Origin: Diogma glabrata
Taxonomy: Eukaryota > Arthropoda > Insecta > Diptera > Cylindrotomidae
Direction: 5' to 3'
Length of the DNA: 64,000 nucleotides
Assembly: GCA_963693315.1 (NCBI GenBank)
Contig: OY856186.1
Coordinates: 133,988,428 to 134,052,427 of the forward strand
The number at the start of each line of letters is the position of its first letter. Positions within the stretch are counted from its first letter, which is position 1. The notes under the pieces are model-generated. The model was not told the origin of the DNA and searched no databases. It saw only the letters and a program-made list of their open reading frames with translations. Below are positions 1-64,000 of the stretch, piece by piece. Made by a program: the position numbers and the translations under genes.

Positions 1-147
1 ATGCATTTTTTTTGCTTCTTTAGAATCAGTAGGTCCTAAAACGTCGAGAAATGCAAAAAAAAGTGGGGGTAAGAATTTCAATTTTGGCTCGAGAATTCAA
101 TACTTTGGTTTTTTCAAAACCGAAGTAATTTTTCAAAACCGAAGTAA
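1..147 (-). repeat. Dispersed repeat family A, terminal fragment
   Basis: This is the reverse complement of the start of the repeats at 22464 and 30654. Read on the minus strand it begins with TTACTTCGGT, forms an imperfect terminal hairpin, and continues through the shared stretch ending in a run of A before the window edge. The terminal ~30 bases are partly duplicated here. No coding capacity is visible. The family is not one I can name. Confidence 0.7.
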
Positions 148-241
148 TATATTTAAATGTGTTATCATCTAACGTTAACAGAAGTTAATAAAACTAAAGG
201 AGCCGCATTATTTTTTAATAGTGTTTTTAACTAAATAATAT

Positions 242-710
242 CGTCGCAAAAACAACCAAAAGACTGTAATGTTTTTCGCGCCATGTTTTTCTTTAGCTTG
301 AAACTATCATTTTAACTATAACAAATTAAATTCTTGTATCTTATTCTTTACAGGTCGCGCCAAGGTTTTTATTCAAGAAATATGTAAGTGAAAGCGAGCG
401 GTTTTAATAGAAAAAAAATAAATTATATTTCCTCTGTTTAAATAAATTTTAATATATATGCATATTTATTATATATTTTAGAATTATGATATGTAGTTTC
501 TAGAGTCTTACTTAAATTATATAATATAGCTAGATATTTAGAAAACAGAATGCCATTAAGAAATTTTATAACTAGTGCTTAATGACTTGAGAAGTTTTTG
601 TAAAGAATAATATACAAGAATTGAATTTGTTATTCATAGTTAAAATGATAATCAAGCTAATGAAAAACATGGCGCGGCTTTTTTACAGCCTTTTGGTTGT
701 TTTTGCGACG
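242..710. mobile_element. Hairpin MITE with ~115-bp inverted repeats
   Basis: The ends are inverted copies beginning CGTCGCAAAAACAACC. The match extends about 115 bp inward (242-356 against 597-710) with only scattered mismatches, leaving a ~240-bp AT-rich loop with no reading frame. The layout is that of a non-autonomous DNA transposon. No clear target-site duplication is visible in the flanks, so the superfamily is unassigned. Confidence 0.7.
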
Positions 711-1592
711 GTTTAACTGTTTTTTGTAAAGTTATAATATAATATGGGAGAATCAAATTATTATTATCCATATAAAATACTTTCTACAGAGAACTTTACT
801 CTCGATTTTTTATCAATCTAGATGCAATATTTTAAAAAATAAAAGTATCGTTTTTATATAAACAGGTCTCAACTCATGACATGAACAACTCATGAAAAAG
901 TGAAAGAAATATTTGAAAAAAGGTCTAAAGCAATGCATTCGAAAATTAATAAAATTATTACATACAACGGAAACACATACATAAAAACTATAGTCTTTGA
1001 CTAATAATTTTAAAAAATTAACATAACAGTTTTATAAAAGTTCTTGATGATAGCATTAAAGCTTCAATCGATTGTTATTTACTCTAAATAAATAATAAAC
1101 AAAACAACATTGTGCGAAAAAAGAAAGTGAGAAAGTCGTTGTGAATAATGGATAATAAACAATCAAGTCCTCACCATAAGGGTTTTGTTCTATTTTTTTA
1201 AAGTACGGAACTCTTAAAATAATAATAAAATTTTCTCAAATTCTTTTCTTTATATCTCATCAAGCATAAAAACACAAAATTTTAAAGCCTACTAAATTAT
1301 TTTTTAATCTCATCAATTCAAAATAACTACCAACGTTCTAAAATAAAATGAAATAAAAATTAAAATTTATTATCGATATAACATTTGTTGGGTTCTCTCA
1401 GATAACAAATTTACATAATAGACCAAACACATGTTTTCACAACTTCGTTTTCTTAGCACATCAATAATAGGTTTTTTTACTGAAAGCATATTCTAAACAT
1501 ATACTTTTTCTAATATCTTTATAATTACCAACTTCCATTTAATACATTAATAAAACATTTCATGGGTTTTCTGGACACATACATAACAAATA
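711..1592. other. AT-rich spacer, no gene seen
   Basis: Low-complexity AT-rich DNA with no reading frame, repeat pair or RNA gene that I can support. Confidence 0.6.
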
Positions 1593-2644
1593 CAGTCGAT
1601 TCCGCTTAATTGGGACACCGGTTAATCGGGACAGCCGTTTAATTAGGACAAATCCTAAAGAACGGAAACAAAACCAAGCAAATAACACAAATTTACTTCG
1701 CTTTTTCGGGACAATATTTCGTTTAATCGGGACAGATCATACAAAAAAAATTTATTAATCATAGTAAACATAGACAAAAAATTAAAAAATAATAAAAAAT
1801 AAAAAAGAAGAGAAAAAAAAGAATGATTTTTTTCGGCGGTTCGAATACATATTGGAATCCATCGATGAAAATATACTTACATGTACGTCAACAGCGAGGG
1901 AGATCAGTAGCAAAATAACTATTTTACAGGTAATATAGTTTGTAGCTGACAGTTGGCGAGCAGTAAAAACCAGCACAATACAAAATTGTTTTGGTTATCG
2001 CGGCTTCAAATCTATGAAGATTGCAGAGCACAGGGACGGATTAAACGTAATTGTAGCAACAATCAAATTAAAATATCAAACATTGGTGGAATCCGATGAC
2101 AGTGATGATGAAGAACCTGTCGTAGTCGTAACTTACCGTGAGGCAAAACAATGTGTTGACAGATTACAGTGTTATTTTATGCAATATGGAAATGACGGAA
2201 GTCCCATGTCAGCATTAAATTTGTGCTCTGATTTTGTTCAGCTACAATCCAGCAAAAACGAAAGGCAAACCTCTTTGGACGAATTTCTTCAAAAAATTTA
2301 ATTAAAGTTTAAACCTTATTTTTCTAACAGAATGTATTACATATTTGTACATACATATTACATATTTATTATGTATATGTATACATATATTAAATATTAT
2401 TATTAATATTAATGTACATGGTACATACATCCATTTTATATAATTTTTTAATACATATGTATGGAAACGTATAGTTTTGAGATTTTTTTTCAATTTTTTG
2501 CAATTTACGAAATGAAATGTATTAAAAATTACTAATCCTACTTTCAAAATTTACTTTATGTGGAACTTCGGATAAATGGGCCAGCCGCTTAATCGTGACA
2601 AATTGCACTAGTCCCGATGTGTCCCGATTAAGCGGCATAGACAG
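1593..2644 (+). mobile_element. pogo/Tigger-like DNA transposon, internally deleted
   Basis: The element starts CAGTCGATTCCGCTTAAT and ends with a diverged inverted copy (..ATTAAGCGGCATAGACAG). It is flanked by TA on both sides (1591-1592 and 2645-2646), the target duplication of the Tc1/mariner-pogo superfamily. Inside the ends a motif close to GTTTAATCGGGACA recurs at about 1601, 1620, 1636, 1700 and 1720, and in inverted form near 2580-2630. Such iterations suggest transposase binding sites. At 1052 bp it is well short of the ~2 kb or more of full pogo-type elements and keeps only the 3' part of the transposase. Confidence 0.8.
2014..2301 (+). pseudogene. pogo/Tigger transposase, C-terminal remnant
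   Basis: This 95-residue frame matches the extreme C-terminus of CENP-B/Tigger/pogo transposases. It has an acidic stretch (SDDSDDEEP, about residues 27-36), a helical region like the family's tail repeats, and a terminal QTSLDEFL (residues 85-92). That octamer fits the PCNA-interacting (PIP-box) pattern Q-x-x-hydrophobic-x-x-aromatic, though the last position is Leu rather than aromatic. A PCNA-binding tail is known for Drosophila pogo transposase. The DNA-binding and DDD/E domains are missing, so the fragment cannot catalyse transposition. The first ATG may not be a true start, since it lies within the original gene body. It runs to just before the 3' terminal repeat region, as expected for this family. 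Confidence 0.75.
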
Positions 2645-2646
2645 TA

Positions 2647-3289
2647 TTTTTATCGAAAACAACTACACGTTTGCAAACTAATCTGGGTTCGTGTTTAAGT
2701 TTTTTAACTATTGTTAAATATTACCAATATTGAGGGATACTAAATTTCAATTCGCATAATTTTGTGTTTTTTAATTCTGTACAGGTTGGCTTTTGAAAAT
2801 TCGCCAAAATGATACTAAATTACTACATATTACCAATGCTACCAACGTGGTATAAAAATTTGTAAAAATATTTTAATTTTACTAAAAGTTTGGGAAAGCA
2901 AAATTTTGATTTTATAAACTTTCATAAAAAACCATGAATGCTGACTTTCTTTTTACTAATGAGAAACATATAGTTAAATAATATATACTTCTATTGATAA
3001 CTTTGAATACAGTTGTAAAAAAATGCAAATTATTCGAAATGAAAATTTTAACCTTTAAAACCTATCCGGTGCACAGTATATATACTAGTAGTGTCTTTCA
3101 AAACATGGCGCGCGAGTCACTACCGCGTCTCTTGATAGTTATAGATAGGTATTTTTCCTAAGTGTCGATTTGAATATATTAAAGGTTTTTGAATCGAAAA
3201 TTGTTAATATTTAGCTTCTATTTAGCTTCTTTCTAGTTAACTGTTAATATTTGAATGACATTTCTTTTGTTGGAGAAAAGGGGACAGTA
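2647..3289. other. AT-rich spacer, no gene seen
   Basis: No supported gene or repeat. A slightly GC-richer patch near 3065-3125 (around GGCGCGCGAGTCAC) has no recognisable identity. Confidence 0.5.
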
Positions 3290-4166
3290 ATTAAAATTTA
3301 GATTGCGTCCAGACCAAGTTTGTTTGTGAAACCAATCTTTTACTAAATAACAATCTTGAATTTAGATAACTAATACATCTAAAAATGGCAATTGATTTTG
3401 ATTTTCAAATTATATTGTGAACTTTAGTCTATCATTAAATAAATTGAAAGCATTTCACAATTCATTAACATTATCTCTATCTGGATAATCAAGAAAATGT
3501 TATCTACATATCATAAAAAATAACAGGCGTAAATTTAAAGAATTTAAAACTTTTTCTTCAATATATTTCATAACAGAATTTGCAATAATCGGACTTACCT
3601 GTAAGTCCCCATTGGCGAAACTAATATCTGTCGATAAAATTTACCGTTAAAACTAAATGCAAAATTATTTAATACAAAATTAATACATTTTAAAAGTTGA
3701 TCTTTTTTAATTTTGGTTCCACTCTTTCTCTTAATTTTTTGCTAAGAATCTTTAATCATTTATTGCTAAAACATTATCAACATTTGTGCTACTGCATCAA
3801 GTGAAACCAAAATATGATCAGGAGGAACAATAATGTTTTTTAAATTTTCTTTAAAATCTATAGAGTTCTTGACAAAAGTGGATGTATTATATCGACACTA
3901 TGTTTTAAAATATACTATACAAGAACAGATAAATTAAAGGTAGGAGAACCAATAGAGCTAACTATTGTACGACATAGAAAACCTAGTTTTGCATAATTTT
4001 GTTTAAGGTTATTAAAATGTCGAAAGTCAATACGTTTCTCATTAAATAGTTCGAATTGGTTTAAAATTCTAATAGGCTTTATTCCCAATATATTTATAAT
4101 AAAATTTTTAATTATTTTGAAAAATGGTTCAAGGTAAGTACGGATGTTAAAGTATAAAATTTTCAA
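3290..4166 (-). pseudogene. Penelope-like element reverse transcriptase, decayed
   Basis: Read on the minus strand, this is a Penelope-type RT in several frames. In order it shows RTIVSSIGSPTFNLS near 3945-3990, the pre-catalytic STFVKNSIDFKENL and ILVSLDAVA near 3800-3880, FNGKFYRQ then SPMG near 3615-3650, SPIIANSVMKYIEEKV near 3550-3600, a degraded YVDN (YVDD position) near 3510, and PFLDVLV followed by WFHKQTWSGRNLNF near 3295-3390. This order matches the family. Frameshifts and stops occur throughout, so it is not functional. The GIY-YIG endonuclease expected downstream is not recognisable. The 5' end is not defined; an open 83-codon stretch begins at 4166. Confidence 0.75.
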
Positions 4167-5976
4167 TTTTTTAGATTAACATTTACTAAGGATATCTTGA
4201 TAAAAAAACACATGTGAATTTTTAATATACTAAACTTTAAAAAATCGTATAAAAAAATGAATTATGGAATCGCCCTTTTTTTTATAATTTGATAGCTGCA
4301 TGTGTTTATTTTAAAATTTGTGAAAACAAAAAAGGACGATTTTTGAAATATGAGCCTTGAAGTAAGCCAAGGTTCAACGCGCTGCCTAGTTGAAAAGGAA
4401 TAAATTATTAATTTCCAATGTGTTATATTTCGATAAATCAACTATTTTTCTCTTTGCTTGCAAAATTATACTTAAATCGCATGAAATTTGTGAGATATAC
4501 AAGCAAAATGCTGACATCATAACAAAACATCTGAAAAAGGTCCAAAATTTTACACAAGCAAAACACTAAAAAAGTCAGATATTCCTGTTTTCCTTTCGTC
4601 AATACCGTCAATACAATAGCATATCAAAATTTCAAATTTTCTAAAAAATAAAAATTTAAAAATCGACAAAAAAATGTACGTTTTCAAAATAATAGTCCCT
4701 GCATTTCAAGATAATAGTCCCATACATAGTATGGTTGTTCCAGACTAAAACAACCTGCATAGCACTATTTCCAAAATTAAGTAACCTCAATTTCATTCTG
4801 AACTGTTTCTTCCCCATTTTTCTAACAAACTCAACCCAAATTTATTTCTGAGTTTTGTTAGTTGTTATTTCAACGTTCATCATATTCTCCTATTTTAAAG
4901 AGAATTAATTCATCTCACTTACGTAAGAATTCATTCATCTCCTTAAATTAATTTTAACCCGTAAACGTAAAATGGGTTTGTTCATCTAGCAAGCTAAATA
5001 TTTTTCCTGTTTCAGCAAAGTATTAGTAAATAGAAAATTGTTTCAATATGTAGACGTGAAATAAGAGTTTGTTGTATTTATAATCTTGTTTCATGAAAAA
5101 GAAGCCATTACGGCAACACATGAACAACTCTTTGTAGCCATTTGTTACCCGTTCAGTTTTTTATCACATCGTTTATAATAAATGCATCCATTCATCAGAC
5201 AAAATTGTGTTTTTCAAAAGAAACTTCACCAACACGTAATCAAATTATCAATTTTTTTAAAAAACACTTTTGGTATTAAATTGTTCATGTACATATTTAT
5301 TTTCTTAAACTGAAAGGATGTTTTAATTCATGTGTGATTCTGGATTCATGACACATGAGGCTTGAGTCATGAGTCTTAAAGAATCATGTGTCTTAAAAAG
5401 AATCATTATTGATTGTTTCCTATTAATGCAAAATCAATATCTGACAAATAATCCAATATTGTCATATATATGTTATATATAACAAGATTAATGAAATATG
5501 AATTAGGGAAGATGTTTTTTTATTGATTAACAACTCAAGCAACTATTGGAATCATTTGAATTTTTTCTATTCGACATCATTTTTCATTTTCTCTTTGAAA
5601 ACTTGCTTAGAAATTTTTGGATAGTTTCATATGAGGTTCGAGCTGGAACACACCAAAATTACAACTACAGTTCAAATCTCTGTGTTTTACGCATTCGGAG
5701 AGGAAACATTGTTTCAGTTTTTATCTCTAGATGATTTCCAAATTGAAATATCATAATCACTTATTTACTTAAGTTGAATCAGTCATCTGGGATTACACAA
5801 AGGTATATTGTTTATTTTAGGGAAGCTTTTTGTTTTTCATTTCTTGATATTATTATATTATAGGATGAGAATATGTCTTCAACTAACCATGTGTCAGATA
5901 TTAATCCATTATTAATTGGCAACAATAAATAATATCTCTACACTTGTGAATTAGAATATTAACATAATAGAAATAT
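4167..5976. other. AT-rich spacer, no gene seen
   Basis: About 1.8 kb with no supported gene. A 62-codon frame at 5546-5734 has no recognisable similarity and is probably chance. Scattered CATGA-containing words recur near 5300-5400 but do not form a regular array. Confidence 0.5.
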
Positions 5977-7076
5977 AAAAAGTCCAGCGGCAGGTATATC
6001 CGCTAGAAAAAGGTAGATTTCTTGATCAGACAGATATGCATACAAGTAGAATCAATGTATCAAATTAGTTGAAATCAAAAAACTAAATAGAAACGGAATT
6101 ATCCAACAAATTTCACAAAAGACATTTAATACATTAACCGAAACTACTTTATGCAATTTCGGAACAGTTTTGTTAAATTTGGTTAAAATTAGTCATAACA
6201 TATTAAATCCACCAAAGATCAAATAAACGTCCAACAAAGATCAAAAGAACTACGTGACAACTACAATTATACCATCACACATAATTTTTAATCAAACATT
6301 ATTAAACAATTATAATTAAAAATCATCTTTGTGTTGTATTTTTTTGTTCTCATTTAATCTTTTTTCAAATACATAGTTTACTTAGTGAAAAAAAAATAAA
6401 AATACAAACAAAAGAGCATATGATAATTTTCCTTTAGTATTAAATGGCTTGAGATTTGTCTGTAATAGGTTCATTATATTGCTTATAAAAATGGAATCTT
6501 TTGGGTTAGAAAGCTGGAATTTTGTGAGGCTATAGCTTAAAAGTTGTCTTAAAAGTTAAGATGAATTTAAATAACATAAACTCAAACATGATGAAATCAT
6601 TGCCTTTTGCATTTGTTTTCATTTCAACAGACCTGGGGCCTCAACCTTTAGACCTGAACTTTTTTTTTTTTAAATTTTGAAAAGATTTATGTTGGAACTT
6701 TGGGTAAAAAGTTTTTAAGTGTGAGCTTGGCCATTTCAGCTAGATCAAGGACAGCAAAGTTTAGCAAATTTTTAAAACAGCTGATTTTTCAGGAACCTGG
6801 AACGTCAAAGTTGTCATTTGGATAAAAATGATAGAAATATGTTCAAATATTCAATATTTATAAATTTTATTAAAATATTATGATTCAAACGGAAGTTATA
6901 GCGCCCTAGATTATTCGACATTTTAGGCTCTAGCCGCTTAACTGGTACCCGGATATGGCCAGTTCACGAACTTGTCCAAGACATTATTTGCCAAAACACA
7001 CACAAAAAATTATTTTGGTGTAGGTCGAAAAATGCGACCGTGAGAGTGCCGCCAAATTCCGTTATATCTCATATCG
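5977..7076 (+). repeat. Foldback element, left inverted arm
   Basis: The arm is ~1.1 kb, the inverted counterpart of 8967-10179. It is diverged by substitutions and indels but collinear over its full length. It ends abruptly at the TA microsatellite. Confidence 0.75.
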
Positions 7077-7904
<828 letters not shown>

Positions 7905-8278
7905 TATTGATTTATTTAACTTAATTATATTTAACTACAGACAAAAAAAAATTACGGTTTTAAACAAAGTTATTATATTATAGAATTTATTTATTATTAT
8001 AATTATTACAATTATTATAGTTGTTACAATAGTTATTATATTATAAAAGTTATTTGTTTGAAATCGGTGGCAAGCCGATTACATATTAGTCAGTTTTTCG
8101 TCAATTTGGCACCGACTTCGAACAGTTTGGTGCTACAAATAACTTTTATAATATAATAACTATTGTAACAACTATAATAATTATAATAATAAATAAATTC
8201 TATAATATAATAACTTTGTTTAAAACTATAATTTTTTTTGTCTGTAGTTAAATATAATTAAATTAAATAAATCAATAG
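7905..8278. repeat. Nested hairpin inside the foldback element
   Basis: Two ~145-150 bp arms (7905-8056 and 8136-8278) are near-perfect inverted copies, made mainly of the run TTATTATTATAATTATTAC and its flanks. The 79-base loop contains its own shorter inverted pair, GAAATCGGTGGCA against TGGCACCGACTTC. It looks like a separate MITE-like insertion. Confidence 0.8.
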
Positions 8279-8857
8279 TTTATGTTTTAAATATTTTTAA
8301 TAATTACAAAAACACTAATTTTTATTCACTTATTTTTTATTAACGACCGGTTTCGATTTTCAAAAAATCATCGACAGGTTTAATTTGCAATTAAAAATTA
8401 TAATGAAATTACCAACTATATATACTAAATTTACAAGTTATAAAAACAGAATTAAGAGCTAAGTTATAAACAAGGGGGAGGGGTAAAACTTCAAATTTAA
8501 CTATTTAAACAAAAAATATAAAAGTAAAAAAATAAAAAACTATACAAAATAAGGGGTAAATTACTAATTACGGGAGGGCGGTGATTTATATTTTAAATGG
8601 TTATAAAAGTAATTAAAATAAACAAACATAAAAATAAATAAAGATCATGAAAAAATAAACAAACAACGAGAAAAAATAAATTAAACTTATTGAAGAATGG
8701 AAAAACCTAATTAACAATTTTTTTTTTTTTAAACATAACTTAAATATTAAATAAATTTTATAAGCTAGATTTACAGATTTAAATTGAACAATGGAATAAC
8801 TAATAAATAATTAAACAAAATAATTATTTTCAATTTCGAGATAAATATTATAAACAA
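8279..8857. other. AT-rich interior, probably Penelope-like non-coding sequence
   Basis: Contains ACGACCGGTTTCGATTTT at 8343-8360, a word I associate with insect Penelope-like elements, upstream of the RT fragment at 8858. The rest has no coding signal. Confidence 0.35.
8339..8379 (-). ncRNA. Possible degenerate hammerhead-ribozyme motif
   Basis: On the minus strand the sequence reads CCTGTCGATGA, then a hairpin (GATTTT, loop, AAAATC), then CGAAACCGGTC. This resembles the minimal type I hammerhead motif reported in Penelope-like elements (CUGAUGA, stem II, GAAA, very short stem III). The first core differs from CUGAUGA by two extra bases, so activity is doubtful. A Penelope-like RT fragment lies 480 bp away. 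The assignment is by eye only. Confidence 0.3.
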
Positions 8858-8974
8858 ATGTCAGGAACTTCGATGGGAAGTAAACTAGCACCATATTTAA
8901 GTAATATCTTCATGAGTCATTTAGAAACGGAATTTTTAGAAACAAGAGCAAATGCACCCAGAATGGCGATATGA
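8858..8974 (+). pseudogene. Penelope-like RT fragment
   Basis: A short open stretch encodes TSMGSKLAPYLSNIFMSHLE, which fits the conserved Penelope-like RT block around the 'MGS.L.P..ANIFM..LE' signature. It is followed by a few more residues and a stop at 8972. The fragment ends where the right foldback arm starts (8967), so it was truncated at that junction or captured there. Nothing upstream continues the RT domain in frame. Confidence 0.7.
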
Positions 8975-10179
8975 GGTATAACGGAATTATCCGGCACTCT
9001 AACGGTCGCAATTTTTGACCTACACCAAAAATATTTTCTGTGTATGTTGCGGCAAACAATTTCTTGGACAAGTTCGCGAACTGGCCATATCGGGGTATCG
9101 TTTAAGCGGCTAGAGTCTTAAAAGTCGAATAATCTAAGGCGTTATAACTTCCTTTTGAAACATAAAGTTTAAATAAAATTTATAAATATTGAATATTTGA
9201 ACCTTTTTTTATCATTTTTTGTGAGATGACAACCTTGGCATTTGGGGTTCCTGAAAAATCAGCTGTTTTAAAAATTTACTAAACTTTGTTGTCCTTGATC
9301 TAGATGAAAATGACCAAGCTCAAAAATGAAAACCTTCAGAAACGTAGATACCAACTTATATCTATCCAAAACTTAAAAAATAAATTGTTTGAGTTCAGAG
9401 GTTGAGAACCTGTGGCTATTTAAACGAAAACAAACGCAAACGGCCTTGCTTTCATCATTTTCGAGTCTATTTTGATTAAACTAATACTAGCTTTTAATTC
9501 AACTTTTCAACTATAACATCAGAAATTTTCAGCTTTCTAACCTTAGAAGTTCCAATGCAATTAACATTATACTAACTCAATGCAAGCCCCTAAACGCTAT
9601 ATAATTACAAACAAATCCCAAAAATATCCCAATTAAATAAAATTTCTTTTGTTTTAGGTAGATTTCATATAATTTTTTTTGTTTTAATTTTTTTTTTTCG
9701 CAAAAAGTAAAAACATTTGTTTTGAATGTTTATTGTTGTTGTTTTGAAGATTTATTATTGTTTTGAATTAGGGAATAGTTTCTTTAGAATATTTGGAAGT
9801 GGTTTAGTTGAAATAAATATATGTATATCGATTACATATTTACAATTGATAGATATTTGTATTATATTTGAGGTGTAAAAGTTGTTTGATGTTGTTGTTG
9901 ATTATAAATTATAGTATGGCAGTTGTGATGTAGTTAGAACGTTAATCCGCCAAAGGATTTAATTTGATATTAAGGAGTTTTAACCAAATTAAACAAAACT
10001 GTTCGAAATTGCATTGACAAAGTAGTTTCTGTTTATGTATTTAGTTTGGTTGTTTAATAAATTTTTTGAATTTTCTGATTCTAGTTAAATTTTTTATTTA
10101 AACTAATCTGACATATCCAATTCTATTTGTACACAAAGCTGTCTGGTCCCGAAATCTACCTATTTCTAGCGGATATACG
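8967..10179 (-). repeat. Foldback element, right inverted arm
   Basis: This is the inverted counterpart of 5977-7076. The terminal 22 bp of the arm lie at 10993-11014, beyond the nested Transib-like insertion. The outer ~500 bp recur in the partial copy at 46229-46346 plus 49867-50235. That copy lacks the insertion and so shows the undisturbed end sequence. Confidence 0.75.
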
Positions 10180-10992
10180 CACAGTGGGATTTTTTGTGCA
10201 ATAAGTCATTTTTTCGACACATAAAATTTAAAAATGTAATGATGCAGTTTTGTAGAAAATTGATTCAGTATGAAGAATCCATAAATTGTATCCCAAAAAA
10301 ACGTTTATTTGTCTTTGAAATAATGAAGTAAAGTCACATGTAAATTTTGGTCCAAAATATTGAAAACTGTTTACGCACTTCTATAGTGTTTGTACGTAAG
10401 ATAACTTTATTGCTCTAATTTAAATAGTGATTTTTTTTCAAATATAGCCTTTTCTGCGTATTTAAAAAAAAAAATTATAAAGTTCGCTCATATGGTTTAA
10501 AAGATATGATAGAATAAAATTTGTTCTATAATGGTGCCGTGATTGCAAACTTCCTTGGAAGAAAAAAATGGTTGCTCGGTCGTGCTAGGTGCTCCCGCTA
10601 TAATAAAATGAAAGGTAAGACTCCATACTATCAATTAAAAAAAAAAAAGTTTAAATAATTAATAATCTTTTATAAAATCATAAAATTTATAAAATCATAA
10701 AATCATGAAATTTTGGGTTCTATGGGCGGTGGGTAGTGGGCGTGACCAATTTTGATGAAACTTCATTTTATTCTTAATTGAGGTAATAAAAGGCTCTGTG
10801 CCAAATTTCAAAACTTTGGGCCAAAAATAAATTTTGGGTTCTATGGGCGGTGGGGTAGTGGGCGTGGCCAATTTTGATGAAACTTTATATTTTTCTTAAT
10901 TGACCTAGCCAAAGGCTCAGAGCAAAATTTTAATATTCTACGAGCACTCCTTATATTTTTTGCCAAACATTGTATGAACAAATCCCACTGTG
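10180..10992. mobile_element. Transib-like non-autonomous element
   Basis: The 813-bp unit begins and ends with perfect inverted 13-bp repeats, CACAGTGGGATTT and AAATCCCACTGTG. It is flanked by the 5-bp direct duplication ATACG (10175-10179 and 10993-10997). The second foldback copy reads GGATATACGTGCCGC without interruption, which proves the empty site. A 5-bp duplication with CAC(A/T)(A/G)TG ends is characteristic of Transib transposons, whose termini resemble the V(D)J heptamer CACAGTG. No transposase is encoded, so movement would have needed another copy. Confidence 0.75.
10711..10925. repeat. Two tandem ~121-bp units inside the Transib-like element
   Basis: Two consecutive copies start TTTTGGGTTCTATGGGCGG (10711 and 10832) and share the downstream GGGCGTG-CCAATTTTGATGAAAC word. 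The GC-rich GTGGGCGTGGCC-type motif contrasts with the AT-rich surroundings and is common in fly repeats. Confidence 0.85.
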
Positions 10993-11014
10993 ATACGTGC
11001 CGCTTGGACTTTTT

Positions 11015-11559
11015 TAAAGTCGGTTCTATTTTTTTTAAAAATGTTTTTTTACAATTTGTTTTGTTTGTTTTGCGAATTACTCGTTATGAAAGCTCTTCGT
11101 TAAGCGAGATTGTACTGTGTGTTTTCGGAAAAGTTATTAAATACAAGGTTAATTATATTAAAAAAGAGTATTTTAAAAATAATTATTTATAGGCTTAAAT
11201 AAAAATAAAAATATTTCCGTGTTGTTGTTACAGAACTTGAAAGTTGAAATATGGTAGAAAATATTACGATTTGTTGTGACTAAGAGCATGTAATATTAGC
11301 TAGTAAAAATGTTACCTTTTGGTGCAACTCGTCGATGTCATAGCGGTATTTTACGAAATTTGACGCATTTTGTTGCAATTTCAGTCGAATTTTCGATGTA
11401 ATTCAGTATTTGGAACCGATCTACATTCATAACTTTTTTTCTAAGAAAATTGGAAATGTTACTTTTTGGTGTGGACCTCCACAATTGGAGATCCTAATGG
11501 TCGAAGATTTTGTTATAATTTCAACATCACCAACACTAACATTCACTTCTAAATAATAT
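11015..11559. other. Spacer, no gene seen
   Basis: No supported gene. The 72-codon frame that starts at 10974 begins inside the Transib-like end and has no recognisable similarity. Confidence 0.5.
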
Positions 11560-12130
11560 TAGAAGTTGGAAAATATAAAGTTGTTGCAGGTTAAATGTTT
11601 TTTTATAAAAGTTGTGAGGGTTTTTTTTTATTAAACCCACGCCTTTATTCACTGATGACGAATATGTACAGTTGGAAAATGTTCGTTGGTTGCAGACTAA
11701 ATGTCGTTTCTTTCAAAAAAATTTTTAAAAGAAGTATTTACACTAAATGGAGAAGTTTTCTAGACTAATTGGAACATTTGGTTTCTAAAATATCAAGTCG
11801 GTTCATATGAAATGTCGTTTTTTCACAAAAGTTGTAATTAATAAAAAGAAGCATTTTGAGTAAAGGAAGATGTTTTCTAAAATGATTGTTGGATTAATAG
11901 GAACAGTTCAGTTGAAAAATATTAGGTAATGTTATGTGAAATGTCGCTTTTTATAAAACTTGTTATTATCGAAAAGAAGCATTTACGCTAAAGAAAATGG
12001 TTTTCTGGACCAATGGAAGCAGTTGGTTTGAAAAATATTAGCTCTTGCCAGTTTTATTTACTGAAAAGAAGCATTTACCTAACCGAAAAAGTTTTCTGTA
12101 CTAATAGATAGTAATAGCAATTGGTAGATA
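11560..12130. repeat. Degenerate tandem repeat, ~90-130-bp unit
   Basis: The block AAAAGAAGCATTTAC followed by a GTTTTCTGGACTAATGG-like segment and a TTGAAAAATATTAG-like segment recurs at about 11731, 11847, 11975 and 12066. A partial copy precedes it. The spacing of 116, 128 and 91 bp shows indels between units. Confidence 0.7.
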
Positions 12131-12355
12131 GTAGTAGTAGATAAAGGGTTATTTCAAGATTTCATTAAGATTTTTATCTATACGATAGCAATGGATCAAA
12201 CCATTATGTATCTTAGAATTATTTTTATTGTATTCAATTGAATAAATGAAAAATTTTCATTCATTCAAATTTCATCATTCATATTGTATTCAATTGAATA
12301 AATGAAAAATTGCTTTGAAAAGCGAAAGATCCGTAACAAAAGTTTTATCTTAATT

Positions 12356-12432
12356 CCGGTCGGTTCGGGAATCGAACCGGCGTCCTTCTGATCAGAGTTT
12401 ATGGTTAACCATTCCACCAACTCGACCAGCGA
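12356..12432 (-). repeat. tRNA-like segment (SINE-head-like), copy 1
   Basis: Read on the minus strand it has a box-A-like GTCGAGTTGGTGGAATGG and a box-B-like GGTTCGATTCC at roughly tRNA spacing, so it could be a Pol III promoter. The T-arm and acceptor do not pair as a tRNA should, so it is a tRNA-derived repeat rather than a tRNA gene. The anticodon cannot be assigned. Confidence 0.4.
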
Positions 12433-12767
12433 CGAGATAAAAATTTGTTTTTGGACGTTCGACTTAGCATCACAATTATTTTAATTCATTTTTTGTGTCA
12501 ATTTTTTGTATTATTTTTTTTTATTCTATGAACACGTTTTACTGTTCTTCATACCTCAACCAAGTTGACATTGAATGAAGAACATTATGGAACTACGAAT
12601 ATGGGAGACAAACCCCAACTAGTGGAGAATGGCCGCTAACCAATTTAAATTCAAGATTTTATTAAGATTTTTATCTATATGATAGCAATGGATCTAACCA
12701 TTATGTAGTTTAGAATTATAAGACACTAGAAATGAATGTATTCAATTGAATAGAATGAAAAATTGCT

Positions 12768-12843
12768 CGCTTGTCGAGTTGGTTAGATGGTTAACCATAA
12801 ACTCTGATCAGAAGTACGCCGGCTTGATTTCCGAACCGACCGG
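12768..12843 (+). repeat. tRNA-like segment (SINE-head-like), copy 2
   Basis: Inverted partner of the segment at 12356. It has TTGTCGAGTTGGTTAGATGG, and box B has decayed to GCTTGATTTCC. Same interpretation, with weaker Pol III signals. Confidence 0.4.
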
Positions 12844-12905
12844 AATTGAGATAAAACTTTTATTACGCATCTTTCGCCTTTCAAAGCAATTTTTCATTCT
12901 ATTCA

Positions 12906-13633
12906 GGGGCACACACAGAAAAAGTTTTAGGGGGGGGGGGGTCCATCGGATTTTTTTTTTAATTAAAAGTTCTGTGTAGGCATTACAACAACACACATAG
13001 ATACCTATTAAGACCCAAGTCCCACAACAACATGCGTGTTGAGGTGTTGATCAACGCTTTTTAAACCTTTGAAAATTGTACGCCCCCCGGAACACTGTTG
13101 ATTCGGACTGAGCATTTCATTTGTACGATGTAGATCTGTGTGTTTTGATCGGTTGTTGAGCTTTTGTTTCATTTCATTTTCAAATTTTTATATGTGTGCA
13201 TCAGTTTTCCGTTGCCGTATCAAAACTTCCCGATTTTTACCGTTTCTTTAAGGAAAAACTTCCCATCAAGCTCTCAATGAAAAAAAATATACATATATAT
13301 AAATCCAATTTATGGAAAAAACTTCAAAAACCACCACTATAACAATATTTGTTTCGAATCTTCATACACCCTCTGAAATAAAATAGTACTTCTATGAAAT
13401 AGAATTAAATGAAATAGAGCATTAAATTCTATGTAATTAAATTCTATGAAATAGAGCATTAAATCTATCAAAATTGCGAAAGACGTTCTGTAAAGAAGTA
13501 AATATGCCTTGATTTCGAGGTTTGCAAAAAATTTTAAGATTACGCATACGTGTGTATGCGCAGGTTTATTCCGATAGATTGTTCTGAAAGCTGATCAGTA
13601 AAATTTAAAATAAATGCTCTTTAAAAAATTAAA
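12906..13633. other. Spacer, no gene seen
   Basis: Holds a G homopolymer near 12931-12940 next to a T run, and otherwise unassigned AT-rich sequence. Confidence 0.5.
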
Positions 13634-13915
13634 AATGGCCAGTATACAGCCAATTCCAAAAAAGTTGCTAACACAAATTCAACTAATTACAAAGCCATAT
13701 CAATCTTGTCGGTTGTTGCTAAAATATTTGAGAAGTTCGTTAATTTTAATATTATGAGCTTCTTAAGTCGTCAAAAATACTTAATGAAAGACAATGCGGT
13801 TTCCGTAAAGGAAAAGCGACGGGAAATTTACTTTCTTTGTCACACATATCTGGAACAGTCGGTTGAAAACCTTGGTGAGACTTTCATTGCTGCTCAGCAA
13901 TTCAAATCTTACTAA
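13634..13915 (+). pseudogene. Non-LTR retrotransposon RT fragment, frameshifted
   Basis: The fragment covers the N-terminal part of a non-LTR reverse transcriptase in alternating frames. In order: ASIQPIPKK, then NYKAISILSVVAKIFEK, SFLSRQKYLM, QCGFRKGKATGNLLSL (matching the family's 'YGFRKGRST.DLL' block) and EQSVENLGETFIAA, which precedes the first catalytic Asp block. At least three frameshifts separate these. The style resembles the RT pieces at 48780, 52006 and 58734, so all four may come from one family. No endonuclease and no 3' end are present. Confidence 0.75.
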
Positions 13916-14319
13916 TGAGCTTGATTCGTTGTATGTTGCTGATTTGAAGGTACACAAATACACTATGGATGAACGCGTGTGTCTGCCTGAATCAAATCAA
14001 TTTTACCTGAACAGAGTATCAATAGCAGCCCATCTTTTTAAGGTTCGAGTAACAAGATGTTTTCAAAGAATTTTTTAACAGAATCTAGCATCTCTGAAAT
14101 GCCTTACTGACGTGGGTCTTCTTTGATAATTGTAATCCACAAAACTTCAAAAATAGCGTTCAAAAAATCCTCAAAGAATTAAGGATTATTGATTGAATTA
14201 TTGATCAATAGTGAGTAACCTTAGATCCCTAGTTAGCATCGTATCTTACGATATTCAGAGATGTTAATCTATAATTTCTTATGGTTAGCACTAAATAATG
14301 TCTAACTTTAAAAAACAAT
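13916..14319. other. Spacer, no gene seen
   Basis: No supported feature between the RT fragment and the left end of the next element. Confidence 0.5.
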
Positions 14320-14824
14320 GGGCGATATGTATAAAAACTAGTAAACACTAGTTAAACTTTACTACCTAGTTTAATACAAAATTGCTAGTATAGTAAAAAA
14401 TTGGTTTGAGTATGAACTAAACTAGGAGGATAGTATTAAAAAACATCGCACTAGGTTGTTGCTATGGCGTTTACTAGGAATTTAAATAACAAACTTTTTT
14501 GATTTGTTAAATAAATAACTTATTTGTTATATATTTTCGTATATATTTCCAGTTTATCTATTTATTTAGTAAATTTGTAGAATTTTATGTTAATAATTAT
14601 AAGAGAACTTCAATATTAAAATATTTTATTTTATATTTTTGTGTTTGTTTACATGGAAGTGAAATAAGTTGTTTTATTGAAGAAAAAAAATCTTTATTCA
14701 GAACCCGTATTTAAGTAAAAATTTCTTCTAAAACTTCGAAACCTTTTTTGTTTGATCTTGCATTAGTCAGACATGCGAGAATGAAGATGCAGCCCAATTT
14801 CTTTTCAGAACAATTGGCGATAGA

Positions 14825-15106
14825 CTATTTGTCATAAGAGCTTTGAAGGATTTCGTAGATTTGATACGTAATCTTTCGTAGATTGCTTTCAGCTATCAGA
14901 TGGCCATTTGTGTATTGTTTTTGAGATTTTCCTATACGTTTTTCCAATGTTTTGGGATGTAAAATGAACTGAATGAATTCGTTGGCGTACCTCTTATTAT
15001 TAGTCGTGGGCATGCTGTGAATCGTTTTTATTACGTTTCTGATTTGGAACTGCGGCTTACACAGTCTTTTATTTTTGCGATGAATCATTGGTCGCTCAAG
15101 CAACAC
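14825..15106 (-). CDS. Hypothetical 93-residue frame
   Basis: An open frame on the minus strand, rich in basic residues and starting MLLERPMIHRKNKRLC. I do not recognise the family. It lies ~500 bp inside the left end of the TIR-bounded element, so it could be part of that element's protein. It could also be chance, as nothing in frame continues past its ends. Confidence 0.2.
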   Translation of the reverse strand: MLLERPMIHRKNKRLCKPQFQIRNVIKTIHSMPTTNNKRYANEFIQFILHPKTLEKRIGKSQKQYTNGHLIAESNLRKITYQIYEILQSSYDK

Positions 15107-16034
15107 TCTGTTTTGTCTTATTTAATGAGGTTATTACAAATGTGTAATAATCGAAGGCGCTCCTCTTACTAGCGATGGTATGCCATGGCGATGAGTATAT
15201 CGAATTATGCTAGAAACATTTGTTTTGATAAATTGATGCCTCGTGGATAAATTGATGCCTTGGTGCAACTGGCTGCCAGGGGTATAACCAAATGTGAGTT
15301 AACTAAATAGTTGACATCACTAATGACTATTGAATACAAGAATTACTCCTCTGTTCTATTATAATTCTTGCAAATAACATGTAGTTCTTGGCATTAATAT
15401 TTATATTTGGATTAATTTGTATTCGTTACAGTTAAACTATAAGGAAATGCTATTGTTAGGTTTAGTATTTTTCCTGTTATAAGTTGGTATCCGGCTTTTA
15501 TTTTTGTTGTTATTGAATATATTAAAGACAAAAGGGGATTTAAAACTCCAAAATTAGCGAAAAACGTTTCTTTAGTCTGGTAAAGTTAGAATGACAGTCT
15601 TGAGAACGATAAACGAAAAGAACTTTTGCTGTTTAAGAACTATGCTTTCGAAAACAATATAGAGCTTCTCAAGTGCGAAAACTTAAAAAATTGAATGTGG
15701 TTTGGGCCACACTAGAGCGGGAGAAAAGAAGATGAGTTTCAGGTGTTCTTATATTAGAGTGGTTCTAATATTAGAGTAGTTCTTATGAAAATTTTAGAAT
15801 TTTTATGCTTTTATAGACTCAAAGGGCTTAAAATAAATTTGAATCTTTGTTTTGCTTGATTTGATTTTGTTTTACATCTTTGACTTTAATATCTTTATCT
15901 TGATATAAATCTCCGTCACCTTGCCATTTAGGTTTCTTTAACAAATAACATGTAGCGGTTGGCATTAAATAAAATAATTAAGTGGCGATTCTAGTATAAG
16001 TACATTAGACGAGCCAGTCCCAACTACCCTAGCA
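15107..16034. other. Spacer inside the TIR-bounded element
   Basis: No supported gene. The words AACAAATAACATGTAG and TTGGCATTAA recur near 15365-15390 and 15940-15965, hinting at an old duplication. Confidence 0.4.
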
Positions 16035-16400
16035 ATAACATTGACATGGGCCAAAAATGTGGGTTAGAAAATAATCCTGCAAAAACAGTAGTGATTCTTT
16101 TTACCAGGAAGCAGAGGATCCCTGATATTGGCTCCATTGCTCTGGAGGGAAGTGATCTCGAACTTGCAGAACTAGCAAAATACCTATGTACGTGCTGAAT
16201 ACCTAGGTGGACTCACCTGGAAATCAAATATCACAGAAAGAGCCAAAAAAGTTACAATATAGCACTATCTATTCTCATGTAAAAAGGCCATGGAAAAATA
16301 TGGAATCTTGCACCTCACATATCCCAATGATTTTACATCTCGGTGATCAGACCGATCTTAATGTACGATGTGATCATATGCTGGACTGCAATTTCTAATG
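16035..16400 (+). pseudogene. Non-LTR RT fragment (R1/jockey-like), 3' part
   Basis: In frame it reads GLENNPAKTVVILFTRKQR, then IALEGSDLEL and a damaged KYLG position (KYLC), matching the post-catalytic segment of R1/jockey-type RTs ('GL..NP.KT.LVLFTRK', 'KYLG..LD'). After a frameshift there are weaker matches to the 'K.G....IRPILMYG' block (SVIRPILMYDV near 16340-16370). It belongs to a different subfamily from the RT fragment at 13634. Stops and shifts show it is dead. Confidence 0.7.
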
Positions 16401-16606
16401 CTTCAACCCAGTAATGCTTCTCCATAACCTACCCTTTAATGTGCTAGATCAACAGATAACATGAAAATCAACTCTTTGACTCAGCTATAGGAATATGAAG
16501 CAGTTGTTCTGGATTTATTGATTCCAAGCATCTGATAGATTTTTGAAATATTGTAGATTCAAAATTCCTTTCTTGATCTGTATGAATCTAATTGCTTATT
16601 GCTGCT

Positions 16607-17660
16607 TCAGTTATTATGGTTCTTGATTCCTGATTGGTATTGGACACACACCTCTGGCCACATGCTAAAATAATTCACTATGACTAGCACATATTTGTTG
16701 ATGCTATCAGTAGCCGGAAATGGTCCTTCAATTTTCTCAAATGGCGCTCCCATATTATACTGCCTCATATTACCATAACTTCTTCGTATAGGTCCTTTTG
16801 CAGTAGCTATTCCACGACACCATTCCACTACCAATTGACATGCTCCTGACCAATAAAATCTACGTCGTACTTTGTCAAGGGTTTTGTTAATACCCAGGTG
16901 ACCACCACTGGTTCCACAATAACATTTCTTTAAAAACTTGAGGCATTTTTATTTTTGGGACTACTACTAACATTGATTCTTTAACTGTAACCTTAGAACT
17001 TACAGAGGCTGTTCCATTATGACCAATATGACACTCTAGGTTTTTCGCTTTTTTCACTTATGTAAGCCTCACGTCAATAATGTTTTCCTAGCTTTCGGCC
17101 TGGTTACAGTGCTTGCATTCTGCCTGGCGTTCGTTTACATTTTCATGTGCAGTTCCTGTTCGATGTTTAATGTCAAAATCATAAGCCTGTAAGCGTTTGA
17201 TCCATCGTGCTCCCTACCCCGCCAGGCATTTAAATTGTAATAAACAACTCAATGCTCCATGATCACTACTCAAATAGAACTACAAGTGTTCAAGGAAATG
17301 TTTCACTCATAGCACTATAGCCAGCAATTCTTTGTGGGTTGCACAATAATCCCTTTCTCGCTTGGACAGCGTCCTCGAGTAATAATGTATTACTTTCTCT
17401 TTCCCATCAATTTCATCGATTTCTTTTCCCCTCCCCTCCTATACCATCATTGCTGGTATCAATATTTAATATAAATTTAAGATTGCATAAGATAAACCAG
17501 AACTGGTGCAGATCATAATCTTAATTGAAGCTCCATAATCGCATCGTCTTGCTTTTCGGTCTATTCAAATGCTTTATCTTTTCTTGGAAGCTTATGTAGG
17601 CTCTTAGAAATATAACCAAATTCTGGTATAAAACGTCGGTATTGTACAATCATCGAAAAC
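16607..17660 (-). pseudogene. Ty3/gypsy Pol relic (RT end, RNase H, integrase start)
   Basis: The minus strand carries a gypsy Pol in broken frames. From high to low coordinate: RRFIPEFGYISK, as in the RT thumb (near 17620), DTSNDGIG and a YSRTLSKRERDYCATHKELL block of RNase H (17300-17450), LSSDHGALSCLLQFK and RWIKRLQAYDFDIKHRTG (17170-17280), then integrase GGHLGINKTLDKVRRRFYW (near 16850-16910), the WCRGIATAKG remnant of the zinc-binding region, and NKYVLVIVNYFSMWPE (near 16650-16700). At least six frameshifts or stops interrupt it. It is unrelated in sequence to the intact gypsy element at 31011, and no LTR is visible. Confidence 0.8.
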
Positions 17661-18951
17661 TGCAAAGCTCTGATAAATCTTTTAACTTTAACATACCACA
17701 AACTAGAAGGTTCTATCTTTAATAGAACCGAATTTATGAATATTTAAAAAGAACTCGACTAGCCAAAAATCACGAAATTCTAGATATTTGGAACCGCTAT
17801 ATTTTCCAAAAAAAAAATCATTGAACACGTATATATCGAGTAATCCTCGAATACGTATATCTTTTTATTCGTAGTAAATTTTTTTAAAAATATCAATGCG
17901 TTAGAAATATTCACGATTTTCACATGACAAAAATTTTAAGGGTAGCTTTCACCCTTAGTTTTAATTTTAAAAAAATTTAAAATCGATTTTCCGATTTTTT
18001 AAAATTTATTTCAAAATATACACTTTCAATTAATTCTTACCGCGTGATGGAAATAGTATCGATGTGAGTGCTAGAGGGCACTGTAGGCAAAAAAACACAG
18101 TTTTTACGCAGTTTTAAAACTTTATGATTTGTTTTCTCGGAAATATCTGCATGTAGGCATATTTTGTATGTGACAATTTTGACTTAAAATTTTTACGTAA
18201 ATCACTTCTTATTGCTATGGGTCGCGTTAAACCTTGATCCGTCTCATTTGCTAATCATTTTGCACGTTCCGCATTCCGCCGACACTTGAACGATTATTTA
18301 AAAGCCAAAGTGTATAAGCACATAAAATTTGGAAAAAAAAACGTGCAAAGTACATTGAACCAGAAGTAAGAAACATTATGAACGAACAACAAGTCTGTAA
18401 GTGACACCATTCGTTATAGGTATTGCATCTAATTGATTCCGAGTTGTTAATATTAATTACTTTACTATGAAGATTGGGTCGATTCTGCTTCAGTTATTTC
18501 AAGAAGAGTAAATTACTATGTCTTAAAAGTTTACTATTTCTAAAGGTGTCTAAAATTTACTGTTCCTTCACCCGGTTTACGCCATTTGTAAACTTTACAT
18601 GCACGAAAACATATTTCATCTTCCAAATCAGAATAAAAAAACCAATAAATTCAATACATTTGTCTTGTTTTCGAATTCATATCACATCTCAAAAAGAAAA
18701 ACCTATAAATTAACAACCTAGTAATAGTTTTAGTGTGGTAAATAAGACACTAGGTTTGATTATAGTATATACTAGCATAAATCCAGCAAACTTTGGTTTT
18801 TATGCATACCAAACATAGCAAACACTCAAAAACAAAACAATTCGATGTTTTTTTTTTAACAAGCTAGTAAAGTAAAGTTTCGAATACTTTTTTATGCATA
18901 CGAAAACTAGTAAACACTTAAAAAACCTAGTTACTAGGTTTTATACATATG
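17661..18951. other. Spacer inside the TIR-bounded element
   Basis: AT-rich. Subterminal CTAG-rich sequence begins near 18720 and leads into the right inverted end. A 79-codon frame at 18474-18713 has no recognisable similarity. Confidence 0.4.
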
Positions 18952-19087
18952 GCCCAATAGTGAAAAATTATCCGCTAGGGGCGGGGGGTCCAGACAATTG
19001 AAATCAAACAATAAAACAAAATTTAATAAACAAAAAAAAAGAGAAAAAAATTAATTTGTATATAAAAAAAAAATATCCAAATAAAAA

Positions 19088-20132
19088 AATAGTTATTTAT
19101 TATACAAGGGAAAAAAGTAGTAGATTTTAGCTCGAGGTTGTGTTGTCTCCCGACGCGAAGCGGGGGGAGACAAAAAACCGAGAGCTAAAATCTACAATTT
19201 TTCCCGTGTATAATACACTATTTTTTTCTGTGACTGGACAAATATTAATATAATTATTGAAAAAATAATATTAAACAAATATTACAATATGTATATTCAC
19301 CACACCGTACGAATTTTTCTTGAATAAAAACTTAAAATTAAGTTTCATTTTATTTGTCAAAACCAGTTATTAATCAAGAAGAAAACGGTATAGCTTTTCA
19401 TAACATCAAAATAGTCATAAATGTTCATAAATATTCATAATATTCATCATTTATGTGTATATATGTATTTATATATATATAATTATTTATCCGGGAAAAA
19501 AGTACATACTTTTTTCCCGGGGAAAAAAGTATTTTATGAAAAGTAACATTTTTGCACCTGTCAACAGAAGTAAAATGTTAAACTTTTTTCCCGTCACAGA
19601 AAAAAAATATATTTTTTCTGTGACGGGAAAAAAGTTGAACATTTTACTTCTGCTGACAGGTGCAAAAATGCTACTTTTCATAAAATACTTTTTTCCCCGG
19701 GAAAAAAGTATGTACTTTTTTCCCGGATAGATAAAAATATATATATAAATACATATATACACATAAATGATGAATATTATGAATATTTATGAACATTTAT
19801 GACTATTTTAATGTTAATGAAAAGTTATACCGTTTTCTTCTTGATGTTAATAACTGGTTTTGACAAATAAAATGAAACTTAATTTTAAGTTTTTATTCAA
19901 GAAAAATTCGTATGGTGTGGTGAATATACATATTGTAATATTTGTTTAATATTATTTTTTCAATAATTATATTAATATTTGTCCAGTCACAGAAAAAAAT
20001 AGTGTATTATACACGGGAAAAATTGTAGATTTTAGCTCTCGGTTTTTTGTCTCCCTCCGCTTCGCGTCGGGAGACAACACAACCTCGAGCTAAAATCTAC
20101 TACTTTTTTCCCTTGTATAATAAATAACTATT
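19088..20132. mobile_element. 1.04-kb near-perfect palindrome with nested hairpins
   Basis: The two halves are inverted copies around a centre at ~19609 (AAAATATATTTT), with no spacer and only a few differences over ~520 bp per arm. The outer edge is AATAGTTATTTATTATACA and its complement. Each arm also folds on itself: AAGGGAAAAA..GATTTTAGCTC pairs with GAGCTAAAATC..TTTTTCCCGT around GTCTCCCgacGCG/CGgggGGAGAC (19108-19205), and GGGAAAAAAGTACATAC-type units form smaller hairpins near the centre. Mirror-image frames on both strands at 19455-19762 are a by-product, not genes. It resembles a foldback or head-to-head MITE dimer. The high arm identity suggests a young insertion or ongoing gene conversion. 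Confidence 0.85.
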
Positions 20133-21299
20133 AAATGAAACAAAAAAAATACTTGAAATTATATTTTGATAAAAATTAAATTTAGAAAAATAAGAAAATA
20201 AGTTTATATAGCTGCCTTTAGTTTTAAATCATAATTTTAAGACGATCTGCATAGTCCAATAGACCAATTGATAATTGAAGATAAAAATAACTAGCCCTTT
20301 TGTTGTGTTCAAACCAAACTTTATGAACTATGTTATTGACCAGCTTGATTCGAGTTCAGAGGAGTTAATACAAATTACCGATGGTGTTTTAAGAAATTTA
20401 TCATAGATAGCGGATAGTAACGTTAAATTTATTTATCAGGAATGGGTACTGCAACAGCATTAACAAAGGCAACTTAAAGAAACTGTATATAAATGAACGT
20501 ACATTAAAATTTATTTTTACCGGTATTGTGATATTTACCAGCAAGTTGCAGCGCTATATATAATTGAAGATACAGGAAGGATATTAAGAAATGTTTCAAG
20601 CCATATTGCAGTTCTTGAAGATTATCGTAAAATATTAAAACAACGAAAATTGTTTAGATATTCTACTTCAACAATTAAAATTTAAAACTCAACCGTTGTA
20701 ATTAATGCATGTAGATCGTTGCTTAATTTACTTTGGATTAATAGGCGAATTGCTGAACAACAATTTCGAAAGATATATTTTCGAAAAATAGAATGCAACC
20801 AACATAAAAAAATAAATCAAAAAAAAAAATATTATTAATTGGGGAAATATGGTGAAAATTTGAGTACAAAAGGAATTGAAATTTTGAGATATGTCTCTTT
20901 GGTTTTGAACCGGCAGAACAACAACAACAAATTGGCGGACACAACAATTGGATAAATAGCCAATAGCCATCAACATGAAGAACAATAAGGACAATTTGGA
21001 ATAAGATATCATGTAATTAGGTAGAACAAAAAAATTATTATTTATATATTTATAACTTTTGTTTTATATTTTTAAAATGTTTGATTAATATTAACTTCTA
21101 TACATTTTTGTAAAGCTTAAGGTCAATTAAATATTATATTAAATTTTTGAATTATTTTTGTTTTTATTAGATTTTTGTGATCGTTGAGTTGTGTTATGTT
21201 CGTATTGTGTTGGGAAGTCAAAGAAAAAATATAAGTGAAAAAGTTTTTTTTTGTGTCGGAAACGAAGTTTTTTTTCGGAAAACAGTGCAAAATAAAAAT
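20133..21299. other. Spacer with one possible ORF remnant
   Basis: No supported gene beyond the remnant described at 20497-20685. Frames at 20728-21012 on the minus strand are low-complexity hydrophobic translations of T-rich DNA. Confidence 0.4.
20497..20685 (+). pseudogene. Unrecognised 62-residue open stretch
   Basis: It lies between stops and has no ATG near its start. It includes DIYQQVAALYIIEDTGRILR and a basic tail ending in TIKI. Its composition is more protein-like than the flanks, but I recognise no family. It could be the end of a decayed transposon protein or chance. Confidence 0.2.
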
Positions 21300-21504
21300 G
21301 AATCTCGTACATGTGGTACGGATGGTAAAGGCCCGTCTCACCACCTCAAAAAAATAGCGTAGCGCATATTTAGGACGTTACAGGTAACGCTAACAGAATT
21401 AGGTTGGTGTAGTTGAGAGGGGCAGAGTAAATACTGCTTATACTCATTGATTCTGCACCATGGCGAGTCATTGGCGCCGTAAAACCAGTGCAATTCAAGC
21501 GTCT

Positions 21505-21665
21505 GTTCTCCATGTTAGGGGCGGCTTGGAGCTGACGTCTGTTTTGGATCAAGCGGCTCGCTATATAAATGTGTAGAACGTGTTTGTTCTCCATGTTAGG
21601 GGCGGCTTGCAGCGGGCGTCTGTCTTAGATCGAGCGGCTCGCTATATAAACGTGAAAAAGGTTGT
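21505..21665 (+). repeat. Two tandem 81-bp units in the RTE 5' UTR
   Basis: Each unit contains GTTCTCCATGTTAGGGGCGG and ends CGGCTCGCTATATAAA, so each carries a TATATAAA word (near 21570 and 21650). Repeated 5' UTR units with promoter-like words are common in non-LTR elements and may act as an internal promoter array. Confidence 0.75.
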
Positions 21666-21841
21666 TTCTGGTGACCTTAAGATGCAGAAGGAACCCATTC
21701 ACGAAAATTTGGGTTAGGCGAAGGGCTAACACCCTATTTCCGTAAAGAAATTATTGTAATGAATTCTGTACACAGGCCTCGGAATATCTCGGATTCATTA
21801 TTGGAACGACCTCGGAAACTGTACCCGGACTACGATTTAAA

Positions 21842-22031
21842 AATGGGAACCTGGAACGTGCTAAGCCTTAGAATCAGCATGTTATCGACTTCTGCCCAAT
21901 TAATATGCGGTTATGCACACTGAGAATCCGCACGCAAAAATTCAATGTAACGATCGTCAATGTTCATGCACCTACTGAAGATAAAGCAGATGACATTAAA
22001 CACCTGTTCTTCCTAGAACTCGAAGAAGTCA
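21842..22031 (+). pseudogene. RTE apurinic-like endonuclease, N-terminal fragment
   Basis: It begins MGTWNVLSL, matching the 'TWNVRSL' metal-binding block of RTE endonucleases. An internal deletion and frameshift follow, then RLCTLRIRTQKFNVTIVNVH and APTEDKADD, the 'INVHAPTE' block. It breaks off at LEEVT where the inserted element begins. The rest of the endonuclease resumes at 28393 with INNIPRHDIKIVVGDFNAQI. Confidence 0.8.
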
Positions 22032-22463
22032 CACGGAGAAAAATAAATGTTAATAACTACTTCGATTTTAAACACTTTTTACTATTTCAAATAGTAACAC
22101 TGCGCCCGGGTCAGAAAACTTTAAATTATGTGCAGTAGAACTTTAAAAATTACTTTTACATATGTTGTAAAATATAAGAATATGAGACAAGAAAGAATAC
22201 AAAGCAAAAGACAAAATTTTACTATTTCAAATATTAAGAATTTAACTTAATATAAGATATATAAATTATCTTACTTGAACATTATACTTTGATGAATAAC
22301 TAAACCAAAAGTTAAAATCTCAGAGCGTAAGTTTTGCTGTTTCAAACACTAAAAATTTGAAATTTAAAACCATAAATTCAACAAATTTCGACAGTAAAAT
22401 TTACTTGGGTTGAAATAAATTTTGCCGATTGACATTGGAATTTTGAAAATCAATGGTCTTATT

Positions 22464-22880
22464 TTACTTCGGTCTGAAAGACCTAAGTATTACATTCATG
22501 AGCTCAAAGTGAAATTTTTACCCCACTTTTTTGACATTTCTCGACGTTTTAGGACCTACTGATTCTAAAAAAGCAAAAAAAATGTATGTCTGTCTGCCGG
22601 TCGGCCGGCCGTCACAACCGACGAAATCTAGGAAACCGCTGAACGGATTTGAAAATTTTTTTTTTTAAAAATAGGTTTACTCAATGGAAAGAGCCGAAAG
22701 GACGATGTGTTCGATAACTGTACCGGAAGTGTGTCAAAAAATCGTCAGGTGTGTCAAAACAAGGAAATTTGAATATTTTTTGCTTAAAAAACGTTCATTT
22801 TAAGTGATTACGAGTAGGAACATTAAATTTGGAGAAATCTTGATGGTCGGGATTGGTATGTGAGACCAAAATCTAGATTA
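22464..22880 (+). repeat. Dispersed repeat family A, copy 2
   Basis: It starts TTACTTCGGTCTGAAAGACC, which forms a terminal hairpin. It shares GATTCTAAAAAAGCAAAAAA, the GC-rich GTCGGCCGGCC core, GGAGCCGAAAGGACGAT and repeated GTGTGTCAAAA words with the copy at 30654. No coding capacity. Confidence 0.8.
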
Positions 22881-23149
22881 TTGCATTATAAGTTTGTCAA
22901 AAAAGTGTTGTCAAGTGTGTCAAAAGAAAGATTTTTATTAATTTTTTAACCAAATTTTTTGGAAAAAAATAAAATTAATAATTTGTATAACTTGAAATTA
23001 ATAATCATATTATATTATTATTATTAAGAATTATGGCATTATAAGTTTGTCAAAAAAATAATGTCAAGCGTGTCAAAAAATGATTTCATTGATTTTTTTA
23101 GCAAATTTTTTGGGAAAAAAATGTAGCTGTTTTTATGACGTAAATGTAA

Positions 23150-23520
23150 TTGAAAATGAAATTGGACATGGAAATTTTTGAATTTGTTATAGTTTTTGAA
23201 ATATTTTTGGAATTTTGAAAAAAGTTTCAATTTTTGAATTTTTAGGAATTTTTGGAATATTATTAGAATTTAGAAAAAGTTTAAATATTTGATTTTATTC
23301 TAATTTTTAGAATATTTTTGGAATTTTGAAAAAAGCTTCAATTTTTGATTTTATGTAATTTTTGGTATATTTTTAGAATTTTTGAAAAAAGTTTAATCTT
23401 TGATTTTGTAATAATTTTTGGAATATTTTTAGAATTTTGGAAAAAGTTTGATTTTATTTAATTTTTCCAAATTTTTGGAATTTTGAAGGAAATTTGAATT
23501 TGTGATTTTGTAATATTTTT
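23150..23520. repeat. Minisatellite, ~58-bp unit, about six copies
   Basis: Units with a GGAATTTTGAAAAAAGTTT core followed by a TTGATTTTAT-like part begin near 23209, 23268, 23328, 23386, 23441 and 23487. They are diverged by substitutions and small indels. Confidence 0.8.
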
Positions 23521-26500
23521 TCGAAACGCTAAATGGAGAGGTTTTTGAGTAGTTTGCTGAGTGTATCATCTTTTCACTAAATTATGTTTATATATGATCT
23601 GTTATAATTTTCCGGCATCGTATTAATGTTTCGTGTTAGTTTTGTAATAAATTTCTAAACAGAGATTAAAAAAAATACTTGTACTTTAACAAAGAGTTAT
23701 GTTTGATACACATCGCTGCCCAAAACTAAAAACCATGTCCTCATAAAAGTTTTTTGCCGAAAACTATATCAAAATCCTAAACCCAGCCCGAAGTCTTGAT
23801 ATCTCAAAGTGAGATTTCAGCCCCTCCATATTTTTTAAATTTACTTTATAAAGAATGCGGTCTCAGTAAAATCTTCTATCGAAAATTACTGCTATTCTTC
23901 TTTTTTTTGTATGAAATTTTATTTTTTCATTATAAAAAATAGAAGAACAGCCGAAATTTTCGATGGAAAATTTTAGTGAATATGCTCCAGTTGTTTTGTT
24001 TTATACATTCTAATAATGAGATCTTTGAAATCATATTAGATGGAATGCTATTCCATACAAAATTTTCCAAAAAAGTGGCTACAAAATTATACTCCTCTCT
24101 TTCTGATTTCTTTCCTCAGGATAACCAATATAATGAAAATGTATTACAAACTAAAGGTCGAAAGTCAACTGAACGTCAGGCGTATCTTTGTTCAATTCAA
24201 GGGTCTTATATTTAGTTTTATTAAAAATAATAATATCTTAATATAAAATAATAACACAACTTAAAAAATTGTTTGATAAAATATGTAAAAATAAACAAAT
24301 TTGACAGTTCAATGAAAATTAAATTAGCGGACAAATATTTATTTTCTTGCATTTGGCACTGCTGAATTTAAACTATATTCTTTACCTTTTCATAATATTG
24401 CAATGTATAAAAATAACAAACAACATGCGCATCTTACTAATTATAATATTAATATTAATTTTTGTGGAAAGTTTTCAATATTTTCAGTTATACTTACAGC
24501 CAGCATAGAAAATTTTGACGATATTTTGAAAAAAATATTTTATAAACGGCAACGAAAGTTTTTCACCATTTGCAAAATTGAATTGTCGACAACCAAATGT
24601 TGTGCTATTTTAGATAGCAATATTAGCCATAGTTTTAAGCTCGGGAATGGGATAAGCTAATTAAATGCTTATGTTATAGGATAAATTGAAAAACTATTTC
24701 TTTGCATTTTTATTATATTTTATTTCATGGAATTTTTAATAATAAAAAAGTATTTCAATTTTAATTTTAGTTTGGAACGCAGTAAAATCTTAAAACTAAT
24801 TAATTTTAATTTTATGGTTTCAAAATTGCCTTTTTAATATGACAGAGTTGGTTTTTAAGAAATCCTCAAGAAGGATTTTTAATTCCACATGGTTATAACT
24901 TCCACAGCACGGCTCGGTGATTCTTAATATTGTACGTCATTTATATAAACGTCGTAAGAAATAATATTGTCAATTGATCCTACTATACAATTGTCCGTTG
25001 CTGTAGAGGCAGACAGTATGAGGCGCACGTATTTTGCAAGTCTTTTAGATTCACTTTCACATTGTTTGATATTTGTATTGAAAAAACAAGTAATAAATAG
25101 ATAAAAATCAAAAATTGACTCTTAAATTTCTTTTGGACCTTTACCTTAAAGTGAAAAATATGTCCACCAATTGCTTCGGATTTTGATGTATCCCCACTTT
25201 TTCTTCAGCGCTGGGTACATCAATTTTGAATCTTTTTCTTTTTCTTTTTGCCGCTTGAGTCCGTTGCTTATGCATCTGCTTTTTAAACGCATTCAATAGC
25301 AGACGGAACAGCCAAGTTTAAAGCATCTGTTTAATTAAAATGAATAAAATTTAATTATTAAGACTAATTAATTAATATTAAAAAATTTCAACCAACCGTC
25401 TTGAAGTTCATGTAATTTGTACTGCTATATCTACAAAATCCGGCGTTTTGGGCTTCGTGGTCCCATGAATAAATTATTTAGTTAGTTTCGAACAAAATAC
25501 CAATTTTCGACGAATTTGTTTTTTCCATCGGGGTATTTTAAATCGTCGAAATCACAATCAAGGTATTAAAATAGAAATATGTATATAATTATAGTTGTTT
25601 TAAATAAATATACAAATATTCAACCATTAGTAACTTTCTAATCCGTGCGTACCCTCTTTTTGATTTGAGCATTGAAAATTTAGATGATGATCGCTCATTC
25701 CCAATTTTATCTATTCCTTTTGCCTTTCTTCGTAGCATATGAATCCAATGTTCATTAAAATTATTTCACATGGTTCAATTTACGCTTGGACAAATAGTAG
25801 ATGTCCTGAAAAATTTGTTTGTGCTATAATAAATTGCTCTATATAATAAGGTAAAATATTAATTTTTAGACGATGGTTTTTAGACCTGATATTTCTTTCG
25901 ATGAATTCATTATATTTGTATTGGTTTTTGTCAAACGATATTGCTTGCGTAAGTAAAAATTGCATGAAGAAAATAGCATGCAAAGAACGACGCTTCGGAC
26001 AATTTGCCATATTTAAATTTATCGAAAATGTAGTTTTTTAAGGTTATTGCACAACCGTTCTAATTAATATAATTTTGATATGTCATTTTCCTTCATAAGA
26101 TTCACGATGTTCCTCATAAGATAATATAGTTAAACGATTGTTAGGAAAATAATAAATTAACTTTAATTAATTGTTCAATTTTTTTAACTCTACTGGGCAA
26201 ATAAAAAGAAAAAATGACTACACATGTTAAACCAAATTATTGAAAAAATACAAAATATTTTCTCCCAAACATCTATGCGATTTTTCTAATGATTATGAAA
26301 TAATTTTTTTCTTTCAGAATGTCTAAAAAGGTAATTGTTTCAAAAACTGTAAAGTTGCTAATTGCTCATTTAAATTATTCAAAAAAAAAACTCAAAAAAG
26401 AAATTTGAACTATAAAATATATGAATTAGCTATAGAAGCAAAAACATTAAAATGACAATTAAGCTCTTATGGTCTTTTTTGAATGTTATTAGAAATTTAA

Positions 26501-26929
26501 TGTCTTTCGCTCTACTTTGCCGACACATGTGTGCATTCAAAGTAATTTAAGGACTTAAAGGCTTAAAATAGCATTAACTTGAACAGGGCATAACAGTGAC
26601 AATATTTGATAGATTATAATTTAAAATAAATTCGTCCTTATATAGTCTATATTTGAAAAAAATAGCTGTGGCAAACTGTAAAATAATTTAATTCTACAAT
26701 ATGCACGACGATGATTCTTTCAAAGCAAACATATTTCTACTGAATGTTTAAATAATTTAGGAATTATTATTGTGGTTATACACTAAATTTGCAATTCTAA
26801 TTAAGCAATCCAATAACTTTTAATATACTTAACCTTAATGGATTAGACATTAAAAATCATTGAAACAAATTTTACTAATATTAGTAAATTTATTCTCACT
26901 TTATAGAAGAATTATCATATATAATATCA
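23521..26929. other. Mostly unassigned DNA with two weak coding-like remnants
   Basis: On the minus strand, 25144-25326 reads through about 55 codons including KKQMHKQRTQAAKRKRKRFK and IHQNPKQLVDIFFTLR, ending at an AAG|GTAAAG donor-like site. At 25589-25738 a 49-codon frame starts MLRRKAKGIDKIGNERSSSK. Neither matches a family I know, and they may be exons of one decayed transposon gene. Plus-strand frames at 23976-24246 and 24403-24660 are also unrecognised. The rest looks non-coding. Confidence 0.25.
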
Positions 26930-27060
26930 CGAGTCGTCAAATAATAGTCGATTATTTTTCATAATCATTATTACGAATGTCATTTGAGGTTTAAATTTTT
27001 AACCTCAAATGGCATGAGTGGTAATGTTGAAAAATAATCGACTAATAATTTGGTAACGAG
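26930..27060. mobile_element. Small hairpin MITE
   Basis: Two ~62-bp inverted arms share AGTCGATTATTTTTCA and CATTTGAGGTT, joined by a tiny loop (TTAAATTTTTAA). No clear target duplication. Non-coding. Confidence 0.75.
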
Positions 27061-28306
27061 TTGTATTTAGCAGACAATTTAACGAACAGATATAGTAACA
27101 TTATTTCATACAACATAATCATACATAATAATATATTATTTCATCTTAGTAGGCGCATAAATGTTTAAATTTGCAATTTATTTTTGACAAATAAACATAA
27201 ACATGCAATCATTTATGAATGAAAACGGACATTTTTACTATTTGCAAATTGCATTTTCACATAATTTTGTATGTGAATTTTTGTTTTAAATTTATATATT
27301 AAGTATGCCAAAAATATTCGAAAATATTCGCTGTTCCTTCCCACCAGAGAAAAATAATCGAAACAATTCGTTTTGATTTGTTAAAAAATAGTAAATGAAG
27401 TGTTTTTATTGGACCTTATCGAAACTTTATTTAGTGAGTTGAATTGTCTAATAAATTTATTAAACTTACAATTTTTATGATGTTTTTAGAATATTTTTAC
27501 AATTTTAAAATTTCACTGTCATCTATCAGTAGAAAAGTTCTATTATATTTTGTTTATACAAAATTATAATATAATTCCACACTTTCACTATTTTTAAAAC
27601 TTTTTAAACACAATTTATAGAATATTTTTATAATTGATAACTTTTCATTAAAAACGCAAAATTTATGCAAAACGAATGATTCTATACCTATACAAATATT
27701 TTATTGATGTACATATTTCGGGGTTTTCCACGACACGGATATAAGGATATGCTAAAATCTTTGGTGTTCAATACGTTTTTTAAAAATAGGTGAAAAAATG
27801 AACAAAATAAAATAAAATAAACAAAAAAAAAAAACAGTTTTAAGGTAAAAACAATTAATTAAATTTTGGTTAAATAATCATAAAATATGTATAGTTTTTA
27901 AATCATTAACTGATAATTTTTAATATATATCTATTAATTTTTAAACCTTTTATACCTAATTTTTAACAAATGTGGTGTAATAAAAATACTTAAAACATTT
28001 GTTATTGGGCTATTATTTTGAAACTAATATCATATAATATATTTGTTATTGGCCTAACATTGAAAAGTAAAGCTCTTAAAATAAGTTTTATCTTTTGAGC
28101 TGTAACTTTTACTCTTCAAGCCATATTTTTTATTGTTTTCAAACGATAAATATTTGAAATTTGACATATAATTTTTACATTTAATTTTTTTAGTGACCAC
28201 CATGTAGTTTTTATTATTCAAAATAGTATATTTTTATGCAAACAATCAGTGAATTGTTATGTTGAACTGCTAAATTTTAAGGATTATTTGTTAAAATGAG
28301 GAAAAT
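27061..28306. other. AT-rich spacer, no gene seen
   Basis: No supported gene or repeat in this inner part of the 6.36-kb insertion. Confidence 0.5.
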
Positions 28307-28392
28307 TACTATTTCAAATAGTAGTAAATAACTCTAACTCTATTAATAATTAGATATCTAGCTTTATTTTGTACAGTTAATTTTTTTCCGTG

Positions 28393-30107
28393 ATCAATAA
28401 CATCCCGCGGCACGATATAAAAATCGTGGTAGGTGACTTTAATGCTCAAATTGGTAGGATTGGAGAACTTAAAACACATATCGGCCTTAACAGCTTGCAT
28501 CATACCAGCAACAATAATGGTTTTCGCGCAGCCGAGCTGGCTATGATGTACGATCTAGTAATTTCCAGCACTTTGCGCTTGAATATCGCAGCATTTAAAC
28601 ATCCGGAAACGCTAAATAGATATCAGGAAATAATAACAAAAAACATAGAAGAGCATAACATCTCTTCTGAGATGCCATTAAACATACAAGAAGAATGGTA
28701 AGCGCTTCAATCAACCATTATAGCCGCACAACAAACTACAATTGGAAAACTCGAGGCTCCCAAACTGATTATCTATGGGCCAAGAAAGCCCCAGCAAAAC
28801 TTCTACGTAAAAAGAAACGCAAACACATGAAGAGCTGCATCGAAAACATCAACCTACATGCGGCTGACGGAAATTCAAAAGAGTGCTTTGCCAATGCACG
28901 GCATCTGACAAAAGATTTCCACCCAAGATCTGCAGCCATCAAAAATGAAAATAATGCACTTACAACAAGTGAACGTGATGTGCTGGCAGTGTGGCGATCC
29001 CACTTTCAAGACCTACTGAATAGGACGAATGAAGTTCATCCTATTCGAGCAATTGCTCCATCAACTGAGGAGATTTTTGTCCCTTACCCAGCAATAGAAG
29101 AAGTAGAAGCTGCCATTAAAAAACTGAAAAATGGCAAATCACAAGGTTTTGATGGAAATCCCGCAGAACTCTTGAAAAATGGAGGAGCAGCTCTTGTCTC
29201 ACGTATATACGATCTGATTCTTGCAATCTGGGACCAAGAAGAACTACCTGCTGAATAGAAAACAGCTCTCATTGTTCCGCTACATAAGAAAGTTGCCCGT
29301 CTAAAGTGTGCAAATTATCGTGGCATCGCACTGTTGAACACTGCATATAAAATACTAGCTAATGTCGTACTTGCTCGACTCATCCCGTTTGCTGAATCTA
29401 TCATCGGTGACTATCAGTGTGGTTTTCGTCTCAACCGCTCAACCACAGATCAATGTTTTACATTAAGGATGATTCTAGAAAAACGGGAGTATAACATCAG
29501 CATTCACCAGCTCTACGTTGATTTCAAGCAAGCATATGATAGTATCATCCGCGACAACCTTTGGTCCGCACTCATATGCCTTGGTATCCCAGAGAAACTT
29601 GTTTCTCTGTGCAAACTCACAACATCGGGATCAAATTGTAGAATAGTAATCGAAGGGTCAGTTTCTGATCCTTTCGATAGAACATCAGGTGTTCGACAAG
29701 GTGATGCACTTGCGCCCGTACTATTTAATTTGGCGCTAGAGTATGCGATAAGAAAAAGCCGAATTGATCTAGTCAAGGTCTTGGCTATGCAGATGATATT
29801 GTGCTTCTCGGACGTAGGACAAGCGATATTAAGGATAGTCTCTCTCTGCTTGAAAGAAATGCTAAACGGCTTGGATTATGCATCAACACCGGCAAAACTA
29901 AAGTGTTAAGAACATACCTCCCGGAAATCTGGATACTGGCGACTATGAAGTGGAACGCGTGGAAAACTTCAAATGCCTCGGGTCTGTAATAACATCGTCA
30001 AATGACATGCAGGCAGATATCAAAGCCCGTGTCTCTACCGCATACAGAGTTTTCTACGCATACTCAAAACTTCTGCGATCAAAACATCTCTCGCGGTCGT
30101 GTAAACT
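28393..30107 (+). pseudogene. RTE-clade endonuclease/reverse transcriptase
   Basis: This continues the protein begun at 21842. Endonuclease blocks VVGDFNAQIGR and ISSTL are followed by a deletion. The RT domain then carries NGKSQGFDGNPAELLKNGG, ANYRGIALLNTAYKILANV, GDYQCGFRLNRSTTDQ, YVDFKQAYDSI with the first catalytic Asp, GVRQGDALAPVLFNLALEYA, and, in another frame, GYADDIVLLGRR with the catalytic YADD (near 29787). Defects include a TGG-to-TAG-like stop at 29256, a frameshift near 29775 and another near 29910. Assignment to RTE rests on these block sequences. The C-terminus is lost in the assembly gap. Confidence 0.88.
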
Positions 30108-30307
30108 NNNNNNNNNNNNNNNNNNNNNNNNNNNNNNNNNNNNNNNNNNNNNNNNNNNNNNNNNNNNNNNNNNNNNNNNNNNNNNNNNNNNNNNNNNNNN
30201 NNNNNNNNNNNNNNNNNNNNNNNNNNNNNNNNNNNNNNNNNNNNNNNNNNNNNNNNNNNNNNNNNNNNNNNNNNNNNNNNNNNNNNNNNNNNNNNNNNNN
30301 NNNNNNN
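30108..30307. other. Assembly gap (200 N)
   Basis: Exactly 200 unknown bases, which is likely a placeholder length. Any reading frame shown across it is artificial. The sequence on the right does not visibly continue the RTE protein. Confidence 0.99.
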
Positions 30308-30653
30308 GTATAACTCGAAAGCTCGTGTTTGTCGATTGTATTGCGCACAAGATGGAAGGATATTTTAAATTTCCTTAGAGGAGAATTCGCTAGAATTAGA
30401 AGAACGCTAAAGTTATTTCTTACTGATATTACCAATAGCATGTGATATCTCACTGTAATTCATTAATCAAAGCCAGGAGTATCATACCTGTAGATCAAAA
30501 TTTTTTAAATATTGCAAATCAACAACCACTGATCCGTCCATGTGTTAAAGTTAGTGGACTAAATCTCCTGTTCTTTTGTTTTCGGTTTAAATTTAATAAA
30601 ATTAAATTTTTATTGTAATACTTATTTTTGTAACGATCGGCTATATTAATAAG
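30308..30653. other. Spacer, no gene seen
   Basis: Between the gap and family A copy 3. It could include the RTE 3' end, but I see no diagnostic sequence. Confidence 0.4.
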
Positions 30654-31010
30654 TTACTTCGGTCTGCAAGAAAAACTGAAACTCTTACCCATATTTGTAG
30701 CATTTATTGACGTTTAGGGTCATAACGATTCTAAAAAAGCAAAAAAAATATGTGTGTCTACTGTCTATCTGTCGGCCGGCCATCACAACCGATGAAGTCT
30801 AGAAAACCGTTGAAGAAATTTCAAGATTTTGTTACTTAAAAATAGGTATACTCAATAGTAGGAGCCGAAAGGACGATAATTATACCGGAAGTGTGTCAAA
30901 AAAATCGTCAAGTTTGTCAAACAGGAAAATTTGCATATATTTTGTTTAAAAAACGTTCATTTTAAGTGATTACGAGTAGTAACGTGGAATGTGGAGAAAT
31001 TTTTTATGGT
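30654..31010 (+). repeat. Dispersed repeat family A, copy 3, cut by the LTR element
   Basis: It starts TTACTTCGGTCTGCAAG and is collinear with copy 2 until ...GAGAAATTTTTTATGGT, where the 5' LTR begins. The expected continuation of the repeat is not found after the 3' LTR. Confidence 0.8.
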
Positions 31011-31744
31011 TGTTACACTTGACCTATTGCAGTTGATCCATTCGTTATTAGTCTTACTTGAATACCTAAATTTAAGCAAAGAAAATGAAAGACCTTCGTA
31101 CATCCTCCGATCATGAAATCTTATTCATTAAAACCTTTTCCTAATCAATTCAAATAACCATAAAATCGTAATTTTCCACTGGATATAGCTTAATTACACC
31201 TTTTCTTATTATTTTCCACTAAACGATGTGGTAGTAACAGGTAAATATTACTCTAAACTTATACCCAAACACAAACTATTAGAGTTGACGGCATTAAAAG
31301 CTCTTTATTAATTAAAATGAATCCAAAGTAAATTATTTTTCATAATTTTTTTTAATTGGTTTAACATAATCGTCACAATATGACATCATTGAATTTTGTT
31401 TATTTTATAACAAAATCATATACATAAACAATTACAAAAGCAATGATGAATGAAAAACATAATGGATTTGGATGATTGATTGAGGTAGGTTATTGAAACA
31501 AATAAAAACAAGAAAATAGAATATAGGTCAAATAATGAGTAATGATCATAATTGTATTCCAGTTAATTTTTTTGCGAGATTTTTTTTCTTGATATTTAAA
31601 ATTTAAATGCTACGCTTTGAAAATTGTATTGCCATCTTCAATGTTAACCGGAGGTTTTCTAATTAAATCGAGAGTAATTTTAATCGAGAGTCCGGTTGAC
31701 TCTAGAAGTTTCGATTTGGTTAGTAAACTTCCGGTCTGAGAGGG

Positions 31745-31789
31745 TATAAATTCAGTTTTCTTAGAGTGAAACGGTCTCTTTTCAATAAA
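31745..31789 (+). promoter_or_regulatory. LTR TATA box and poly(A) signal
   Basis: TATAAA at 31745-31750 follows a relatively GC-rich stretch. AATAAA is at 31784-31789, only ~35 bp downstream. This tight spacing suggests that transcription starts near the poly(A) signal and that the R region is short or begins around it. The same pair occurs in the 3' LTR near 40904 and 40935. Confidence 0.6.
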
Positions 31790-31870
31790 GTCGTTCGGAC
31801 TTATAACTCGCGCTTGAGTTCCTTTTTTTTAAAGATAAAGTGATTAAAATTAATCAATAAAAAAGAAATT

Positions 31871-32290
31871 TTAGTAACTGGCTAAATTGTGTTGTAGCAT
31901 ATTGTGCAAAAATGTAAAATAAAAAGTTAATTGTAATCATTGTAATTGTTAGCTAGTTAAAAAAATAAATAAAAAAATTAAAAAATTATGAACCAAATTG
32001 AAATTGGTTAAATAAAATAATGAGAAAAATTTGTGTGGTCGAATATTGTGCAAGAATGTAATACTAAAAATAGAAATACTGTATTAGTAACTGGCTAAAT
32101 TGTGTTGTTGCATATTGTGTAAAAAAATGTAAAATAAAAAGTTAGCTGTAATTATTGTAACTATTAGCCATATAAAATAAGAAAATAAAATAATTATGAA
32201 CAAAATTGAAATTTGTTAAATAAAATAATGAGAAAAATTTGTGTTGTCGAATATTGTGCAAGAATGTAAAACTAAAAATAAAAATACTGT
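31871..32290 (+). repeat. Two tandem ~223-bp units in the LTR
   Basis: Both units begin TTAGTAACTGGCTAAATTGT (31871 and 32094) and share GCATATTGTG, GTAAAATAAAAAGTTA and GTCGAATATTGTGCAAGAAT. The same pair occurs in the 3' LTR (about 41031-41450). Non-coding. Confidence 0.85.
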
Positions 32291-33479
32291 AACTATTGTA
32301 TTTAATTAGTTTAAAACAAAATCAAAAATAATAAACTAAAATTATTAAGTAAATATGAAAATATTTAAAATAAAAGAAAATTTTTCTTGTGATTAAATAA
32401 CTTTGGGTAAAATTTATTGTGTTAGTAGTATCAAGTTGTATACCCCAAGGCCTTCCAAGACTGTGATCCATGTTGAGTGTTAGTGAATGTTAAGAACAAT
32501 TAACTAAAGAAATAATAGAATAAAATTTTTTTTTAAAAAGAATAAAACTAAATAAAATATATATGATGGAAGGTAAAAACTCGAATGAATCCGTACTAAC
32601 TCTATATAGTCATTTGCAGTTACTAACGGGATTGTTTATCGATATAGTGATTTGATAATTTTGTAATATATTCTGTAACACTGAAATTCATGGATGTTCC
32701 TCAATGTCATATGAAAATACATAAAATCTACTTGTCATGCTGAATAAATATTTTATGGTTTATTAAACATATCGTTCGATTTAAATTTGGATATTTGATT
32801 ACACACACTGATGAAGAAGAATTATAAGGCGCTCAGAATTGAACAAAAATTATTTACTTGCTGCTTAACCTTGGAATTTACATATTTTTGTTGTATTTGT
32901 AAGGAGAATCGGATCATGAAGTTATCCAACTATGATGAACAGATGACTACCAACCAACGATGTATGAGTGAGTTATTTTAATTAATTTTTCTTTAATATA
33001 AGAGCTTAACGTGAAATAAAAATCAAAAAAAAAATTTTTAAGAAGAAATGAAACAAATTTGAGTTAGAAATATAAATTAGCACTTAGGATTTTCTTGTTG
33101 CTTAATATAATTATTGCTTAATCTTTTTTAGTTAATTTAATCTTTCTAATCACATTTGTGATTAACATGTTATTAAAAAAAAATGAATTTACAGCGATAT
33201 GTAACCAAATAATATGATATAGACTCTAATTTTTTATGGTGTAGCAAATGATTCCTCTCTTCTTTCTCTCTCTCGATTCTTGGACCTGCAAATAATTTTT
33301 TTTTGGAAAGACGATTCTGGTTTAACATAAAGGTACTCTTAGAAATTTTTCCTTGTACACGGTCAAGATCACAATAAGAACTCTGACACTAGAGCTTTAA
33401 TCCCGCAAATACTGATTTGAAGTACCACGTGATCATTCTAATATTATATAATTATTTAATCAAGAAACCGTTACAAAGA

Positions 33480-33497
33480 TGGCGCCGAAACAGGGAC
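33480..33497 (+). promoter_or_regulatory. Primer-binding site, tRNA-Lys type
   Basis: TGGCGCCGAAACAGGGAC lies four bases after the 5' LTR end. It matches 17 of 18 positions of the classical tRNA-Lys3 primer site (TGGCGCCCGAACAGGGAC). This supports minus-strand priming by tRNA-Lys and the Osvaldo/Ulysses placement. Confidence 0.85.
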
Positions 33498-33767
33498 CTG
33501 AAAAAGAAGTTTATTCCAAATTCAGTACGTTTTGTAAATTTTTCTTCAAGTTGAGTAAATTCACATGTGTATTTGTAAATTTTGTCCTTGTTTGATTCTG
33601 AGTATAATTCTGAGTATAAATGAAAAATTGTATGATTGTGTTGTATGTAAACAGGTTTTGTGATTTTGCATGTTGCATGTGTGCATGGTTCTTGTATGTT
33701 GCATGATAATATAGGTTGTATGATTTGTTTACTCTTCTTGTTGAACTATTGATTCAAAACATTTTTA

Positions 33768-33974
33768 TGCAGGGATGGTAGGTATTTTCGTGAATACCTA
33801 GCAACGGGACTTTACGCTCCTGCATTTCCCGAGTTGTTATAGCATCTTGTCTCAGAGTCCCTTCCCGTATTGGAAGAGATTTTAAGATGACTAAGCCAAT
33901 TATATTTCAATGCGCAGGGGTGGAATGGCTAGCCTTGGGAGGTAGCATTCCAACGGGGTTTACGATCCTGCGCA
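33768..33974 (+). ncRNA. Duplicated structured-RNA candidate in the leader
   Basis: Two related segments share the core CAACGGG-(A/G)-CTTTACG-TCCTGC. Copy 1 is closed by TGCAGG (33768-33773) with CCTGCA (33819-33824) and has an inner hairpin AGGTATT/AATACCT. Copy 2 is closed by TGCGCAGG (33911-33918) with CCTGCGCA (33967-33974) and has an inner hairpin GGAATG/CATTCC. The stems differ in sequence but stay paired, which is what a conserved RNA fold predicts. The position, between primer site and gag, is where packaging, dimerisation or translation signals occur. The function is inferred, not known. Confidence 0.5.
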
Positions 33975-35270
33975 CCCCAGTTAAGGTGAAGAAACCTGTC
34001 TTCGGAGAGTAAGTCAGGTGGGGTGAGGCATATCTGACATGGAAAATGCTGTGACATGGTGATTAGTAAATCATGCTCAGACCATTAGAAATGGGTCATT
34101 CACCCTGATTTCTCAAAGAGGTTAGGATGCTTCATTAACTACCCCTTAAAAGGTAGTAATTTCTTTCAATCGCTTAATTCTAGGAGCGTATTGAAATTCT
34201 GTGGGATTGGAGATGTTTTTCGGGTGAAAAGCAATACTGAGCAATTATCAAGGCGATGATATGACCAGCTTTTGTTTATTACTAAGCGAGCAACACATCC
34301 AATCGGCCATACTGTCAAAACTTCAACCATAAGTTAGCTGGGTATGCTCTTGGACTGCACAGAACCAGATAAGCGGAAAATGCTGGTTTTTGGCTGTTCA
34401 GTCATCACCAGACCACCTCTGACTTCTGTTCAGACTAAGATCATTACCGACCTACTTCTCAAATTTTCTGTAATTTCAACCTTATTTAATTTCATTAACC
34501 CAAAGCCGGAGAGAGGGGAAGAGATGGTCATTTGCGCATCGTGCTCACCAGTAAATTATTTGTGTCATAAATTTAAAGCTACACTGTTCATTATATTTTT
34601 GAAAGATATAAGATTTAACGATTTGTTTAATTGAAAATCATCCTTATAAAGTAAAATATGTTGATATTTATAGAAAACTTAAAAGAATATACTGAAAGCT
34701 TAAAAAAAAAAGTTGGATATCGCTGCTAAATAGAAATATAATTATACAATCAAATTTTAAAGAAATAAATATATATCTATATATAAAACAAAGAAATTTG
34801 AAAACAAATATATAATAAAATAAAAAGAAATAAATAAATTTAAAAATTAATACGCAAAAATTTTTAAAATAATTAATAAATATTTAATTGAATATAAAAC
34901 TTAAGTAAAAACAATTATTTAAATTTTTTTTAAAATAATAGGTAAAAATATCAAAAAAAAAAAGATTTAAGTAGCATAAGAAATCCTCATAATTATATAA
35001 ATTATCCAAATCCATTTATGTTACTGCTTCGCGTTAAATTTTTTTGTTTATACTTGAAGTTGTGTTTATTGTTTTGTTTACATGTATGGGAATTGTGGAA
35101 CTTTTGTCCCAAAATAAAGGTTCTAGTGTTATCTTAACACACATTTTCAGTTTTGTATGAGTATACAAACCATTCATAAAACTTTTCCACCGTCTACAAT
35201 AGCCGTAGTTTACTAGTTTTATCGAAAAATTTTTCAAATCTAATTATAAACCTTGCCTTTGAAAATAAAG
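33975..35270 (+). other. LTR-element leader, non-coding
   Basis: GC-richer up to ~34330, with another hairpin-prone stretch (ACCTGTCTTCGGAGAG..GTCAGGT near 33990), then increasingly AT-rich. A 96-codon frame at 34344-34634 has no recognisable similarity. The full leader from LTR to the gag ATG is about 1.8 kb, unusually long. Confidence 0.5.
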
Positions 35271-36107
35271 ATGCAGAACGATAAGTCCGGATTTTGTTCC
35301 ATCTGCCAAGAAGAACTTTTACCTTCCCAAATAATCTCAAGAACTCCTTGTCGACATATCTTCCATGAAAGTTGCGTAACGGGATGGATCAAGCTCAATC
35401 AAACGTGTCCGAACTGTCAACAAAAAGTTAAGTTAGATGATTTATTATTGTACTCGAAACTGCCGAGATTCGCTCCGACTGGCACAATTTCCAAACCACA
35501 AACGCGATCCCAAACAGCCGAAAAACGACTGAATGTAGGAGGAGCTACTGCTGCAAATCCAATAACTGCTAGTTCGTCCTTACATAATGCTCCTAGGCGG
35601 CCCAATTTCAGTTCAACCGTGTTGGATCATTCCCAACAAATAAATACAGAGGAACAACTTCATCAAACGTTAAAGGATATGATGCTAGTTCCAGACGACT
35701 TCGTATCAAGGAACGATAAAGTGGGATCACAACCACATGGGCCTCGTATCCACGAGTCACTCTTGACTCCGCCCAGTCATGCATCAAACCTTTACAATTC
35801 GTCTCGAGTTTTAAATCCAGTAGCTCACAGGAATCAGATCAACAATGAAAAAAATTCTAATACCATTCGTAATTGGCATGTAACATTCAGTGGCAAATCA
35901 GACGGTTTAGATATCAATGAATTTATTTATAGAATTGGTGTTTTAAATAGTCTTTCTTTCCCTGGCACCAACGATACTTTGGTCGCACACTCGCATTTGT
36001 TGTTCGTGGGTAGAGCTGCAGAATGGTATTGGCGATATCATCATAGGACGCCACAATTTAACTGGGAAAACTTATGTCATGCAGCTCGTGTTGAGTTTGG
36101 GAGATAG
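35271..36107 (+). CDS. RING-H2 finger fused to Gag (first part)
   Basis: The start is taken at ATG 35271; the frame is open slightly upstream but has no earlier ATG. Residues 9-49 form a complete RING-H2 zinc finger, C9-x2-C12-x14-C27-x-H29-x2-H32-x2-C35-x10-C46-x2-C49. Ile11, Trp39 and Pro47 are at positions that contact E2 enzymes in known E3 ligases. A low-complexity linker follows. From about residue 202 (WHVTFSGKSDGLDINEFIY) the sequence matches the Gag capsid-like region of gypsy elements, including AAEWYWRYH. The frame stops at residue 278 after HAARVEFG, where one extra G in a GGG run shifts the frame, and Gag continues from about 36102 in the next frame. RING fusion implies ubiquitin ligase activity, which is inferred. 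An N-terminal RING is not a standard gypsy Gag domain. Confidence 0.88.
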   Translation: MQNDKSGFCSICQEELLPSQIISRTPCRHIFHESCVTGWIKLNQTCPNCQQKVKLDDLLLYSKLPRFAPTGTISKPQTRSQTAEKRLNVGGATAANPITASSSLHNAPRRPNFSSTVLDHSQQINTEEQLHQTLKDMMLVPDDFVSRNDKVGSQPHGPRIHESLLTPPSHASNLYNSSRVLNPVAHRNQINNEKNSNTIRNWHVTFSGKSDGLDINEFIYRIGVLNSLSFPGTNDTLVAHSHLLFVGRAAEWYWRYHHRTPQFNWENLCHAARVEFGR

Positions 36108-36726
36108 GAATTCTGATGATGAAATGATTGATAAAATTCGAGCGAGGAAACAAAGGTCTACTGAAACTTTCGATACAATGTACAATGACATACTTCGTTT
36201 CTGCGATAAATTAAATAATCCTTTGAGTGATCAGGTACTGCTAGGCATCCTGATTAATAATTTGAAAGTGGAAATACGTAAAGAATTGCTATATGTAAAT
36301 GTTGTGTCCATTGAACAGCTTAGGGAGTTATGTCGCCGACGAGAAAAACTGTGGACTCCCGCTTCATCGACGCTTCGTAATTTTTCAGCTCGACCTGCCG
36401 TGTCTGAAATTTCGCCAGCAGTTGATCTACCTGAGATTTCAGAGGTGAGACAACTACACACTGAAATCATTCCTCATTCTTTATCACATCTGGGAATTCC
36501 GAAAGCAGAGTTATATGCATACCAAGGTGTTCTAGATACTTCGAAAAAAACAATTGCCTGTTGGAACTGTAAAGTTCAGGGCCACGGTTTTCGTCAATGT
36601 CAACATCCCCTGCGACTATTTTGTTTTGGTTGTGGTATGGACAATACGTACCTTTTTAAATGTGACAATTGTCGTTTAAACTTAAAGGGGAGCGTGACCA
36701 ACAAAGAATCACGCTCCCAGAAATAA
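36079..36726 (+). CDS. Gag, second part with zinc knuckles
   Basis: The true content starts near 36102 (GDRNSDDEMIDKIRARKQRS), continuing the capsid-like region from the previous frame. The C-terminal half has a CCHC knuckle, C-x2-C-x4-H-x4-C (CWNCKVQGHGFRQC), then a cysteine-rich segment beginning FCFGCG and ending CDNC, resembling the degenerate second knuckle of Osvaldo-type Gags. These bind genomic RNA during assembly. The frame ends at TAA 36724, shortly after A-AAG-GGG (36684-36690), a canonical -1 slippery pattern overlapping the next frame. Confidence 0.85.
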   Translation: MQLVLSLGDRNSDDEMIDKIRARKQRSTETFDTMYNDILRFCDKLNNPLSDQVLLGILINNLKVEIRKELLYVNVVSIEQLRELCRRREKLWTPASSTLRNFSARPAVSEISPAVDLPEISEVRQLHTEIIPHSLSHLGIPKAELYAYQGVLDTSKKTIACWNCKVQGHGFRQCQHPLRLFCFGCGMDNTYLFKCDNCRLNLKGSVTNKESRSQK

Positions 36727-37103
36727 ACCCAACCCAGTGTGACTCAGTAAGATCACCGAGTTCGCCATCAGACTTAGAGGACGAAGATACCACAAACAAA
36801 GCAATTGATTTAAAGGGGTGTGCACTGAAGAAAACAACGAACTTGGATTCACAACTAAAGCTTTTAAAACGTGATACTACGGTAAGCACACCAACTGTAA
36901 TCTCTGCTAATTGGGAAACACCTTATCAACGACTTCAGAATTACCTTTCTGTGAGATCACGCTTAGGGATTAATGAGGTAGTAGGAACATTGAATCGAAC
37001 ACGATCTACCATCAGAATGCGAAAGTTTTGGAAAACTCGTCACTCATATAAGTCTTCTGTTCTGTCCTCAGTAGTTTCAGTCAAGAATGATAATAGGTTG
37101 TAA
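36669..37103 (+). CDS. Gag-Pol linker frame
   Basis: This open frame overlaps the end of the zinc-knuckle frame in the -1 phase. It has no ATG at its left edge, so it is not an independent gene; it would be reached by -1 frameshifting at 36684-36690. The peptide is charged and unstructured in look (DLEDEDTTNKAIDLK), with a basic C-terminal part (GTLNRTRSTIRMRKFW), and no recognised domain. Pol lies in a further -1 phase and starts at 37097, so a second shift or a one-base mutation separates them. Confidence 0.6.
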   Translation: MSFKLKGERDQQRITLPEINPTQCDSVRSPSSPSDLEDEDTTNKAIDLKGCALKKTTNLDSQLKLLKRDTTVSTPTVISANWETPYQRLQNYLSVRSRLGINEVVGTLNRTRSTIRMRKFWKTRHSYKSSVLSSVVSVKNDNRL

Positions 37104-40084
37104 TTTTTAATACGAAACGGATAGGCCTTTTAGATAGTGGTGCTTCTCTTAGCGCGATTGGTGGAGCGTTCGCTCAAGAACTTTTGGCAATTCCTAATCT
37201 GTTGACGAAGTCTACAGCGAAGGTGAAGACTGCAGATGGAGCTAGTCAGAAAATTATTGGCCACTTTAACACAAAAATCTCATTCTTGGGTGTTAACAAA
37301 AAAATGGAATTCATGGTAATTCCATCGCTCACTCAAGATTTGTACTTGAGAATTGACTTCTTTATTCAATTCAATCTATATCAACCTTTAACAAAACAAC
37401 TGTCGCTATTGAATGAAAATTCAAGATTAGCTAGTCTGTCATTGGAAGAACAAGAGAGGCTCGAAGATACCATCCAACTCCTGCCGTCCTTTTCGAAGCT
37501 GGGATTGGGAAGGACTCATTTGTTGGAGCACGTCATTGATACGGGTGACGCGACTCCAATAAAACAAAGACACTATCCGATATCTCCTGCCATCGAAAAG
37601 TTAATGGGCGAGGAGTTGGACCGAATGCTCTCTTTAGGTATAATCGAGAAATCATCAAGTTCTTGGAGCTCACCTGTCGTCCTAGTTAGGAAGCCAGGGA
37701 AGGTGAGACTTTGCCTTGATTCAAGGAAGGTTAATAACGTCACGAAAAAGCTAGCATATCCTTTGCCCCAGATTGAAGGTATATTGAGTCGATTGCCGAA
37801 ATCCAACTTCATTTCTAGTCTTGATCTAAAAGATGCCTTTTGGCAGATCCCAATGGAGTGCCATTCCAAAGAAAAAACCGCTTTCACAGTGCCCGGAAGA
37901 CCACTCTATCAATATGTTCGTATGCCCTTTGGTCTTTGCAATGCTGCTCAAACTATGACTATGTTGATGGACCGAGTGATACCTCCTAGTCTAAAGAATC
38001 AAGTTTTTGTATACCTTGATGATTTGTTGATTGTGACTCCTACGTTTGAAACACACCTCCAAACGCTTGAAGAAATTGCTAAACATTTGAAGCGAGCGAA
38101 TCTTACGATCAATATTGAGAAAAGTAAGTTCCTTAGACCGGAAATAAAATACCTTGGATATGTAATTAGCAAGGAAGGTATCAGCATTGATGAAGAGAAG
38201 GTGGCAGCTATTGAAAGGTTTCCTATCCCAACTTCAATCCGACAAATTAGAAGATTCTTAGGTATGTCTGGATACTACCGGCGATTTATCTCAGAGTTTG
38301 CGTCACTCACATCTCCTATTTCCAACTTGCTAAAAAAATCAACGGGTAGATTTCAGTGGACGGAAGAAGCTGATGTGGCATTTAACCTAATTAAGAAAGC
38401 GTTAACGACAGCTCCAATTTTGGCCAACCCTAATTTCACCAAACCTTTTACTTTGCAATGTGATGCAAGCAATGATGGTGTAGGATGTGTGTTGACGCAA
38501 CTCGATGATGATGACGTCGAACATCCTGTAGCGTTTATGTCAAAGAAATTGAATGCAGCTCAGCGTAACTATTCGGTGAGTGAGAAGGAGTGTCTGGCAG
38601 TGATTCTTGGCATTAAAAAGTTCAGAGCTTACATCGAAGGACACCCATTTAAGGTCATAACAGACCATGCTTCATTGAAATGGTTGATGAAACAAACCGA
38701 CTTGTCAGGTCGTCTAGCGCGATGGAGCCTGAAATTACAGGGTTATTCGTTTGAAATTGAATACCGACGAGGAACCCTGAATGCTGTTCCAGATGCCCTT
38801 TCTCGCATACCTTGTGTGGATGCGTTGATCACAACTGATGAACAAGAAATTGACCTGAACTCACCGATGTTTCAATCACCCAATTACTTAAAATTGATTC
38901 AGATAGTGAAGGACGGGAAAACAACTTTGCCAGATTTGAAGTTATTAGGCGACAAAGTATACAAAAAGTTTGGTTTTTCTTCGTGCATTGAAGGTGAACA
39001 GTGGAAGCTTTGGGTGCCTGAAGAATTAACTTCTGGATTGATAATGAAAGCTCATGGCCTACCAACATCGGCTCATGCTGGTGTCGCAAAGACTGTGCAC
39101 CATCTTAGACGCTTCTACTTTTGGCCTCATATGTTCTCACAAGTTAAATCACACATAACAAACTGTAAGATTTGTAAGGAAGTGAAACCAACCAATCAAG
39201 TCCTTAGAGCACCAATGGTTACTTCCGTCAAAACTGATCGTCCGATGCAACGTTTATACGTTGATATTTTAGGCCCTTATCCTGGAACCAAGACTGGCAG
39301 TGTGGCGATTCTCATCGTCTTGGATCATCTTACTAAATTTACCTTTTTGTTCCCTCTTAGCAGATTAACTTCCGAGCCAATATGTAAATTTATAGAGTGT
39401 TATGTGATTCGAACATTTGGTTGTCCTGAAATAATCGTCTCAGACAACGGAACCCAGTTCACTTCAGTATTTTTCCAAAATTTCCTAGCTAAATATGGCA
39501 TCAAACAATTGCGTACCGCTCTTTACTCTCCTCAAGCTAATGCTTCAGAGAGAGTGAACCGTAGTATTTTAGCTGGAATAAGGGCTTACTTGAGGGATGA
39601 TCATACTAAATGGGACACCCACTTAAGCGATATTGCCAGTGCCCTTCGGAGTATGATTCATGCGTCAATAGGCTGCTCTCCATATTATGCCTTGTTTGGT
39701 ATTAGCATGATCACACATGGATCCACCTATACACTATGGAAGAGCTTGAAGTGTCTAGAGGAATCAAATGAAGAGATGGATCAACAGGATCATTTATCCA
39801 AAATAAGAATTTTATTAAAGAGTAAGATCTCAGATGCATACCTGAGGAGTGCTAGCCGTTATAATCTAAGAACTCGGAAACCTCTGTTCAAAGTTGGAGA
39901 CATTGTCTTCCGTCGCAATTTCATCTTAAGCGATTCCAGTAAAAAGATTTCTGTTAAACTATCTTTAAAGTTTATTGAATCAAAAGTTATTCGACTCGTA
40001 GGGAATTCCTTGCTAGAACTCGAAGACGTCAATAGTGGAAAGAAGGGTACTTACCATTCAAAGGATATCAAATATGGTAATTAG
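37097..40084 (+). CDS. Pol: protease, reverse transcriptase, RNase H, integrase
   Basis: The frame is open from just after a TAG at 37094 and has no internal stop, so it depends on frameshifting from upstream. Protease: LLDSGASLSAIGG with catalytic DSGA at 37133. RT: YLDD at 38012, preceded by FSSLDLK-like and MPFGLCNA blocks. RNase H: CDASNDG, SEKECLAVI and TDHASLKWL. Integrase: a His/Cys zinc-binding region ending CKICK, then the catalytic triad in LYVDILGP, SDNGTQFTS and NASERVNRS. A C-terminal FKVGDIVFRR segment resembles the gypsy GPY/F module. All catalytic residues I expect are present, so Pol looks functional although gag is shifted. The domain order places it in Ty3/gypsy. The stop is 78 bp before the 3' LTR. 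Confidence 0.95.
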   Translation, partial: VVIFNTKRIGLLDSGASLSAIGGAFAQELLAIPNLLTKSTAKVKTADGASQKIIGHFNTKISFLGVNKKMEFMVIPSLTQDLYLRIDFFIQFNLYQPLTKQLSLLNENSRLASLSLEEQERLEDTIQLLPSFSKLGLGRTHLLEHVIDTGDATPIKQRHYPISPAIEKLMGEELDRMLSLGIIEKSSSSWSSPVVLVRKPGKVRLCLDSRKVNNVTKKLAYPLPQIEGILSRLPKSNFISSLDLKDAFWQIPMECHSKEKTAFTVPGRPLYQYVRMPFGLCNAAQTMTMLMDRVIPPSLKNQVFVYLDDLLIVTPTFETHLQTLEEIAKHLKRANLTINIEKSKFLRPEIKYLGYVISKEGISIDEEKVAAIERFPIPTSIRQIRRFLGMSGYYRRFISEFASLTSPISNLLKKSTGRFQWTEEADVAFNLIKKALTTAPILANPNFTKPFTLQCDASNDGVGCVLTQLDDDDVEHPVAFMSKKLNAAQRNYSVSEKECLAVILGIKKFRAYIEGHPFKVITDHASLKWLMKQTDLSGRLARWSLKLQGYSFEIEYRRGTLNAVPDALSRIPCVDALITTDEQEIDLNSPMFQSPNYLKLIQIVKDGKTTLPDLKLLGDKVYKKFGFSSCIEGEQWKLWVPEELTSGLIMKAHGLPTSAHAGVAKTVHHLRRFYFWPHMFSQVKSHITNCKICKEVKPTNQVLRAPMVTSVKTDRPMQRLYVDILGPYPGTKTGSVAILIVLDHLTKFTFLFPLSRLTSEPICKFIECYVIRTFGCPEIIVSDNGTQFTSVFFQNFLAKYGIKQLRTALYSPQANASERVNRSILAGIRAYLRDDHTKWDTHLSDIASALRSMIHASIGCSPYYALFGISMITHGSTYTLWKSLKCLEESNEEMDQQDHLSKIRILLKSKISDAYLRSASRYNLRTRKPLFKVGDIVFRRNFILSDSSKKISVKLSLKFIESKVIRLVGNSLLELEDVNSGKKGTYHSKDIKYGN

Positions 40085-40162
40085 AATATTCTTCAGATAA
40101 CGCATATTTCAAGTGTTTTTCTAATCCGTTGTAAATCTGTGTGATTCCCATCGGACTAGTCC

Positions 40163-42684
40163 TGTTACACTTGACCTATTGCAGTTGATCCATTCGTTAT
40201 TAGTCTTACTTGAATACCTAAATTTAAGCAAAGAAAATGAAAGACCTTCGTACATCCTCCGATCATGAAATCTTATTCATTAAAACCTTTTCCTAATCAA
40301 TTCAAATAACCATAAAATCGTAATTTTCCACTGGATATAGCTTAATTACACCTTTTCTTATTATTGTCCACTAAACGATGTGGTAGTAACAGGTAAATAT
40401 TACTCTAAACTTATACCCAAACACAAACTATTAGAGTTGACGGCATTAAAAGCTCTTTATTAATTAAAATGAATCCAAAGCAAATTATTTTTCATAATTT
40501 TTTTTAATTGGTTTAACATAATCGTCACAATATGACATCATTGAATTTTGTTTATTTTATAACAAAATCATATACATAAACAATTACAAAAGCAATGATG
40601 AATGAAAAACATAATGGATTTGGATGATTGATTGAGGTAGGTTATTGAAACAAATAAAAACAAGAAAATAGAATATAGGTCAAATAATGAGTAATGATCA
40701 TAATTGTATTCCAGTTAATTTTTTTGCGAGATTTTTTTTCTTGATATTTAAAATTTAAATGCTACGCTTTGAAAATTGTATTGCCATCTTCAATGTTAAC
40801 CGGAGGTTTTCTAATTAAATCGAGAGTAATTTTAATCGAGAGTCCGGTTGACTCTAGAAGTTTCGATTTAGTTAGTAAACTTCCGGTCTGAGAGGGTATA
40901 AATTCAGTTTTCTTAGAGTGAAACGGTCTCTTTTCAATAAAGTCGTTCGGACTTTATTGAAAAGGAACTCGCGCTTGAGTTCCTTTTTTTAAAGATCAAG
41001 TGATTAAAATTAATCAATAAAAAAGAAAGTTTAGTAACTGGCTAAATTGTGTTGTTGCATATTGTGCAAAAATGTAAAATAAAAAGTTAATTGTAATTAT
41101 TGTAATTGTTAGCTAGTTAAAAAAATAAATAAAAAAATTAAAAAATTATGAACCAAATTGAAATTGGGTAAATAAAATAATGAGAAAAATTTGTGTGGTC
41201 GAATATTGTGCAAGAATGTAATACTAAAAATAAAAATACTGTATTAGTAACTGGCTAAATTGTGTTGTTGCATATTGTGTAAAAAAATGTAAAATAAAAA
41301 GTTAGTTGTAATTATTGTAACTATTAGCCATATAAAATAAGAAAATAAAATAATTATGAACAAAATTGAAATTTGTTAAATAAAATAATGAGAAAAATTT
41401 GTGTTGTCGAATATTGTGCAAGAATGTAAAACTAAAAATAAAAATACTGTAACTATTGTATTTAATTAGTTTAAAACAAAATCAAAAATAATAAACTAAA
41501 ATTATTAAGTAAATATGAAAATATTTAAAATAAAAGAAAATTTTTCTTGTGATTAAATAACTTTGGGTAAAATTTATTGTGTTAGTAGTATCAAGTTGTA
41601 TACCCCAAGGCTTTCCAAGACTGTGATCCATGTTGAGTGTTAGTGAATGTTAAGAACAATTAACTAAAGAAATAATAGAATAAATTTTTTTTTAAAAAAG
41701 AATAAAACTAAATAAAATATATATGAGGGAAGGTAAAAACTCGAATGAATCCGTACTAACTCTATATAGTCATTTGCAGTTACGAACGGGATTGTTTATC
41801 GATATAGTGATTTGATAAATTTGTAATATATTCTGTAACACTGAAATTCATGGATGTTCCTCAATGTCATATGAAAATACATAAAATCTACTTGTCATGC
41901 TGAATAAATATTTTATGGTTTATTAAACATATCGTTCGATTTAAATTTGGATATTTGATTACACACACTGATGAAGAAGAATTATAAGGCGCTCAGAATT
42001 GAACAAAAATTATTTACTTGCTGCTTAACCTTGGAATTTACATATTTTTGTTGTATTTGTAAGGAGAATCGGATCATGAAGTTATCCAACTATGATGAAC
42101 AGATGACTACCAACCAACGATGTATGAGTGAGTTATTTTAATTAATTTTTCTTTAATATAAGAGCTTAACTACATAATTTTAAAAGGAAATATCATACGT
42201 GAAATAAAAATCAAAAAAAAAAATTTTTTAAGAAAAAATGAAACAAATTTGAGTTAGAAATATAAATTAGCACTTAGGATTTTCTTGTTGCTTAATATAA
42301 TTATTGCTTAATCTTTTTTTCTGGTACATAGTTAATTTAATCTTTCTAATCACATTTGTGATTAACATGTTATTAAAAAATGAATTTACAGTATGTAAAT
42401 AAATGATATGTAACCAAATAATATGATATAGACTCTAATTTTGTATGGTGTAGCAAATGATTCCTCTCTTCTTTCTCTCTCTCGATTCTTGGACCTGCAA
42501 ATAATTTTTTTTTGGAAAGACGATTCTGGTTTAACATAAAGGTACTCTTAGAAATTTTTCCTTGTACACGGTCAAGATCACAATAAGAACTCTGACACTA
42601 GAGCTTTAATCCCGCAAATACTGATTTGAAGTACCACGTGATCATTCTAATATTATATAATTATTTCATCAAGAAACCGTTACA
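40163..42684 (+). repeat. 3' LTR
   Basis: Starts TGTTACACTTG and ends CCGTTACA. It is the fuller copy, keeping the poly(A) hairpin and the extra blocks missing from the 5' LTR. The 78 bp before it (ending GGACTAGTCC) contain no purine-rich tract. Confidence 0.93.
40930..40964 (+). promoter_or_regulatory. Poly(A)-signal hairpin in the LTR
   Basis: CTTTTCAATAAAGTC (40930-40944) pairs perfectly with GACTTTATTGAAAAG (40950-40964) across the five-base loop GTTCG. AATAAA is buried in the stem. Such poly(A) hairpins are known from lentiviral R regions, where they modulate 5' versus 3' signal use. The 5' LTR copy (31780-31805) lacks most of the right arm. Confidence 0.75.
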
Positions 42685-43232
42685 CATTAATCAATTTAAC
42701 CAGAAGGATAATTATGAGTTCTAATTTGTTTTTAAGCAAAATAAAGATCTAACTTTAAAGGGTTTATTGCGTATTTTTTACCTTCATCAAAACTTTTGAA
42801 ACATTGAGTCTTATATAAATGGAAATAAAAAATTTGTACTTAAAAAATATTCAACTTCATCGTTTGACCTATGTCCAAATATTTTTAAGGAGCCAAATAT
42901 TTTAAAAGATTAATAAAATTGATAAAGATTATCCTTGTTTCTTATTTTCCAAGTCAAACCATTTAAACTCAAATAACACCACAGAACAAAGTTCTTTATG
43001 GTCGAACTAAATGTAACTAAACTGTACCTATTCCTGGACATGTTTTTAATGAATAATTTTTCACACCGGAGAAGGGGTGGCATCTACCCCTAGGGTAAAA
43101 GCAACCCCGGCAAAGGGTTAACTTTGAAGTAAAGGGTAAAAAATGGTAAAAAATAGTAGAACCTAAATCCAAATGTTTGGAACAAGAAAATACTGAAATA
43201 TGTAGCAGCTTTTGAAACAGCAGCAAAAATAA
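42685..43232. other. Spacer, no gene seen
   Basis: AT-rich, with a short GC-richer hairpin-prone patch near 43070-43115. It does not continue the repeat that flanks the 5' LTR. Confidence 0.5.
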
Positions 43233-45914
43233 TAAAAAAAAGTCGGACAAGTGCGAATAAAATTCGCTCGCCAAGGGTTCCGTGAATGTAAAAGAACACA
43301 ATATCAAAAATAAATGACATAAAGTTAAGTTGTAAAGTCTTTATATCGCCAGACTATGGACACATAACAGAATAAATGTTTAATCGTAAACGTCAATAGT
43401 AAATGTCAATCACATCTATATTGATCAAAAATGTTACTTGAGGTTAAATCTTATCCATAGCTGTTTATGTTAGCTAAAGAAAGATTTAACCAGTATTTTA
43501 ATGGTCTAAATTGGGAATATTTGTTCTATATATCAGCGTCGAAATATAGGGTGGTATACATACACTTAAAATAGCACTTTTTTTCATCAATAACTAAAAA
43601 CTGTGCATCGCAGAATTCTTAAAAATGTTGCAATGTTTCTTAAATTAAGTGTTCTTCCAAATGACACCCCCCTCGTTTGGTTCCAAAAAAGTTTTTTTTT
43701 GAACTCCCCACACCCATCCCCTAAACACACAGAAATATAATTATTTGAGAGTTCGCTATGATTTTCGTTAAAAATATAGCAAAATTCCTGTCTCCATGAA
43801 TTTTTTCTGTCTATCAGTGACGAAACGTAGGGGGGGGAACGGTCTGGAATTTACACATTTTTTAGAATAACTCAAAAACTGTGTACCGCAAAATTCTAAA
43901 AACAATTGCAATGTTTTAACAATTTGGTGCTCTTTCAAATGACACCCTACTCGCTTGGGTCAAAAAAGATTTCTTTTACCCTCCCCACACCCATCCCCTA
44001 AACACACATAAATATAATTATTTGTGAGTTCGCTATAATTTTCGTTAAAAATATAGCAAACTTCCTGTCTCTATGAATTTTTTCAATTTTTTCTGTCAAT
44101 CAGTGTCGAAACGTAGGGGGGAACGGTCTGGAATTTGCAAATATTTTAGGATAACTCCAAAACTGTGTATCGCAAAATTCTAAAAAAAATTGCACTGTTT
44201 TGGAAATTTGTTGTTCTTTCAAATGATACCCCACTCACTTGGGTCAAAAAAAGTTTTGTTTTACCCCCCTTACACCCATCCGCTAAACACACAGAAATAT
44301 AAATATTTGAGAGTTCGCTATAATTTTCGTTAAAAATATAGCAAACTTCCTGTCTTTATGAATTTTTTCAATTTTTTCTGTCAATCAGTGTCGAAACGTA
44401 GGGGGGAACGGTCTGAAATTTGCACATTTTTTAGCATAACTCAAAAACTGTGTACCGGCTAATTCTAAAAAAAATTGCAATGTTTTGATAATTTGGTGTT
44501 CTTTCAAATGATACCCCACTCGCTTGGGTCAAAAAAAGTTTTTTTTTACCCCCCTTACACCCATCCCCTAAACACACAGAAATATAATTATTTGAGAGTT
44601 CGCTATAATTTTCGTTCAAAATATAGCAAACTTCCTGTTTCTGCGAATTTTTGCAATTTTTTCTGTCAATCAGTGTCGAAACGTAGTGGGGGGGGGGGGG
44701 ACGGTTTGGAATTTGCACATATTTTAGAATAACTCAAAAACTGTGTACCGGAAAATTCTAAAAAAAAATGCAATGTTTTGATAATTTGGTGCTCTTTCAA
44801 ATGATACCCCACTCGCTTGGGTCAAAAAAAGTTTTTTTTACCCCCCTTACACCCATCCCCTAAACACACAGAAATATAATTATTTGAGAGTTCGCTATAA
44901 TTTTCGTTCAAAATATAGCAAATTTCCTGTCTCTATGAATTTTTTCAATTTTTTCTGTCAATCAGTGTCGAAACGTAGGGGGGAACGGTCTGGAATTTGC
45001 ACATTTTTTAGAATAACTCAAAAACTGTGTACCACAAAATTCTAAAAAAAATGCAAAGTTTCTGGTTTCAAGGTGCTCTTTCAAATGACAGCCCATTCGC
45101 TTGGGTCGAAAAAAATTTTTTTCACCCTTCCCCACCCCAATCCCTTAAAAACACAAAAATATAATTATTTGAGAGTTCGCTATATTTTTCATTCAGAGTT
45201 TATCAAACTTCCTGTCTCTGTGAATTTTTTCAAATTTTTCTGTTAATCAGGCTCGAAATGCAAGGGGGGGGGGGGGGGAGGGGACCAACTTTTTGTGTCA
45301 CTTTATTGATAATAATTCAAAAACTATGCATTGCAAAATTCTAAAAAAATGGCAATATTTCTAAAATCAAGTGCTCTTTCAAATGACACCCCACATGACC
45401 TGGTCTTAAATGATGTTTATACCCCTTAACATTCCCACCCCTTTAATAAATATAGTTATGAGTATCTGCCACTTTCCTATATTTTTCATTAAAAACCTAC
45501 TCAATTTTCTATCATTCCAAATATATTTCAAGACTTTCGATGAAGTGGGGTCGGAGTTATTCGGGGCAAAACATCCAGAAAATGTCATTTTTCTAAATTA
45601 TACAAAAAATGGTGAGGTGTAAAATTCCAAAATATGTTTTTAAATAATGCTGAAATGAAGCCCTTTCATATGATACCCTACTCGTATCGATAAAAAAATG
45701 TATGTTTTCAAAGGCTTTACATCGTACCTCCTTAAAACAAACGAACACAACTTTATTTATTTTTTAACCCACCATCTTGTGTGGATAAGTTAGTTTTATA
45801 AGCACCTCAAATTTTAAGTTCATCGGATTAATGGTTCACGAGATAATCGAAATAATGTGAAAAACACTTTGTACTCTCACCAATAGTGTTCCGTATAAAA
45901 AACGGAACCCTAAC
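43233..45914. mobile_element. Left tandem array of a foldback-like element, ~285-bp unit
   Basis: The outer end is AAGTCGGACAAGTGCGAATA followed by AAGGGTTCCGTG. The inner end is CGTATAAAAAACGGAACCC. Between them the word CACCCATCC near AAACACACAGAAATATAATT recurs at 43711, 43987, 44273, 44558, 44850 and 45133, with a diverged copy near 45425. The period is 276-292 bp. Each unit includes TCAGTGTCGAAACGTAGGGG and ATGATACCCCACTCGCTTGG. The inverse array is at 52669-54238. The AAGTCGGACAAGTGCGA..GGGTTCCGT and ACGGAACCCTA ends resemble a repeat type I recall as widespread in moth and other insect genomes. Confidence 0.8.
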
Positions 45915-46228
45915 AATGCTATATATGATTATCTAAAAATAGTTTGTGTTATTTGGAAGATTTGAAAATTCTCTCTGAAAATGCTAACTATATTAAATTT
46001 CTCAAAAACTTAAAAATAACAATTAAAGCACAATTGTGCTTAATTAGAATATCTGACGAATGCGTATGAGTTGGATTGTTTATTAACTGGTAAAACTAAC
46101 CAAGGCGCTCTTGAAAACTTTTTTTCAAAGTTACGGTAGAGGTGGTTTTAGTTTTATGCCGACTTGCAATGAAATAGGTGTTCATTTTGCAAACATAATA
46201 TCCATAAAACTCTTATTCCAAAGCGATT
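45915..46228. other. Spacer, no gene seen
   Basis: About 310 bp between the left array and the partial foldback arm, with no supported feature. Confidence 0.5.
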
Positions 46229-46994
46229 ATTCGTAATTTGTTTTGAATGTTTGTTGTTGTTGTTTTGAAGATTTATTATTGTTTTGAATTAGGAATAGTT
46301 TTTTTTGAATATTTGGAAGTGGTTTAGTTGAAATAAATATATGTATGGGCAATTTCACGAAGATTCAACAACGTTTTGACTTGACCTCTTTTAATTTTGA
46401 TTATTTTTTGTTTATAGATTGTCTTTCATAAATAAAAAATACAAGTTCTCTTAGAATTTTTTTTTCGACCAGGTGTCTTCACAGGGTGCCCCTCAATTTT
46501 TTTGTTATTTTGTGATGTGAGTGCATTTTGACGAGCGATTGTAGAAAAACTAATTAATCGATTTTCATAAATGATATGTCTTTGAATAGGTATTAGAACA
46601 AAGTTTTTAAAAATGTACACTGTTAATTTTTTGAAATAATTTTTAACGGTGTAACATAAGAAAAAAACGGTGTAATTGAAAAAAAGATGGCATAGCCTCT
46701 TTTTTTTTTTTTTTAAACAAAATTGAAGCTTATTTTATATCTAACAACTTGTGAAAGTTTAGGACTAGTTATATTTTTTGTTTTAAAGATAAAATTCGTT
46801 GTGCATATGACTGTCGGGAATCAGTTTTTTTTGTTCTGAAGGAAAATTATAAAAATGGCGTTATAAACTAAGAGATTTTTTTTTTATGTTAAATATCAAA
46901 TATTTTATTATTAGATGAACTTTTTAAAATATTATAAAAATTATATATGTAGTACAATAAAGAAAATAAATACAATTGTTAAAAATGATTTACT

Positions 46995-47077
46995 TATTTT
47001 ACAAACAGAAGTTTCTTTTGAATAGGAAAGCACTTCTGCAATTATTTTCTTTGTGTTATATGGCATAAAAAATGAAA
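46995..47077 (-). pseudogene. Second, diverged copy of the Sola-like transposase C-terminus
   Basis: Translated on the minus strand it gives SFFMPYNTKKIIAEV and SYSKETSVCKISK, aligning residue for residue with the end of the frame at 47344 (SFVPVDTKTINAKM, SNSKETFECKISK). The flanking DNA is duplicated too: 46860-46960 resembles 47225-47340. This shows a tandem duplication or a chimera of two family members. Confidence 0.65.
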
Positions 47078-47343
47078 TGTTTATTTATCACTTTTAGTAA
47101 TCACTTGTCACTCTTATAAAAAATAATTTGACAGTCTTGACTGCAAACAAAAAAGCCGTATCAACAACTAAATCCATTTAGGAACTTTTGACTGCAGAAG
47201 TATTATGTTCGTATTATGTTATTATGGAATCATAAAGTAAAAGATTGTTTTTCAACATTAAATTACAAATATTTTATTATTGAATAAACTTTTTAAAATA
47301 CCATACAAATTATATATGTGAAAATAAATATAGTTATTAAAAA

Positions 47344-48057
47344 TTATTTACTTATTTTACATTCAAAAGTTTCTTTTGAGTTGGAAAACATTTTTGCATT
47401 TATTGTCTTAGTATCTACTGGTACAAAAGAATGAAATTTTCTAGTTCCACTTATAGTAATCGCATTTTTAAATCGATTTTGTAATTTTTCTTTTGTTAAT
47501 TGATATTCATTTTTATCGGCGTATCCAAAGTTCATGGTAGATTCCCATTTTAAAGCCCATTCGAAAAGATTTTTTGGTGTATCAATAATATTATCTTCGC
47601 TCGCCATACTATAACGGTGTGCAGCACGCTTCAGTGTACCACCAATTCCATCACAAGGTCCCTTTCCATGGCTGGTAGCATGAAAATGCCATTCAGCATC
47701 AACCTTAAAGTCTTCTTTATGGTGGCATAAGTTAATTAGGTTATGTTTATTTTTGTATTGAGAAGGTGCACCGTCAGTGTTATAAATTATTTTTGTAATA
47801 TTAGAATTTATATGCGTTTTGATGAATTCAATAAGTTTTGTAATGAAAAGATGGACTGTAGTACTGTTGTGATCGTTTATATCCGAAATGAGTATAAAAC
47901 TTCGGTGCTGTATATATTCACTTGTGGCACTTTTAAAATAAATGACAAAAGGATGAATAGTAGCTTGTGAATTATTATAATAATAGCCTTGAGCCGCATT
48001 CTGAATTATAAAGCCGTAGTTTTTAGAAAAATCCCCTTGAACTAAGCTAAGATCCAT
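47344..48057 (-). CDS. Sola-like transposase, catalytic-core fragment
   Basis: A 237-residue open frame. It shows VQGDFSKNYGF near residue 6, QATIHPFVIYF, ILISDINDHN, then IIYNTDGAPSQYKNK and FHATSHGKGPCDGIGGTLKR. The block 'HGKG.CDG.GG..KR' after 'DGA..QYKNK' is the signature I associate with Sola2-type DDE transposases. Asp8 and the Asp of NTDGAPSQ are candidate catalytic residues. The N-terminal half (DNA binding) is absent; the first ATG lies just before the catalytic fold, so the true protein probably had upstream exons now lost. A second, diverged copy of its last ~30 codons lies just downstream at 46995-47077. The family call is from memory of motifs. Confidence 0.7.
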   Translation of the reverse strand: MDLSLVQGDFSKNYGFIIQNAAQGYYYNNSQATIHPFVIYFKSATSEYIQHRSFILISDINDHNSTTVHLFITKLIEFIKTHINSNITKIIYNTDGAPSQYKNKHNLINLCHHKEDFKVDAEWHFHATSHGKGPCDGIGGTLKRAAHRYSMASEDNIIDTPKNLFEWALKWESTMNFGYADKNEYQLTKEKLQNRFKNAITISGTRKFHSFVPVDTKTINAKMFSNSKETFECKISK

Positions 48058-48779
48058 ATTAGTTTACGCCTGTATTCACTTAAAATTAAAAGTAGGATTT
48101 TCAAATTTTTCAATCATGCATATCTAAAAAAACAGCCTCCTTTTAAGGGATTAACCAGGTAAATTCACAGGTAAATAAAAACAAAATTCAATTTTATTTA
48201 AAAAAAAAAATAAAAAAGTGGGATTAGATGCTAGCTTCATCTTTTAAACTTGTTTTCTTATGTAACACCATTCTAGGACATATCATTTATATTGTTATTA
48301 TAATTATATTATTATATTTAAAAATATAATACAGTAAAACTCGTTTTTAAAGTACGGTCAAGGGACCGACGTAAGCGTACGTTATACACCATGGTACGTT
48401 ATATCCATAAAAATTAAAAAAGTTTAAGCAAATTTGCCTGTTATTCTCATTATATCATTGTATTTCATATTAAATTATTTACTACATGTTAATTGATATA
48501 AAACCGATCACAAAAAATAGGAAGATATAGTTTAAAAACAATTCATTATCATAAAATAGTTATGGTAAAGTTAATCAAACCAACGCTACATAAACATATG
48601 AATGTATGTTAATATTTTCGGATGAGAATGACTGAATATTGGCCTACTCAGATTAATCTGCGATGGACAATTTTTTTACTGAAAAATAATCAGTAATTTT
48701 CTGTTGTTTAAGGCAAAGTTGAATAATATTTTCCACTTTAATTACAATTTGGTCGTCAATTTGCATTTGATCAAATCCG

Positions 48780-49200
48780 GGCTGCAAACCTGATTAGCAA
48801 GCGCGTAGCGTACGGATTTAACCCCGCAGTTGCGTAGTTTATTCAAAACTTTCTCACCGACCAATACATTTCGGTATCCATTGATGGCTTTTCTTCTTCG
48901 TCTAAATTAACTAACGCTGATGTACCACAAGGTTTAGTTTTGTCACCACTTTATTTTTAATTTTTTACTTTTAAATTAAAATCACCAGCAACCCAATAAA
49001 TAATTTTTCAGATGATAGTACACTATACAAGTCATTTGTTTTCCTATCTTTAAAAGGGAAAAGGCATGAACGAATAAAGCCCGCCCGGAGAGACTCTGCC
49101 ATAAATGTAAATGATAGCCTAAAAGTTTCCAATTGGGGTGACTGAAATATGTTCAATTTTAACTCAATCAAAACATGACTATTGATTGTTGCCAGATCAA
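48780..49200 (+). pseudogene. Non-LTR RT fragment, catalytic region
   Basis: Reads AANLISKRVAYGFNPAV, then SVSIDGFSSSSKLTNADVPQ and GLVLSPLYF (the 'GVPQGSVLSP.LF' block). After a frameshift comes INNFSDDSTLY, where FSDD stands at the YADD position, and KVSNWGD before FNSIKT. The catalytic box has two changes and stops interrupt it, so it is dead. It lies inside the Sola-like element in the opposite orientation to the transposase. Confidence 0.7.
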
Positions 49201-50235
49201 CGACCGAGTTTGCCAAAGATATTTCGATTAGTGTGTTTCGATTAAAATGTCGCAAAATTTTGCTGAGCTTGACTGAAATTGCTTTTTAAAAAGTTCATTT
49301 AATAATAAAATATTTGATATTTAACATAAAAAAAAAATCTCTTAGTTTATAACGCCATTTTTATAATTTTCCTTCAGAACAAAAAAAAATGATTCCCGAC
49401 AGTCATATGCACAACGAATTTTCTCTTTAAAACAAAAATATAGCTAGTCCTAAACTTTCACAAGTTGTTAGATATAAAATAAGCTTTAATTTTGTTTAAA
49501 AAAAAAAAAAAGGCTATGCCATCTTTATTACACCGTTTTTTTCTTATGTTACACCGTTAAAAATTATTTCAAAAAGTTAACAGTGTACATTTTTAAAAAC
49601 TTTGTTTTAATACCTATTCAACGACATATCATTTATGAGAATCGATTCAGTAGTTTTTCTACAATCGCTCGTCAAAATGCACTCACATCACAAAATAACA
49701 AAAAATTGAGGGGCACCCTGTGAAGACCCCTGGTTGAAAAAAAAAATTCTAAGAGAACTTGTATTTTTTATTTATGAAATACTATCCATAAACAAAAAAT
49801 AATCAAAATTAAAAGGGGTCAAGTCAAAATTTCCCAAAAATTTGCTGAACTTGCGTGAAATTGCTCGTATATTGATTACATATTTACAATTGATATTTGT
49901 ATTATATTTGAGGTGTAAAAGTTGTTTGATGTTGTTGTTGATTATAAATTATAGTATGGCAGTTGTGATGTAGTTAGAACGTTAATCCACCAAAGAATTT
50001 AATTTGATATTAAGGAGTTTTAACCAAATTAAACAAAACTATTCGAAATTGCATAGACAAAGTAGTTTCTGTTTATGTATTTAGTTTGGTTGTTTGATAA
50101 ATTTTTTCGATTTTCAGTTTCTAGTTAAATTTTTTATTTAAACTAATCTGACATATCCAATTCTATTTGAACACAAAGCTGTCTGGTCCCGAAATCTACC
50201 TATTTCTAGGATATACGTGCCGCTTGGACTTTTTT

Positions 50236-51003
50236 GAATCGGTTGGAAATCTATACAACATTTCATAACTATTATTATTTAATTAACTTTGCAATATTTT
50301 AATGTTTTCAAATTGTAAATAACTGCATGTCCAATTAAAACACAAAACGTCCAGATAACATTATTTTTTCTTAAAAAACTTAAGCTTTCGATTTTTTTTT
50401 GGTTATGTCATATTTATATTATATATCAATATTTTCTTTAGGCTTAAAATATCAGTTCAAATTATCACTAAAACGAATTATGGTTTTGAAATACAAACTC
50501 AATATTCTGGTATAAAATTCATATATTTTTAAGCAATTTGAAACGCGATCCTGGAGCCATCCTGCTTCCTCGAACGAGGAAACTGGATGTTCTGGGATTA
50601 ACGAATCTTCTTTTTGTCCCTCTGGTTGGAAAATCCGGACCTGCTCATTGCGAGGCTGGAGTTTCAGGGAAAAGGTGGTCGTGGGTGTGTCTGGCAACCA
50701 GAGGGTCCTAGAGGAGCAGACATGTTACTTATAGACATGGCAGGGCTGAAATTAATATCCAATCGCTGTACCGCGAAGTCACTTTCTCTTCACACCTAAA
50801 ACAATTAGTGTGACATTTGGTCTTTATTTGTTATTGGGGGTAACACTTGCACACAATAAAACGACATTGTGCGGAATTAATTTCTTATTAGCTAGTATAA
50901 TACGTAATTTACTTACCTATTTCTGCGTGGAGGTTCTCATTCCTGAAGTATAGTTAACAAAAAGACCAAAATCTCCAATAGTACTCCAATTTTTATTTAA
51001 CGA
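50236..51003. other. Spacer with a GC-richer island
   Basis: 50540-50790 is clearly GC-richer than its surroundings. On the minus strand it has an acceptor-like ATTAATTTCAG|CC near 50747 and an open frame ending downstream (50452-50697) with PEGQKEDSLIPEHP. A perfect hairpin TTCCTCGAACGAGGAA lies at 50569-50584, and CCCTCTGGTT/AACCAGAGGG form an inverted pair. It could be an exon or part of an element; I do not recognise it. Confidence 0.3.
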
Positions 51004-51440
51004 GAATAATTAATTTTCTTTTTAGTTTCAAACAAAGAAAATCACTAAATAGCTATATTTTTGATATATCTATGATTTCAAAATAATTAATTTTCTTTTT
51101 AGTTTTGCACATAAATTAACTAAATAGCTATATTTTTGATATATTTAAATCTCAAAATAAGTAATTTTCTTTTTAGTTTTACACAAAAAATCACTAAATA
51201 GCTATATTTTTGATATATCTATGGTTTCAAAATAATTAATTTTCTTTTTAGTTTCAAACAAAAAAATTACTAAATAGCTATATTTTTGATATATCTATGA
51301 TTTCAAAATAATTAATTTTCTCTTTAGTTTTGCACATAAATTCACTAAATAGCTATATGTTTTAGATAGATATATCATCTATGATTTCAAAATAATTAAT
51401 TTTCTTCTCAGTTTTACACATAAATTCACTAAATAGCTCT
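51004..51440. repeat. Minisatellite, ~75-bp unit, about six copies
   Basis: Each unit reads AATTAATTTTCTTTTTAGTT, a variable CACATAAA-like part, then CTAAATAGCTATATTTTTGA and a TATATCTATGATTTCAAAAT-like tail. Units start near 51008, 51084, 51158, 51232, 51306 and 51393. Confidence 0.9.
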
Positions 51441-52005
51441 TTATTTTTCCAAAATAAATTAAATTTTTATTTCTTTCACAACACTGAAATTCCACTTAAA
51501 AGAAAACAAAAGAAAAAATACCGAAAACAAACACACTATATTCCAAAACAAAACAAAATCGAAAAGAAAATAATATAACCGTATTTTTCTTTTCCCTGGA
51601 TTACCGTTCAAACCGTTCTTTTCAAAATCTAAAATACAAGTCCCAAACCAAAGCAATAGCACCAAAGTTTACACTTCGGTGTTATCCGAGTTCTAATCGT
51701 CACGATAAAAAAAGCAAAAAAAATTCCAAATTCCGATCCACAAAAAAAACTGTGGGAAAGTTACGATTTCCAACAATTAAAAAAACTAAAGAATTTATCA
51801 AGTTTCATAAAAAACATAGAATTTTGCAAAACAAACATTAAAAATGAGTTTTAGTTTTAATGTGAAAACAACGAAATTGGAGAATTTTCAGACCGTTTAA
51901 ACTTAATCTAATTTAATAAAAATGTTTTGCAAGATTGCAAAAGTGAAACATGGGAACGGTTGTAATTTAAATTAATGACTTTTTAATTATTAGCAAAACT
52001 AAAAC
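51441..52005. other. Spacer, no gene seen
   Basis: Purine-rich on the plus strand, with no supported gene. The minus-strand frame at 51459-51665 is a translation of T-rich DNA. Confidence 0.45.
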
Positions 52006-52668
52006 TTGGTTCTGAGAAATGGGTCTAATGTCATGAGACATAAAAAAAATTGTGGATTCAAATCTGGAGTCGGGCATCTTGTGACGGAGGAAAGTAAAAG
52101 TGAAGGAATGGGCACGAAAAGGTTGTGCTTGGGATCTCCTTCGTCACAAATTGATGAACCAATAGGTGAATGTAAAAACATTCGTTTATTGGGTGTCACC
52201 GTTTCAAATGACCTACTCTGGAACGATCATGTAATGGCGATGGCAAAAAGCGCGTCTAAAAAATTTGGCCTCCTAAATAGATGCAAAACATTTTTCACTC
52301 CTTACCAATTGCTCCATGTTTATAAGTCCTATATTCGTCCCTGTATGGAGTACTGTTGTCAAGTTTGGGGTGCTGCTTCTTTTTCCATCTTGGCCCTCTT
52401 GGACTCTGTTCAAAAGCAGGCTATACGAATTGTGGGTGATCGAGCTTTGACATCAAAACTTGATTCCCTACAACATCGTCGCACTGTTGCTGACGTTGTT
52501 ATTTTTTACAAATATCGTCATCAACAGTGCTCAGATGAAATCAGCGGCATCATGCCTCAAACTTATTCTTACCCCCGTTCCACTCGGCAATCGGCTACCG
52601 CAACCAGTGAAACGGTCGAGATCCTGCGCTGTCATACTGGGAGATCGCAGAAATTGATCGCTTTTTGA
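52006..52668 (+). pseudogene. Non-LTR retrotransposon ORF2, C-terminal fragment
   Basis: Recognisable from about residue 60: IRLLGVTVSNDLLWNDHV, KKFGLLNRCKTFFTPYQL, HVYKSYIRPCMEYCCQVWG, LDSVQKQAIRIVGD and DSLQHRRTVADVVIFYKY. This is the thumb and C-terminal region typical of jockey/CR1-like RTs. The end is frameshifted after PRSTRQ. The first ~60 residues look unlike the family, so the initial ATG is not a real start. It abuts the right tandem array at 52669. The 58734 fragment has the same block order. Confidence 0.78.
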
Positions 52669-54238
52669 CCCAAGCGAGTGGGGTGTCATTTAAAAGAACA
52701 CTTAATTTAAAATTTGTTGCAATTTTTTTTAGAATTTTGCGATGCACAGTTTTTGAGTTATGGACAAAAAAGTGCAAAATTCAGACCGTTCCCTCCCCTA
52801 CGTTTCGACACTGATTGACAGAAAAATTTGAAAAAACTCACAGAGCTATGAAATTTAGTAAATTTTGTATGAAAATTATAGAGAGGTCTCAAATAATTAT
52901 ATTTCTGTGTGTTTAGGGGACCGGTGTAAAGAGGGTAAAAAAAAATTTTTTTTGACCCAAGCGAGTGGGGTGTCATATGGAAGAACATCTAATTTAAACT
53001 TTGTTGCAATTTTTTTTAGAATTTTGCGGTGCAAAATTCAGACCGTCCCCCCCTACGTTTCGACACTGATTGACAAAAAAATTTGAAAAAATTCCCAGAG
53101 CTAGGAAATTTAGTAAATTTTGTATGAAAACTATAGAGAGGTCTCAAATAATTATATTTCTGTGTGTTTAGGGGACCGGTGTAAAGAGAGTAAAAAAAAA
53201 ATTTTTTTAACCCAAGCGAGTGGGGAGTCATATGAAAAAACACCTAATTTAAAATTTGTTGCAATTTTTTTTAGAATTTTGCGGTGCACAGGTTTTGAGT
53301 TATGGACAAAAAAGTGCAAAATTCAGACCGTTTCCCCCCTACGATTCGACACTGATTGACAGAAAAATTTGAAAAAATTCACAGAGCTAGGAAATTCGGT
53401 AAATTTTGTATGAAAATTATAGAGAGGTCTCAAATAATTATATTTTTGTGCGTTTAGGGGACCGGGGTACAGAGGGTAAAAGAAAATCTTTTTGGACCCA
53501 AGCGAGTGAGATGTCATTTAAAAAAGCACCTAATTTATAAATCATTGCAATTTTTTTTAGAATTTTGTGATGTAAAGTTTTTGAGTTATTATCAAAAAAG
53601 TGCAAAATTCAGATCGTTTCGCTCTCTACGTTTCGACGATGATTGACAGAAAACTTTGAAAAAATTCGCAGAGACAGGATAATTTGTAAATTTTGAATGA
53701 AAGTTATAGCAAATCTCAAATAACTATATTTCTGTGTGTTTAGGGGATGGGTGTGGGGAGAGTAAAAAACCACTTTTGACCCAAGCGAATGGGGTGTCAT
53801 ATGAAGGAGCACTTAATTTAAGAAACATTACAATATTTTTAAAACTTAGCGGTGCACTTTTTGTGTTATTGAAAAAAAATATTTTTAGTATGTAGCCTCT
53901 TTACCCCTCCTAAATTTCAACATTTGATTGACCGAAAAAATAATCAAATTTAAACCATTTACAAGCTGGTGAATCTTTCTTGGGTTACCATAAACATCTA
54001 TGGATGAGATTTAACCTAATGTAACATTTTTTGAGTTATTTTTGATCAATGTGGATTTGATTGTTATTTACTATTGACATTTACGATTAAACATTAATTA
54101 TTTTGTTATGCGTCTATGGTCTGGAAATATAAGGACATTACAACACAACTTTTTGTCAATAGTTTTTGATATTGTGTTCTTTTACATTCACGGAATCCTT
54201 GACGAGCGAATTTTATTCGCACTTGTCTGACTTTTTTC
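52669..54238. mobile_element. Right tandem array of the foldback-like element
   Basis: Four main units in inverse orientation to 43233-45914, marked by GTGTGTTTAGGGGA-like words at 52911, 53166, 53452 and 53738 (spacing 255, 286 and 286 bp). The outer end GAGCGAATTTTATTCGCACT..GTCTGACTTTTTT is the inverse of the left array's outer end. The two arrays thus act as inverted ends ~6.8 kb apart, the layout of foldback elements. Confidence 0.8.
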
Positions 54239-56271
54239 TATGATGCATCTCTTTTCATCCGTCCAATGAAATATAGTATTTTGTTTCTAATAAATCCATT
54301 TTAGAGTTTTTTTTTATTTATTAGGTGTTATTTTATTACATGTTAGTAACATTATTGTAAATATATCATACTAGGGGGTATCCCGTGGGCTCCGCCCCCC
54401 CCCCCAACCTCCCCCCCCTCCCTCCTTTCCCCCTCCCTACGCACACCAATACACTCTTGCTCTTTTCATCCGGCTATGATACAACTACTAAGTACTATCC
54501 ATCATAATCCAACCTCTTCTAATCTATTCTGTGTGTACCTTCTGCTTAACTATAATGCTACAAAAACCATCGTGAGGTTAACGATAAAATTTTGTACGAT
54601 CAATGACAAATGGTTGAAAATAATAATAATAAGAAAATACTGAAAAAGCAGCTTCTTCTATATTTTATTTACAGAAAATGAAGTTATGCAAAAATAATGA
54701 TGGAAAAAAAATATTCTATGACTTTTAGCACTATAATTAATTTTCTTATTAATATCGCAACGATATAAATTTGAACGAAACGGCTAAAAGACAATTAGAG
54801 CAATAATTTTGAAAAACTACAATATCGAAAAATTTAAATGCCGTAAATGGAATTTTTATGAAGGCATTTTTATGAAAAGGGAATAATTTTTATGTTCTAT
54901 AAAAAAAATAAACCAAAACAATAAAAATTAAATATAGTTGAGCTCCGAACCTTTCTCACAACCCCCTACATCGACAATGACAACGAAATTTCGTACTGAG
55001 TTTCTTAAAGTTCATTTTATTAAATCGGTTTAAATTATTAAATGTTTGAAAATGTATATTATAACCTAAACTGTTTTTTGTATAAAAATATCAAATGTTT
55101 TCAACCTACATTGTTTTAAAAATTGTTAAAAATCTATATTTTTCTATGCTGTTATGTTCGCTGTACTATAGAACAATTTTCTGGTGCTGGTCCTGCCATA
55201 ATTTCATCAATTTGTTTCCTCTTTTCTTTTTTAATAAACTTATTTTAAAAACCATCTACCAACTTTACTATTTAATGTAAAAATTATTCCTTTAAAAAAG
55301 GTTATTATTCCTTTAATAAAAATTCGATCTATTTTTCATAATAAATATTACATATCTTGTGACTAATTCAAAATAAAAAAGGTTTTATTAATAAAACATC
55401 AACAAAAATTATAAATATATATAATACATGTAACTTAATTTTAAAATAAAATCCCTGAATGCATTCTAATTTTTATTAAAACTTCAAATAACTAAACAAA
55501 ATGACGTCACACGATCTTTTATGATAAAGCTATTATATTGCAAGAGAAATACATACTCAAATAGTAGTTTTTGTTTTTCCTTAATTCAGTTCACAGGAAT
55601 GAAATTATGGCAAATAATTATCGGAAACCACTATTATATGATTTTTAGCACTGCCTGTCAAAAAACTAATTAATTTTCTTGTTAATATCGAAATTATAAT
55701 AATTTGAACGAAACGGGAAATGACAGTGCAATAAAATGCTATAAAAACTGCATTATCGATCAAATTGCACTATCGTAAAACGAAATGTATGGATGAATAA
55801 AATAAAAGTGTGTAAAAAAACAATAATTTTAATGTTATTTATAGTAGTTGTTGTTATTCTTAATATCGAAATGTAAATATCGAAATGATTTTAATGATTT
55901 TAACTTGAACAAATTATGGCAAAAGACAACTTAGCTTTTTAACTAACTTTAAAAAACTACTTTATCGATAATTCTAAGTATCCAAAAACAAAATTTTATA
56001 TAAGTTTTATTTATATATGAATTATTTATTTATATGAATTCATTCATGAATAATAAAAAAAAAAGCACAATAATTTTAAAGTTATTTAAAGAAAATAATG
56101 AATTTATGATTAAAAAAAAACAATTTTAATGTTATTTAAAATAAAAATTTAAAAACTGCATTATCGTAAAACGAAATGTATGTATGAATATGAATAAAAT
56201 GAAAGTGTGTAAAAAAACAATAATTTTAATGTTATTTAAAAAAAAAATTAAAAAAAATGTGCAACATTCAG
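54239..56271. repeat. AT-rich region with diverged direct repeats
   Basis: A block containing TTAATTTTCTTATTAATATC and AATTTGAACGAAACGG occurs near 54665-54830 and again near 55605-55775, with a weaker part near 55860-55970. A second block, AAAACTGCATTATCG then TCGTAAAACGAAATGTATG and TGTGTAAAAAAACAATAATT, occurs near 55757-55835 and 56152-56240. A C-rich tract with little complexity lies at 54396-54435, preceded by GGGGGTATCCCGTGGGCTCC. No gene is seen. Confidence 0.6.
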
Positions 56272-56336
56272 GTTTCGAACTTTCAATCTATAGATCATCA
56301 GTCGAGCGCGCCACCCATATACCAATTTGAACTATA
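56272..56336 (-). repeat. tRNA-like segment
   Basis: On the minus strand, TATGGGTGGCGCGCTCGACT resembles the D-arm region and box A, and AAAGTTCGAAACC has a good box B. Arm pairing is incomplete and the acceptor is not recognisable, so I call it a tRNA-derived fragment rather than a gene. It is followed by an A-rich stretch as in a SINE. Confidence 0.4.
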
Positions 56337-58036
56337 TTTGAACTATAGACTAAAGGATAGATAAGGTTGCCGTTACGCTCGTATAGAAGGATAGACTTAC
56401 GGCTATTATATTATAAAATAAAACACAATAATTAATCCTTCAAAATTGAACAATTCATAGTTATATAAAAATTGTCGTTAACAAAACGTTTATTTTTTAA
56501 ATTTTCTTTCTTGAGATTAGTAATGTCAAAAAAATTTACGAAAAAATGCACATTTTTTTTTATGTAAATCGAAAAAAAAATTGATTTTTTTGCGTCAATA
56601 GAACAAAATTTTTGATTTACATCAATTTTTTTTTATGGATCTGGGTGAAAAGAATTCGAGATTAGTGATTCATTTTTCTGAAGCAATACATTATATCCTC
56701 TTTGTACAGTTAAAATTCACATGGAAGAATTATCGCTAGTTGTTTTAATATTTTCTACATAATTTACACCAAAAAGAGATGCCACGATACCTGCAAAAAC
56801 TATTGTATAAATAATTGAAGACGCTGTAGGCACTTGGCTAAACATTTTAATATTATTAACGGACTTTCAAATAAATTTTAATCGCTACGACGAATGTATG
56901 GAAGAAAATGAGATTTTCAATTTTTTGCGAGAATTCAAATTTAAATTAAAAAACACAAAAAAAAGTAAAAACAGCTTTTCAAAAACAGCTGTTTGCTGTT
57001 TTTGAATTTTAAAAAAAACAGATGTTTTACTGTTACTGTTAAACAAAAACCAGAAACCCTATTACGGAATTCATAAATTCATAATAATAAATTTGTCTAA
57101 ATTTGAGAAAATAATGTCAAAACAAACCAAATTTATCAATATATCGGCTCAAGAAATCAGTTTTCTACATTTGATACTAAATTTTTTACTCGGATTGAGA
57201 ATAAATATATTACAATTTCATAGATTTTTTGAATTTAGAATTTAGAATCTAAGTTGAATTTAGATTTTAGGATAATGCATAAACGTAGCATAATTGATTT
57301 AAATGTTGTAACTTATAAATCCACGAATTTGAAATTATTAGTCTTATTTTGTGAAATTGTTAAATTACTAAAACTGATCTATTTGATCTCAATTTAAGCA
57401 TAAAATTCTTTTTTTAAGTATGTAGTTAAGTCCTTAATTTTCATCAATTTTGATTTTCTGTTATTAAGAATGGGTTTTATTTACTGAACAATAGAATTTC
57501 TCTCAGTGTAATTACTCAAAAAATTATATTTTCTTTTTTAATAAAATTTGTTATCTTTTATTTTATGTACTCTAAGACCGATCTCATACGATGAAAAATA
57601 TCTGCATTATTTTAATTTTATACTCCTTGTCAAATCAAAATTGTTATCATATATCTTTGTTGCTGTTGACATTCACCACAGACTTCTTAAAAAATATTCA
57701 AACATCAAAATAAAAGTTCTTCAATTTATTACTATATCTAGTATAAAACGATATTATTAAGTTAATGGGATTGAAAAAGCAATTCCATCAAATTGAAGTA
57801 TCCCATTGAATAGATTTGAATTGATTACAAGAAGAAAAACATAAGATTATGTATATAAAACACATTTCTTTGGAATTAAGGAGAGATAAGAAGTGTTTAT
57901 TTTCAACATATTTTTTATGTAGAAATTAAGTAAATCTAAATATTTTATGAATATAAACTAAACGAGCTGAACTCCAACATTTTAATACAAATCAATAATC
58001 AAAAGCTATGCTATCACACATCAAAAGCTATGCTGT
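56337..58036. other. AT-rich spacer, no gene seen
   Basis: About 1.7 kb without a supported feature. Short frames such as 57548-57760 show no similarity. Confidence 0.5.
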
Positions 58037-58165
58037 GGGTCTCCACAGGGTGCCCCTCAATTTTTTGTTATTTTGTGATGTGAGTGCATTTTGACGAACG
58101 ATTGTAGAAAAACTACTCAAACGATTTCCATAAATGATATGTCGTTGAATAGGTATTAGAACGGG
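58037..58165 (+). repeat. Solo fragment of the Sola-like inverted repeat
   Basis: CCACAGGGTGCCCCTCAATT through GATATGTC-TTGAATAGGTATTAGAAC matches 46471-46590 and the inverse at 49605-49725. Both ends of the element are missing, so it is an internal slice of the repeat. It stops 15 bp before the palindrome at 58181. Confidence 0.8.
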
Positions 58166-58180
58166 TAGAATAGGTTAGAA

Positions 58181-59909
58181 TGTAACTTTGAAATTAAATT
58201 GCTCAAGAACGGCTATACCGATTTCATCAAACTTTTTTTTGTTTGATAGATGATTAATTAGTCGTTTGAAAAAAAATTAATTAATTGTTTTTATAATTAA
58301 TTTTAAATGAAAATATTAAAAAAACTTTTTTAAAGATGGCGCTAGGATCAAAGATCAATTGGAATTTAATTAATTTTTTTTTCTGAAAATAGTTCTATCC
58401 TTACTCTAAAATAAATCAAATTTACAAAGAGGCTTAAATTCCTGTTCTTGAGATATTTAATTTTAAAGATTTTTAGTACGGCTGAAATTCGAATTTTTCT
58501 TCATTTTGTCAAACAGCTTCCATTAACAAAAAATTTTAAAATCAATTAAATTTTAACTTTTTTTACTTTTAAATATAGTTATAACCTTCCTTTAAAATAT
58601 ATCAAATTTACAAAGAGTCATTTTTTTTTATTCAAAGTTAGGCATGTTTAGTGTTAATTATAATAAATTATAAGTTAACGTCTATGAATATCCGAAGATA
58701 TCATGCCAACTAGGGATAAGAATCGAATGCAAATTAAGTTTCTCTGAGAAATTTATGAACGCCAACTTTAAACCTCTGAGGATTAAAGTCATCTGGGAAA
58801 ACACACGAAGGTAAATCATTCCAAAGATGAGAAACTCTGTTGAAAAAGTCACGTTGGAAGGCTACAGTTCTACACCTACTTATTTGAACCGTATAAGGAT
58901 GGGCAAGATGGTTAGTAAGATTTGAGCTACCGATAAGTTTATTAGCTCTTCGCTGTACAAAATCAAGGCTATTTAGACTACTCAAGAATGCTCCACCCCA
59001 TATGTGAGAACAGTATTCCATGCAGGGACGTATAAAAGATTCATAAACCAAAAGAAGCTGTTCGCTATTGAAAAACCTACGACATCGCCCCAAAAATCCT
59101 AACTTTTGAATAGCATTCAGATTAAAAACATGAGAATTCCACTTCATATTATTTTCAATCTCAACTCCTAGAAGTCTGACAGACTCATTCTCTAAAAGAT
59201 TTTTGGAGCCAAACGTTAATGGAAAAGGATTGGGTGTCGTTATTCTAGAAAAATGACAAACCTGTGTTTTGCTTGTATTGAATTCGTCTTCTTGAGATAT
59301 TTAATTTTAAAGATTTTTAGTCATTCTAATATTCTAATTTTTCATTATTTTTTCGAACAATTTTTATCATCAAAAAATTTTAACCACTGAATTTCGAGAA
59401 AATAATGAACAATTAGAATTTTAATCGGACTAAAAATCTTTAAAATTAAATATCTGAAGAACACGAATTAACGCCTCTTTGTAAATTTGATATATTTTAA
59501 AGGAAGGTTAGAGCTATATTTAAAAATAAAAAAAGTTAAAATTTAATTGATTTTAAAATTTTTTGTTAATGGAAGTTGTAAATTGAAAAAGAAAAATTCG
59601 AATTTCAGCCGTACTAAAAATCTTTAAAATTAAATATCTCAAGAACACGAATTTAAGCCTCTTTGTTAATTTGATTTATTTTAGAATAAAGATGGAACTA
59701 TTTTTTGAAAAAAAAATAAATAAATTCCAATTGATCTTTGACCCTAGCGCCATCTTTAAAAAAGTTTTTTTAATATTTTCATTTAAAAATTAATTATAAA
59801 AGCAATTAATTAATTTTTTTTCAAACGACTAATTAATCATCTATCAAACAATAAAAAGTTTTATGAAATCGGTAAAGCCGTTCTTGAGCAACTTAATTTC
59901 AAAGTTACA
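58181..59909. mobile_element. ~1-kb palindromic element interrupted by a non-LTR insertion
   Basis: The outer arms 58181-58617 and 59473-59909 are inverted copies (TGTAACTTTGAAATTAAATT outward, AAAGATGGCGCTAGGATCAA within). The left arm resumes at about 59279-59360 and mirrors 59390-59472 around a centre near 59375. Removing 58618-59278 therefore restores one continuous palindrome with ~510-bp arms. The inverted arms carry internal near-repeats (TTGAGATATTTAATTTTAAA occurs twice per arm). Confidence 0.75.
58734..59278 (-). pseudogene. 5'-truncated non-LTR ORF2, C-terminal part
   Basis: The frame is open from 59278 to the stop at 58734, about 181 codons. It starts in FNTSKTQVCHFSR, the post-catalytic 'FN.SKTQ' block, then VRLLGVEIENNMKWNSHV, LGFLGRCRRFF, YESFIRPCMEYCSHIWG, LDFVQRRANKLIG, and the C-terminal RDFFNRVSHLWNDLPSCVFP. 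It has no stop or shift in the retained part, so this 5'-truncated insertion is relatively young. A complete ORF2 would be several times longer. It shares block order with 52006-52668 but is a distinct sequence. Confidence 0.85.
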
Positions 59910-60184
59910 TCGGATTGGCAGAATTTTCATTTTTCATGCCCCCTATGCTCAAACCATGCACTTTAAAAAAATTTTAAAATAAGTAGTATTTTTATTTTGT
60001 CGATACTACTTATATGCCAAGTTTCAGGAAAATCAAAAATGGTCAAGTTCAAATTTCGACTTTTTCACCTGCGTAGATCACGTTTTTCATCCATATGCTT
60101 TCCATGCATATGTCTTCCATTGTAATTGTATTCATTCCACAACTAGTGATTATAATTAAATTCTTCAACAGTTCTTTATCATAA

Positions 60185-60670
60185 ATTTCGATAGAAATTT
60201 GCGAGTTTTTTAATATAACAAAAAAAAATACTCCAAAAAACAGCTCAAACTAAAATTTTGACGAGCACTTATCTTATAGTTAATTTTGGAAAAATCTAAT
60301 TTCGAACTGCTTTATTTCAGGATTGTAATAATATTATAGCCGTTATATAGCTCAAAGCATATAAATATTCTTTAAGTCTGAAATTGTAACATATTTTAAA
60401 ACTAGAAGGCTAAAAAAAAAACGAAAAATAGAAATAATTTAATATATATGGAATGAGTTTTTATTTTCACTTAAAAATTTGGTGTAGTTAACATACGTTT
60501 TAGTAGAGATGGCATTCACTTCCTTTTTTTTATAAATATCTTTTACAATATTTACTTTCCGAAACTACCTTACCTACTTTCCTATTAGAAAATTTTGACA
60601 GCTGATTTGTATTTTGAAAACATTCAATAAATATTGTTTCTCCCAAATCGAGATTGCTTTTGTTATTTTT
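60185..60670 (+). repeat. Direct repeat, copy 1 (partner at 63535)
   Basis: Shares ATCATAAATTTCGATAGAAA, TTTGACGAGCACTTA, CTAATTTCGAACTGCTTTAT, AGATGGCAT-CACTTC and TTGTATTTTGAAAACATT with 63535-63890, in the same order and orientation, with a ~150-bp extra segment here (about 60320-60470). Non-coding. It could be duplicated flanks or a dispersed family. Confidence 0.7.
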
Positions 60671-61451
60671 AATATATTTATTATCTTAAATTACTACAGT
60701 TAACTAAAAAGAAAAAGGTAAGCTAAATATAATTAACTAGCTACGTACTTAGAAACTTATTTGATTAATAATAGTAATCTAGTATGTGTGGAATTGTGTT
60801 TTATTTTATAGTTTGTAACAAGTGCCACATATTTCTTCAAGTTAATAGTGAATCAGCAAACTATAATAAGCTATAATAGAATTTTTGCCAGCAAATTTTT
60901 GAGAGATAGGACCCAGCAAGAAATAAAAGATGAGACAAAAAGTAAAACAGAGATGTATTATTTATTTTGGGATAAATTTGTTTTCAAAACTATTATATTA
61001 GTTAAATTTCTATTTTTAGTTCGTACCATTTATTTGTTGTGATATTTGTTTACATAGGCATCCTTATTTTTATTATAATTATTTTTAACTATCAAAATTT
61101 TGTTATATTACATACAAAATCATTAATATTTTTACTAGTTTTTGGTTTTCTATTATAATTGTTTGCATTTCAATAGTAATTTATTAGTTTTATGCGTTTT
61201 TTTGTCCATTTCAATGGGACCCCAACAGTGTTTTTAATATTTTAATTCGCGACACTGAATTCCGCACATGCGCATATCGCAATATGTGCAGAACAACCAA
61301 TTTTTGTATTCGCTGGTAAAAAAATTCTACTATACCATCTGTTAAAAATTATATTCTGTGACTGGAAATCCAACTTTAGGTTTGTTAGAAGGTTTGCTTT
61401 AGTGTTGTTTATTTATAAGATCAGTAGATCTATAATATCAATGTCTGTAAA
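60671..61451. other. AT-rich spacer, no gene seen
   Basis: No supported gene. A 64-codon frame at 60848-61042 has no recognisable similarity. Confidence 0.5.
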
Positions 61452-61510
61452 CATAGCCGCCTATGGGGGAGGGGGGAGCAAGGGGTGGCAATTGCCCCCC
61501 CCCCCCCGGC
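61452..61510 (+). repeat. hAT-like terminal G/C-rich end
   Basis: CATAGCCGCCTATGGGGG, a G-rich run, then GGGGTGGCAATTGCCCC resembles the 5' ends of ZMYM-type hAT elements, which often carry a G run facing a C run. The matching 3' end was not found, so the element's extent is unknown. It lies ~0.9 kb upstream of the hAT exon. Confidence 0.4.
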
Positions 61511-62381
61511 TAATTACTTATAATAATAATATACTACCAACTTTCTATTTTACACCACATAGTGTAACACATTTTTTATAATATTCTCTACAGCGAGAAT
61601 AGGCAAGAGGCTGAAAATTATATAAGTTTTGTAATATTTTATTACTACTTCTTGTAAATTTACATATACTCGATAAACGCGCACGTAACTATAGTGCCTT
61701 GTGTACGCATATAATAGTTTGAGAAACGTTGAAATAAACTATTTTAAATCAGCTGATTCTACGAGAACAAAATGAGAATATTTAACAAAATAAATGCATA
61801 TACATACAAAAGATATACAACATAAACATATACTTACATACAATAACATTGCAATAATTTTCATCATTCTCTGTTTTGTTTTCAAATGTAAAATCACTCT
61901 GCGCCAAAATTTATTGCGCATAATGTAAAAATAAAACACAAATAAATAAGCGTGCCATAACATGACCATCTCTTTTGCTATTTCCATTAAGGACCTATTT
62001 TTCTTTGTCTTACATGCATAAAGTATTGAACATTTGAAAGAGATACATTGAGAAACTAAAATACGTAAGTGTGGGAGTAATATTACGAGTATTCAATTAT
62101 TGATCATTTTTCTCATGTTTAGCTAGCAATGTGTAAAGGGTGCTTAGTAGTTTCGGCTTTAACGAATTAATAATTTTGTAAAACCAAATTAGTTTTAGTG
62201 AAATATTTATTGTAATAAATATTTTATTGTTTATTTACAAAATTACAACTATTATAGTTGTATAGTTGAACTATACTATACGAAATTTAAGATAATCAGT
62301 GCAAAATAGTGAACAGTGACATATTTAAATAATAAGTTAAAAAGCAAAAAACAACGTGATATTTATTATTATCAGTTTTAG
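61511..62381. other. AT-rich sequence upstream of the hAT exon
   Basis: Probably intron or 5' region of the hAT element, ending in the acceptor TTATCAGTTTTAG at 62381. No coding sequence is recognised. Confidence 0.4.
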
Positions 62382-63098
62382 GATTTTAATGATGATCGCG
62401 AAAATGCAGAGGAAACATTTCATTGTATCATGCAAATTATTGAGAAAAGCTCTCAACAAACAAATATGGAAATAAAAATACCTCATTTAGCAAACAACCA
62501 GAAACATCGGACAAACGTACCTTGTGATTCCGCTGAATCGTATTACAGAAGATCAGTTTTCATTCCGTATTTAGATTCTTTAATAACTTCATTGACTGAG
62601 CGATTTTCAGAAGAAAATGAACCAGCTTATTTAATTTTTCACCTACATCCTAAAAATATGCAGCAATTAATAAAAACGGAATATGAAAATGTAATAAAAG
62701 ACATCCAAAATAGGTATGGCTGTTATTTCGAAAATTTTGCAGCAGATGCCTCAGTTTGGTTGGCATATTGGAAGGATAAACCAAAAAAGAATATTGATAA
62801 TTTAAGCTTCCTTTATTTACTTAATTATTCTGTTTTATTTTATCCATCTATTTATTTGGCAAATAGTTTGGCTCTGACTCTTCCAGCCACCCCTTGCGCA
62901 GTAGAGAGGTCATTTAGTACTCTACGCAGAGTTAAAACCTGGATGCGATCAACAATGGTTGAGGAAAGGCTAGATGGCCTTTGTATGATGAGTGTCCATC
63001 GACATATAATAGAGGATATGAAAGAAGAATACTATGAATTAGTAATTAATCATTTTGGATTGGAGAAGCGGAGATTGCAGTTTCTTTTTTCAAAATAA
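62382..63098 (+). CDS. hAT transposase, C-terminal exon
   Basis: The exon follows a good splice acceptor (..TATCAGTTTTAG|GAT) and is open in one frame to the stop at 63096, about 238 codons; the internal ATG at 62430 is probably not the real start. An N-terminal segment (YYRRSVFIPYLDSLITSL) matches ZMYM/52-kDa-repressor-like hAT proteins. The C-terminal part has the hATC dimerisation block (LALTLPATPCAVERSFSTLR, VKTWMRSTM, RLDGLCMMS). This domain mediates multimerisation of the transposase. No stop or frameshift breaks it, although the DDE core exons are not seen upstream. It may be the end of a recently active element or an isolated exon. Confidence 0.8.
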   Translation, partial: DFNDDRENAEETFHCIMQIIEKSSQQTNMEIKIPHLANNQKHRTNVPCDSAESYYRRSVFIPYLDSLITSLTERFSEENEPAYLIFHLHPKNMQQLIKTEYENVIKDIQNRYGCYFENFAADASVWLAYWKDKPKKNIDNLSFLYLLNYSVLFYPSIYLANSLALTLPATPCAVERSFSTLRRVKTWMRSTMVEERLDGLCMMSVHRHIIEDMKEEYYELVINHFGLEKRRLQFLFSK

Positions 63099-64000
63099 TT
63101 TTTTTTATATTATGTTTGTTTTTGGGTTTATAAGTTGGAGTAAGTGGTTTTCTAAATAAGAAAAAATATAAGAACTAATTTTTTATTTTAAAAAGCGTTT
63201 CAATTTAGGTCAGAAAAATATTGGTGATTACGAAATTTTAGTGAAAATAAAAACTCATTTAATAAATGCTAAACTTTTTCCTTTTTTCGTTGTTTTTCCA
63301 GTTTTAAAAGACGTTACAAATCATATTTTAATTTAAGGAATATTGTATGTGTTTTTTTCTATATCAGGGAGATATTTTAAACGTCAAAGAAAGTTATCCG
63401 TGTTTTTTTTCATTCTAGGATACATCTCAGATCATATATTTTCTTTTACTGATATTTTTTTTACCGACTGAAAGTCATCGTATAAAGGATAAATTGAAAA
63501 AATGGAAGGTTATATTGTGATTAAAAAACAAATTGAAATCATAAATTTCGATAGAAACTAATATGTATGTATAACAAAAATAACTACTCAAAAAAAACAG
63601 TTTAAACTAAAAGTTTGACGAGCACTTACAACTAACCATGAAAATCTAATGAGAATCTAGAGGGGAGAATCTAATTTCGAACTGCTTTATTTTACCATAT
63701 GTTAATTGTTAACAAACTTTTTAATATAGATGGCATGCACTTCATTTTCCGATTTACATTTTGCAATGTAATTGACTAATTGAGTTATTTTCCAAACAAA
63801 TCTTGACAGCTGTGATTTGTATTTTGAAAACATTAAATAATTATTATTTCTTGGAAACCGAGATTGTTTTGTGTTGTGTTTGTTCTTTTTACTATATGTT
63901 AAATTATTATTTCAATAAATATTAATACATAATTACGAATTCTAATTAGTATTGCTGTATATAATGTGTCAATTACATACAGCTATATAATGGTTTGAAG
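63099..64000. other. 3' flank with direct-repeat copy 2
   Basis: 63535-63890 is the second copy of the direct repeat described at 60185. The rest is AT-rich with no supported gene, and no hAT 3' terminal repeat is visible. Confidence 0.6.

Follow-up and report, generated by a model that had tools for sequence, protein, structure and literature searches.

A reading frame in the genome of the dipteran Diogma glabrata appears to join a RING-type zinc finger to the Gag protein of an LTR retrotransposon. The frame lies in a stretch of 64,000 nucleotides, hereafter the window (assembly GCA_963693315.1, contig OY856186.1, positions 133,988,428 to 134,052,427). For their ubiquitination, the Gags of retroelements are generally assumed to depend on ligases of the host. 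The locus raises two questions: is the finger a genuine and lasting part of this Gag, and what could it do there?

The element and its RING finger

The element has the features of a Ty3/gypsy retrotransposon (Table 1): LTRs, a Gag with a capsid region, and a Pol in the order protease, reverse transcriptase (RT), RNase H and integrase, the protease motif having been recognized by eye. The capsid region of the window Gag is matched by Ty3_capsid at residues 200-272 with an E-value of 2.9e-4, which is below the curated cut-off of that model. Three related Gags match Retrotrans_gag above the cut-off and also match zf-RING_2, at E-values of 1.1e-10, 2.1e-12 and 1.8e-10. The second part of the window Gag gave no match to Pfam gag or CCHC models. 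The primer binding site, which we take to be of the tRNA-Lys type, and the long LTRs, rather than a tree, are the grounds for placing the element among the Osvaldo/Isis-like Ty3/gypsy LTR retrotransposons, in agreement with the first-pass annotation. Osvaldo-lineage elements of Culex use a tRNA-Lys primer, as described in the accessible part of PMC3286476. The placement is suggestive only, because the LTRs of Isis are given as 742 bp in the accessible part of PMC3630058.

Table 1. Features of the element in the window
Feature	Position	Strand	Basis
5' LTR, 2465 bp, TGTTAC...GTTACA, internal two-copy 208-bp repeat	31011..33475	+	blastn of both ends
Primer binding site TGGCGCCGAAACAGGGACC, presumed tRNA-Lys type	33480..33498	+	sequence read
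Gag part 1: RING, variable linker, capsid start; stop within capsid region	35271..36107	+	ORF, Pfam
RING-H2 finger, residues 7-52	35289..35426	+	Pfam, PDB, conservation, selection
Fast-evolving linker from RING to capsid, residues 62-190	35454..35840	+	identity, dN/dS
Gag part 2, other frame: remaining capsid region and two Cys/His knuckles	36079..36726	+	ORF list, by eye
Open frame between Gag and protease, without Pfam match	36669..37103	+	ORF list, Pfam
Pol frame, 995 aa: protease motif LLDSGAS, then RT, RNase H, integrase	37097..40084	+	Pfam; protease by eye
3' LTR, 2522 bp	40163..42684	+	blastn of both ends

The blastn alignment of the two LTRs spans 2523 columns and contains 24 mismatches as well as 14 gap openings. 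They had been called near-identical, a description that holds for substitutions only; with gaps counted, identity is 96.7%. The 208-bp repeat is present in two copies inside each LTR (31871-32291 and 41031-41451, tandem repeat search). No target-site duplication is visible, because the four flanking bases on the two sides (TGGT and CATT) do not match; recombination between copies is one explanation for its absence. The gag of the window copy is broken by a stop near 36.1 kb; the remainder of Gag is read in a different frame, up to 36726. Its pol is also broken, with a frame of 995 aa versus 1127-1181 aa in many other copies. With both frames interrupted, the window copy is not intact.

Other repeats surround the element. 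A 285-bp satellite of 5.9 copies (43589-45258) starts some 0.9 kb past the end of the 3' LTR, and a long inverted repeat follows at 46349-49854. Pieces of its arms are 86-98% complementary and enclose a 237-aa frame (47344-48057, reverse strand) that has no Pfam match; the inverted repeat is possibly a foldback DNA transposon. A fragment of a hAT transposase (Pfam Dimer_Tnp_hAT) lies at 62430-63098. Pieces of a non-LTR-type reverse transcriptase lie at 28695-30378 (RVT_1 at 29334-29909), next to a stretch of 200 N (30108-30307). A further gypsy-like Pol fragment, 35% identical to the Pol of the window element, occupies 17145-17408 on the reverse strand.

According to the open reading frame list and its translation, the ATG at 35271 opens a forward-strand frame of 278 codons with its stop at 36107. 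Residues 9, 12, 27, 29, 32, 35, 46 and 49 of this frame are C, C, C, H, H, C, C and C, the ligand order and spacing of a C3H2C3 RING-H2 finger, and Pfam zf-RING_2 (PF13639) matches residues 9-50 with 47.9 bits (E 1.6e-12) against a curated cut-off of 27.3 bits. Further Pfam RING models also match the N-terminus of the window Gag; NCBIfam profiles gave weak matches only, far below cut-off. The nearest solved chains in a PDB search are the RINGs of synoviolin/HRD1, ZNRF1 and RNF126. Single-sequence structure models bearing on the cross-brace fold are of low confidence, with mean pLDDT of 36 and 48. In RINGs, a hydrophobic residue, a Trp and a Pro make contact with the E2 enzyme, and the corresponding positions in the window RING are Ile11, Trp39 and Pro47. 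The first-pass annotation had described a complete C3H2C3 finger with these three contact positions and had suggested a search with the Pfam RING_2 profile; the description holds, and the profile matches as stated above. Active RINGs usually, though not universally, carry an Arg or Lys after the last ligand, the linchpin; the window RING has Gln there. The spaced C3H2C3 motif occurs once in the 64-kb window and in none of 100 windows simulated with a first-order Markov model. The finger had further been placed in one uninterrupted frame with a capsid-like Gag. The frame does run from the finger into the Ty3_capsid match, but it stops inside the capsid region.

Conservation of the finger across the genome

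The 1.33-Gb assembly that contains the window was searched with the window Gag, which gave at least 185 matches with identities ranging between 100% and about 40%, as well as separate RING-only matches near 29% identity. Gag frames are unbroken in many of the other copies, at about 480-576 aa. A search with the RING (66 residues) gave at least 150 scored matches; those with short frames, three of 146 aa among them, did not enter the reading. In total, 106 loci were retrieved. Elsewhere in the genome, three further copies carry a RING 100% identical to that of the window, each in an open frame of 491 aa. Across the many RING-bearing Gags, the fingers diverge down to about 30% identity between them. 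Some same-orientation gag copies lie 9-10 kb apart (G000 C4:151291221/151300431, C1703:16478/25474 and C1:251156927/251166895); from the Gag-search coordinates they look like tandem elements that share an LTR.

Loss of ligands in related copies had been named as a result that would speak against the finger, and here the outcome is mixed. At 64 of 66 loci from the Gag search, the ligand pattern is retained and lies in an open frame no shorter than 100 aa; this set includes the window copy and was chosen mostly among long Gag matches. The two exceptions (L037 and L045) are broken Gags in which ligands were lost or a stop was gained. Fourteen of 16 loci chosen from the RING search carry the pattern. 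One ligand is changed in L070, in an otherwise open Gag frame, and one in L080, of which only a small part of the sequence was visible. The ligands are also invariant in an alignment of 28 rows, but these were picked by a pattern that requires the ligands; that invariance is therefore not independent evidence, and 64 of 66 is the fairer figure for ligand retention.

Relatives were also collected independently of the RING, by means of the RT/RNase H region of Pol; this query produced 91 matches, whose coordinates were compared with 121 rows of the Gag search (RING-only, most partial and unlisted rows being left out). For 56 of the 91 Pol-selected relatives, the window copy included, the Gag match upstream extends across the RING. 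In 11 others, which belong to a family with a RING about 29% identical, the Gag match covers only residue 72 onward; the RING was seen in three of these, in the Gag search or in a fetched locus (L057), and eight were not read at the RING. The remaining 24 have no upstream Gag match, and all were read directly: 12 have the RING pattern, one has a RING with a stop inside, five have a gag that is missing its 5' part, and six have no gag similarity (four of these over 1.2 kb only). Full-length copies without the RING would have argued against its being a regular component of the element. Wherever the RING region of a Pol-selected relative could be read (91 matches, eight of them not read), no RING-less Gag that was otherwise intact came to light.

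Sequence comparison of 16 chosen Gags gave mean identities of 0.48 for the RING, 0.28 for the linker and 0.57 for the capsid start. Apart from the ligands, Phe31 and Trp39 are invariant, and Pro26 and Pro47 are each kept in 15 of the 16. Position 11 is Ile, Val or Leu in all 16, such that the Ile, Trp and Pro expected at the E2 contact in the window have counterparts in 16, 16 and 15 Gags, respectively. The linchpin is more variable: it is Gln in nine Gags, including the window family, Arg in five, Lys in one and Leu in one. The window family lacks the Arg or Lys typical of RING E3 ligases, which six of the 16 possess. Distances between RINGs track distances between the rest of the Gags (Mantel rho 0.69, p 0.001, 28 rows), as expected if the two parts were inherited together.

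Selection was estimated from six chosen close pairs. The pooled dN/dS of the RING is 0.106 (95% interval 0.050-0.189), similar to that of the capsid start (0.082, 0.037-0.157); the values for the linker and for the rest of Gag are 0.235 (0.169-0.314) and 0.213 (0.164-0.270). The intervals of the RING and the linker overlap slightly. Among 18 pairs taken singly, the RING ratio is 0.04-0.11 in seven, and ten are saturated and yield no ratio; a ratio of 0.77 for the pair L005/L007 rests on one synonymous change. The pooled ratio indicates that the RING is under purifying selection, in line with the test that the first-pass annotation had proposed for the eight zinc ligands. The comparisons as a whole indicate that Gag in this group carries the RING as a lasting component maintained by selection and not as a new fusion.

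Possible roles of the Gag RING

On balance, we are inclined to read the RING from its sequence as an active ligase that acts on Gag or on proteins bound to the particle. The finger would recruit a ubiquitin-loaded E2 through Ile11, Trp39 and Pro47. Because the RING precedes the capsid and is joined to it by a variable linker, many copies of the finger may be held on each assembling Gag particle, where either Gag or a particle-bound host protein could become ubiquitinated. Self-ubiquitination that steers how Gag is assembled, transported or turned over would be the favoured use, and an effect on a host restriction protein the second. TRIM5 is a RING-bearing protein of the capsid lattice. It is possible, although we hold the idea only tentatively, that every Gag of Osvaldo-lineage elements bears a ubiquitin ligase encoded by the element, producing a dense particle array that would be the retroelement counterpart of TRIM5, would ubiquitinate Gag or particle-bound host defence proteins, and would have been selected through the divergence of many Gag families. 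The RING would not be indispensable to the lineage, because Isis is said to lack it in the accessible part of PMC3630058.

The main rival reading, which we consider less probable, is that the RING is a structural zinc module without ligase activity, used in oligomerization, in binding nucleic acid, membrane or host protein, or as a stand-in for matrix. The Gln linchpin in nine of the 16 chosen Gags suits such a module, and selection on the ligands and fold fits it equally well. Viral RING proteins with structural roles also exist, such as arenavirus Z. Against a purely structural module stand the retention of the positions that touch the E2 in other RINGs (Ile, Val or Leu at position 11 in 16 of 16, Pro47 in 15 of 16) and the Arg or Lys linchpin in six of the 16, and we continue to favour an active ligase.

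Explanations in which the finger is foreign to the element fare far worse. It is very improbable that a host RING gene was transduced once into a single element and has no function there. The sole point for such an event is the abundance of RING genes in animals. A one-off transduction had been raised with the original description of the finger, but the RING proved to be common to many diverged Gags, down to about 30% RING identity, rather than confined to one element, and the idea was rejected on this breadth; the purifying selection on the RING and a published relative in another fly (PMC3630058, accessible part) also oppose it. We give almost no credence to a chance Cys/His pattern or to an assembly artefact that joined a host RING exon to the element. 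The frame breaks in gag and pol of the window copy could be cited in favour of an artefact, but the motif was absent from all 100 simulated windows, and the three other genomic copies with an identical RING in open 491-aa frames refute both versions. Since Gag begins with a RING under selection in many families, it can be tested directly whether a transposon has a ligase of its own, as favoured here, and which proteins it would mark.

Comparison with known systems

The first-pass annotation implied that a RING in a Ty3/gypsy Gag was new, a view overtaken by work already in print. Negre and Simpson (2013, PMC3630058), in the part of the paper accessible, describe a blowfly element of the Osvaldo lineage whose Gag contains a RING and state that Osvaldo has one, which reduces the surprise of the present Gag. 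A figure legend of the same paper marks a RING in a Pao element, and the accessible part of a 2026 survey of Drosophila virilis has RING among the domain abbreviations of an element figure (PMC12910113). Searches of open-licence papers found no functional study of this domain. Scans of viral contigs with Gag and Pol, and of prokaryote genomes with Gag, confirmed no relatives.

The closest counterpart by published description, as opposed to sequence, is Cv_Isis-like of Calliphora vicina (PMC3630058, accessible part). It likewise belongs to the Osvaldo lineage of gypsy and has LTRs of about 2.5 kb, a Gag of about 500 aa with RING and CCHC, a Pol of about 1140 aa and no env. It differs in having a 531-aa Gag and a CGTG target duplication, whereas the window copy has a broken gag and pol and no visible duplication. 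The same source places Osvaldo and Isis, both of Drosophila buzzatii, in this lineage. Osvaldo is said to carry a RING; Isis, unlike the window element, is said to lack it and to have an env and LTRs of only the length given above. Mosquito elements of the lineage share the Lys primer site and have LTRs of 997-2055 bp (PMC3286476, accessible part); no RING is described for them in that text, which contains no word starting with "ring".

Among cellular proteins, the RING-H2 E3 ligases synoviolin/HRD1, ZNRF1 and RNF126 share the ligand spacing and the Ile, Trp and Pro contact positions with the window RING. Unlike them, the window RING is fused to a capsid and has Gln at the linchpin. The RING-bearing Gag is thus a known feature of this group of elements, which the genome-wide conservation and selection presented here extend.
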